Source: Carex sylvatica (taxonomy: Eukaryota; Streptophyta; Magnoliopsida; Poales; Cyperaceae). Taken from it: DNA of 64,000 nucleotides. Position 1 is the stretch's first letter. Every line of letters starts with the position of its first letter. A model generated the notes under the pieces. It was given only the letters and a program-made list of their open reading frames with translations. It was not told the DNA's origin and searched no databases. Location of the stretch: the NCBI GenBank assembly GCA_964058845.1, contig CAXKVR010000029.1, forward strand, positions 186,001-250,000, given 5' to 3'. Of this stretch, positions 1-64,000 are shown in pieces. The translations under genes were made by a program, and so were the position numbers.

Positions 1-1335
1 CGGAACAACAAATTATCACAAAAGATCATCTGTGCCACCTGGTACGCTATTGAACACCGGTGGTATGCAGCTGGTACGATAGTATTAGCGTGTAAATTGG
101 TCTGCTAATTTTGGTTTAGAGATCAAATTGTTGTAAATTCTTATTTAGTCAGGGGATTGGATGTAATTTTCTTTTTTTAAGGTATGCTTGGTGGCCTTGG
201 AATTGCTTGATGTTGTTTGTATTTTGTTACGGTTGAGAGGTACATTCTCTTGAAAGTGGACACAATAGCATAGAACCAAATCAGTAAATTTTCAATGAAA
301 AAGGTTTATTACTATTACAAAAAATTAAGAAAAATTTCTATAATGTTTTTATTTAGTTGAAATCAAATCCATTGACAGCAAAGATCAATTTAATCCAAAA
401 ATGAGAGAGGGAATTTCACCATGAGAGATAGCATTCAGATTTGCATGAATCCGACAAAAGCATATATTAAAAACAATTATGTCATTTGTTGCATTACAAC
501 ATTCCGCAGACAAACAGCTGCAATAGCATGACCATATAGATCAGAATATATGAATCGGATTTTTAAATGAGCTAAGCAGGTTTTATCCTGAGAATCGGAC
601 ACATTGGAATAAAATAAGGCAGTGTACAAAATCTGCCAATATAGTCTTATTAGAATCCAATCCATTATCCCTTGGTCATATCAAACAGTGTAGAATATGT
701 AAATCCAAAAATATATCAAGCTTTTTCTTTTATGTATATGAATTAATCAAAACGGTCGAAAAATCTAAATGGGATGACCATGTAAATTAGTGTACATCTA
801 TATTTAAGATTCCCAAAAGTTTTATAGAAGAAATTAAACCATATAAGCTCATCTTACATATATAGATTGTGAGAGACTCAATTTTGTACATATTATTTAT
901 CTAATAAGAAAAATTATTCATTATGTACTCCCAGTAAGCCATATGTATCTACATTATTCTAAATATCACAATAAGTAACATAACATACAACTTTGATTAC
1001 ACCAAGCTGATTACAATAAGTAATATGTATCTTATAACATCTCCAATTACATTCACTTTCCCGATACGCTAATATTGTTCATTATAAGACCCGTAGCAAT
1101 TGCATAAGACTTGCACAAGCTTTTCCTGTAATTGCTATGTGCAAAAACCAGATCAAGTTACGATATAAAGAAAGATCACGAAGCCCCATAATATTTTGTA
1201 ACATATTTTCATTGGTCAAAGATTTTTTAACATGTTTAAAGTAACAAATAAGATCATGCACGTATTGTTTGTACAGTGTATCCAGCAAACAATATGGTAA
1301 ATCTAACATATGCACATTGGTTTTGAAATTAGCAC
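1..1335. other. AT-rich non-coding stretch, no gene recognised
   Basis: No open frame here resembles a known protein on either strand; short open frames are the number expected in AT-rich DNA. It may be intronic to the minus-strand TIM14-like exon further right, because the exons that should follow that one are not found in this window. Confidence 0.4.
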
Positions 1336-1801
1336 AAGAGTGAGACTATGGTAATATACATATTACACATAGACCTGCGCTATGGACTCATATCTTTGGA
1401 TTTTAAGTCCAAATAGTCGATCTGAACCATTCAACAAGGTCTTCGTATGAAAATGTAACATGATCTTCATATGAAAATGTACTTGTTTTAAAAAAAATTA
1501 TATTTTTTTACAAAGTTTGTAGGGAGGTGGAAAATCACTTAATTTGGATATTGTTGACCATCCAAAAGCAGTGATATTGTACATATCTAAAAGATAGTAA
1601 AAGAATTCTAAAATATAAAATTTACTTTCCAAATACCTTTTTTTTTGAGGGTCAATGAGCAATGGCTCTTTCCAAATACCTTTTTACATGAAGATCACGT
1701 TTGACGGAATAAATCGACTGTTTGAACTTGTAAAACAATTAGAGATGAATCCATAGCACCATTTGGTGCATAATATGCATCTTACTGTAGCCTCACTCTT
1801 A
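1336..1801. repeat. MITE with GAGTGA-type terminal repeats
   Basis: The left end reads AAGAGTGAGACTATGGTAAT near 1338 and the right end reads TGTAGCCTCACTCTTA near 1786, forming imperfect terminal inverted repeats. Internal blocks (CCATCCAAAAGCAGTGA, then a short stretch with AAAAGATAGTAAAAG) recur in the elements at 2039-2297, 40519-40922 and 53818-54202, so this is a non-autonomous DNA-transposon family. A short T-tract insertion lies near 1640-1670. No coding capacity is visible. Confidence 0.55.
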
Positions 1802-2038
1802 GCATAATGCCAATATCAAGTTCAAGGATTATGCACGAATACCATAATATAAGCATTCTGATCTATGGATCTGAGTGCCCACTCAATGCAGCTGAAGCAA
1901 CAGTGAGGAAGAAAACATTCTTCCCATAAAGTTTTCAAAAGTGACATGAGGACGATGCATACTCACTATTGATCTATAGATATTAAAACCATTAAGATAT
2001 ATATATCAGCTTCAAATTTATCTCAAAAATATTAATAA

Positions 2039-2297
2039 AAGAGTGATGCTACGGTAGTATGGTACTATGTATAGCGCGGATTGGTCCGTACTATGGATCA
2101 ACATCTTCAATTTCAAAGTTCAAGTGATTTTCTACCTATCTAAAAAATAGCAAAAAAATTGTAAAAATGTAAAATTTGATCTACGTGCACATCTTGAGAT
2201 CATATTGAACGGTTAAGATTGGCTCTTTGGACTTTGAAAACAGAAATATTGATCGATAGTACAGATCAATTTGTGCAATGCATACCATAGCCTCACT
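2039..2297. repeat. MITE, same family as 1336-1801
   Basis: The ends are GAGTGATGCTACGGTAGTAT on the left and CATACCATAGCCTCACTC on the right, inverted copies of each other with mismatches. The interior shares the AAAAATAGCAAAAAAATTG and TGAACGGTTAAGATTGGCT type blocks with the other family members. It lies immediately downstream (minus-strand sense) of the TIM14-like exon, in what would be its intron. Confidence 0.6.
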
Positions 2298-2433
2298 CAT
2301 AATACAATATAATCCAGAATAATACAGAACCCAAAAAGATAAAAGAAAATTGGAAGATACTGGTACTAACACTGACCCATTACTGAGATACAATTTTTAA
2401 GTAATAATTAAGAAGACTTCTTCATTTCAATAC

Positions 2434-2609
2434 CTAATACCGAGGATTAAAGCAGGATCTTGACGGGTCATCTGACGCTCAAACCCGCCAGGATAAAAGC
2501 GGCACATGCATGGTCCGACCGTACAACTTAAGTTATTCCTAACCTGTGCCATGTACCTTCCACCCATTGCTGCTGCGGCTACAGTCAGTCCCGTGATTAA
2601 AGATGTTGC
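2434..2609 (-). CDS. TIM14/PAM18-like J-domain protein, single internal exon (partial)
   Basis: An uninterrupted 58-codon minus-strand exon bounded by an AG acceptor (just above 2609) and a GT donor (2433-2432). It begins ATSLITGLTVAAAAMGGRY and, after 16 residues, continues CRFYPGGFERQMTRQDPALI then LGIR. This is the layout of plant TIM14: a short N-terminal membrane segment, a linker, then RRFYxGGFQxxMTRREAALILGVRE just before the J domain. TIM14 is the mitochondrial inner-membrane co-chaperone that stimulates mtHsp70 in the PAM import motor. The J domain (HPD, LASKINEAKD) and the start codon would sit in other exons, and I do not find them nearby. The linker is unusually Cys-rich and lacks the usual AWQAFKARP, so this may be a diverged paralogue or an isolated gene fragment. 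Confidence 0.6.
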
Positions 2610-3839
2610 CTGAATTTAGTTATCATAAAGAGACATGAAACACTGCCTTTTGTAAAAGTAGAATTTTTTTTAAATATGACAAAGAATTAGCAAGCAATGA
2701 GAAAGCACAAATTTTTTTTTAAATATGACAAAGAATTAGCAAGCAATGGAAAGGTAGAATTTTTTTTCATAGATAAACCTAACATGCAACATAAAAAGAA
2801 ATAGAAGAGTGATGCTAATAAGAGAGCACTTGTTGCCAACATGGAATCCAACGAGCGCCAAATTGATGAACAAGGTTGCAAAAACAAATCAACTTTATTA
2901 AGCAATCTAAAACATCAATGAGCTTGGATCTGTTAAGTCAGCTGGACCAAACACAACAGCATATTATAATTCTAAGGTATGGAATTGCTCAAAATTGATC
3001 ATCTATGGATATCAGTCATAGAATAGAGGGAAATTAATAAAGACGAAGATGTGTTCCTAGTAGCAACATGCAAATCATTGGTGAAATATCATATTTTTCT
3101 AATTCTGAAGCAGACTATTAATGGGTCACCTTCTGACAATAAATTAGTATGATTGGTAATATAGAATATGCATACTACACATAAATTAGTATGATTGGTG
3201 ATCAGGCATGTCAATTCTTCTTTCACAACCATTGCTGCCTTACACTATTTGGTATAACAAAACACGTAAAGCCAACGAAAGGAACTTCCAGAAACAACTA
3301 TACACAGAACGATTGCTACATATACTAAAAAGGTTAGTACATTTAAATTAACATGGTTGTCAATTAATATAGTTGGATTGGTAGATAAAGTAAAACAACA
3401 ACTGATTTGAAGTAACACAGTTGTCAATTAAATGCCAGTGAAAACAAAGTCATATATGCCATAGAAATGCCCGGAATCATGTTTTGTTATAGTATCGAAG
3501 TACCACAAACCCTACAGGTCCAGCATGAGTCGACCAAAACAATATTTGATCCCAATTAATTCCTGTGTCTTACCAGAGCTCACTTAGGGAAAAAGCATAC
3601 CAACGAAAGGAAACAAAATAACAATTTACCAGTAACAAGTTGGTCTCATGTCATGCCAATCAGACGCAGCAACTTATCATAACTAATTTAGAATTAATAA
3701 GAAGACAAATTTTACATTTTTTAGATGTCTTTAACGGTTGTTTAAGATAGACCAAAACCACTTCATCTGAAGATTCTAGACCATCCAAAGTAGTGATTTT
3801 GTAACATAAAATTGACTACACCCAAGAAAAATGCACTGA
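2610..3839. other. Non-coding, with a 50-bp direct repeat and MITE debris
   Basis: No gene is recognised. At 2662-2760 a block containing AAATATGACAAAGAATTAGC followed by AAGCAATG occurs twice in direct orientation, each preceded by a T tract. At 3690-3815 there is a partial MITE of the family at 1336-1801 (block CCATCCAAAGTAGTGATTTT). On the minus strand this would be the region upstream of, or an intron before, the TIM14-like exon. Confidence 0.4.
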
Positions 3840-3844
3840 GGTGC

Positions 3845-4191
3845 TGTTGAATATGGATACAAAATTAGAATCCGAATATTTCAGATTTAGAGATCTGGAT
3901 GCAACGTGTTGTGATGTATTTTTAGGCATGTAGTTGAGTTAGTGGGTTCTATAATTAGCCATGTAGGTTTTGTTTGTAATAGCAGGATACGTGGGGAATA
4001 ATTCTATTTTGGGGACTGCTTGTAATAGGAGGATAGGTAGTGGGGTGCTAAATTTAGATGTTCTAAATTTAGATTAATGTTTAGCTATAAATTGAGATGT
4101 ACTTTGTATCCGAATTAAGGAAGCAATAGAAGTTAAATTTCAGCAGCAAATTTCTTCTCTCTATTGTTGTATCCTTCAGAAATTTTCAACA
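3845..4191 (+). repeat. 5' LTR of the gene-capturing Copia element
   Basis: Begins TGTTGAATATGGATAC and ends TTTTCAACA. It matches the right-hand LTR across its full length, with substitutions only and equal length. It is followed by four bases and the TGGTATCAGAGC primer binding site. Confidence 0.93.
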
Positions 4192-4236
4192 AATTGGTAT
4201 CAGAGCCAAAAGTTTGAGATCAGGGCAGATCCTACC

Positions 4237-5170
4237 ATGGCAGAGAACATGAGCGTTCCGAATCCATCGATTCCGTTGTTCAAGGGAGACAACTATGAGT
4301 TCTGGAGCATCAAGATACGAACTTTGCTCAAGTCACAAGGTCTATGGGAATTGGTGGAGACGGGAGAACCAGGCACAGATCCCACACCAGCAGAAACAGC
4401 AAAGCGAGATGCGAAGGCGCTGTTCTTCATTCAACAAGCCGTTGTTGACACGGTGTTCACAAAAATCGCAGCAGCGGCATCAGCAAAGGATGCATGGACA
4501 ACCCTGAAAACCGCATTCCAGGGAAATTCAAAAGTTCGCGAGATAAGGCTACAAGGCTTGAGAAGAGAGTTTGAGACGTTGGACATGAATCAAGGCGAAT
4601 CTGTTCAAACATTTCTCACAAGAGTCACATCCACCGTCAACCAAATCAAGAGTTGTGGCGAAGATATCACAGAAAAGATCATGGTTATGAAGGTACTCCG
4701 CAGCCTTACAGCAAAATTCGACCATGTCGTGGCAGCAATCGAAGAGTCCAAGGACCTGTCCACATACTCTTTCGACGAGTTGATGGGATCACTCCAGGTC
4801 CATGAAGTTCGTCTCAACCGATCAGAAGTGAAGGACGACACCAAAGCTTTCTACACCAAGGGTGATTCCTCAAGAAGCCAACAGCAAGGCAGAGGTCTAG
4901 GCCAAGGTAACAGCAGAGGTCGTGAAAGAGGCACGAGCAGCGGAGACAACCGTCAACAACAACAAACAACAAAGAAGGATATTGAGTGTTACTATTGCCA
5001 CAAGTTCGGTCACGTCAAAGGCAGATTGCTACAAGAAGAAGAGGGAAGACGGACAAGGCAAGCAAGGCGTTGAATGCCACTATTGTCACAGAATTGGCCA
5101 TGTGCAGGCTGATTGCTACAAGAAGAAGCATGAGGAAGAGCAAGCCAATGTTGTAGAGGAAAATGAGTAA
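4237..5170 (+). pseudogene. Copia gag, frameshifted inside the first of two zinc knuckles
   Basis: Gag forms the retroelement particle and binds RNA. The frame starting MAENMSVPNPSIPLFKGDNY runs to 5073 with a normal plant Copia gag body (FWSIKIRTLL, then the LMGSLQVHE region near residue 185) and a Gln/Gly/Arg-rich tail. The first knuckle starts CYYCHKFGHVK, but one extra G shifts the frame so its last Cys (DCYKKK) lies in the +1 frame. That frame, open to 5170, carries a second complete CX2CX4HX4C knuckle, CHYCHRIGHVQADC. Two knuckles in tandem suggest a local duplication, since a single knuckle is usual in Copia gag. The shifted frame ends a few codons later, before protease. Confidence 0.85.
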
Positions 5171-5182
5171 CCATCACTCTTC

Positions 5183-5330
5183 ATGGCACACACCGAAAGC
5201 AAGATTGATGCAAGCAGCAAGAGCACAGTAGGAGTGCATATAAAAGAAAATGGTTGCAGCAGTCCAGGAAATGGCAAAATCATGGTGAGTAGAAATATTT
5301 TGTTTGATGAAAAAGCCCTCAAGGTGGAGA
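5183..5330 (+). pseudogene. Fused protease and post-integrase remnants of Copia pol
   Basis: The frame from 5183 reads MAHTESKIDASSKSTVGVHI then KENG, comparable with the protease stretch KGTIAVHTKENG of the intact Copia pol at 8076. It passes directly to GKIMVSRNILFDEKA, comparable with GKILISRNVVFDEEA after the integrase core. A deletion of about 1.1 kb relative to the intact pol therefore removed the rest of protease and the whole integrase. The deletion edge lies just before the captured PB1 segment. Confidence 0.75.
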
Positions 5331-5334
5331 ATCT

Positions 5335-5725
5335 AGGGCTCAATCGTCAGAGGCCGTTGAAGCTAGTGTACAACCATGATATACGACTAGCTCAGATGCC
5401 ATAAAAATGTAGTTTCAAGGTGTTGAGAGATATTGTGACAAAGATTTTTCCTTCATTAAAATCTGTGCTGATCAAGTACAAGGATTCTGATGGGGATCTG
5501 GTTACCATTACTGATACACAAGTGCTGAGGATGGCGGAATCATGTTTCGACCAGCCTGTACAGAAGGTGGCAGAGAAAGAAGAAAAAAGACTTTTCTTGA
5601 TGAGAATACATATTGTAGAAGTCAATCCTGAGCAAGAGTCTACAATCACAGGGGAGGAAGATCATGTAGTCGAAGAAAAAGAAGAGTTTGAAAAAGGAAG
5701 GAATATTGATAAGAAGAGGGAAGTA
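5335..5725 (+). pseudogene. Captured host gene fragment: PB1 domain of a CLMP1/Phox-type TPR protein
   Basis: After the Copia scrap the frame reads RQRPLKLVYNHDIRLAQMP, a TAA stop (5402-5404), then KCSFKVLRDIVTKIFPSLKS (K5405 onward), VLIKYKDSDGDLVTITDTQV and later MRIHIVEVNPEQES, ending in a Glu-rich stretch. Apart from the stop codon this follows the PB1 domain of plant TPR-PB1 proteins such as CLMP1: basic first strand, LREIV helix, the acidic KYKDxDGDLVTIT loop, then the RLxIVEVxPEQEP strand and acidic linker. PB1 domains mediate head-to-tail protein pairing. Copia elements do not encode one. No intron is seen within the segment, compatible with capture from mRNA. From 5420 the frame stays open into the retroelement RNase H, giving a potential 306-residue fusion. 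Confidence 0.8.
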
Positions 5726-5945
5726 AGAATTCCAGCACCGGATGGCAGTGGATTGACTCCAGACCTGTTAACCCAAGCAGAGGTAATCATGGAAAGAGGA
5801 GGTGACATGCCAAGTCAAGTGTCTGATTCCTTTGGAAATGGAAGAGGTTTTCTGGAGATGAAAAGTATTAAGGGAGATATTTTGAAAAAGGTGATCACAG
5901 AAGATACTGTTATCAAGCAAGAGAAGGTAATTGTCAAGGTTGGTG
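5726..5945 (+). other. Unrecognised open segment between PB1 fragment and RNase H
   Basis: In frame with the PB1 segment, it encodes a conserved-looking stretch including IPAPDGSGLTPDLLTQAEVI, then MPSQVSDSFGNGRGFLEMKS and KGDILKKVITEDTVIKQEKV. It matches no part of the complete Copia pol in this window and I do not recognise it. It could be a continuation of the captured host gene or a second captured exon. Confidence 0.5.
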
Positions 5946-6325
5946 AAAGTTCAAAGAAGCAAGCAACTATGGCATTGTCAACCTCTGAGGCAAAATATTC
6001 AGCAGTCAGTTTAGCGGCATGTCAAGCAGTTTCGCTAAGGCGTATACTTGTTGATTTTGAGCAGGAACAGCAACGGCCTACAATGATATTCTGTGACAAC
6101 CAATCAGCAATAGCAATGGCGCAAAATCCAGAAGTTCATGAAAGGATCAAGGATATTGACATAAGTGTTCATCTCATTCGTGACCTTGTGACAAATGGTG
6201 ACGTTGAGATCAGATATGTCAATTTAGACAAGCAGGTAGAAGACGTGCTTACGAAGGCATTGGCACAAAGCAAATTTGAACAATTTCGATCGACACATGG
6301 AGTTGGCAATTTTGTATCAAGGGGG
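5946..6325 (+). pseudogene. Copia RNase H C-terminal part
   Basis: Encodes SSKKQATMALSTSEAKYSAV and then FCDNQSAIAMAQNPEVHERI, matching the SSKKQATVALSSSEAEY and FCDNQSAIAMSKNPVFHGRS parts of the full Copia pol at 8076. It ends about six bases before the right LTR. The first catalytic Asp region (SDSDWAG) is deleted, so this is not a working RNase H. Confidence 0.85.
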
Positions 6326-6327
6326 AG

Positions 6328-6674
6328 TGTTGAATATTGAGACAAAATTAGAATCCGAATATTTCAGATTTAGAGATCTGGATGCAACGTGTTGTGATGT
6401 ATTTTTAGGCATGTAGTTGAGTTAGTGGGTTCTATAATTAGTCATGTAGGTTTTTTTTGTAATAGCAGGATACGTGGAGAATAATTCTATTTTGGGGACA
6501 GCTTGTAATAGGAGGATAGGTAGTGGGGTGCTAAATTTAGATGTTCTAGATTTAGATTAATGTTTAGCTATAAATTGAGATGTACTTTGTATCCAAATTA
6601 AGGAAGCAATAGAAGTTAAATTTCAGCAGCAAATTTCTTCTCTCTATTGTTGTATCCTTCAGAAATTTCCAACA
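6328..6674 (+). repeat. 3' LTR of the gene-capturing Copia element
   Basis: Starts TGTTGAATATTGAGAC right after the GGGGGAG purine tract and ends TTTCCAACA; followed by the TSD GGTGC. Confidence 0.93.
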
Positions 6675-6679
6675 GGTGC

Positions 6680-7041
6680 TACATACCAGTTGAAATGTTA
6701 ATGCAATCCGAATAGATCCTGGGTTGAAATGATCACATGAGTGGATTTCTTATTTCAGTACTAAACAGGGCATATTTTTTTTTATTGGAGAAGATCCTGG
6801 GTTGAAATGATCACATGAGTGGCTTTCTTATTTCATAGCTCATATAAAAGTCAAACATGAGCTTAGAAAAAGAGAAAACCAGATCATGTGATCATTTTAA
6901 CCAAGGGACTCGATCAGCATGAGGCATAGAAACAAGCATATGTAGAAATTTCTGACATGCCCCTCTACAACACACAAAAGATGAAATGAGCCCTTTCCTC
7001 CTAATTACTCTGACAGTCTGATCTTTCCAAAATTACCTCTG
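6680..7041. other. Short intergenic stretch with a direct repeat
   Basis: No gene. A block containing GATCCTGGGTTGAAATGATC and CACATGAGTGG occurs twice (about 6714-6750 and 6789-6822). Confidence 0.4.
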
Positions 7042-7046
7042 ATTTC

Positions 7047-7377
7047 TGTTGGGATAAACTCAGCAATACTGCACTGCTTTGTGCCCGTATGCAAAGGATT
7101 GAAGAGAGAAGAATATTTTTCTGAATAGAAACAATGTTTTATTTCCTTTCTCTCTTACTCAGTTACATAGAGTTCTACGATATTTATAATAGTACAATAA
7201 TTATCTAAAATAACTACCTACTAATAACTACCCACTACAAAACATGTGCTAAAAATAATAACCATACAGAAAAATAACTTGCAACACTCATAGCAGTTTT
7301 ACACGTCAGAAAACTACTCTCTAACCAACTTAATTTTTGCATATTTTCTAGAATCAATTTTTGAATTAATTTCAACA
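7047..7377 (-). repeat. LTR of Copia family A (3' LTR of the composite)
   Basis: On the plus strand it starts TGTTGGGATAAACT and ends TTAATTTCAACA; in minus-strand sense it follows the purine-rich tract AAAGGGGAG. No second copy of this LTR is present in the window. Confidence 0.8.
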
Positions 7378-8075
7378 CTCCCCTTTAATTCAAAATTGGT
7401 TATATCAACTATCAAGTTGGATTCTGAATTCTTCAAGCTTTTCTCTTGGCAATGCCTTCAGCAAAATGTCAACCTTCTGTTCTTCAGAACTTGCATGCTT
7501 GATCTCCATTTTGCTGCTGCCAATTCTTCTTGCAATGCTTGATGCCATGTTCCATTTCCTACTACTGCTTCAAAGATTATGGATCTTTGCCTTCCACCTT
7601 CTGTATACGCCATGAAAAGCATGGATTGCTCTTTCTTTTCTTCTTCACAGCATGCTTGCTGTTCTTCCCTCTGTTTTCTGAAACAATCGGCTTGCACACA
7701 TCCAGATCTGTTCTGCTGGAAGCACTAGACATCTTTTTGTCGTGCTGAAACTCAAACTCGCCAAATCTACAATGGCCACGTCCACCTCTGCCTTGAGAGG
7801 ACTCCTCCTTTCTGTAGAACACCTTTTCATTGTCTTTCTCCTTTGATCTGAACTTTGTTTCATGGATCTGCAGTGATCCCATCAGTTCATGAAAGGAATA
7901 GGTTGAAACATCATTTGATTCTTCAACTGTTGCCACCATGTGATCAAATTTTGGTGCTACGCTTCTCAGCACCTTTTCCACCATGGTTTGCTCTAAGATG
8001 TTGTCTCCATATGCTAGAATTTGGATGACAACAATCATGACTCTTAAAAGAAAAACCTGCATTGATTCTTCTATT
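7378..8075 (-). pseudogene. Copia family A gag fragment fused to RNase H tail
   Basis: Minus-strand frames show a gag body (SMQVFLLRV near 8050, then KVLRSVAPKFDHMVATVEES and STYSFHELMGSLQIHE), a zinc-knuckle end with frameshifts (QADCFRKQREEQQA), and directly after it the RNase H tail ending EEQKVDILLKALPREKLEEF. Protease, integrase and RT are deleted. The gag start and 5' LTR of family A are absent: at 8075/8076 the sequence switches to family B in the opposite orientation. Confidence 0.75.
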
Positions 8076-11000
8076 TTCAAATCACATGTCCGGATTCAAG
8101 CAGTTGTTTGAAGTTGTGGATGAAACATGCAAGTTGAAGGTTAAACTCGGCGATGACAAGCAGATTCAGGTAGAAGGCAAGGGCACAATTGCAGTGCACA
8201 CCAAAGAAAATGGTATGAAATTCTTGCATAATGTGTATTACATTCCAGAATTGACTCAAAATCTGCTGAGTATCGGGCAATTGATGGATTGTGGTTATTC
8301 AATTGTGTTTGAAGGAAAAACTTGTGTAATAAAATCTGAAAACCAGGTATTGGTAGAGGTGAACATGGCAACCAATAAATTGTTTCCCTTAGAGGTTTCA
8401 AATTTAAAGGAAAAAGCAATGGTTGCAAGAGATTTGAACCAATCTGAGTTATGGCATCTTAGATATGGTCATTTGAATATCAATGGTCTTAAATTGTTGA
8501 ACCAAAAACAAATGGTCCATGGCCTACCCGAAATCAACCAAATAGGTGTTTGTGAAGGGTGTATATTCGGTAAACAAGCCAAGTTTCCATTCCCAAAAGG
8601 CCAAGCCAAGAGAGCAACACAAGTACTTGAATTAGTTCATGCGGATTTGTGTGGTCCAATGCAAACCGAATCTCTTGGAGGCAGCAAATACTTCCTTCTT
8701 TTCACAGATGATTACAGTAGGATGAGTTGGGTGTATTTTCTACAAAGCAAAAGAGAGGCATTCAGAAATTTCAAGGTGTTTAAAGCTTTTGTAGAGAAGC
8801 AATCTGAAAAGAAATTGAAGGTGTTAAGAACAGACCGAGGAGGTGAGTTCCTCTCAAAAGAATTTATAAATTTCTGTGAAAACGAAGGGATTCACCGTGA
8901 GTTAACCACACCCTATACACCTGAGCAAAATGGGGTGGCAGAGAGAAAAAATAGAACAGTTGTTGAGATGGGTAGAAGCATGCTCAAATGCAAGAACCTA
9001 CCAAACAAATTCTGGGCTGAAGCAGTTGCAACTGCGGTGTATGTGCTGAATATTTCACCAACAAAATCGGTATGGAATAAAACTCCATTTGAGGCATGGT
9101 TCGAGAGGAAACCAGGGGTAAGTCATCTAAGAATATTCGGATGTATAGCCTATGCATTTGTTAATCCACAGAAGAGAACCAAACTTGATGAAAAATCTGA
9201 AAAATGTATTTTCATCCGGTATTGTACACAATCTAAAGGGTATCGGGTGTATAGTCCAGTTAGTGGTAAGATTTTAATAAGTAGAAATGTGGTGTTTGAT
9301 GAAGAAGCAAGATGGCAGCGGGAGGATATTGCACAACAACCACAGATTGAAGAAACAATAGACGAAGTAGACGAAATGGCTGCACAACAACAACCTAATC
9401 CAAACACTAGTACGCAACCCTCCAACAGTAGCATAAGCCAATCTTTTTTGAGTGGTGAAGAGAGCTCGGAAGAAACTTCAAGTCCTGAACCATCAATAAG
9501 AGTTTATAGGAGGCGTGATCGAAGTCCAGAAACAACAGGTAGAAAGACCAAAACCTTGCAAGAACTGTACGAAACCACACAAGTTCTCTTTGTTGCAAAT
9601 CCCACAACCTATGAAGAAGCGGCAGAAAAGGAGGAGTGGTGTAAGGCAATGCAAGAAGAGATGAGTGCAATTGAGAAGAATAAAACATGGCAACTTGTGA
9701 AACTTCCTGAAGGTAAGAATGCAATTGGAGTAAAATGGGTCTTCAAAACAAAGTTCGGTGCAGACGGAAGTGTGCAGAAATTCAAAGCAAGGCTTGTAGC
9801 AAAGGGTTATGCACAAGAGTATGGTATAGATTATGAAGAAACCTTCTCACCAGTGGCAAGATTTGAGACAGTGCGTTTGTTGCTAGCATTGGCAGCCCAG
9901 TTAAAAAGATCAGTGTATCAATTTGATGTTAAGTCAGCCTTTCTTAATGGTGAGTTGATAGAAGAAGTTTATGTTGAACAACCTAAAGGGTTTGAAGTAA
10001 AAGGCAAAGAGGGCTGGGTGTACAAGTTAGCAAAGGCTTTGTATGGTTTGAAACAATCACCAAGGGCTTGGTACAGCAAAATCGATTCTTATTTTATAAA
10101 TTCTGGTTTTGAAAGAAGCAAAAATGAGCCCAATCTTTACATCAAAAGGAATGAAAGAGAGGAGCTCTTGATTGTGTGCTTGTATGTTGATGACATGATC
10201 TATATGAGTACAAATGAAAAATTGTTGAATGAATTTCAACTAAGCATGAAAAGTCAGTTTGAAATGTCAGATTTGGGGTTGTTGCATTACTTTCTTGGGT
10301 TGGAAGTGGAGCAAGAAAATGGTAGCATCTTTGTTACTCAAAGGAAGTATGCAAAAGATCTACTCAAGAGGTTTGGAATGCATAGTTGCAAGGTTGCCTT
10401 GACACCTATAAATGTCAATGAAAAATTAGTGAAAGATGATGGTACAGGTGCTGCTGATGCAACAAAATTCAGAAGTTTAATTGGTGGTCTGATTTATCTA
10501 ACACACACAAGGCCTGACATCTTATACGCAGTAGGAGTAATCTCTAGGCACATGCAGAATCCAACCAAACATCATTTTGGCGCAGCAAAAAGAGTGTTAA
10601 AGTATATCTCTGGCACAACCGATTATGGGCTGTGGTATGGCAGCACAAAGTCATTTAACTTGTTTGGTTACAACGACAGTGACTGGGCTGGATGTGCAGA
10701 TGACAGAAGAAGCACCTCAGGTTACATGTTCTCATTCGGTTTAAGTCCGATCAGTTGGAGTTCGAAGAAGCAGGCAACAGTGGCATTATCCTCTTCAGAA
10801 GCTGAATATGTTGCAGTCAATTCAGCAGCTTGTCAAGCAGTTTGGCTTAGAAGAATTCTTGAAGATGTGGGACAAGTACAGCAGCGACCTACCCCAATTT
10901 TCTGTGACAATCAATCAGCCATAGCAATGTCAAAGAACCCGGTGTTCCATGGAAGGTCAAAGCACATCGACATTCGACTTCATTTCATTAGAGATTTAGT

Positions 11001-11138
11001 GGCATAGAAGATAGTGGAACTGAAGTTTGTTACTGCCGAAAATCAGAAGGCAGATATTCTAACCAAGGCGTTGGCACTAAGCACATTTGAAAATTTGCGA
11101 AAGAAACTTGGAGTAACCGATTTTGAATCAAGGGGGAG
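8076..11138 (+). pseudogene. Copia family B pol, left palindrome arm (nearly intact, one stop)
   Basis: A long frame, open to TAG at 11005-11007, encodes the end of protease (SNHMSGFKQLFEV; the catalytic DSG is cut off), GAG-pre-integrase (LWHLRYGHLN through CEGCIFGK, about residues 130-171), the integrase core with D195, D258 and E294 (D-x35-E), reverse transcriptase with FDVKSAFLNGEL and CLYVDDM, and RNase H with SDWAGCADDRRSTSG, SSSEAEY and FCDNQSA. Residues are counted from the ATG at 8062, which lies in family A sequence. The stop falls in the RNase H tail; the frame then continues KIVELKFVTAENQKADILTK to the purine tract before the LTR. The element lacks its own gag, promoter LTR and protease active site. 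Confidence 0.9.
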
Positions 11139-11319
11139 TGTTGAAAGTTGATCCAAAATTAGCTTTCTCTATTTAGAATTCTGTTGTAGTTATTTTTAGA
11201 AGCGTGGGAGTAGTGGGTATCTAAGTATAGCGGTCTGTAGAAGTTGTAGTTGGTTCTAAGTTAAGAATAGGCTTTGTGGTCCTGTAATTGAGGCGTGGAG
11301 TTAGTGGAGAACGTGGGCT
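11139..11319 (+). repeat. Truncated LTR of family B, left copy at the palindrome centre
   Basis: Begins TGTTGAAAGTTGATCC after AGGGGGAG and matches the U3 side of the complete LTR-B at 15027-15338. It stops near the GAACGTGGGCT block, leaving out the rest of the LTR. Confidence 0.85.
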
Positions 11320-11336
11320 CTATATTTAGAACACAA
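11320..11336. other. 17-bp asymmetric spacer at the palindrome centre
   Basis: CTATATTTAGAACACAA separates the two arms. Its first 11 bases (CTATATTTAGA) continue the LTR-B sequence in the plus sense, as seen in the complete LTR at 15027-15338; the rest is not LTR. Confidence 0.75.
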
Positions 11337-11517
11337 AGCCCACGTTCTCCACTAACTCCACGCCTCAATTACAAGACCACAAAGCCTATTCTTAACTTAG
11401 AACCAACTACAACTTCTACAGACCGCTATACTTAGATACCCACTACTCCCACGCTTCTAAAAATAACTACAACAGAATTCTAAATAGAGAAAGCTAATTT
11501 TGGATCAACTTTCAACA
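11337..11517 (-). repeat. Truncated LTR of family B, right copy at the palindrome centre
   Basis: Inverted counterpart of 11139-11319, ending TTTCAACA before CTCCCCCTT, the complement of the purine tract. In minus-strand sense it is the 3' LTR start of the right-arm element. Confidence 0.85.
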
Positions 11518-14500
11518 CTCCCCCTTGATTCAAAATCGGTTACTCCAAGTTTCTTTCGCAAATTTTCAAATGTGCTTAGTGCCTACGCCTTGGTTAGAAT
11601 ATCTGCCTTCTGATTTTCGGAAGTAACAAACTTCAGTTCCACTATCTTCTCTGCCACTAAATCTCTAATGAAATGAAGTCGAATGTCGATGTGCTTTGAC
11701 CTTCCATGGAACACCGGGTTCTTTGACATTGCTATGGCTGATTGATTGTCACAGAAAATTGGGGTAGGTTGCTGCTGTACTTGTCCCACATCTTCAAGAA
11801 TTCTTCTAAGCCAAACTGCTTGACAAGCTGCTGAATTGACTGCAACATATTCAGCTTCTGAAGAGGATAATGCCACTGTTGCCTGCTTCTTCGAACTCCA
11901 ACTGATCGGACTTAAACCGAATGAGAACATGTAACCTGAGGTGCTTCTTCTGTCATCTGCACATCCAGTCCAGTCACTGTCGCTGTAACCAAACAAGTTA
12001 AATGACTTTGTGCTGCCATACCACAGCCCATAATTGGTTGTGCCAGAGATATACTTTAACACTCTTTTTGCTGCGCCAAAATGATGTTTGGTTGGATTCT
12101 GCATGTGCCTAGAGATTACTCCTACTGCGTATAAGATGTCAGGCCTTGTGTGTGTTAGATAAATCAGACCACCAATTAAACTTCTGAATTTTGTTGCATC
12201 AGCAGCACCTGTACCATCATCTTTCACTAATTTTTCATTGACATTTATAGGTGTCAAGGCAACCTTGCAACTATGCATTCCAAACCTCTTGAGTAGATCT
12301 TTTGCATACTTCCTTTGAGTAACAAAGATGCTACCATTCTCTTGCTCCACTTCCAACCCAAGAAAGTAATGCAACAACCCCAAATCTGACATTTCAAACT
12401 GACTTTTCATGCTTAGTTGAAATTCATTCAACAATTTTTCATTTGTACTCATATAGATCATGTCATCAACATACAAGCACACAATCAAGAGCTCCTCTCT
12501 TTCATTCCTTTTGATGTAAAGATTGGGCTCATTTTTGCTTCTTTCAAAACCAGAATTTATAAAATAAGAATCGATTTTGCTGTACCAAGCCCTTGGTGAT
12601 TGTTTCAAACCATACAAAGCCTTTGCTAACTTGTACACCCAGCCCTCTTTGCCTTTTACTTCAAACCCTTTAGGTTGTTCAACATAAACTTCTTCTATCA
12701 ACTCACCATTAAGAAAGGCTGACTTAACATCAAATTGATACACTGATCTTTTTAACTGGGCTGCCAACGCTAGCAACAAACGCACTGTCTCAAATCTTGC
12801 CACTGGTGAGAAGGTTTCTTCATAATCTATACCATACTCTTGTGCATAACCCTTTGCTACAAGCCTTGCTTTGAATTTCTGCACACTTCCATCTGCACCG
12901 AACTTTGTTTTGAAGACCCATTTTACTTCAATTGCATTCTTACCTTCAGGAAGTTTCACAAGTTGCCATGTTTTATTCTTCTCAATTGCACTCATCTCTT
13001 CTTGCATTGCCTTACACCACTCCTCCTTTTCTGCCGCTTCTTCATAGGTTGTGGGATCTGCAACAAAGAGAACTTGTGTGGTTTCGTACAGTTCTTGCAA
13101 GGTTTTGGTCTTTCTACCTGTTGTTTCTGGACTTCGATCACGCCTCCTATAAACTCTTATTGATGGTTCAGGACTTGAAGTTTCTTCCGAGCTCTCTTCA
13201 CCACTCAAAAAAGATTGGCTTATGCTACTGTTGGAGGGTTGCGTACTAGTGTTTGGATTAGGTTGTTGTTGTGCAGCCATTTCGTCTACTTCGTCTATTG
13301 TTTCTTCAATCTGTGGTTGTTGTGCAATATCCTCCCGCTGCCATCTTGCTTCTTCATCAAACACCACATTTCTACTTATTAAAATCTTACCACTAACTGG
13401 ACTATACACCCGATACCCTTTAGATTGTGTACAATACCGGATGAAAATACATTTTTCAGATTTTTCATCAAGTTTGGTTCTCTTCTGTGGATTAACAAAT
13501 GCATAGGCTATACATCCGAATATTCTTAGATGACTTACCCCTGGTTTCCTCTCGAACCATGCCTCAAATGGAGTTTTATTCCATACCGATTTTGTTGGTG
13601 AAATATTCAGCACATACACCGCAGTTGCAACTGCTTCAGCCCAGAATTTGTTTGGTAGGTTCTTGCATTTGAGCATGCTTCTACCCATCTCAACAACTGT
13701 TCTATTTTTTCTCTCTGCCACCCCATTTTGCTCAGGTGTATAGGGTGTGGTTAACTCACGGTGAATCCCTTCGTTTTCACAGAAATTTATAAATTCTTTT
13801 GAGAGGAACTCACCTCCTCGGTCTGTTCTTAACACCTTCAATTTCTTTTCAGATTGCTTCTCTACAAAAGCTTTAAACACCTTGAAATTTCTGAATGCCT
13901 CTCTTTTGCTTTGTAGGAAATACACCCAACTCATCCTACTGTAATCATCTGTGAAAAGAAGGAAGTATTTGCTGCCTCCAAGAGATTCGGTTTGCATTGG
14001 ACCACACAAATCCGCATGAACTAATTCAAGTACTTGTGTTGCTCTCTTGGCTTGGCCTTTGGGAATGGAAACTTGGCTTGTTTACCGAATATACACCCAT
14101 CACAAACACCTATTTGGTTGATTTCGGGTAGGCCATGGACCATTTGTTTTTGGTTCAACAATTTAAGACCATTGATATTCAAATGACCATATCTAAGATG
14201 CCATAACTCAGATTGGTTCAAATCTCTTGCAACCATTGCTTTTTCCTTTACATTTGAAACCTCTAAGGGAAACAATTTATTGGTTGCCATGTTCACCTCT
14301 ACCAATACCTAGTTTTCAGATTTTATTACACAAGTTTTTCCTTCAAACACAATTGAATAACCACAATCCATCAGTTGCCCGATACTCAGCAGATTTTGAG
14401 TCAATTATGGAATGTAATACACATTATGCAAGAATTTCATACCATTTTCTTTGGTGTGCACTGCAATTGTGCCCTTGCCTTCTACCTGAATCTGCTTGTC

Positions 14501-14641
14501 ATTGCCGAGTTTAACCTTCAACTTGCATGTTTCATCCACAACTTCAAACAACTGCTTGAATCCGGACATGTGATTTGAACACCCGCTATCGAGAAACCAG
14601 ATGCTACTTGCTTCGACTTTGTCAACTTCGCTGCTGGCCAT
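11518..14641 (-). pseudogene. Copia family B pol, right palindrome arm (several inactivating mutations)
   Basis: Minus-strand pol with the same domain order as the left arm, plus the protease start WFLDSGCSNHMSGFKQ missing there. Defects visible by comparison: GAA to TAA in protease after HNVYYIP (near 14405), CAG to TAG soon after (near 14310), loss of one A in CCCAAAAGG (near 14060) shifting the frame before the integrase core, and TTG to TAG near the RNase H end (11583-11585). The frame from 14009 to 11586 holds the integrase core, RT with YVDD and RNase H uninterrupted. Scattered amino-acid differences from the left arm (for example ADPTTYE for ANPTTYE, GYSDSDWTG for GYNDSDWAG) show that the arms are distinct copies. 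Confidence 0.9.
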
Positions 14642-15010
14642 GAAAAGAGTTGGTTGCTCATCCTCCTCTTCGGTATAATTAGCTTGACTCTCCTCCCTTT
14701 GCTTCTTGTAGCACTCGGATTGATAGTGCCCAAACTTGTAGCAATAATAGCATTGAACGTCCCTCTTGGAATCGTCGTATGAATTTGCTTGATTGCTTCT
14801 ACCTCGGCCTCTACCTCCTCTACTGGAATCAGCCCGTCCTCTGCTGGGATTGTAGCTGCCTCTGCTCGAATTATTTCTTCCTCTACCTCTGCCTCTTGGG
14901 TAACCATCAAATCTGCCTCTTGATGACTCCCCTTGAACAACGGAATCGACGGATTCGAAACGCTCATGTTTTCTGCCATGGTCGGATCTGCCCTTATCTC
15001 TAAACCTTAG
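14642..15010 (-). pseudogene. Copia family B gag, internally deleted
   Basis: Starts MAENMSVSNPSIPLFKG at 14979, then jumps to an Arg/Gly/Ser-rich gag tail in a shifted frame. In another frame a zinc knuckle CYYCYKFGHYQSEC is read near 14720-14760. Compared with the gag at 4237, most of the body (about 600 bp) is gone. The knuckle frame runs on into the protease of the right palindrome arm, as in a Copia gag-pol polyprotein. Confidence 0.8.
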
Positions 15011-15022
15011 GCTCTGATACCA
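15011..15022 (-). other. Primer binding site of family B element
   Basis: In minus-strand sense TGGTATCAGAGC, complementary to the 3' part of initiator tRNA-Met, four bases from the LTR end. It marks 15027-15338 as the 5' LTR. Confidence 0.85.
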
Positions 15023-15026
15023 ATAA

Positions 15027-15338
15027 TGTTGGAAATTTCAGAAAGGATACAAAAACAAAGACAGATTCTCTGCTGGAATAAAACTAAACTCAATTACTTA
15101 GTTAATAAAACAGATTACAACTCCACTATTTAAGACATATCAAATGTCTAAATATAGAGCCCACGTTCTCCACTAACTCCACGCCTCAATTACAGGACCA
15201 CAAAGCCTATTCTTAACTTAGAACCAACTACAACTTCTACAGACTGCTATACTTAGATACCCACTACTCCCACGCTTCTAAAAATAACTACAACAGAATT
15301 CTAAATAGAGAAAGCTAATTTTGGATCAACTTTCAACA
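15027..15338 (-). repeat. Complete LTR of Copia family B (5' LTR of the composite)
   Basis: 312 bp, plus-strand TGTTGGAAATTTCAG to CTTTCAACA. Its U3 side matches the truncated copies at 11139 and 11517. Followed by the TSD ATTTC. Confidence 0.88.
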
Positions 15339-15343
15339 ATTTC

Positions 15344-17480
15344 TTCCTGATATTTTGTGGAGGACAATAAATACCACAATGACCACTAATTCCTGTGTTC
15401 AAAATGACAGAAAGAAGCACATGCTGAAAGCAAAGCAAAAGTTACTTAGGCACTGTGAACAGCTTTTGAGTGAAGGATTTTGAACTTGACCTCCTTGTCA
15501 GGAATGAACATTTGCAATGTCTCTCTCCTCAATGAAAATTTCTAATGTCCCCACCTACACATCACAAAATAATTAAAAACGTTACAATTATCAATTGATA
15601 AATTGATAAAAAAGAGAGAATAAATGCACAAACAGGGATTCTGTGGGGGTACTTCTCTCTGATACAAGCAGCTTCAGCTTGGCTCTGCTCTGCTCTGAAA
15701 ATAAAAAGGCAATCTATGAAATATATACACAATTCAATATATGTACTGAATTAAATCTCTATTTCGAATCATACCCCCAAAAATAGTAGTAATTAGATTA
15801 AAAACAGTAGTTATTCAACACAATGAACCTCCATTAAAATCTAATTTCCATGGAAAACTATAACATATATCCTAACATATATTATACAATGCAAAGGAAA
15901 ACCGGAGTGAGTTTACCTAGCATGAATATTGACAACTTAAGAATCGCTTATGGAGAAAAAAGAAACTTCGAGAAATCAGTACATGGGAAGCTTAACTCCT
16001 ATGCCATTATAAGGTATTTCGAGAAATAGGAAACTAAAAGAAAAGTTATTAAATTAACTCACCCAAATTTGCTCCAAATGGCATTGGCGAGAATTGATCA
16101 GCCCTCAGGAGTTTCTGACATTGAACTCCCAAAATATCCAACAGAAGCTGAAAAATTCTATAGAAATCCAAGTTTTGATTGAGTTGATATCCTGGGCATG
16201 AAGAATTACCGTGAAATATAGTTGTCATGTGTTGGGTGTTAGGAATTAAAATTGAGATATTTTCACTTGGTTCAACAACACTAATTATCCAATTCCTCAC
16301 CATTTCTTACCAAATATTGAAAAGAAATAAGCAACAGTATCGCCAAAAGAGTACTGATTTTTTTCCCACACAATGTAATTTTTCAATGAAAGAAACCAAA
16401 TTCTTATGATAAATATATAGAAACTAAAATGCTTTGAGTTACAAACCTTGGAAAGTCGAGGCATATGCATTGGCGTTGCTATGCATTTACCGAAGTTTAG
16501 CCTGTCATGCCTAGCAATTTTCAAACATGGATTAGCTCAAACCTAACTCCAAACAAAATATAAGAAAGAACATATCATGTAGAAAGAGAACTTACAGCTC
16601 TGACATGAAACTTTGCTTCAGATGAGGCCGCAGCTCCTCTAATCTAACCCATGTGCCTTCTGATCAACATCTGAAAATCTAATTCCAAACAAATCATTTT
16701 AAAGGAATTCTCAGCCAATCAACCATTGATCCAATGAATAGCATAAAGAACGCGATACATTAGCTCAGGCTTCAAAGAAATTATCTCGTGACTTGTCTAA
16801 GGTATCTATATTTTGGAATTATGTTCAAAGAATATTGCCTTCAAATAAAATTTACATGACTGGCATGGGGCATTTTCATATTTGTCGCTTTTGACAGTGA
16901 GATATGAAGTACACCACTGGAAATATTCATAGAATGCCACAGTTCTTCTTCTTATTTTTTCTTCTCTCTCTTTGTATATAAGCACTGAGCATACTGCCAG
17001 TATCTACTAAAAACAAACAATGACAGAAATCAGTTTGACAAAAAATAATCACAACAAATCAATAAATTATTTAGGGGGTGATGAACTCACAATCTACCAA
17101 GAACCCCGAAGAAAAAAAATTCTTGTCGTTACAAAGCCAGCCTCTAACCCTAGAAGAGGAAATGCGCAAAATCAACGATCAACGACATAGAAAAGAAAGC
17201 ACCTATTCACCCAGACAAAAACAGCACACGCGATCGATTCCTTCCGAGATGGCGCTGAAAAAGATTAACCCTAAATCGGTTGAGGTCAGTGAGAAAGGAT
17301 AAGAAGAAGCGGTCAGTGGTTCCTTAAAAGAGAAGTTGGGGCGTGGGTTAGCGGAGGCGAAGAAGAAAAGGAGCGCTACTGCCTACTGCACGAGCGCGGA
17401 CCGACAGAAAAAAGAGAAAAAGAGCGTCCGGATAGGAGAGAGAGAAAAAAAAATGCGTTTTCTGCATCGATAAATGAAAA
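15344..17480 (-). other. Possible 5' region of a minus-strand gene; no coding exon recognised
   Basis: The 17180-17460 part is markedly more GC-rich than its surroundings and, on the minus strand, contains the plant 5'-UTR-like motif ATTTAGGGTTAATC and purine/pyrimidine-rich tracts. Exon-like blocks bounded by AG and GTAAG-like signals occur near 16615-16672. No frame gives a protein I recognise. It may be the transcription start of the TIM14-like gene, separated from its exon by the Copia insertions, or an unrelated transcript. Confidence 0.3.
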
Positions 17481-18290
17481 AGGAGGAGGGAAAAATAGAT
17501 TAAATGAAACAATTTTTATGTCTTTTCATGTGGCGAGTACATGGGTAACTAAATTTATACTTCTACACGTTTGACAATATAAAACAGTTGCATAAAATCG
17601 AAAATTTTGATTAAAGGCTAAGATTGAAATATGATTTTGATGAGAGGCTGAGATATATTCAATGGAGGGCTCAGATTCTCTCTAGACAGATAGGTGGTTG
17701 GATGCCAAAAAATTCAATGTGGTATTATAGTAGTACTGATTACCATGAATGTAACACAAAATAAATTGTTATTCTCTGACATGCTTGGTGAATATAGGTA
17801 TATAATGTGTGGTGCATATATCTCTCCCTTATTCAGTTATTCTACTTGCGAAAAATTCAATTAGTTGGCAGTGCGATTTTTAATTCGTGTATAGCTGTAC
17901 ATCACACCAATGGATGATGTATGGGTATGTGCATCGTGTGTTGAATTGATCGGAAATTAAAGGGAACGGTTTGTTTAATAACTAAATATTACAACTTGAT
18001 GTGCAACTATTGATTGTCCGCAAAAAATTGCTTAAATAGTGGCAACTATATATCTTTATGAATCAATTTTAATGTACCATAATAATTTATCATAGCCATC
18101 CGATTATTTTATTACTATAGCCAGCCAATAGAAATTTTATGTACTGACTGTATTTTTCTATAATATAACTTAGGAAAATTTCCTAATTATCAGTAATATT
18201 ACTTTTTCAATAGCATACAGGAATCTTTATAGTACTGTAATATACCATCAGTATTATGAAAAATGCCCAATAAATTTGTGTCTAAGGCAA
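17481..18290. other. AT-rich intergenic DNA, partly duplicated at 20.5 kb
   Basis: No gene. The block around 17770-17965 (ATATAGGTATATAATG, later TGTTGAATTGATCGG) recurs at about 20510-20745 (GTATAGGTAGGTATATAATG, later CGTTGAATTGATCGGC), so this is an older local duplication. Confidence 0.45.
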
Positions 18291-19100
18291 GAAGGTGCAC
18301 TTCTGAAAATGAGCTAGAGCATTCATAGACGGTATTTAATAAAAAACTTTGTGTAAATGTGCTTCAACATTAATATACAGTTCTCAATTGTAAAACCATG
18401 TACGATTGGAACCAATGGTAAACGATTTTTTTATTAAAAACCATGTATGAATGTTCTTGCTCATTTTATGATGCAGTATGAATGAATGCTCCAACAATTG
18501 TATACGGTTTTTGTATGAATTCTCTACAAGATGATTTGAAAATGATCTTGTACCATCGGTTTTATTAATTATATGATCCGTGTGTGATGAAAAAAGCACA
18601 AAATGTTCCATGTCAACAATTAGCTAGTGCTTCCTGTTATAATGCATCTTTGTCTTTTCTATGACAATTCTTTCATTTCTAAAGAATATTTTCATGTATA
18701 TTTATTTCTCTAAGGCACTTCTTCTAAACAAGGGAGAGGATATTTTCACCGAGAAGGCGATGAGAGACCCCACACTCCCCAAGAGAAGATTGAAATGGCC
18801 ATAACTTTTTGCTCAAGAGTTTGATTTCAGTGTTCAGCCAAAAATTCATAAAGTTTGTGAGGAGATCTACAATGCAATTCTAGGGCCAAAAAACAAAGGG
18901 ATGATTTTTATAACTTGAGTTCACATCTACTCTTTTACCATACATTTTTCTTAGGAATTATTAATGTAAATGTATAAAGTATCAGATCTAAATTTTTTGT
19001 TGTATTTTTATTTTTTTACTTAGAATATTATTTTTGTAACAATTTGTGTAATCTAATTGTAAATATAGTGTTTTTGCTGTGTGTTGTGTTTTAATTCAGG
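18291..19100. repeat. CACTA-like element debris, same type as 56.4-58.6 kb
   Basis: Repeated short motifs such as AAACCATGTA, ACGGTTTTTGTATGAA and ACCATCGGTTTT in both orientations resemble the subterminal repeats of CACTA transposons. The right part (TTTGTGAGGAGATCTACAA, then TACATTTTTCTTAGG) resembles 58080-58200 (TTCGTGAGGAGATCCAACA, then CATACATTTTTCTTTT). Termini are not resolved and no transposase frame is seen. Confidence 0.45.
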
Positions 19101-20340
19101 ATCCATAACAATCCCCGCAGCTTTATCCCCTGCAAAAAACCCCGCACAAACTGTCAAAAAAATCATGGAGGGACCGCTCAATCATTAACAAGCCTTTAGA
19201 AAACTGTTAGTATTTAACTTGAAGCATCAAAATATATATCTCTAATTTGCAAAGTATTAATCCATCTACAATGATCTCTATTTATGAAAGAATAAATCAA
19301 TTAATCAGTTGTTCCCGCACAAAATTTCTTTTTTTTTTGAATTGTCCACGCACAACTGGGGACCATTAAATAAACAATCCCTCATAAATACTTATCAGTT
19401 ATCACCGCACAAAATTTTATTTTTTTCTGGATTGTCCCCGCACAACTAGGAACCATTAAATAAACAATCCCCTCACCCAATGGAAAATACTTCTCAGACA
19501 TAATGGTAAATACTTTATATTATAAGGATAAATACTTCTCAGACATAATTGCACCTTTCAGTAAAATATCAATGATAAATACTTCTCAGAATAATGATGA
19601 ATACTTTATTTTACATGAATAAATATTTCTCAGACATAATTGCAACTTTCAGTAAAACATCAATGATAAATACTTCTCAGACATATTGATAAATATTTTA
19701 TATTACAACTATAAATATTTTATGTTACATGGATAAATACTTCTCAGACATAATTACAATTTTCAGTAAAACATCAATGATAAATACTTTAAGTTACATG
19801 GATAAATATTTCATGTTAAATGGATAAATATTTCTCAGACATAATTGTAATTTTTAGTAAAACATATGTATGTCAAAGACAACGATAAATACTTCTCAAA
19901 ATCAATGATAAATAATTGTCAGAAATAATGATAAATACTTTATTTAACTTTGTTCTTCAACTTGTTAATAAGTAATGGTTAATCAAATCAAAATATTATC
20001 ATGTAAGAGACAATGATAAATACTTCTCAGACATTATGATAAATATTTGTCAGAAATAATGATAAATACTTTCTTGAACATCAATAAACATATAAGCATT
20101 TATTAGCGGAGATTGTTATTAAATGACAACATAATTAATGTGGAGATTCTTATTAATGGACAGTATAATTAATATGTAGATTGTTATTAGAGGGCAGCAT
20201 AATTAATGCGGAAAATATTATTAAATGACAGTCTAATTTAATGCGGGGGATAAATAGAAATTATTAGCATAATAAATGGGGGGGGGGGGGGATACATGGG
20301 AATTAAGGAAGTTAATATTGAGAGAGAGAGTGCAGAGAAA
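19101..20340. repeat. Tandem repeats of a GATAAATACTTCTCAGACAT motif in an unclassified element
   Basis: Between about 19480 and 20085 the motif GATAAATACTTCTCAGACAT recurs many times, with spacer TTTCAGTAAAACATCAATGA in several units. The stretch opens with TTTATCCCCTGC (19121) and ends with GCGGGGGATAAAT (20242), an inverted pair suggesting transposon ends. A run of 14 G lies at 20278-20291. No protein is encoded. Confidence 0.45.
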
Positions 20341-21540
20341 GAGGGGAGACAGTGGTGAAGGAATTTGTATAATTATTCTTTAATTCATAGTTTTCTTTAA
20401 ATTGAGTGTTTTTGGTATATTAGTAAATGCAGTTTTTTATTTAAATTCCGATCAAGGGTTTGATCGGTAACTTTTAAAAGAAAAAATGAATCATATACGT
20501 ATACGTGCAGTGCTGGCGAGTATAGGTAGGTATATAATGTTTGGTCCATAGATCTCTTTCTTATTATACTTGTGAATAATTTACGTGGCAATTTGATTTA
20601 TAATTATTGTACAGCTAGCTGTATGTCACACTAGATAAGCATTAAAATTATAAAAGAGTTGAAGTTGTAACACAACTATTAAAATTATTAAATATGATAA
20701 TGTATAGGCTGGTGGTGCGTTGAATTGATCGGCATAAAAGTAATTTTTTTTTTTTTTTTTTTTTTGGAAAAGCCGCGTCAAACCTAACAATCCAATCCTC
20801 TTTGGGCGATTACGTAAATACTTCTGCGACTCAGTCCAATCGAGAAGGCTTCCTTTTTCCAATACTGGATATATAATTCCCTTAATATGATTTTTAAATT
20901 TAATCACAAATCAAATTATAGATAAAATTAACGCTTTATTATTGAGAAGTTAACCAATATTTTTTTTAATTTAATTATGTTTACTCTATTTTTGTAATTA
21001 CTACAATTTGACAATCCCATTAATTCTCATCCATGTCCTCGTATCAGAACCATTCATGGCACAATCCAACTGATGACAAAAAGAAAAATAATTATAATAA
21101 TTGCCTGTTGGTTAATATTATTATATATTAAAATATATTATAATAATAGATATTAAAGAAAAAGGAAAAGAAAAATATATTATAATATATTAAAATATAT
21201 ATTAATTAGTCGATGGACTAATTATTTTTCATATTCGATCCGTATTTGAAAAATTACTTATGGATGTGAGTACTGATATTAATTTACGTTTCAATTATCC
21301 GTCTTCAAATAGTAGATATATTTCATATATTTTAATATATATTATGAAATAATTATGATATTCACAATTATAATTAGATAAATATTATGTACTTTAGTAT
21401 TTTTTAATAATTTATTATATTATCTTATATTATTTTTATAAATATTCAATTTGATCCGCATTGATATTCAGAAAATTGAAACAAAAATTAATATAAATAT
21501 AGTTTTATCAATTATCTGCTCTGTATCCACTCTGTTTTCA
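20341..21540. other. AT-rich intergenic DNA
   Basis: No gene. Contains the second copy of the 17.77-kb block and a poly-T run of about 22 bases near 20741-20765, followed by a GC-richer segment (AAAGCCGCGTCAAACC). That could be the reversed tail of a retroposon, but I cannot assign it. Confidence 0.35.
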
Positions 21541-23300
21541 AAATGACCGTTGGATGGTGAAAAGCAAAAAGTAATGGATTGCTTATTTATAGTTGGACTA
21601 TTAACTTAGAGCAGAATATTGAGCTCATGGAAAATAAATTAATATGGGCTTCACTGGGCTAAGATGAAAGATTATAGTAAATGTGCAGTAGGCCCTCATG
21701 GCCACCTATTGGGCTGCTCTCATTTGCCTCAATCACTTAGCAGCTAATTTAAAGGGTTTTGTTGCTGACAACGTGGTCCATAATGCATGTGAGGCTTGTT
21801 TCTTTTCAAGTCAAAGGAAGTTAAAATTAAGAAGAACAGCCTTAGTGGGACCTTTTGTAAGACAAGGTGATCGGTTTTTTGAGTCTGTGAATCATATTGG
21901 ATTTGTGTTATTTGGGTGTCCGGTATGCTTATGGATTGTCCGATTGAAGCATCTCGGGATTGGGATAGTATTGGATTTTGGTTGGATGGCTCGGATCGAA
22001 TCAGGCGGGTCTTTTGAAACAGGTCATATTTTGTCGCTTTTATATTCTTTTTGAAAAATAGTGATATGGCCACCGATTTCATAGAAATCAAGCATACTTG
22101 ATTTGGTATCCAAAATAGATATCAAAATCAAATATGAAAGTCTTACTATAATGTACAACCAATAACAAAAGAAATAAAAGCATACAAGTAAAAAATAATA
22201 TCATCCAAAGCTAATCTCCCAACTAAATGAATACAAAGTAAGCAAAAATTAAAAGTCATCCAATAAGTCCTCATCTGTCAGCTCGTCTCCAGACATGTGA
22301 CATAGGGGATGCATAAACAAGTTAGAAGAAGTCATACTAACGCCTCTTTTTTCTCTTACCTTCCAATCCCTCATGCCTCTTTTTTTAGTTTTATATTTTT
22401 CCACTTAGTTATAAATAATATAAGAAATTGCGTCATACACAATTATGATATGGTCATTTCTTTTGAATTCATTTTTTTTTTTAAGTTTCATACAGGAAAT
22501 ACATTGGTTTCTCAATTTGATACTAATTATACAATTAATCTGTAAGATTGAAGTGTTGCATAAGAGTGTTGAAAGTCAATTTTTTTTCCCCTTTTTAAAA
22601 TAGGCCATGCATCAGAGTACATGCCACAAAATGTTTCTACTTTATAAACAATTCCTAAGGTTCATTAACATAAGTTATAACAAATGAAAGGTTCATTAAT
22701 AATAAGATACAACTGGTAAAGAAATGACTATTTATTTGTTCAAACAGGAGATTTAAGCCATGATTGCATTATCGGTGTTTCCGGCATTAATTGTTTATTG
22801 TTTTATTCGAGTTTTTAAAGTTCAGATATTTGACACCTCATTATTCTCATGCCTTTCGATAATTGAGTCTTTTATAGATGATAAAAACAATCTCCTGATC
22901 CATGAAGTAACATCAGTTATCAGTAGAAAGCTTCCATCTATTACCTTTTGACTAAATAGTATTGCTCACCAGAGGATGCGGTACCAGTCAAAGACAGATT
23001 CTTTGGGTCTTCCTGGTATAGGGCAGAAAGTTGTGTACCAAAAATAAATAATTGTGTTTTTGTTAAAAGTTCTAGGCTTATTTTACTGCTTAAAATTTGA
23101 AAGTATTTAGAACATGAAAATTTAAATTGAAGTTCTTCTAAGTAATATTTGTACCTCAGATTATTTATCTTGATTCTAGGACACTTTTTTACATCTCTTT
23201 ACAAAGTTATTAAAGCTCGAGGTCAATTTAAGATGGTTGTGATAATTCTTGGATGCAACACAATCATATTTGGCTCAAGCTGTCAACGTGTCTCTCTCTC
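21541..23300. repeat. Segmental-duplication block (TTAATATGGGCTTC family)
   Basis: The stretch 21580-21790 (ATAGTTGGACTATTAACTTA, TTAATATGGGCTTCACTGGG, CCACCTATTGGGCTGCTCTC) is repeated at 30955-30985 plus 32770-32860 and at 39408-39545, always on the far side of RALF-like gene copies, so it belongs to the duplicated unit. An open frame at 21698-22054 lies in this block but is not conserved in the other copies, so I do not call it a gene. The remainder shows nothing recognisable. Confidence 0.5.
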
Positions 23301-23304
23301 TTTG

Positions 23305-24487
23305 ATCAAGAGGGCTGATACACTTGGCTCGACTCGGCTCATGTAAACACTCGGCTCATCTCGACTCATGTAAACACTTGGCTCGACTCGGCTCGGCTCA
23401 CGAACTCGCGAGTTGACTCGCAAGCCGTCTCATATTTTTACTTATTGAGCTGAATATTGTTGTCAAGAGGGCTGATGCACTCTCAAATGTATTTTGACGG
23501 AAATCGTCTCAACAATCGAATCAATATCCAACTACCTACGATTTTTAAAGGATCATATTCAAATTGAATTCTACTATGATCTAAATTGGAAGTTAATAAA
23601 ACTTTATTAGATGCCTGTGCTAATTCATATTCAATAAGAATATGTCGTGATTGGAATATATAAGTTTGTCTCCGTTATATGTGTATCGGTGCGTTTGGAT
23701 AGTATAGGAATAGCAAAAAGTTCGGATTAGCTTTGGAAAAACTAAATGCAAATCATTATTCCATGTTTGAATGAAAAAGAAGATATTTCCAACATTAGAG
23801 TTATTTTGGAATTAGTCGCTATTTTATTAATTCATTGAAATGTTGAGCGGCTATTTTGAATTCAGAATTAACCGCTACCTTCACTCTCTATCCAAACGCA
23901 CCGTACGTCTTCAAAAAAATTGAAATTTGAAATTTGAAAAAAAATATGAAATTTGGAAAAAATTGAAATTTGAAAAAAAAAATTAAATTTGAATATGATC
24001 CTTTAAAAATTGTAGGTAGTTGAATGATTTGATTGTAGATACGATTTTCATAAAAATATATTCCAGAGTGCATCATCCCTCTTGACAACAATATTCTTTT
24101 TTTTTTAAGGATAATTGACCAGTAGCCAGCTGTCGATATATTGAATAAGAAAAGTTTATTTACATCTCTCAACGGGAGTTTTTTTATCCTACTCTACACA
24201 ATCTTAACTCGTAAATAACACACTGTTTAGGGCCATGAATGATTGACTATGATCGTACGTTCCCATTCTATTCTTTTCTCTCCTTTTAATAATAATATTC
24301 AACTCAATAAGTAGAAATATGAGCCGTCTCGCAAGCTCACGAGTTGAGCCGAATCGAGCCGAATCGAGCTAAGTGTTTAAATGAGCTGAGCTTTTTATTT
24401 CAAAATCGAGCCGAGTTAGAACCGAGCTTTTGCTTCTTTCATTGAGCCGAGCCGAGTTTGAGCCGAACCTTAATCATTAGCAGCCCT
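23305..24487. mobile_element. Foldback DNA transposon with long GGCTCGACTCGG-type inverted arms, nested MITE
   Basis: The left arm has GGGCTGATACACTTGGCTCG, then CGACTCGGCTC repeats, CAAGCCGTCTCATATTTTTA and TTGTCAAGAGGGCTGATGCA. The right arm carries the inverted equivalents TGCATCATCCCTCTTGACAA, AAATATGAGCCGTCTCGCAA and GAGCCGAGCCGAGTTTGAGC, and ends GCAGCCCT. A separate element at 23688-23902 sits inside. The outer TSD is not clear and no transposase is present. Confidence 0.55.
23688..23902. repeat. MITE with GGTGCGTTTGGATAG terminal repeats
   Basis: A perfect 15-bp inverted terminal pair: GGTGCGTTTGGATAG on the left and CTATCCAAACGCACC on the right, 215 bp overall. It lies inside the larger foldback element. 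The TSD is ambiguous, so the superfamily is left open. Confidence 0.7.
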
Positions 24488-24528
24488 ATTGACAGGAGAA
24501 CAAGGCAATATTTCTGGTTAGCATTCTT

Positions 24529-24765
24529 TGTTATTTTTTGTTAGACAAGAGAGAAGAGATTTAACAAAACAACTTATTATTGCATTCTTATTTTTTAGCT
24601 TTAGATGTGTCTCTATTTATAGTTACAAGACAAACAAACTAGCCGTTGGAATGCACTATTCCCTATTGTTATTAATTACAAGCCAATATTTTCTACAAGA
24701 TACTATTTCCTATTCTATTAAATAAAGTAGATGTTGCAATTTAAATTTTATTTTATATTTCAACA
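24529..24765 (-). repeat. LTR of a minus-strand Copia fragment
   Basis: Plus-strand TGTTATTTTTTGTTAGAC to ATATTTCAACA, followed by CTGGAGGGGAC read on the minus strand, a purine tract typical before a 3' LTR. It precedes the RNase H remnant below. Confidence 0.6.
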
Positions 24766-25895
24766 GTCCCCTCCAGCTAGGAATGTATATATTGTATAAT
24801 TCTAGCTTGTTTGTAATTTTCTCAAATGGACTCAGATCCAACTCTTTGGTGAAGATATCTGCGAATTGATCTTCACTCTTTAAATATGGTGTTTCAATTT
24901 TATTTGCTTAAATATTTTCTCTAATAAAGTGGCAATCCACTTCTATTTTTTTTGAAGGTCAGTCAGCAAGGCTGACGACGAAATATATTGATAAAAAAGT
25001 TATTTACAAAAAATTTGCAGTTACAATCGCTCACCCCTGTGGTAGATCCGACCCCCATTCCCCTTACCCTAACTAGCTCCTATTACCACTACTAGTTTGC
25101 AAAAGTCACTCCCCGCGGAGTCCCCACTCCTTTCACCACTATTGTTGTGCCTAGAATGCAATATCCAATGTTGTCTCATTTATCAACTGAGTTTTGTTCG
25201 CACAATCCACTTTTATATGTTTTGTTTGCTCATGGAACACATGATTTGAAGCTATATGACGTGCCAAATTATTGTCATAATACATTTTTATTGGTTCTTG
25301 AGTTTTAAATTCCATGTCTAATAGAAGTTGCTTGATCCAAGTTAATTTACTTGTTGTTGATGCCATGGCACAATATCTAGCTTCGGCGCTTGATCGTGCT
25401 ACAATATTTTATTTCTTATTTTTCTATGTAACTAGATTTCTGCCTACAAATGTGTAAAAACTGGTTGTCGATTTCAATCGAAGCTTCCTGCAAAATCTAC
25501 ATCGGAATAGCCACATATATTAGTAGAATTATTGTTTTTCATCCAAATACCCTTACCACGATTACATTTTATTTAGCTCTGAATTATATTTACAGCTTCT
25601 AAATGTCGTGTTCTTGGTGAGTACATGAACTTACTAATTTGACTTACCAAAAAAAAAAATATACGAACAAGTAACTGTTAGATAAATCAATTTTTCTACA
25701 AGTTTTTGAAATTGATTTGTCTTTTGAAAGTTCACTACTATCTTTACTATTTAATTTGTCCTTGTTGTTAACTGGAATAGAGGCCAGCTTATATTCTAAT
25801 TTACTGATTTCTTTTAATAAATCAAGTGTATATTTTCTTTGAAAAATAAAGAGTCCTTTATCTGAAGAAGTTGCCTCCATTCATATAAAATATTT
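24766..25895 (-). pseudogene. Copia RT and RNase H remnant
   Basis: Minus-strand frames give GLFIFQRKYTLDLLKEISKL near 25850 (the RT end, cf. SIFVTQRKYAKDLLKRF) and TSKLTWIKQLLLDMEFKTQE then MYYDNNLARHIASNHVFHEQ with TKHIKVDC at 25366-25170 (RNase H). Stops and frameshifts lie between them. An unrelated piece at about 24946-25140, starting with a T tract and GAAGGTCAGTCAGCAAGG, interrupts it. The 5' portion of the element is missing. Confidence 0.75.
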
Positions 25896-25919
25896 AAGAT
25901 ATTATAAATATTTTAAGAA

Positions 25920-26313
25920 AAATAATGGTCCAACCATTTTTTCTGGCAGGAAAAAATTGCAGGCCAAACCCTTTCCGCCCTGTATGAAGGAGAGAAATGT
26001 CTTCAGTCAACTATTCCAACAAAATAAGATTGCAATCGTTATCAAACTAGAAAAGATACTGACTTTTTCATGCATCGCCAAAAAATGAAAAATGCACCAT
26101 AACAAACGACAAGCGTGCTGAAAAGTTGCATTGACCTGAGGTCAATGGAGAAGATATTATTGTAGAAAGGTCCAGAGGTGCTATATATCGTATCCATATC
26201 TTTTTTTTTAATTAATTGCAATAATTGTCTGAAAAAGTCTATATATAGGAATGAATCCTAGAGAGTACCAACTGCATCATAAAACAAAGCTGGATAAAAT
26301 AAATTTCCAAAAA
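25920..26313 (+). promoter_or_regulatory. Upstream region of RALF-like gene 1 with W-box palindrome and TATA box
   Basis: TATATATA lies at 26240-26247, about 70 bp before the start codon. TTGACCTGAGGTCAA at 26132-26146 contains two facing TTGACC W-box cores, the binding site class of WRKY factors. The block CACCATAACAAACGACAAGC upstream is conserved in inverted form at 36015, 61800 and 63550, so it belongs to a duplicated promoter module. Regulation by WRKY factors is inferred from the motif only. Confidence 0.45.
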
Positions 26314-26780
26314 ATGTCAACAACAAAAGCTCTCCCAGTTCTCTGCATTCTCTTCCTATTTTTCACTAGTTCTCTCCTATTGCCTTGTACCGATGCTGCT
26401 CGAACCCTGGAAGAGAGCAAGGATGGTAGTAAACAATCTCTCTCTCTTAATAAATTTCTGGTGTATTCTTTTTTAAATTTAAGGAAGTATTCAGACTTTA
26501 ATTGACTTGTAATTCAATTAAACTTGAACCTAATTAATTAAGTGATAAGTTGAGATTTGTTCTATTTGATAAAGTGAGAGAGATATATCTTCCGTAATTC
26601 TTTCATTATTAGTAAAATTAATAATTGCAAATCTACTTTGTCATCTCCTCATTTTCAGCAATCAACTATCCAGGGGTCACAACACCTAGCAGAAACGTCC
26701 CAGGCCAGCCTTACACTCGACCCTGCAATAAGTATTATTCAAATTGTCATAGTTATCCTCCTCCTGAAGCAAAGCCTTAG
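26314..26780 (+). CDS. RALF-like secreted peptide gene 1 (two exons)
   Basis: Exon 1 at 26314-26425 and exon 2 at 26659-26780 join in phase 1 through GT-AG to give 77 residues. Residues 1 to about 29 form a clear signal peptide (MSTTKALPVLCILFLFFTSS then LLLPCTDAA), followed by RTLEESKD. The mature part has INYPGVTTPSRNVPGQPYTR, then PCNKYYSNC and PPPEAKP. PYTRxCxKxxxC resembles the C-terminal NPYTRGCxxxxRC of RALF peptides, apoplastic ligands of CrRLK1L receptor kinases, and INYP resembles their YxNY/YISY start. Differences: only one of the usual two disulfides could form, spacing is C-x6-C, and an intron splits the gene, whereas most RALF genes are intronless. I chose the internal ATG over one 63 bases upstream because it alone starts with the signal peptide and is conserved in the paralogues. 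Confidence 0.6.
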
Positions 26781-27289
26781 AAGAATGATGCTTGGTTACA
26801 TGAAAGAGTTACAGCAAGAATATATAATGCAACAGCGTATTTATGTACGTGTATAAATAAAAAGTGAGATTTATGTATGGGCTTGGTTGAAATCTCCAAT
26901 ATGGTGGGGGTTTCATAAATTAATATTGTAAAGTGTGTAATTAATTAATAGAATCATATAGGTTTGTGCCAAAATAAAACTAGAGTTCATCTAAATAAAT
27001 CTGCCCATGCCATCTACAGCCTCTAAGCCTTGTAGCAGCACCACTTGACCCTAATTTTATTATGGTCATGCAATTATGTTGGATGAAATAAATAATTGTG
27101 AATGATTCTCTACAACACAATGAATTTTGAAATAGTAAAAATTATATAAAACTAATTCTCTATAATATATGTTCCCCTGTTTCTCAATTTATGATGTAAA
27201 AACCAATTTTCATAATAACTTCTGGCTTGATACAATTTTTCTTCCAAAGTTGACCCCTATCTGCTAATTGATTCTACTGAGCTTACAGG

Positions 27290-27640
27290 CTGAGAACATG
27301 AGACTACTTTTTGAGAAAAAACGCCGACCAATTTCTTGCCACCCCAACCCTATCCCGAAGAGAGAGCAACGACTTGAGTCAACTAATCCAACAATCTAAA
27401 ATCTCGCTGTCAAGCTACAAAACATTCACTTGTTGATATATTGACAAAGGGACTATTTTACTGAAACTTCACTTTGACCAGAGGTCACAGCAAAAATGAA
27501 ATCGATCATTGAAGAAAATAATATAAGGACTTGACAATGCGTAGAATTTTGATCTGCAATGGAGAAATTTTACCTACATTTTATCCATATCTTAAAAGTT
27601 CCTTTTCTCCATTGAAAACCAACAATTTGATCTGAGCATG
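27290..27640. repeat. Orphan copy of a RALF-gene-associated module
   Basis: AGAGAGAGCAACGACTTGAG then TCAACTAATCCAACAATCTA and TTTGACCAGAGGTCACAGC recur at 30120-30290 and 38500-38660. The module includes a W-box-like GACC/GGTC pair. No peptide gene follows directly. Confidence 0.5.
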
Positions 27641-28920
27641 CTTAGCAAAGTTTTAAAAGTTTGAAGTTATTTTTGTTGTACTATTTTTCTAAAAGTGCGC
27701 AACACAATATGATTCAAATTTGAATGGAAAATTCCCTGACTTGCATAGAATTTAGTTGGATTAATGGACTCATTAATTAACCGACGTCCATATTAAATCT
27801 GAAAACAAAAAAACAACAAATAATTGATTGACTTATTTGTGTGGGCCTCTCTGGGCCGAGATATAAAAGAAAACAGAGGTCCAACTAAGTAGACCTGAAG
27901 GTCCCAACTGCATAAAATCATATTGACTATGATCAACAGAGTATAAAATCATATTAAAGGAAAATTTCAGAACACCAAACCAGATTCTTCCAGTGCACAT
28001 CATTCATTTTGACTAAGATCAACAATGTATAATTGACACTATTCAATGAAAAAATTCTAAAAAATATATATATATTAAGCTAAAAATAGACGACCATTTA
28101 AGATGCAAAAAAATTGTGGTGCGATAAACAAATTATTAAAATCGGTTTCAAATATTTGCGGAAACTTTATTCAAGTAATTGTAGGTATAGATGAACCAAT
28201 TAGAAGAAAAAAAAGTACGGATTAATTTGATTAGTTCCGTTCGGTCTGGCACACTAATGGGTTGGGCCCAGCTGATATGCATTTGCACAGGAACGAGGTC
28301 GTGTCGTGCTAACATATCGAAGTTTATAAACATTCTGCACAGGATCTGAGATGAACACAATACGTTTAATAGCACAACACAGTTTGGTATGACATGTTTT
28401 GACGTTCCTTGCTGGTACTTCGACGTACGGTGCTAGTTTATTTATTTATTTATTTTTAAATCTTGATAATTTCTTACTTTAAAAATAATGCTAATATTAA
28501 AAAAAATTGAAAAAGTAAATTATATTTCTTTTTGTAAATTTTAGTTTCTTTAATATAAATATTTTGTAGCATTTTTCTTTTGGCATAATTTGAGAAAAAT
28601 ATTACTAAGGAGTAAAAACATGAATTTTTATTTAAACGTGTTGTGCTTTATCTGTGTCTAGCTATACCACGTGCTGTGCCAGTACTTAGATGTGTCGTGC
28701 AGTACCTTTTTGTGGACATGCCGTGCTAATTGTGCCGGTTTAGAAAAATTAGGACACCACACATGTAAGGACACGCCACGTCTAATAAGGCATGCCACGT
28801 TGTGCAGTGTCCTTAGCTTTGTGTGCTGGCACATGTACCCAGCATGTCGTGTTTTTGCGATACACTAGCTAAGAGGTGTAAACAGATTGGATACGTACGA
28901 AGATAATAGCTAAATTGTAT
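27640..28920. other. Intergenic DNA including the distal upstream block of RALF-like gene 2
   Basis: About 28110-28290 (including TTAATTTGATTAGTTCCGTT and GGGTTGGGCCCAGCTGATAT) is homologous, inverted, to 36290-36430 upstream of gene 3. A stretch at 28310-28860 rich in GTGCTGTGCC and CGTGTCGTGC-type motifs looks like transposon debris; its end (TACACTAGCTAAGAGGTGTA) recurs at 37611-37632. No coding sequence is seen. Confidence 0.45.
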
Positions 28921-28946
28921 CCATATCTATTTTTCCTTGAAAAGTC

Positions 28947-28954
28947 TATATATA
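28947..28954 (+). promoter_or_regulatory. TATA box of RALF-like gene 2
   Basis: TATATATA about 64 bp before the start codon, in a block (AGTCTATATATAGGAATGAA) conserved with gene 1. Confidence 0.5.
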
Positions 28955-29017
28955 GGAATGAATCCTTGGAGCGTACCAACTACATCATAATAGAAAATTA
29001 GAACCACAGTTTCACAA

Positions 29018-29384
29018 ATGTCAAAAACAATAGCTCTTCCTGTTCTCTGTATTCTCTTCCTATTTTTCACTAGCTCTCTCGTATTGCCTTGTACCGAGGC
29101 TGCTCGGAACCTGGAAGAGAGCAAGGATGGTAGTAAGCAATCTCTCTCTTTCTTAAATGAAACTTGAACCTGTATCTTTTAAATGTTTGTAGTTTAAATT
29201 TCTAGTAATAGATAAAGTAACAGAGATATCTCCCATATTTCTTGTATTTTCAGCAATCGGCGTGAGACCATTAAATCCAAATAAACCTTTGATTCCATCA
29301 CCCCAAGCCAACCCTTACACCAGACGACGCTGCAATAAGATGTATAATTGTCCTCGTGATCCTCCTTCAGAAGCAAAGCCATAG
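29018..29384 (+). CDS. RALF-like secreted peptide gene 2 (two exons)
   Basis: Exon 1 at 29018-29129 and exon 2 at 29254-29384, joined in phase 1, encode 80 residues. The signal peptide MSKTIALPVLCILFLFFTSS continues LVLPCTEAA, then RNLEESKD. Exon 2 gives IGVRPLNPNKPLIPSPQANP, YTRRRCNKMYNC and PRDPPSEAKP. ANPYTRRRCNKMYNC, with C-x5-C spacing, is the closest of the three copies to the RALF C-terminus ANPYTRGCSKxxRC. The first-strand motif INYP is changed to IGVR. The start codon and both splice sites align with gene 1. Exon 2 diverges more than the signal peptide, as seen in fast-evolving secreted peptides. Receptor and function cannot be read from the sequence. Confidence 0.62.
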
Positions 29385-29459
29385 AGAAATGATTTATGGT
29401 ACATGAAATAATAAGAGAAAGAATAATGCAACAAAGTATTTATGTATGTGTTGAAACAA

Positions 29460-29600
29460 TATGTAAGATGTATAATTGTGGTATTTATTGTCCCTCTCAA
29501 GCAAACCTGTAGAAGAATGATTCCTGGTTACATGAAAGAGCCAGAGCAAGAAGAATGCAACAAAGTATTTATGTATGTGTATAAAGAATAAGTGTGATTT
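29460..29600 (+). repeat. Partial tandem copy of the gene 2 exon-2 end and 3' UTR
   Basis: GATGTATAATTGTGG, then CAAGCAAACCTGTAGAAGAA and GGTTACATGAAAGAGCCAGA, repeat the 3' part of exon 2 and its downstream sequence (29339-29440) with changes. It has no start codon or signal-peptide exon of its own. Confidence 0.6.
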
Positions 29601-30049
29601 ATATATATGTGCTCGGTGGAATTCCCAAGTATGGATGGGATATCATAAATTATTATTGTAAAGTATGTAACTAATTAATAGAGTTATATATATTTGCATG
29701 CAGTAACAAGGAGAGTAGTCAAGCAACACCACTTGGCCCTAATTATGTTATCCTCAAGTAATTATGTTGGATGAAATAAATGATTGTAGCTGACCTCTAT
29801 GTGAATGATGCTCCACATGACACAGAATTTTGGAATGGTAAAAATTACTTAAATCTAATTCTCTATAATGGTCTGTTTCTCTGTTTCACAATTTATGATG
29901 TAAAAACAAATTTAAGTAATCTACAATTCATTAAATTATTAAATATTTACATCTGGCTCGATCCAATTTTTTTTCCAAAATTGACCACTATTTGCTAATT
30001 GATTCTACTGAGCTATGATGTATAATTGAGGGAAAAAGAATGCTCATGC

Positions 30050-31020
30050 TCAGACAGTAAGAGCATGAGACTATTTTTTTAGAAAAAGCGCAGACCAATC
30101 CTTGCCACCCCATCTCTATCCCAAAGAGAGAGTGAGCAACGACTTGAGTCAACTAATCTAACAATCTAAAATCTCGCTGTCAGGCTACAAACATCCAAAT
30201 AAATTTGTTGATATATTGACAAAAGGACAATATTACTGAAATTTCACTTTGACCAGAGGTAACAGCGAAAATAAAATCATTGAAGAAAATAATAAAAGAA
30301 CTTGACAATGCGTGGAATTTTTATCTGCAATGGACAAAATTTGTAGCAGCAATTATATGTGAAAATGTTTTCAAAGTGATAACATGATACTGACAGATAT
30401 GTTGACCTTATCATTGGACTACAATTCTATTTGTATTTGTACCTATATTTCATGTCAACATCACTAAAGATATATAAAATTATGGAACGAATAGCAGATG
30501 TGCAACTACAACAAAACTAAGCATATATATCAGATTAAAAACATAATAATAAAAGATATAAATTAAAAAATTGATAATAAATCATTATATTCTGTTTGAT
30601 GTCATAATCCTTGTAATTAAAGCAGTTTCGAAAATTCCATTCCAAAGCTCTATCTGTCGAACAGAACAAACTTTATGAGCTGCTGGATCATAAATATAAA
30701 AACTCAAATGCATTATGTATGTTCAATTAAATTTTTACAAAAAGCAAAAAGATAGAAAGCCGATTACAAAACATTGGGGCTAATGCAAGCAGTGATTCCG
30801 AAAATTTTTGTTTGAGCCCCTTTTTCTTTTTTTGTAATTTAAATAAAAATAGTGTATGTAATTTGTTATATCAATTGGAAAAATATTGAGTTGGGTCAGA
30901 AAACTATCAAATAAAAAAATAAAAAAAACTCTATGTATGAAAATGGATTGTTTATTGTATAGTTGGACTATTAACTTAGGTAAGATCAATGCTGGGCTCC
31001 AGGAATTTAAATTAGGAAGC
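30050..31020. repeat. Downstream duplicated block of the RALF unit
   Basis: 30120-30290 repeats the module at 27358-27480, and 30410-30670 (AACCTTATCATTGG-type block, later TTCCAAAGCTCTATCTGTCG) is homologous to 38705-38960. No genes. Confidence 0.5.
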
Positions 31021-31027
31021 GTCTAAT

Positions 31028-32745
31028 TGTCCACAGTTTGTCCACAGAAAAATTGTTATTTGACTTGTGCCAATTCTATAAAATTACTAATTCAATACTG
31101 TAACTTGTATAATAAATCTTATAAAAAATGCACTTCAAATTTCTAACATTCAGTGGGACAACTTTGTGTACTTGCAACTTGCACAACTTGTCAAATTAAC
31201 TGTACTTGATGCGGAACCACTTGATGTACTTCTCTAGCTTGCAGTTAATGACAGTTTTAAAACCTTCTAGAATATTTTAAAATTGAACAACTTCTCAAAC
31301 TTTCAGTTTTTTCAAAATAATCTCAGAAATTATACAAAATTAATTTTTTGGCATCAAAATTATTTTTTAAGGAAATTTTCTTTTTCAAAATTAGAATTAA
31401 TTTTAATTTTTTTGAATAAAATTTATAATTTTTTTTATTCAATTATTAATATTTATATCTACATCTATATGCTATAAATTAAAACTACACATATTGTAAA
31501 ACATAAAAATGCAAAATATAGAACTTCAATACTATAAAATTTTTAAATGTAAACTATAAAACTATAAATCTGAAATATAAAACACTATAAAACTGAGATA
31601 AACACACTACAAAATTCAATACTATAAATTTAAATGATGTAAATAGTAAAACTAACAGATGCAAACTATAAATTATCAATACATCAAATATTCACAACCA
31701 CATTGTTAAACATTAGTAACTATTCACAAGATAAATACTGCAAAATTACAATATGAATGCTGTAAAATTAATAGAGTGAATACTGTAAAATCACAAGATC
31801 AATACTCCATATCGCCTCTCTATCATCTCTTTCCTCCTGATTTCCATAAGACGAATACTGTAAAATCACAAGATCAATACTCCATATCGCCTCTCTATCA
31901 TCTATTTCCTCCTGATTTCCATAAGACAAATACTGTAAAATTAACGGGGTAAATACTGTAAAATGACAAGATTAGTACTCCATATCGCATTGCTTTGGTC
32001 TCTTTTCTCCAGATTTGCATAAGATGAATACTGTAAAATTACAAGATGAATACTATAAAATTAACAGGGTGAATACTGTAAAATGACAAGATCAATACTC
32101 CATATTGCCTTGCTTTCATCTCTCATCCATATTGTCTCTCTCCTCAATCGATATTTAAACTAATTTGCTTTTTACCTTATGAAAAAATTGACACATCTTG
32201 TGTCCCAATTAATGAAATATAGAGACTAGATCTCTAGGTTTCTTTGTCAAAAACGATCTATATAATTTTGAATTAAAATATCAAATTCAAAATAAAAAAA
32301 TCAAATCAGACATTGAAATAATATGAGATCCGATATTACTCACACGATAGAGTTGAGCACGATGCCTAACGTGGAGAGATGAGGTCAACAGTTATCACTG
32401 CCAATCCCGAGAACTCGACGGAGAGAGAGATCGGAATTGGAGAGACGGCTGCGGCAGCAACGGAGTTGAGAGAAGAGGGAGCAGTGAGATTGGGAGGAGA
32501 GAGATCGGGAGAGGTGGGTGGGGAGGTGGGAGAGCCATTTTTATTTTTGAAGAGAGAGAGATCAGAAATTTATTTTGAAAAGAAAAGAAAGAGACAAATC
32601 AAGAAATGAGTATAAAAGATAGATCGTTAAAATTGGACAGCTTTAAAAATACACTAATTAGTGAGGACCAATAGTTAATGATAATTAAAATCAGATTATA
32701 TTAGTGTTGTGGACAAAGTGTGGACAAAGTGTGGACAAAGTGTTG
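31028..32745. mobile_element. Putative TIR element with internal minisatellite
   Basis: The left edge carries TTGTCCACAGTTTGTCCACA and the right edge three inverted copies within GTGGACAAAGTGTGGACAAA. The element splits the block continuous at 21.6 kb and 39.4 kb, supporting an insertion. Inside, 31735-32110 repeats AATACTGTAAAATCACAAGA and CTCCATATCGCCTCTCTATC. A GA-rich segment at 32379-32609 has an open frame of low-complexity composition that I do not consider a gene. The TSD was not determined. Confidence 0.4.
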
Positions 32746-34454
32746 TGAATAGAAACATTTTCACTTTAAATTAATATGGGCTTCTCTGGGCTAATATGTA
32801 AAACTAGTAAATGTTTTATGGGCCCTGATTGCCACCTATTGGGCTGCTCTTAGTGGCCCTGATTTGCTATTTGTTGGATCATTATTTCATACTCAATGTT
32901 ATTAGAATCCGGTCGGACATTGATCCGATAAAGCTTCTGATCAACGGTTTATTGGTGGGACAACTTTTTTTTTTTTTTAAATACTTATATATTTATGAGA
33001 TATAAGTAGTATTACAAATAATCATCTTTTATGGAGTGAAAATTTCTATGTACGTATTAAATAATGTGCTATAAAATTAAATTTATAAATTATTAAAATT
33101 GCAAGCAATATATTTTTTTTCAATTCCAAATTATGTATAACTTATTCTCAGAATTATTAAAATAAAACATCGTAGGAATGAATTCTTAATGGTGTTTTCT
33201 ATAACTTAACGGTGTTTTTTATTTTGTGCATTTGTTTATGTATTAATTGTTATTATATGAAGTAAACTTATTTAGATTTAAATGGAATATTAGAGTAATC
33301 GTATTAATTGCTTATATGCGAAGTTTTTTTTTTTAAAATGGAAAATCAGAGTAATCAGAGTAAAATTATTTTCTATTTTTGTGCATTTTGGACATAAGAA
33401 TTGTGGTTGTTTTTAGGGAGTACAATTTAATTTTGAAATTAGTGGGTGTTTGTCTGATTTTATAGGTTAGGATCTTCACATAAATACTGGTTTCAATTGT
33501 CCTAGGTTTCAACTGTCTGGTTAGAGAGATTTTTTAACTTTTTAACATCCCTCTGATGGATGTTAGTGACAGGAGAACATCGCAATATTTCTGGTTCTCA
33601 TGGTTTTTTGCTTGATGTTAAATTTTAAAGCTAAGATCTTAAGATTTGTTCTTTCAATTCCTTTTGATTGTGATGGAAGTAATAGATTTTATATGGGAAT
33701 CAAATTTAATTTTGTAAAGCACCAGCTTGGAGTTCAATATATAACACTAATAGATCCAGCACATCTCGGAAAAGATAGAAAAATTCAAAGACTAAGAAAG
33801 AAGAACATTGGAGAAGTCACACACCCACTGGAAATCCTTTTGTGTAGACAAAAATGAATTCAAATTCTCTGAGATATCTCAGACTTTGAGTTGATCTGTG
33901 GAAAATCCAGACCATTCAAATTCTTTCTGCACAAATCTGAAAGCATTATAATACTGACTCACTGCATTCTGAATAGATATTGAAAAAAATTGACCCAGCT
34001 TTAGATTAGCTGAAAATGTGAGATATCTCAGAGGATACGGACTCCACTGAAAACAGGGGAGATCCGAGCAATAATTGACTGTCGGCTGAATCAGTCTTAA
34101 AGTGTGCTCAATAAAAAAAAGAGTATATCTGAAAAATAAAAAATCAATGAAAATGAGTCATCAAGAAGATTGTTTATGGCAGCAATTTATGGCAATAGGT
34201 TGAGGTATGATGTGTGTCGCTGGTTGAGAATTGTTTATGATAGCAGTTTGCATAGCTACCATTTGAGTTATCATTCTCACCATTTGGTTAATCAACACAA
34301 CAATGGTGGTCAATTCTTGGGATTCGACTTTTGACATTGTTTCACCAAGTATGAATCGCTCCTTATAGCAGTATAACATAAGAAATTGAAGTTAAAGATA
34401 AGAAAGACAACAATTTCTCTAGCTTTATCATCAGGCAATCATGCTCAGATACCA
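32746..34454. other. Duplicated intergenic block and Copia leader remnant
   Basis: 32770-32860 repeats the TTAATATGGGCTTC block. GACAGGAGAACATCGCAATA near 33569 matches 24490-24510, so this is a further part of the segmental duplication. The frame at 33600-33857 is not recognised and not conserved. 34161-34379 on the minus strand may be the leader or gag start of the element whose LTR follows, but the protein is not recognisable. Confidence 0.35.
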
Positions 34455-34814
34455 TGTCAAAAATAATAATAGAATTATCAAAAATAATAATATAACAACT
34501 CAAGAATACAAGACTCTCATGAATCTCTCTAGATTATTTATTTCTTTTCTTTCTTAATTAATTTAAACAGCTGTAGCATCTTTGTTTGGTCAATACAACT
34601 TGGTATGTTTATTAAATCAATTACATGTGTTAAACATAGAATACACAATCTAATTTAGAAGGAAATCAACTATTATCTATATATGAAATAATATATATGA
34701 TGTGCATATCCATCTTCCTTTCTTCACATCTTCTTTCCTTTTTCGACTAGATATGGATCCTAGCATATCTTATTTGATTTCCAAATCTCTTAGCTGCCAA
34801 GTGTATTCTCAACA
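34455..34814 (-). repeat. LTR (5' LTR or solo) of a minus-strand LTR element
   Basis: In minus-strand sense it begins TGTTGAGAATACAC and ends TTTTTGACA, followed by TGGTATCTGAGC, one base off the Copia initiator-tRNA primer site. No partner LTR is found. Confidence 0.5.
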
Positions 34815-35398
34815 CAGTCAGAAGTTAATAATTAAATGATTTTTAAGTTACTTAAATTTGTTTTTACATAATAAATTGAGAAACAGGAACAGACCCGGAA
34901 TAATTAGTTTTATCGAATAATTAGTTGCAACTATTGTATATCTATCACAATAATTTATTTCAACAAACATAATTAAATAAGGGTCAAGTGGGGTTGCTTG
35001 ACCACTCTTTTTGTTACTGCATGCATGTAATGTAGATGACATCCGAAGATTTATTTAGGTGAATGCTCTCTGTGTGAGAGGTCGTATGTTCAAAATACGA
35101 AAGGAGCAATTATTTGTAGATATTAAGTAGTTGAGTGGCTTGATCTCCAACCTTTACTCAAAAAATATTTATTTTGGTGAATTAACAGTAGTTTTTGGCA
35201 CCAACATATATAAATATATTAAATAATTACACACTTTACAATATTAATATATGAAATGCCCTCCGTACTGGGGATTAATTTCCGCTGATCACATATATAA
35301 ATCTCGCTTTTTATTTATACAAGTACATAAATACGTTGTTGCATTCTTCTTGCTCTCAATCTTTCATGTATCCAGACATCATTTTTCTATGGCTTTGC

Positions 35399-35867
35399 TT
35401 AAGGAGGACATTTTTTATAACTACTGCAGTGTCCTCCAGTGTAAGGCTGGCCTGGGACACTTGGTTTTGGTCTTGTGAGCCCTGGATAGTTGATTGCTGA
35501 AAATGAGGAGATGACAGAGTAGATTTGCAATTGTTAATTTACTAATAATGAAAGAATTAAGGAAGATATCTCTCACACTTTATCTATTACACAAAATTTC
35601 ATCTTGCCACTTCAATAATTAGGAGCAAATTAAAAGATATACTCGTTCAAAAGTTTCATTGAATTATAAGTTAATTAAAGTCTGAATACTTCCTTAATTT
35701 AGACAAGAATTAATACACCAGGAATTAATTAAGGAAGAGAGAGATTACTTACTTTGATCCTTGCTTTCTTCCAGGGTTCGAGCAGCATCGGTACTAGGCA
35801 AGAGGAGAGAGCTAGTGAAAAATAGGAAGAGAAAACAGAGAACTGGGAGTGCTTTTGTTGTTGACAT
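35399..35867 (-). CDS. RALF-like secreted peptide gene 3 (two exons, shortened C-terminus)
   Basis: Minus-strand exons 35753-35867 and 35399-35496 join in phase 1 to give 70 residues. The donor is a strong GTAAGT that adds one codon relative to genes 1 and 2. Signal peptide MSTTKALPVLCFLFLFFTSS then LLLPSTDAA, followed by RTLEESKDQ; exon 2 gives INYPGLTRPKPSVPGQPYTG, then GHCSSYKKCPP and a TAA stop. Where genes 1 and 2 read GAAGCAAAGCC, this copy reads TAAGCAAAGCC, so the conserved EAKP tail is lost by a G-to-T-type change. The Cys pair (C-x5-C) is kept, so the mature peptide may still fold. A TATATAG lies at 35932-35937. Inverted relative to the other copies. Confidence 0.6.
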
Positions 35868-36620
35868 TTTTGTAATTTATTTTATCCTGCTTTGTTTGTG
35901 ATGCTGTTGGTACCCTTCAAGGATTCATTCCTATATAGAGACTTTTCTAGAAAATTATTACAATTAATTAAAAAAATAGATATGATCTTCCGTTTACCTG
36001 AGGTCAATGCAACTTTTCAGCACACTTGTCGTTAGTTATGGTGCATTTTCCAATTCTTGGCACTGCATAAACAAGTCAGGATATCTTGGAGTTTGATAAT
36101 GACTGTGATCTGAATTTGTCTGATTAGTTGACTGAAGACATTTCTCGCTATCAGATAGGGTGGCAACTGATTGGCCTATGTTTTTCCTCAAAAAAAGTAA
36201 ATTTCGTTGGACCACCTTTATTTTTTTTCCTTTACAATTAGATATGGTAGATTTACATACATAGTTTGGCGTCTGATTGTAAACAAAATGATACCAAGCA
36301 GTTAAGCAGATGCGGGTCAGCTGGGCCCAACCCATTAGTGCACCCGACTGAACCGAACTAATCAAATTAATTCGTTCATCTATACAGCCAATTACTTGAG
36401 TAAAGTTTCCACAATTTTTTTTTTTGTAATTTGTTTATCGAACGACAAATTTTGCATCTTATCTGGTCTTTTTTATTTTTAGTTAGTATTTTTTTTTTTC
36501 ATTTAATAGTGTCTATTATACTCTGTTGATCTTAGTCAAAATGAATGAGGTGCACTGGCAGAGCCTGGTTTGGTGTTCTGTTATTTTCCTTTAATTAATG
36601 GTTTATTCCAATCATTATCT
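35868..36620 (-). promoter_or_regulatory. Promoter and distal upstream block of RALF-like gene 3
   Basis: Contains, inverted, the module seen upstream of gene 1: TTACCTGAGGTCAATGCAAC at 35994-36013 with one W-box core retained, and CACTTGTCGTTAGTTATGGT. Further out, 36160-36480 is homologous to 63690-63930 and 36290-36430 to 28110-28290. Confidence 0.45.
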
Positions 36621-37702
36621 TAGTCAAAAGATAATGATTTTTCTTGGTGCTCCATTTACTAAAGTTGTAGGCATCATCAACCAACTTTATTGTTTGTGGA
36701 TTGCATGCTCATCTATCTATTATCATATTATTATCTTTTCAATAATTCGATGAGCTACTTTTATTATTAGCTTTATTAGACCTGAAAATTAATCAGGTAA
36801 ACTCCGTCCGAATCCATTCTGTATAAGAACATAAACAGAACCGATATACGAACATAAAATGAAGTGGATTACCATACCCATATCAGCTTTTCTTATCAAA
36901 ACCAGTGTTTTTCTTACAAATGCCTGCCTTAGACTTTAATACCCCATTGTGGGACTAACTTAAGATTCTGGACCGGAGCAAGTTTTTTTTTTTGGGCATT
37001 ACTAAAAACAAGTGTTTTTTTATTATAATATATGCATTATATTATATAAATGGATTATTTATATAACTTAATTATTCGAAAATTATTTACTTTATATCCG
37101 TATTCGTAGATTACATATTTCCAAACAAATACGTTAGATTTAATTTTAAATATTTACATCTTTTACTATCTGTGTTCGTATTTAAATGGTGGAACAAATT
37201 TGGTATCATTTGGCATTATCCACTCCACAATTAAAAAGCGCACATTAGCATTTCTCAACACAATACAAGTACATATAAAAACTGAGTGAACCATAAAAAC
37301 AATTAACACCAAAGATTTATCACTACACTTCATGATCACATTTCCCAAGTTTATTATAGTCCCTAATTTGAACTTACAAAGATAAGTCTACTTAAAATAT
37401 GCACCTACTTCTACACCCCTTTTATTTTCACAGCGGCAAATGTTTCCCTACAAAGATAACTTCATGATCACATTACCCAAGTTCATTATAGTCCCTAATT
37501 TGAACCTACAAAGATAAGTCTACCCAAAATATGCACCTATGTCTAACAAGACATGGCGTGTTCTTAGCTGTGTGTGCCCGTACATATACTCGGCACGTCG
37601 TACTTTTGCAATACACTGGTTAAGAGGTGTAAGCAGATTGGATACGGATAGATAAAAGCGAAATCATATCAATATCTATTTTAAATTAATTGCAATAATT
37701 GC
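36621..37702. other. AT-rich intergenic DNA with a short direct repeat
   Basis: No gene. GATCACATTTCCCAAGTTTA then TTATAGTCCCTAATTTGAAC (near 37334) recurs at about 37467 together with AAAGATAAGTCTACTTAAAA-type sequence. 37560-37680 matches 28790-28920, the upstream flank of RALF-like gene 2. Confidence 0.45.
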
Positions 37703-38321
37703 CTTGAAAGCAGTGTTATAAAATGCGGTTTCTATGCGGTATGCGGAAAGCCACCACATACCGCATATATGGTATACGGCCGTTTATGCGGATTTATATA
37801 TGCGGATTTTAAAATAAGAATTTATATATATTTTGAAGCATAACCTCACAACAAGAATAAGAATACACATGTTTGTAGATATAAGAATACACAACAACAA
37901 GATAATAAAAACATATATATTTTAAAATCTACTAAATCAAAAGTCTCACAACAATAATTTTATGCGGATCATATGCGGTTTATATGTGGATCATATGCGG
38001 TATATGCAGTTCATATGCGGATCATATGCGGTTCATATGCGGATCATATGCGGGATATGCAGTTCACATGCGGTTCATATGCGGATCATATGCGGTTCAC
38101 ATGCGGTTCATATGCGGATCATATGCGGATCATATGCGGTATATGGATCATATGCGGTTCATATGCGGATCATATGCGGTATGCGGTCAAAATTATGCGG
38201 CCGAATATGTGGCCGCATATGCGGAACCACATATTAGACCGCATATTAATTTTCTATGCGGTTCGGAACCGCATACGCATATGCGGCCGCATAGACCGCA
38301 TTTTGTTACACTGCTTGAAAG
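37703..38321. mobile_element. hAT-type element packed with ATATGCGG repeats, in a RALF-like promoter
   Basis: Perfect 8-bp TSD CTTGAAAG (37703-37710 and 38314-38321) flanks a 603-bp element (37711-38313). Its ends are CAGTGTTATAAAATGCGGT and, inverted, CAGTGTAACAAAATGCGGT. TSD length and CAGTG ends fit hAT. The interior (about 37965-38185) is an array of 11-bp units such as TCATATGCGGA and TCATATGCGGT in tandem, and near both ends the motif occurs inverted (CCGCATAT). All three plus-strand frames stay open through the array because the units lack stops; this is not a gene. The insertion lies just upstream of the TATATATA of RALF-like copy 4. Confidence 0.85.
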
Positions 38322-38395
38322 TGTATATATAGCAATGAATCCTTGGAGGGTACCAGCCGCATCATAAACAAAGCATGATAAAATGAATTCCAAAA

Positions 38396-38431
38396 ATGTC
38401 AAAATCAAAAGCTAAGAACAAATTTAAGTAA
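38396..38431 (+). pseudogene. RALF-like copy 4, truncated after six codons
   Basis: The promoter-proximal block (GTATATATAGCAATGAATCC, then TTGGAGGGTACCA) matches genes 1 and 2. The start reads MSKSKA, then joins sequence homologous to the 3' flank of gene 2 (AAGAACAAATTTAAGTAA; cf. about 29905-29920). A deletion has removed the remainder of the signal peptide, the intron and exon 2. The residual frame stops after 11 codons. Confidence 0.65.
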
Positions 38432-39560
38432 AAATAATTATAATGTAAAAACAAATTTTAGTAAAAAAAATCATTAAATTCCATCTCTATCCCAAAAAGA
38501 GAGAGGAACGACTTGAGTCAAGTAATCCAACAATCTTAAATCTCGCTGTGTTCATCTACAAAACAACCAAATAAACTTGTAGATGCATGGACAAAAGGAC
38601 AATTTTACTGAAACTTCACTTGGACCAGAGATCAACAGAGAAAATAACAAAAGGACGTGCTTGACATTTCGTAGAAATTTTCTAAGATGACACTGACAGA
38701 TATGGTATAAACCTTATCGTTGGACTGCAATATTATTTGTATTTTATTGGTATTTGTAGATGATCAGTACAAATATATAAAGGTATATATGAAACAAATA
38801 ATAGATGTACAACCGCAGAATAATTAATAACATAAAAATATAAAATATAAATCACAAAATTGACATTAATAAATCTGTGTACTAGTTTTGATATTCGTAA
38901 TCCTTTGTTTTAATAAAATGAACTTGACTAATTCAATGCCAAAGCTCCATCTGACAAACAGAAAACTTGCAAAACTTACAATCCGAATTTCAAACAGTAA
39001 AAATTAGTTTAAACTAACTCAATTTATGATGGAAAAACAAGCAACCAAAATTACGTATCAAATTTTAAAATATTATTAAGTTTTTTAAGTATTAGTTACT
39101 AATGAATAAGTATCAATCCTAAATTTGTGAAGTATCATTATCAATTAACAATTGCTGATCAAATTTTAAAAAAATTACAAATCATTTATTAACTTCTTAT
39201 TTGGTCCAAAATTTTAAGAAAGAAAAATACATCAAAGATACTACCAACTAACAACACAACGAAATTAACTTAACAATTTTGTATCCATAGTGTGCGTTCT
39301 TGCAGCGTGCACTCTTCAATAACCTTGAGTGGTGTTTCCTTGCCCTCAAAAATCTTCTTATTTCGTCGCATCCAAATTGACCAGCTAGGCTCTTGTAAAA
39401 AGAGGGTTTAAATTAATATGGGCTTCTCTGGGCTATAATATGAAGGTCCCTCATGGACACCTATTGAGCTGCTCTCGGTGGGCTCAATCACTAATTAGCT
39501 GTATGATTTAAAAGTGGTGTCACTGTCAATGTGGTCCCCACTGTTATGTTAATGAAAAAA
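38432..39560. repeat. Downstream duplicated block of RALF-like copy 4
   Basis: 38480-38660 repeats the orphan module, 38705-38960 is homologous to 30410-30670, and 39408-39545 to 21640-21780 (TTAATATGGGCTTCTCTGGG). This shows the whole unit, not only the gene, was duplicated. Confidence 0.5.
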
Positions 39561-40518
39561 AAAAATTACTCTTGTCTGTATCCCATAAATAAACTAAATG
39601 AAAAAAAAAAAATCTTATCCGTACTCATCTTATCAAATATAGTATGGTTGTGTAAACAAATAAAAGGTGTCATTCAATAGATATATATGAATCATGAAGA
39701 AAACAATATCATATCATTTATCTCTCTATATAAATATATATCTTACGATTTGAAGCGATTTTTCACGAAAAAACGAAGTGCTACGATCTCAAATAGGATT
39801 TGGGGGCGAAAACTGCAATTTTGACTGGGTCAAAATGCTAATTGGAGAAAAAGGGTTCTCGAATCGTGAAGGCCAATCGTCAGAAGGATATGGCCATCGT
39901 AACAAGAGAGAAGAATAAGGAAGCGCTCTTTAGTGGGGCCTATTTAGTCAGAGGGTTCAAGAGAAGATGTAGTGATTATTTTCTTCAATTGGGCTTGGGC
40001 CATTAAAGATATCTATGTATGCACTCAATAAAGAATTCCCTAAATATTTTTTTTTATCATAATATTATTACTATTAACTTTATATACCAATTTTTTCTCC
40101 GTTTTAACCCAATAAGTTGTTAGCGGTTTTCAAAAATCACAAACAAGTCCTCATAGTGTTTAACTAAACTCAATTAAGTCTAAAATCCATATCCCAAATC
40201 ACGCTGAGTACAAAACAAGCTTCCGTGAAAAATATATGAGTTCCCGATCTGATTCGTTCGATTCCGACTCATTCACCCGATTCCGTTTCACCGATCAAGT
40301 GACCGATTGAGATTCCTATTTCGATTTTTCCTTGTATGGTTTGAACCGAAAAATTGATTTAAGCTGAAATCTGGAAAATTAATTTTTTGGTGTAATTCCA
40401 CTGAAATCTAGGATAAAATTTATTACTTCCATCTCCAATACAAAAGATTTAAATTCGCTGTTATAGGAAAAGCATCACACAATCTTATGCGCAATAATAA
40501 CCATATATATATATATAG
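39561..40518. other. Intergenic DNA, nothing recognised
   Basis: No coding or RNA gene seen. Ends in an AT dinucleotide run near 40505-40518 that borders the next element. Confidence 0.35.
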
Positions 40519-40922
40519 TAAGGCTACGCTACTTCACGAATTAAACGAGATGTTTTAATTCGTGCTCATATCTCTAGTTTCGTAAGTTCAAATAGCCGAT
40601 CCAAACCGTTAGATGTTTAATCTATATTAATTAAAATGTGCTTGGAGACCAAATTTTATATTTTTTGAAATTTTTTGCTATTTATTATGATGATTTGAAA
40701 ATTGCTGTTTTTTAATGGTACATAATTTAAATAAAAACAGTGAATTTCAAACTATCTTAATAAATAGTAAAAAATTTCAAAAATTGTAAAATTTTGTCTC
40801 CAAGCACATTTTAATGTAGATTAAACATCTAACGGTTTGAATCGGCTATTTAAACTTCGAAACTAGAGATATGAATGCAAATTAAAATATTCCATTTAAT
40901 TCGCGAAGTAACGTAGCCTTAA
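40519..40922. repeat. Foldback MITE between AT runs
   Basis: The left end, TAAGGCTACGCTACTTCACG then AATTAAA, is the inverse of the right end, TTTAATTCGCGAAGTAACGT then AGCCTTA. Much of the interior is also inverted (GTGCTTGGAGACCAAATTTT against AAAATTTTGTCTCCAAGCAC), so the whole element can fold into one hairpin. Flanks are TATATA runs, giving a TA-type target but no unambiguous TSD. It shares interior blocks with the MITEs at 1336, 2039 and 53818. Confidence 0.75.
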
Positions 40923-41825
40923 TATATATATATATCAAAGTACAATTTTAGCCTTTCATTCAATCACATGTACATCTTGTTTCTGTAGACGTAGTTTCTG
41001 TAAATTCTGCTGAAGCCACAACCACATGTACATCTTGTTTGCATTGTGAGCCCGTTCAGAATCAATATAAGCTTATCAGAAGGCCCAAATACGAATTCAT
41101 AAATATGAGCTGTTTCCCATTTAACCAAACAGGCCCTCAAAGAACTTAGTCGGTGTATTTACAGTATGCCAGCATGCATCTTCTCTTGAAAGGAAATTAA
41201 ATAGCCAATTATTCACCTGCGCACCTCTCCTTTCCGAGATTGTTTTGTTGGAGGCAATACCCTAGGAAAACCAAATTTGCAATCTCCATCGTCGGTGTGC
41301 TCTCTTTAAGCTTTCTGCCTTCTCTTGATCTGGTAAGCTCTTCCCTTTCCTTTGGTGGTCAACAAGATATTCTTTAATCATTGATTGTGTAAGAGGATTT
41401 CTATATTGGAAAGGAACTGAACACCTGTAATAAAAATAAGGTTGGTCTCTACCAGTTTGTACCTGTATGCTTTTCGATAAAATATGAAAAATTGATTTTT
41501 TGGTGTAATTCCGCTGAAATCTGGAGTAAAATTGAAAATTAATTCTTTTCGTGACTGAAGCTTGCATTTCACCTAAATTTCTGAATTACACAAATAATTT
41601 GATTTGTACCAGTATCATAATTACTGGGCAAGTGCAGTCAAAATCATTTTTTATTGGCATTAGGTAGGTGTTAGCAATTTGCTTGAGTTAGGATTCTTTT
41701 CCTTTTTCCATGAAAAATGTATCTTTCTGAGAACTTAGGGCGATAACAATGGCGATTTAGTCAAAAAACAAGAAAAAAAAAAAGAGGGAAGAAAAAACAA
41801 AAAAAGAAAGAGAGTGCAGTATGGC
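40923..41825. other. Intergenic DNA, with an A-rich run at 41765-41815
   Basis: No gene recognised. AAAATTGATTTTTTGGTGTA then ATTCCGCTGAAATCTGGA near 41490 echoes 40375-40405, a minor dispersed repeat. The A-rich run could be the tail of an old retroposon. Confidence 0.3.
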
Positions 41826-42227
41826 ACTTCAACCAGGGGCGGAGCCAGAATTTTCGTCAGAGAGAGGCAAAAAATTATCGAATCGGATTTAAATAGCTTA
41901 TCGGATTTAAGTCCATTAATTAATTAGGTATTCGATAAAAACAATACTTTGACTTACATTTTCTAATGTTCTGACTTGTAATTTCTAATGTTTAACTTAA
42001 AATTCTAATTACCAATGATAATTCAAGAAATTTATTTTGATTTTAACACTAAATTTAATCCGAATTGCAAATTAAACAGTCAGAGGAGCCAAAAAAATCA
42101 CCACTAAAACTCAAAATCCAGAGAGGGCCAACGTCGATCGGTATCGATAAATCACCGCTAAAACTCAAAATCCAGGGGGGGGCGGCTGCCCCCCCTGGTC
42201 TATGCTAGGTCCGCCCCTGACTTCAAC
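41826..42227. mobile_element. hAT-type MITE with perfect 8-bp TSD
   Basis: A 386-bp element (41834-42219) starts CAGGGGCGGAGCCAG and ends CTAGGTCCGCCCCTG, near-perfect inverted repeats. It is flanked by ACTTCAAC at 41826-41833 and 42220-42227. Near its right end a block with CACTAAAACTCAAAATCCAG / CGCTAAAACTCAAAATCCAG is duplicated (about 42100 and 42155). No coding capacity. Confidence 0.88.
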
Positions 42228-42271
42228 AAGCCCGCCAGCTCGAACTCATCAAAGCTCATTATGGTTCTCTC

Positions 42272-44529
42272 ATGGCGCAAGACCCAATAAAAACTGGCCC
42301 AACGAAAACTTATTTGAGTTCACTGACGACTCCAACTCAACAGCCAAGTAATGCGATGACGCACGTGAGATTGACGAGATCCGCGTTAGTTTTGACACGT
42401 ATTGCAGAGATCAAGCATCGATCTACGCCAACTCATCCAATATGCTTGAAGTGTGGCGATCGGGGCCATAGAGCGATGGATTGTCGCAATGCTTTGATCT
42501 GTTTCCTATGCAAATCAGACGGGACATAAAAGCACCTTTTGCAACAAGTCTTTTCCATTCAAATCAAGTCACTTCCACTTCACTCTCAGAGTGTTATCGC
42601 TTCGTCTTCCTCTGTAATGGCGCCACCGATCAATCGGAGAGGCTTCCAGCGAGGAGGCAATCCGACTTCTGGTACTCGACCACCTTATCGCACCACTCAA
42701 CCTTATGTACGACCACCATCTCAGACTGGCCGACCTCCTGTCCATAAATTGGGCCGATAGACCATACATTGGGCCGCCGAGCTCCGATGATGCTCCTAGA
42801 CCACCGATCATGATTATTTGAGTTCACTGCTAGATCACCCCGTACAAAGAAGGGTGCCCGATCCACCCCCTGTTCAGCCTATACCCACTGAAGCCGCGTC
42901 AGAGGTACCTCTACCACCTCGGAACATCCATCCTCTTGTCTTGATGTTCCTTTCCTCACCAGAAATCGATTAGATCAAAAGAGAATTCCAGTTGAGCTTT
43001 CTACCATATGACATTGCGGTTTGGGGGCTAGAGAAGGTGGAGAAGGCTCTTCGTTTCTCCTTGCCCCGTTTTCTCTGGAAAGTAGCTGTATTCGACGAAT
43101 TTATCTATGTCATCCAGTGTTTGACAGAGGAATGGTTGATTGCTACAACACGCAAGAAATGGCTCAAAATGGATGATGTCCAGTTCCTAATCCTGCGTTG
43201 GGATGCTAGCTTCAATGCTGGTAGACGATTAATCTCTGCATGGGTTAGATTATATGGCTTCCTTTATAAACTCAGGACTTGAGAAGAATTTAGCCGATTT
43301 TTAGGTTCTTTTGGTGTAGTGATACTTGCACTGGACCCTGGTACCAGGGCTCGGTACGATTACCAGTTTGCCAAGGTCCACATTGGTATTGGTGATCTAT
43401 CTGCCTTACCGACTCAACACAATCTTACCCACAGAGCTCCCAATGGTTTTGTCTCATCTTTCGACATTGATTTGCAAATAGAAACTACTAACATTGAAAC
43501 AGTAAATGCCTGGAGAGGCAGAATTAATGGTAGACCTTTCGCCAATGGCACTCATTTTGGAGTTATTCCCACACCTCTTGATCCTATCAACCCCCACAAT
43601 CCAGTAGTGTTGGCGCCAATTGCCCCACCCCCTCCTCAGACTATGCAGAATCCCCCTCTATCTTTCATGGAGGTGGACTCCAATTCCCCTCCTCCCCTCC
43701 CCCAGGCCTACTAGAATCTCAACCTCAGCCCCTCTTGTGCAAAGACTTACTCAAGGCTCAGCTAGTCATACCCCCAATCTGAATTCCCGAGCCATACCCA
43801 GAAGAAGGGGTGGTGTAGTTATCTCTGAAACCACCACTGCCAGACCAACATTGGGTGCTTTTCCCTCAGGAAAAGGCAAGGCTTTAGTCTCTGGGTTTAA
43901 TCCTAAGAAACCAGCAACCAATCTAGATGACTCTGATAAAGAGTCTGATGAAGATGCATTTCACTGAGCTCTCAATGCAATCTACATCTGGTGTTAAGAC
44001 CACTCCCCTCCCACCTCCACCACCAACCACCCAGCCTCCTCCACCTGCTGCCACCCAGAAAAACAATGACATCTACATGCAGCATGTTCTGTTTGACATG
44101 TATAACTTAGGTCACACCATGATAGATGTCCCTCATCCCACACCTGATACACAGGACTCTGACTCTGCTAGCTTTGTACAACCCTTAGAATTCCCTAATC
44201 CTGATACTGCCACCTTTCCCACAGAGAAAGAACAACTCTCTCACTCAGAGAGTGACAGTGAACCCATACAAAACATCATAGATAGGCTGAATAATGAAGA
44301 ACCGTTATCTGCTAGAGCCCACAGATTCCAAAAGACCAAAGCCAAGAACAGCTTTGTACCCAAACCTACCACTGTCAAACAAGTGAGATTCACCTCTCTC
44401 CACTCTTATAAAAAAGGGTGGTCAGTAAAAGCCCTGCCAAGAAGAAGTTCACACCTCATAAATCTGTCCCATCCACCAAAAAATCTGCGACCAAAAAACC
44501 ATGTGCTTCTTCACACCCAGAAGTCATAG
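42272..44529 (+). pseudogene. LINE ORF1 remnant (nucleic-acid-binding protein)
   Basis: CLKCGDRGHRAMDC (CX2CX4HX4C) followed by CFLCKSDG at 42450-42526 is the knuckle pair of plant LINE ORF1. Downstream, frames at 42992-43282 (VEKALRFSLPRFLWKVAVF, later ISAWVRLYGFLYKL) and 43319-43714 resemble the conserved ORF1 domain with its typical LPxxxW-like and VRLxGxP-like positions. A Pro-rich tail follows in shifting frames to 44529. At least four frame changes prevent a continuous protein. Confidence 0.7.
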
Positions 44530-44983
44530 AAATCTCTGAAACATCCACTGAATATACTCAAGTTGATACCCCAGAAGTGACAGAAGAGTGAAGATGCAAT
44601 AAGAATGTCCATAGGAGGAGTTTCAGATTCCAAGTGAACCACACACATACACCAGTGATGAAAAGAGCCCAAAAAATGAAAGCCTCTGGTACATCCAAAT
44701 CAGTAGGTAACCCCTTACTATAGAAATTCTCATATAATAGGTTAACAATAGACAAAATCACTCAGCTGTTTCAGATATATAATATTACATTAGGTAAAAC
44801 TATTGTAGAAAGGAATTTGTTGATACCTGCAATATAGAGTATGGACAGAAGTCGATTTGAGCAATTGCAACTAAGGTTAGATGTTAAAGCTCCCAATAAG
44901 GACAATAACATTACTTTAGATCAATTACAAGAGACCAATTTGTCTCAACTAGATACTGATAACAAAGACCATCCAGTTTCATT

Positions 44984-45672
44984 ATGAATATCCTAAACTA
45001 CAACATTAGAGGGATGAACTCCCCAAGAAAAAGACAAGCACTTAGTGATTATATACATAAATGTCAAGTAGATGTTATTGCTAATCAGGAAACTAAAAAT
45101 GAAGAGTTTAGTAGAAGAATTCGTAGATCCCTTTCTAATAAACTAGATATTTGGTTATATGTCCCATCCAATAGAAGGTCAGGGGGATCCTCTTTGGAGG
45201 AGATAGTAATAAAATAGATATTATGTCTTATAGCCAACACATATTCTTCTTAGATATACATTTTCTTAATAAAGTAGATCAGTGCACATGGCAATACACC
45301 ATAGTGTATGGTCCCACTGTTAGGGCTCTTAAAAAAGAATTGTGCAATGAACTAGACTCTATCAGAACAGGATGCCAAAAGCTCTTGCTACTTAGTGGAG
45401 ACTTCAATGTAATTAGGAATGAACTAGAGAAGTCAGGTCATAATTTTGATGTTTCTATCAGTAGAAGATTCAATCAATTTATCAATAGGCATAACTTAGT
45501 TGAGCAAAAATTAACTAACAGAAAATACACATGGTCTAAAGGTACAAATTTTACATTATTAGATAGATTCCTCTCCTCAGTTGAGTATTCCCTCTACCTC
45601 AATTACAACCTCAAGTACAGACTTATGCAAAATTGGTTCGAACCATTGAATTCTTTTAATGCAAATAGCTAA
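44984..45672 (+). pseudogene. LINE endonuclease domain remnant
   Basis: Begins MNILNYNIRGMNSPRKRQAL with the catalytic Asn (NYNIRG), then QETKNEE with the metal-binding Glu, VYGP with the Tyr, and SGDFNVI with the DxN pair, then RKYTWSKG. These are the AP-endonuclease signatures of L1-type ORF2. A frame break lies near 45200-45222 and the final SDH motif is not found. The domain nicks target DNA in active elements. Confidence 0.82.
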
Positions 45673-46210
45673 TTCTACTGTAGTACATCAGACTACCTTT
45701 AGAATAGATCTTCTTTGGCTTGAACAAGCATAATTCTGCACCCTCCTAGAAAAATGGTGGGATGAGTTCAAATTAGACACACTCAATATTGCCTCTAGTT
45801 GGTTACAAAAGCTTAGTTTTCTTTGTAGGAAGATTAGAGGCTGGGCTAGGAACTTTTATGGTAAGAAAAAAAAAAAAAACATCTTTTAGACAGGATGAAT
45901 GCACTAGATATACTTAGAGAAAGTAGGCAATACACCCCTATAGAATTGGAAGAATGGACTTCACTTAGAAATAAATTAGAGGACATTTATTTACAGGAAG
46001 AGCTATATTGGAAATAGAGAGCCAAGCAGTCCTGGTTAGATGCAGGCGATCAAAATACCAAGTATTTCCATATTATGGCTAATCATAGGAAAATGAAAAA
46101 TAGAATCAATTCCTTAGACATAGAAAACACTAATACCACCTCCCCACAGGAGATCAAATCGCATGTATTTGAATCTTACAAACAAATTCTAGGCACACCT
46201 GGTCATAAGT

Positions 46211-47228
46211 ATGCCTCCCTATACCCTCTTTTTTTGGAATGATCAGGAAAAATTAACTTTCCAGGAAAATTCTTTATTAGTAGCCTCTTTCTCTCTCGAT
46301 GAAATCAAGAGAGCACTATTTGAATGTGAAGCCAATGGGGCATGTATGGCTTCTCATTTAAATTTTACCAATATTTTTGGGATATTGTTCATCAGGATAT
46401 CATACTTCTATGTTCTTTCTTTGCAGCTTGACAAACTCAATAAATCTATTATATGTCTTATTCCTAAGGAACCAAATGCTTCCACTATTAACAAATTTAT
46501 GCCAATGAGCTTAGTTAACTATAGTTTCAAACTTATCTCCCAGATTCTTACACAGAGACTAGATAATGTTATGAACAAAATTATAGATGATAGTCAGGCA
46601 TCTTTTCTACCAGGTAGGTACATATTAGATAATGTAGTGATTAGTTAAGAACTTATTCATTATAGCAAAAGTCATAACCAAAAGGGAGTAGTAATCAAAG
46701 TTGATTTTGAGAAAGCATATGATAAAATACACTGGGATTACCTGTTAGAGGTTATGCATAGTAGAGGGTTCCACCCTACATGGATCTCCTGTATAAAATC
46801 CGGGTTACTCAGTTCACAATCTTGCATCAATATTAATGGTGATCTTACTCCATATTTCTACTGTAAAAGAGGGGTTAGATAAGGGGATCCCCTCTCCCCA
46901 TTTCTGTTTATCCTAGCTGCAGATACTTTAGTAGAATTTTTAACAAAGGTAATCAGGCTCAAATATTACATGAGTTAGGACCAAGTTGCTTTAATTCTAG
47001 ATCCATTACAAACTGTCATTATGCAGATGATACAATTTTATTTTTTTAAACTAGGGATGCAAATATAAAATCAGCTTGGTGGGCTATGAAAGCCTTTGAA
47101 GTCTTATGAGGTATCAGAGTCAATTTAAGTAAAACTGAAATGTTTGGAATTCACATAGACAACCTTCCTCATTTTGCAACTATATTCAAATGCTCTCCTT
47201 CTCAATTCCCTATCAAGTATTTAGAGAA
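46211..47228 (+). pseudogene. LINE reverse transcriptase remnant
   Basis: KSIICLIPKEPNASTINKFM then MSLVNYSFKLISQILTQRL and DSQASFLPGRYILDNVVIS (to 46645) are RT motifs 0-2. After a stop come VVIKVDFEKAYDKIHWDYL (motif A), RGVR-stop-GDPLSPFLFILAAD (motif B) and CHYADDTILFF (motif C, catalytic ADD), then IRVNLSKTEMFGI. In-frame stops and short deletions make it inactive. Confidence 0.85.
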
Positions 47229-48214
47229 CAACTCGAAACCCGCACCTTAGCAATGTTGAGATGATGTGTTCAACAATTTGTTGTTGTGTGGATGCATCAT
47301 AAAATCCTTCTTGATCCAATTGTGCAGAGTTCTTGCTGATGCTTAAGTATCAACACTAAATGAATAGTTTAATATTAATGTCCTTTGTTAATTTCTTTAA
47401 CCACGAACTCCATAATTTACGAAGTTATATCCATGCTATTACTAACGGTTTACATGACACCATAAAGCACTCTAATTTATGTGTAATAAACACAAGTGGT
47501 GCATGGAGGGTTCAAAACAGGGTTTAAACCACAAGACAAAATGAATATGTTTATACTAACTGATATGGATGACGGAAACAGAGTTAAACCAGAAATTACC
47601 TGGTGTGTAAATTGTAACAACTTGTTCGAGTGATGAATCGACTCATGAAGTCATAAGCTGACCTAGGTTCAATTAGCACAACACCACTACAATTACGATG
47701 AAAGAAACAACCTATAAGTTATGGAGGAAGAAGAGAGATAGGCAGATGAGAGATTTAATTTAGTACCAAGCATTGGTCCAATCAACAAACGCAAAGAAAA
47801 TCAGCCGTGAAGAGACAGACAAGAGCTTTGAGTGCCTTCATTTCCTTCGTCTATCGTTGTTGCTTGACTACTAGAGATAATTAATCGGGTTTAGCAACCT
47901 CTTGTTCCCTATCTTGTCTCTTCTCTTTCTCTTTTTATGTTGGTTCTCCTCCTATTTCCGATTGTTATTTTGATTAAGAAGAGAGGTTTGCGGACTGAAC
48001 AAGGAAGAATAGAATGGTCTATTGGATTAATTTTAGAGCTATAATGGAGAAACAATTGAAGTTAGGTGGGTGGCAGAAATGTAATATTGATGAAATTATA
48101 AGATATGTAGCGGACAGGTGTTCACACGGAAATGATAAAAAGAATTTCATTTAGTTTATTAATTAGTAAATTTCTTTAGTTACAAGAGGGAATAAAATTA
48201 TTATTATTTTATTG
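47229..48214. other. Intergenic DNA, nothing recognised
   Basis: No coding similarity on either strand. Sequence composition changes abruptly at the LINE truncation point near 47228. Confidence 0.3.
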
Positions 48215-49380
48215 AGAAATGTTCTGATACCCTTAACCATTATACCTGAGCATATCTCCCAAGTAGTTTAACAGAAAAAACCTTCCAATATTATATAACT
48301 TTCATTTTCAACGCTAATATTCAAACATTTAAAGCTATGTTTATAACATTTTAAAATGTTACTCGCAAGCATATGAACTTCTGTCTGAAAGCATTTCCAG
48401 ATAGTTTTAACTCTCAACTACTTTTGTCTTCAAGACAAAAAAGGAAATATTTTTTTCACCCACTCTTCTTTATTTTTTCTCTGATCATTATAATTTATTT
48501 TCCTGACGATCCGTGATGAATTTATAAATCTAAAAATACAAATGTTTTCTATTCGATTTTATCTTTCAAATAAGATCCATGAAGATATACTTTTGAGTAA
48601 TTTTAAATTCATTTGTTTTTTTTTTAAATAAACTCATGAGCACTTTAAATTTTCATGTTTTTAAATCTCAGTCTACAACTATTAAAATTTTCAAGGCTTT
48701 GTACATGAGTTTATATGCTTTGTACATGAGCTTTGTAAATGCAGTATTATTATTGAGGTTTATATGCTTTGAAGTGTTATTGTTGAGGTTTAAATTCTTT
48801 GTACATGAGGTCTATATGTTTTATTCTAGAGATTTAAAGTGTTATTAATGAGGTTTATATGCTTGTACATGAGATTTATATGCTTGTAAACAGAGGTTTA
48901 AATTATCTTGAAGCAAAATAAAAAAAAATCTGAAAGTCACAAAGATTTAAAGTGGTAAAAAAAAATTACGACACAAATATAATTCGAAAATTATTCTTCA
49001 TGGATCTTATTTGAAAGAGAAAATCAAATAAAAAATATTCTTATTTTTAGATTCGCAAAATTCATCACGGATCATCGAGAAAAATATATGAGAATGATCA
49101 GAGAAAAAGTAAAAAAAATAGTGGGTGAAATGAATCTTTTTGTTTTTGGCTTGAAAACAAAAACAGTTTGGAGTTAAAACTATACATATTTAGAATTTTA
49201 ATTCTTGTAGATAGATGTTTAAATGCTTGCGAGTAGCATTGTAAAATATTATAAATAGAGTTTTAAATGTTTGGATATTAGCACTAGAAATGAAAGTTAG
49301 ATAACATTAAAAGTTTTTTCTGTCAAACTACTTGGGGATGTGCTCGAAGATTTTGTTTGAGGTATAATTATCGGGCTTCT
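48215..49380. mobile_element. Foldback/Mutator-like element with about 400-bp inverted arms
   Basis: The left arm (about 48230-48620) includes CCCAAGTAGTTTAACAGAAA, TTTTAAAATGTTACTCGCAA, GATCCGTGATGAATTTATAA and CAAATAAGATCCATGAAG. The right arm carries the inverse: CTTCATGGATCTTATTTGAA, TTCATCACGGATCATCG, TTGCGAGTAGCATTGTAAAA and TTTCTGTCAAACTACTTGGG. The loop (about 48620-48960) has irregular repeats of TTTATATGCTTTGTACATGA. Arm identity is moderate, so it is old. Long TIRs suggest a Mutator-type or foldback origin; the TSD is unclear. Confidence 0.7.
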
Positions 49381-49929
49381 TTTTTATTTTCTAAAGAGAG
49401 AGAAATGAGTTTGACCAACTAATATAATAATCCAGAAAAATATCAAGCACCTTCTCTAAATAAGAAAATTCGAACGGATAAGGTTAAAATTTTTGATGTT
49501 AATTTGCACTTAATCCCTCAATTAATTTAAAATATCTTAAACTTGACTTTGAACATATTCTATGTTTGTAATTATATTATTTTCTAATTAATTACTAAAA
49601 TATTTTAAAATCGAACCAAAACCATGTATAATATCACTTATGTGATTTTACAATTATATAACTTTTCCAATTATTTGATGAGACTAGTTTATACAAATTC
49701 AAGGTGAAGTTTAACCAATTAGGCGTTTTAATTTGTGTGACCAAATTTTTCAAACATTCAAAATTGGTATGTTACACAAGTAAAAGTTTTTGATAAAAAA
49801 GAAAAGAAAAAAAAGACAAATAACTTGTAGAAATATATATCAATTTTGACTCCTTACTACCAAGTAATTTATTTTGAGACTTAAAAAATAACTGATAAAG
49901 TAGACCAAATAATAAGAGAATTAGTTTCA
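49381..49929. other. AT-rich intergenic DNA
   Basis: No gene. AGAGAGAGAAATGAGTTTGA then CCAACTAATATAATAATCCA at about 49386 weakly resembles the RALF-unit module at 27358 and may be a diverged copy. Confidence 0.3.
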
Positions 49930-50440
49930 AAAATAGACAAGGTAAGATTTCAATTTCTTCATAAAAAGATTAGTCTCTTTTGATGCTAGAATAGCTTTAC
50001 CTTGATATCAAAGATAGTGCATGAGAGGATCTGTGAAGATCCATAAAGTTTTCTTCAAAAAAACATGATGCACTATTCTAAAATGTTCTATTTTTCCATA
50101 GAAGTAAATTCTTTGAAGAGAACTTCTAAAAGATCTTAATCGTAAACAAGAAATTTTTTTACGAAAAAACAGGAATAAAAACTCATATTCTGATACATAA
50201 GAATTGTATAAGAAACGAGAGTCTTATATTTTCTTTTGAGAATATAGAAACCAATTTCTTTAAAGTAATGATACTATTTGAATTAGAATGATCGAAGAGA
50301 AAAAATCGCAATAAATACAAAGAAGAAATATCTTAGATCCAGGATTGAAGGATTTGAACTAAGATTTCAAAATGGACAGGATAAGGTATTAATATATCCA
50401 ATACATTATTTAAATAATAAAATTTGTCCTATAGGCAAAA
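49930..50440 (-). pseudogene. matK: Nuclear-integrated chloroplast matK fragment
   Basis: On the minus strand, allowing frameshifts, successive frames give [11 protein letters not shown] near 50365, [17 protein letters not shown] near 50290, [13 protein letters not shown] near 50200, [12 protein letters not shown] near 50090, [14 protein letters not shown] near 50040 and YQGKAILASKETNLFMKKLK near 49985. These follow the order and spacing of the N-terminal half of chloroplast matK, the maturase encoded within the trnK intron (FEILVQ, RFFLxEY, YNSHVx[34 protein letters not shown], LMxKWK). Stops and indels are frequent, so this is an old plastid-to-nucleus transfer and not functional. Confidence 0.8.
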
Positions 50441-51579
50441 GTCAAAAGGACAAAAAATATTTAGTGAAAGTGAATTTGTAATAATAAATTAATTACTCGA
50501 TGTGGCACTAACTATAGTTAATGTTACTAAAATTTCTCCTCAAAATAGCTTCTCCATATAATTAACAACTATAGCTAAGAATGAACTGGAAAATACTAAT
50601 AAAAAAGAATATTTTATCTTACAAAAAATGAAGATGTAAAATTATAAAAAGATTCACTATAGCTTAATTTGAGCAATGTATTAAATTTGGACATATCAAA
50701 TAATTTGATAAGATATCAAATGCTAATAAAATAGTTTTAAATGATGTCAATATTTTTAATTAATCATCCATCATAATTCTTAAATATCGAAATAAGGAAT
50801 TGAAGATAGCTGGAGATCGAGGAGAAATAAGGAAATGAATAAATTAATTTTCTCTCCAATTTTGTTCTTAGTTTAATTTTAATTGTAATGTATCGTGTGG
50901 TAGTATGCATGGCGAGTATGTTCCTAACTAAATTTAGATTTCGACACGTAAAAAAGACACATTCAATCAAAAGAAGACATATTATTTGATTGGAGGAATG
51001 ATATTAAATCCGAAATTTCATATTTCCAACATAGTCGTTGACGGATCAGGACATCTACGTGCACAATATAAGAATGGAGATATGCCACACACCAATTGAA
51101 AATGAAAAATCCTTTTGGTTGTCATACAATACAGAAAAGGAGCGGAGAATGTGCCTTGGTCCACTCACGCGGCTCACCAAATGAAAATTGGTATCTGGTC
51201 CACTGTTGCTGCTCACAAGGGTGTCAAAGTTTCTAGCGCCTGGTTATCGTGCAACACAGTGGAGCCAACGATCAAACCCTAGATAACAGCGGAAACAATG
51301 ATCTGAACCCTTAACCACCGATCGAAACTACAACGGTGAAAATGGTTCTGATACCATTTGTTATAAATCTATGGTTTTGCAAGAAAGGGGCAGCCAACAA
51401 GAACACACAATTTGGGGCAATTTTCTCTATCTTAATTTCACATAAAGTTTGTGTACAAATATGCAAAAAGAAACATACAAATATAACCCTATAGAAATAG
51501 GATATAACAAATAGTGAGATAAGAGACATTTACAACAATACACACATATGCGCGCGCGCAACTCCCATTCATTGACCAA
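50441..51579. other. Downstream flank of the P450 gene
   Basis: No gene recognised. It contains the 3' UTR and terminator of the minus-strand P450, whose limits I cannot place, and a short CG/CA dinucleotide run near 51541-51560. Confidence 0.35.
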
Positions 51580-55445
<3,866 letters not shown>

Positions 55446-56394
55446 CTTGTGAGAGTTAGTGAGAAAGGGAATGAGGCCATTTGGGCTGAATTTATAGCTG
55501 AAAAACAAGGGCCTATATTAATTGATGGTAATTGGCTTTCATATAAAAAAAATATATATTTAATTCATCTAAAAAAATTGCAGGTTGGCATACTCGGTGA
55601 AATTCTAAAATGACTAATTATTATAAGATTATACACGTTCAACTTTCCTGAAACCGATTAAATTAGGACCCATGATAAAGAACGTACTGGCTTTTGTAAT
55701 TAATAATGGCTTTCTTGAACTAGCTAGAAACTAATCCATGACTGTCTATAGTTGAATGGGGAGGTTCTTTCCATTATTGAACTTTCTGGATGTTCAGATA
55801 CAAAACTGAAGGCCCATATGATGGGTGATTTCCACTGTTTTAAGTTCAATAACCTAATTTAATGAACATGCTTGTTCCAAAGGCAGTAAGTTATCATATG
55901 AATAGGATTCAATGCAATAATGTGCACTCAATCAAGGACTGCCATATCCAAGTATTAGTTGTTCAAGCCACATAGTCTTTCATTTCATATCCAAATAATA
56001 ATTTGATATTAGGTCTTTCGGATTCCTTTTTTTTCACTTGAAATGCTTGATTTTGACCGGAAGCATCTTAGTGATATTACACTTTATAAATATATCTACT
56101 CTTAATTATGAACCGTGAGCTATTGTCATTGAATTAATTAGGAACGAGAAAAAACGTCTTTATCAACATCCTTTTTTCGATTATATTTTTTCAAACACAT
56201 TGAAAATGGCATCTTCTAGACGTTGACATTAATATTATTGCAACTTTTGTCTCAATATAAACAACTAATTCATCTAAACTTTTAAGCTTTGTTTTCAATT
56301 AAGCATTCTGACATATTATTACAAAGAAAAACTCAATCATACATGGCACATCATAGACAGATGGAACAAATTTTCATTAAATTTTTGTGTAAAA
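55446..56394. other. Upstream region of the P450 gene
   Basis: Presumed promoter and 5' UTR on the minus strand. No firm TATA box or known element can be singled out in this AT-rich sequence, and no other gene is seen. Confidence 0.35.
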
Positions 56395-58640
56395 TAAGAA
56401 TGCACTCGTGTGGAAATGAGCTGCAACATTCATACACAGTCAATTAAAGTAGACCTGTATATAAATGAGCTCCAACATTCGTACATGGTTTATGAATGAA
56501 ACAACTATGTAAATTTGAAAGTAATTGTACATTGTTGTAGTTAACTTAACCGTGTATATATGTTGTAAACATTGTTACCCTTAAGTGTATGAATGTTCCA
56601 CAGGATTTTGTAAAAAAAGGCTGCTTATAATCAAACATGATTTTCTTTCTCACAATTGTCCTTGAATGCTCTGCAAGATTTTTCGGAAATAATATTTCTC
56701 GTAATCATACATGGTTTAATTGTATGATCAACGTGTGATGAAAGAAATACAAAAACTATCCACATTATCGATACACACCTTCCTATTATAATGCATCTCT
56801 ATCTTTATTTTATAAGGCATCCCTATCATTTGTAAAGAACATATTACTCACTACTAAAAAATTATTTTCACCAACACCCCTTTACCATTGGATGTGCTTC
56901 CGCACAGATGGTGTATATCATGAATGGTAGCGCTGTAATTATGTACAACTTTTTACCATCGGTTCGAGTTTAACAAATCGATGGCGCTGATGGACCCGTC
57001 CTTTGCCATTGGTGTTTTATATCCAACCGTTGGTTTTGATTGACTCTGAGACATCGGTTGGGCTATTAAACCGATGGTGTAGATGTGGTGATCTTTACCA
57101 TCGGTGATGTAGTTAAGCCGTCAGCATTAATTTGATCAATACCAACTCCGAATTATTAACTAGGTAGACCATAAAGTAAAAACCAACTTCTCCATGTTTT
57201 CAAGTCTGGATGGTTATGTATATTGTGTTAGCACAAATAGATTTGAAGTAGCATGAATATTGACATGCACCATTTCAAATCGGATGGTCCAATCCTAAAT
57301 TGAAAGTTTGCCATACTATAGACCCAACTCCGCAGTGAAGCCTTTTCACATAGAAGGTGAGTCTCTCAAGATTTTCAAATCACCATCGTATTGCACTGAT
57401 GGAACTAAGTATAAACGCCAATAGATAGGATTAAGAGCCGATGGTATTAAGTATATGCACCAACGGTTAGGATATGATTAATTATGTTGGTCAATTTAGT
57501 GCTGCACAGTTTTATATATATATTTTTTGGTCTTCTATATGATCTTGCTTAATTTACTGCACGTTATTTGTATTTGATTTGATACTATATATATATATAG
57601 AGAGAGAGAGGGGGGCTACATATATATATATAGGCTAGACCCTAATATAGGCATATATAATTAAATATATAAAAACAAATCACCAACAATCCAAAGTAAT
57701 AACATATGGTAATCTAGGACATGCAAACACCAACTGAAACACAACCGATGGTGTAATACACTTTTGTTAATGACTAATAACACCCAGAGATGATGATGTT
57801 TCTATCTTAATGGCCTATTTAACAGCCAAAAAACTGTTATTCCCATATGTCCCTAATTTCTAACCGGTCGTGTTGGACCTTAACGCCATTGGTTCAAACC
57901 GATGGCATATGGGTACACATTTCCTATCGGGACGATAGGCAACGGTTCAGAACCTGATGGTAGAAAGTAATTTCAACCGATAGCAAAGTAATTTTCTCTA
58001 GTAGTGACTTGTCCATACACTTTTGTAAGATACATCTTCCAAACGAGCGAGGTGAGGTCCTGAGGTTAGCCATAATAATTCAGAGAGTTCGTGAGGAGAT
58101 CCAACAGATTTCTTGGATACCCTGGAAGTATGAGATTAAGGTTTTCTTTCTTTCTAGTTTTTTATTTTGTATTTTTATAACATACATTTTTCTTTTTAGT
58201 TCATGTAATTGTATGTAAAATCAGATCTAGGATTATTTTGTTGTATTTTTATTTATTTTTTAGTAAAAAATGGTTATGTTGAGTTTCTTCATCATACTTA
58301 ATTTGTTATTTATATTGGTAAACATAGTGTTTTTGTTATTTCTTGTGTATAAGTTTATAGGTGTTTTTTTTTTCTATGTGCAATAGCTAGCAAATACAGA
58401 TGCTAGCCCATTATAAACCGTATTTCAAAAACAAATAAGAATCATACATGGTTTTCTAAATGTAAACCCTGTGTGAAAGGTATAGACAAACGGTTTTTAT
58501 TGAAACATATGTTTGTGAAAGGTACACACATGGTTTTAATTTAAAAAACCGTGCTAATATTTTGCAAAAAAAATTCATTGCCTTTTTGGGAGAAAAGTAC
58601 AGGTTAAAAAACTGTGTACATTTATCTACACTTTCCTAAG
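56395..58640. repeat. CACTA-like debris hosting a younger CACTA insertion
   Basis: 56395-56845 and 58007-58640 carry short repeats of the AACCATGTATGA / CATACATGGTTT kind in both orientations and resemble 18291-19100 (GAAAATGAGCTAGAGCATTC against GAAATGAGCTGCAACATTCA). The younger element at 56849-58006 splits it. No transposase frame. Confidence 0.45.
56846..58009. mobile_element. Non-autonomous CACTA transposon with TSD ACT
   Basis: A 1,158-bp element begins CACTACTAAAAAATTATT (56849) and ends AATTTTCTCTAGTAGTG (58006), the CACTA signature. It is flanked by the 3-bp TSD ACT (56846-56848, 58007-58009). The subterminal zones contain many direct and inverted copies of ACCATCGGTT / AACCGATGGT, as expected for transposase binding sites of En/Spm-type elements. 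No transposase is encoded. Confidence 0.88.
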
Positions 58641-60175
58641 TGTTGGCAGGTTGCTAAAGGAGATCCAAAATGGAAAGCAGACATGCTAGAAAGCTCGAGG
58701 TCCTTTTAAAGAATAAAATCTGGGAACTTGTGTCACTACCACCAGGCAAGAAGATTGTTGGATGCAAGAGGGTCTTCACAGTCAAACAGAATCCAGAGGG
58801 TCTAGTTGAGCGCTACAAAGCGAGGTTGGTAGCGAAAGGGTACAGTCAGACCTATGGTATTGACTATGATGAGACCTTTGCACCCGTGGCGAAGATGAGC
58901 ACAGTGAGGACACTGGTTTCTGTGGCAGTGAATGGAGGATGGAAGTTACACCAACTCGACGTGAAGAATGCATTTCTTCATGGTGATTTGTTGGAGGAGG
59001 TGTATATGGAGATTTCATCAGGGTTTGGCATGAACCAGACAGTGGGTAAGGTATGCAGGCTCAAGAAGTCGCTTTATGGATTGAAGCAATCTCCCCGGGC
59101 CTGGTTTGATAGGTTCAGAAAGGCTATGGTAGGTATGGGCTATCAGCAAATCAATGCTGATCACACGGTGTTTTCTCGACAACATGGTGGTCACATTATT
59201 ATGCTGGCTGTGTATGTCGATGATATGATCATTACCGGGGATGATGAGGGGGAAATTGCAAAGTTGAAGGAAAAATTGGGAAAGGAATTCGAAGTGAAGG
59301 ATTTGGGATAGCTTAGATACTTCCTTGGAATTGAGGTGGCTCGCGGAGTAGAGGGGATTGTTTTGTCCCAAAGGAAGTATGTCCTAGATTTACTCACAGA
59401 GACAGGCATGTTGGGGTGTAGGCCTGCAGTTTCTCCAATTGATGTGAAGGCCAAGATAAGTGCAGAGGTAGGAGAACAGGTTGATCGTGAGAGATACCAA
59501 AGACTGGTAGGCAGATTGATCTATTTGACACATACACGTTCCGATATCTCATTTGTAGTGAGCGTGGTGAGCCGCTACATGCATGACCCTAGGAAGGGCC
59601 ATATGAACGCAATGTATCACATTTTGAGGTACCTGAAGAGTGCACCAGGGAAGAGCTTGATTTTTAGACATAATGGACACATGAACATTGAGGGCTATTG
59701 TGACTCTGACTGGGCCAATTGCCAAGATGACAGGAGGTCCACAGCTGACTATTGCATGTTCGTAGGGGGCAACTTGGTATCTTGGAAGAGCAAGAAACAT
59801 CCAGTTGTTTTCCCAGATCGACAGCAGAAGCTGAGTACAGGGCTATGACATTGGGAGTTGCTGAGATGCTGTGGCTGAAGAGGTTGTTGAAAGAGCTCAA
59901 GGTGAATCACGGAGCTCAAATAAAATTATGGTGCGATAGCAAGTCAGCAATCAGCATTGCCAAGAATCCTGTGCAGCATGACAGAACTAAGCATGTGGAG
60001 ATCGATAGGTTCTTCATAAAGGAAAAGCTAGAAAGTGGACTATTGGAGCTGAGTCATGTAGCTACTGGAGATCAAGTAGCTGACTGTCTCACCAAAGGAC
60101 TTAGTTCAATAGATCTAGATATGTTTTGTGACAAGATAGGCTTGATGGATATATTTTGTCCATCTTGAGGGGGAG
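58641..60175 (+). pseudogene. Copia RT-RNase H fragment, 5'-truncated
   Basis: Begins at the RT start (KIWELVSLPPGKKIVGCKRV, 58710 onward) with the RT motifs LHQLDVKNAFLHGDLLEEVY, YGLKQSPRAWFDRF and VYVDDMIITGD. A stop interrupts at 59309 (DLG-stop-LRYFLGIEVA). RNase H follows with YCDSDWANCQDDRRSTADYC, then a frame change near 59810 and STAEAEYRAM, LWCDSKSAISIAKNPVQHDR, TKHVEID, ending DIFCPS before the purine tract GAGGGGGAG. No gag, protease or integrase is present. It is a different lineage from the elements at 4-15 kb. Confidence 0.88.
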
Positions 60176-63100
60176 TGTTGAGATATTTGTATCTTTATTG
60201 TTTGTTTTATTAGAATAGTTTTGGAGGGTCTATCAGTAAATAGGCCATTATGAAATAGTCTAGGGGGTTATTTGTAAGAGTGCTTTGTAAGGCTCTATAT
60301 AAGCCCAAATCATTAATCAATAAAGTAACTTTTGACTGAAATCTTTATATACCGTATAGGGTAATATATATTATGAAAATATTTATGTATATTCTTCATC
60401 AAAATAAATATGTATATGCAGTTTAATAAATTATTGGCTTGAATATGTGATTTAATAAATTAATTTAAGAACATAAAGTACATATGTTGTGGTTTAGGAA
60501 TGTAAACGGTATGATACAGATATTACATAAAGTTAAAAATCTAACAGTATCCTTATCCGCTATAATTTTCAGATACAGATACAGATAGTCTCGGATACAT
60601 ATACATATCGAATAATTTAGTAATTTTATGAATTCGGATTCCCTAAACTAACTCTAATCTTAAGTTTGCATCTGGACCTTAGGATAAGAATATGGCTTAA
60701 TTCGGCGTGAGGTGAAACTAAATCAACTAGACCGTGATAGTCACCACCAAAAAGTTATAATGGAGATATTCAATCAAACAAGATCAGGAAACTGAATCAA
60801 CCAGATCGGAACTGTTATCACTCAGAGGTCTCAATAAAGAGCCGCCAATGTGAAAGCTAGAAAAAAAGTACGAAAACAGAAGATCATAAAAAGAAGAGGA
60901 GAGAAGGGAGGGAGAAGAGGAGGATAAATATAGCACATAACAAACACAAACACAAACAATAAAAACAAACAAGAACATCTAACACATCAAGTAAATAACT
61001 ACATGTACAACTCATTCCATCCTCCCTTCCATTGCCAAAGAAGGCAAAAACAACTCGGGAAAAGAGGAGACGAAGAAGTGGACAGTTTGTCTTGGAGAAT
61101 AAGAGCCCCCAAATTGAAGTGGTGGGCAGATCCACCAAGCGTAAGCACTGAGATTCATTAGACGGAAACACCTGCTTGAACGAATGCCGGATCAAAGAGC
61201 GGTGGTCAAATTCACTAAGTGGAAGCACCAAAAATAGTGACCAGATCTACTAGGCATAACCACTTGCTTAAACGATATTCTATGGAGAAATTTAAGGAAT
61301 ATCCCTCAATTTTTTTGATAATTTTTTTTTTTTTATTGTAAATGTTGGAGGTCAAGCCACCTAAGTCTTTAATACTATTTTATTACAACAAATAATTTCT
61401 CTTATCCAATTTTCTATCTCATGACCTCCCATATTATATGTGGTGTGCGTTTGCTACTATACTAAAGGCTAGTTTTTAAAAATAAAAAAAATGTATCAAA
61501 TTTATTCTTTTTTTCTGTTAATTATTGTTTTAAATTTATAAAATACTTATTTTATCCTTGATTAAAAACTAAAAATTATGTAGCACAATTAAGAAAACGG
61601 TTCGGTTGTCTAATTGACTGGTTTGTGAGGGCAAATTTCTCATTTTCTTACTTGTAAGTTGTAACGTACACGCATGTGTATATCTAAATGCCACTGTGGT
61701 GATTGTGATTTTTGCAAGAGTCTCCGTTTACCTCTGATTTGATATTGTGATTTTTGAAAGAGTCTCCCTTTACCTCTAGTCAATGCAACTTTTCAGCACG
61801 CTTGTCGTTTGTTATGGTGCATTTTTCAAATTTTGGCAATGCATAACTAAGTCTGGATCTTTCTTAGTTTGACAACGAAAGCGATCTTAATTTGTAGGAT
61901 TATTTGACTGAAGTCATTTCTCTCCTTCAGATAGAGTGGCAAGGGATATCTTTTGCCCATCTTGAGGGGAGTGTTGGGATATTTGTATCTTTATTGTTTG
62001 TTTTATTAGAATAGTTTTACAGGGTCTATCAGTAAATAGGCCATTATGAAATAGTCTAGGGGTTATTTGTAAGAGTGCTTTGTAAGGCTCTATATAAGTC
62101 CAAATCATTAATCAATAAAGTAACTTTTGACTGAAATCTTTATATACTGTATAGGGTAATATATATTATGAAAATATTTATGTATATTCTTCATCAAAAT
62201 AAATATGTATATGCAGTTTAATAAATTATTGGCTTGAATATGTGATTTAATAAATTAATTTAAGAACATGAAGTACATATGTTGTGGTTTAGGAATGTAA
62301 ACGGTATGATACATATATTACATAAAGTTAAAAATCTAACAATATCCTTATCCGCTATAATTTTCAGATACAGATATAGATAGTCTCGGATACATATACA
62401 TATCGGATAATTTAGTAATTTTATGAATTCGGATTCCCTAAACTAACTCTAATCTTAAGTTTGCATCTGGACCTTAGGATAAGAATATGGCTTAATTCGG
62501 CGCGAGGTGAAACTAAATCAACTAGACCGTGATAGTCACCACCAAAAAGTTATAATGGAGATATTCAATCAAGCAAGATCAGGAAATTGAATCAACCAGA
62601 TCGGAATTGTTATCACTCAGAGGTCTCAATAAAGAGCCGCCAATGTGAAAGCTAGAAAAAAAGTACGAAAACAGAAGATCATAAAAAGAAGAGGAGAGAA
62701 GGGAGGGAGAAGAGGAGGATAAATATAGCACATAACAAACATAGACACAAACAACAAAAACAAACAAGAACATCGAACACATCAAGTAAGTAACTACATG
62801 TACAACTCATTCCATCCTCCCTTCCATTGCCAAAGAAGGCAAAAACAACTCGGGAAAAGAGGAGATGAAGAAGTGGACAGTTTGTCTTGGAGAATAAGAG
62901 CCCCCAAATTGAAGTGGTGGGCAGATCCACCAAGCGTAAGCACTGAGATTCATTAGATGGAAACACCTGCTTGAACGAATGCCGGATCAAAGAGCGGTGG
63001 TCAAATTCACTAGGTGGAAGCACCAAAAATAGTGACCAGATCTACTAGGCATAACCACTTGCTTAAACGATATTCTATGGAGAAATTTAAGGAATATCCC

Positions 63101-63702
63101 TCAATTTTTTTGATAATTTGTTTTTTTTTTTATAGTAAATGTTGGAGGTCAAGCCACCTAAGTTTTTAATACCATTTTATTATAACAAATGATTTCTCTT
63201 ATCCAATTTTCTATCTCATGACCTCCCATATTATATGTGGTGTGCCTTTGCTACTAGACTAAATGCTAGTTTTTAAAAATAAAAAAAAATGTATCAAATT
63301 TATTCTTTTTTTCTGTTAATTCTTGTTTAAATTTATAAAATACTTATTTTATCCTCGATTAAAAACTAAGAATTATGTAGCACAATTAAGAAAATGGTTC
63401 GGTTGTCTAATTGACTGGTTTGTGAGGGCAAATTTCTCATTTTCTTACTTGTAAGTTGTAACGTACACGCATGTGTATATCTAAATGCCACTGTGGTGAT
63501 TGTGATTTTTGAAAGAGTCTCCGTTTACCTCTAGTCAATGCAACTTTTCAGCACGCTTGTCGTTTGTTATGGTGCATTTTTCAAATTTTGGCAATGCATA
63601 ACTAAGTCTGGATCTTTCTTAGTTTAACAACGAAAGCGATCTTAATTTGTAGGATTATTTGACTGAAGTCATTTCTCTCCTTCAGATAGAGTGGCAAGGG
63701 AT
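60147..63702. repeat. Tandem duplication, unit about 1.79 kb (60147-61935 and 61936-63702)
   Basis: Unit 1 opens GGATATATTTTGTCCATCTT and unit 2 opens GGATATCTTTTGCCCATCTT; the two agree throughout with scattered substitutions. Unit 1 has about 33 extra bases near 61710-61760 caused by a local repeat of GTGATTTTTGAAAGAGTCTC. Each unit contains the last bases of the Copia pol, its LTR, an unclassified repeat and an inverted RALF-type promoter module (61770-61935, 63535-63702). The frames at 60884-61231 and 62679-63026 are parallel in both units but have no recognisable protein, and I do not call them genes. Confidence 0.85.
60176..60401 (+). repeat. 3' LTR of the Copia fragment at 58.6 kb
   Basis: Starts TGTTGAGATATTTGTATC after GAGGGGGAG. 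The stretch GCTCTATATAAGCCCAAATC near 60292 looks like the LTR promoter. The 3' limit is uncertain; I end it at a plausible CA. A second copy starts at 61970 through the tandem duplication. Confidence 0.6.
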
Positions 63703-64000
63703 TGGCCTCTGTTTTTTCTCTTAAAAGTAAAATCGGTTGGCCCATCTTTCTTTTTTTCCAATTAGATATGGACGACACGGTATACATACACAATTGTTAT
63801 TTCCAATTAGATATGGACTCAACCTAACTGTTCAAATTAATTCCAACTTTCCTTTCACCTAATTCGTTCATCTATACAACCAATTACTTGATTGAAGTTT
63901 CCATAAAATTTTCGCATCTTATCTAGTCATCTGCTTTTTATTGTCTTCTTTTTCTTAGGATAGTGCTTATTACTGCATTAATCTCAGTGAAAAGGACTTG
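63703..64000 (-). repeat. Distal RALF-unit block, inverted
   Basis: TCGTTCATCTATACAACCAA then TTACTTGATTGAAGTTTCCA near 63870 matches 36372-36410 upstream of RALF-like gene 3. It is thus another orphan upstream block with no gene attached inside the window. Confidence 0.5.

Follow-up and report, generated by a model that had tools for sequence, protein, structure and literature searches.

A Composite Copia Insertion in Carex sylvatica Bounded by LTRs of Two Families and Containing a Palindrome

In the window, by which we mean the whole 64-kb stretch of Carex sylvatica DNA analyzed here, a block of ~8.3 kb bordered by one 5-bp TSD carries a complete LTR of a different Copia family at each end, LTR-A on the left and LTR-B on the right, around a long palindrome of element B. 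This block is likely the single insertion of one composite DNA, built by repeated template jumps during the reverse transcription of co-packaged B, the autonomous partner, and A, probably a non-autonomous one.

Results

The block occupies positions 7047-15338, with ATTTC immediately outside both ends, and is composed as follows:

7042-7046: left copy of the TSD ATTTC, adjoining the U5 end of LTR-A
7047-7377, minus strand: complete LTR-A, 331 bp, with TG...CA ends; the U5 end of this LTR forms the left insertion edge
7378-8082, minus strand: 3' portion of A's internal region, with a polypurine tract and a gag remnant; 7047-8082 is 96.5% identical to two copies of A on C60
8076-8082: TTCAAAT, the 7-nt microhomology of the A/B junction, present in both elements
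8076-11330, plus strand: inverted partial B, with the gag end, integrase, reverse transcriptase, RNase H, the polypurine tract, and the first 192 nt of LTR-B
11331-11336: filler ACACAA, 6 nt, at the center of the palindrome
11337-11517, minus strand: truncated 3' LTR-B, first 181 nt only, with 2 differences from the complete LTR-B
11518-15026, minus strand: internal region of B, with the PBS adjoining the LTR, gag, pol, and the polypurine tract (Pfam domains)
15027-15338, minus strand: complete LTR-B, 312 bp, with TG...CA ends; the U3 end of this LTR forms the right insertion edge; full-length matches at C744 (same locus as C776), C114, and C100
15339-15343: right copy of the TSD ATTTC, adjoining the U3 end of LTR-B

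These coordinates confirm the original prediction that the outer ends of a minus-strand LTR-A and a minus-strand LTR-B form the edges of the interval, with ATTTC outside each. That the two LTRs come from two Copia families is borne out as well: they differ at 148 of 291 aligned bases (the compared slices being short by 2 and 1 terminal bases) and therefore represent two different families, which are nonetheless related. The 5-bp match itself stands, whereas its chance level, first put at about 1 in 1,000, is somewhat higher, since two random 5-mers are identical with a probability of 0.0018 when computed for this AT-rich window. The TSD, together with outer ends that are mixed but correct (U3 from B, U5 from A), points to one concerted integration.

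Two observations had been named beforehand that would speak against a single event, namely separate TSDs for A and B and an empty-site allele lacking only part of the interval. Separate TSDs were looked for at the window locus and none was found; a nested insertion was rejected because A and B are without TSD pairs of their own and because the inverted arm does not end at an LTR terminus on either side. Also rejected was a recombination of two independent insertions lying next to each other, which predicts no matching TSD, whereas ATTTC does match. A search of the plant's own assembly with the flanks (15339-16338 and 6676-7046) found no empty-site allele, partial or otherwise, and the flank matches found elsewhere in that assembly are partial, at ~80-91% identity, none of them reaching the insertion point.

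A tail-to-tail inverted duplication of B, 3.2 kb long, takes up most of the interior and had been overlooked in the earlier analysis: 8076-11330 on the plus strand and 11337-14579 on the minus strand are separated by 20 substitutions in 3,243 aligned bases. Because of this inverted repeat, the interval is not a simple A-to-B join. Read in the sense direction, that is along the minus strand, its first half runs through the complete LTR-B, the PBS, the gag-pol of B, 181 nt of 3' LTR-B, and the 6-nt filler; its second half consists of antisense B from 192 nt inside the LTR to gag, followed by TTCAAAT, the 3' 0.7 kb of A, and the complete LTR-A. On the side of the right arm, B proceeds normally through gag, PBS, and LTR-B, apart from a gap in gag at ~14930, where ~575 bp that three other B loci possess are absent. 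The center of the palindrome lies inside LTR-B, which the left arm enters by 192 nt and the right arm by 181 nt; these two pieces are the only LTR-B sequence that the interior holds, and it contains no complete third LTR. Both LTR cuts adjoin a TATA-like word at LTR position 183, a putative promoter, and the 9-mer CACAAAGCC running out of the filler is also present in LTR-B antisense. The long reading frame of the left arm, in which Pfam recognizes rve (residues 187-287) and RVT_2 (residues 540-783), stops early, and that of the right arm is interrupted.

The comparison of the two arms gave 22 listed differences, one of which is a slice-edge artefact, leaving 21 (20 substitutions, 14 of them transitions, and one 1-base indel). 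When set against the B loci on C744, C114, and C100, 13 of these differences are derived in the right arm and 8 in the left, with none split across those loci; a further 5 sites are common to both arms against all three. As every one of the 21 differences is private to one arm, both arms descend from a single B sequence, and the use of two different templates was rejected because 0 of the 21 are split across the other B loci. Taking substitution rates of 1.3e-8 and 7e-9, the 20 substitutions in 3,243 bases would date the insertion to roughly 0.24-0.44 million years ago.

The same comparison bears on whether the palindrome is real, since a chimeric or fold-back read can be assembled into just such a structure and long palindromes are a known artefact of long-read data. 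Arms that were initially identical and then mutated apart make a fold-back read unlikely; with arm-specific substitutions scattered along the arms, most of them transitions, a TSD that matches at both ends, and zero N in the 64-kb window, we consider an artefact of assembly or library construction hardly credible.

Element B shows TG...CA LTRs, a PBS, a polypurine tract, 5-bp TSDs, and a pol with integrase ahead of reverse transcriptase, as in Ty1/Copia (Pfam), and is by these features an ordinary Copia element. Its three other loci (C744, C114, and C100) measure ~4.7-4.9 kb, with TSDs TTAGC, TAAAG, and GTTGG and with 5, 0, and 0 differences of 313 between the paired LTRs; C776 is the same locus as C744, given 0 differences in 2,148 bases and matching flanks. 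As for A, four full-length copies of its LTR lie at two loci of C60 (95-97% identity over the 329 queried bases), and these are the only two places where A is found with two LTRs. They share their flanks and the TSD CTTCG, so they may be one duplicated insertion. There, A is ~1.58 kb long, with ~0.92 kb between its LTRs and with BLAST similarity of gag type and terminal only; being too short for pol, it is probably non-autonomous. The gag piece of A retained in the window scores 24.7 bits against Pfam Retrotran_gag_2 (E 1.8e-5), under the cut-off of 27. Since A, B, and a third family, C, have in common TGTTG...CAACA ends, the primer-binding site TGGTATCAGAGC, and similar purine tracts, one set of enzymes could serve all three.

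Where A meets B, a microhomology of at least 7 nt is matched by a fraction of 0.00065 of 200,000 random A/B joins, a figure calculated post hoc with the junction already seen. A query piece laid across this junction has 11 matches, among which the window alone spans it; the others stop or start within query positions 97-103, which are the 7-nt word, or earlier, covering 1-103 or 97-201 and never both. For the center of the palindrome, 18 matches comprise 2 of full length, both of them the window locus on its two strands, and 16 half-matches. Neither internal junction was thus found a second time in the 64-Mb assembly, and it follows that no second copy of the composite was found there. A point against template jumping is that host end joining, acting on the ends of cDNA, could also produce this 7-nt word and the filler.

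The insertion in the window is not the only locus of this group with opposite-strand LTR pieces. Full-length matches to the LTRs of A, B, and C define at least 20 loci (the window, 3 other B, 2 A, and 14 C, with C776 counted with C744), and at least 3 of these 20 contain such pieces, 40 of 55 candidates having been scored and the interiors of 9 of the 20 loci read. Two of them are further composites:

C233:204686-207728: composite with TSD TGCCT
C373:15001-18717: composite with TSD GCCCT

In C233, the outer LTR-C is followed by 9 nt of PBS, an inverted U5 end of LTR-A, a sense U5 end of LTR-A, the PBS, and the gag of C, and the turn point falls inside AAGAGAGAA, a shared word of 9 nt. At C373, a C element carries the inverted piece with a copy of a 138-bp repeat on either side; this piece consists of the RNase H end, the purine tract, LTR-C, and 7 nt of PBS. 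The copied LTR thus ends 9 nt or 7 nt into the PBS, and in both composites outer LTRs of one family surround the internal inverted pieces. One-LTR circles or products of reverse transcription have the order polypurine tract, LTR, PBS; a single integrated element does not. The C373 piece differs from the 3' end of its own element at 18 of 699 positions when the outer LTRs differ at only 1 of 347, so it comes from another C copy, and the same-template result obtained for the window therefore does not carry over to C373.

Discussion

The original prediction proposed that an A-B molecule was joined before integration and contributed one LTR end from each family. With a shared TSD and two unique junctions, this remains the simplest reading, but the palindrome was absent from it, and a palindrome of B in the interior means that the join needs a switch onto the complementary strand rather than the mere fusion of two templates. 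In the course of events that we favor, RNAs of A and B would have been packed in one particle, and the growing strand, close to the LTR's promoter region, would have left one B strand for the complementary one. A second switch, inside gag and between B and A, may have been aided by the microhomology, after which B's integrase would have attached the molecule to its target by the U3 end of B and the U5 end of A, with the customary stagger of 5 bp. Which of the two switches came first is not readable from the product. As the left arm reaches 11 nt deeper into the LTR than the right, a simple fold-back of the right-arm strand is insufficient, and either a second B strand or an end that is asymmetric must be assumed. 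An autointegration (suicide integration) of B was also considered and rejected, both internal junctions being inside an LTR or gag and none at an LTR terminus.

The polypurine tract-LTR-PBS order in C373, along with the presence of same-family and cross-family inversions in the group, leads us to place the joining during cDNA synthesis. Switching between complementary strands over 3.2 kb is far less documented than switching from RNA to RNA. For the latter, copies and ecDNA of Onsen in Arabidopsis offer a likeness, with high-frequency recombination, LTR recombinants included, that the portion of the study covered here ascribes to two co-packaged RNAs of one burst (PMC5668417). The switches treated there are homologous, keep the same orientation, and stay within one family, and the terms "inver" and "chimeric" are absent from the text (PMC5668417). 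In HIV-1, an intermolecular second-strand transfer is possible, according to the part of the report drawn on here (PMC5651808).

Integration could instead have used two donors, a B cDNA and an A cDNA each supplying one end; the host would then have sealed their inner ends by microhomology-mediated end joining, and the broken end of B would have folded back. This scheme accounts for the mixed outer ends and the TSD, for the lost remainder of the inner B LTR and the lost 5' part of A, and for a 7-nt microhomology accompanied by filler; host alternative end joining does act on retrotransposon cDNA in second-strand transfer, as the consulted part of one study has it (PMC12786077). It nonetheless demands long synthesis or a second B molecule for the 3.2-kb inverted copy and leaves C233 and C373 unexplained, where outer LTRs of the same family enclose internal inverted pieces; for the window insertion, we judge it unlikely.

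Less probable still is a rearrangement after integration, in which the inverted duplication arose later, by replication-based repair, in an element that had been inserted as an ordinary or A/B recombinant copy. DNA repair in genomes commonly yields fold-back inversions that carry short microhomology and filler; here, however, both termini and the TSD are intact and both switch points lie inside the element, the sole A/B junction sits in the inverted arm, so that an earlier A/B junction would need to have vanished, and the same group holds two more inverted composites. We regard this scenario as quite improbable and retain template jumps between co-packaged B and A as the preferred reading.

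With respect to known systems, Du et al. reportedly described in soybean, in 2010, an autonomous element and a short non-autonomous partner that exchange LTR sequence. Compared with such LTR swapping, the window insertion has the whole LTR of the partner as one end, and an inverted joint. Among the titles and openings of abstracts that our literature search covered, with subscription papers mostly outside its scope, no LTR insertion combining outer LTRs of two families with an internal palindrome was found. The original prediction knew of no standard class for such an element; template-switching complexes flanked by TSDs had in fact already been described, though with matching outer LTRs and with no description of inversion (Sabot and Schulman 2007; PMC1950507). 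Like those complexes, which were ascribed to template switching between co-packaged RNAs, the window insertion is a composite of two LTR elements with one 5-bp TSD. In contrast, their outermost LTRs are highly similar, and inside they have a third LTR, also complete, and two equally oriented cores, both complete (PMC1950507). The window insertion has outer LTRs of two families, a partial A, a B with a deletion in gag, and a second B copy that is both partial and inverted. The window insertion works like a template-switching complex but lacks the matching outer LTRs and the complete cores.

If the preferred reading is true, one locus records that an autonomous element was packed together with a probably non-autonomous one, that a single integrase complex used mixed LTR ends, and that cDNA synthesis switched onto a complementary strand. 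Such loci also violate an assumption of LTR dating and annotation tools, which presume that outer LTRs were initially identical. More speculatively, and in our view improbably, strands of the A/B/C group might repeatedly end reverse transcription in an alternative way, jumping near the LTR and PBS onto complementary strands of their own or a partner element and so giving rise to inverted cross-family composites that still integrate in the normal manner. On that same tentative footing, the window copy, which keeps the complete LTR-B promoter region and is missing R-U5 between its arms, would for this reason transcribe a 3.2-kb hairpin RNA, possibly a natural silencer of B. Inverted arms of this kind would be a possible route from a retrotransposon to a hairpin RNA directed against its own family, and the putative silencer of family B may be likened to Mu killer of maize.

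Copia-related Elements Near and Beyond the Insertion

A C-family Copia element, separate from the composite insertion, lies 0.37 kb from it, and its two LTRs show 9/347 differences:

window 3845-6674, C-family element, TSD GGTGC

In a Pfam profile search, its frame 5420-6340 matched the PB1 domain (PF00564, E 8.5e-6), which suggests that the C family, a short, multiplied family, may have captured a fragment of a host gene.

Elsewhere in the assembly, two A elements on one contig (C60) and two LTR-like units were found:

C60:53968-55546, A element
C60:443051-444627, A element
L014 1501-1847, LTR-like unit, U5 side A-like, first 24 bases B-like
L015 1373-1720, LTR-like unit, U5 side A-like, first 24 bases B-like

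The outer flanks of both A elements are identical, which suggests a large duplication or assembly redundancy. As judged from their sequence, the LTR-like units are apparent mosaic LTRs, with 93-94% A-likeness on the U5 side and, in one of the two, an additional C-like stretch.

On another contig (C939, L021 1501-1601), a lone 101-bp piece of the LTR-A U5 end, 99% identical to the window copy and close to the expected R-U5 length, adjoins unrelated DNA.
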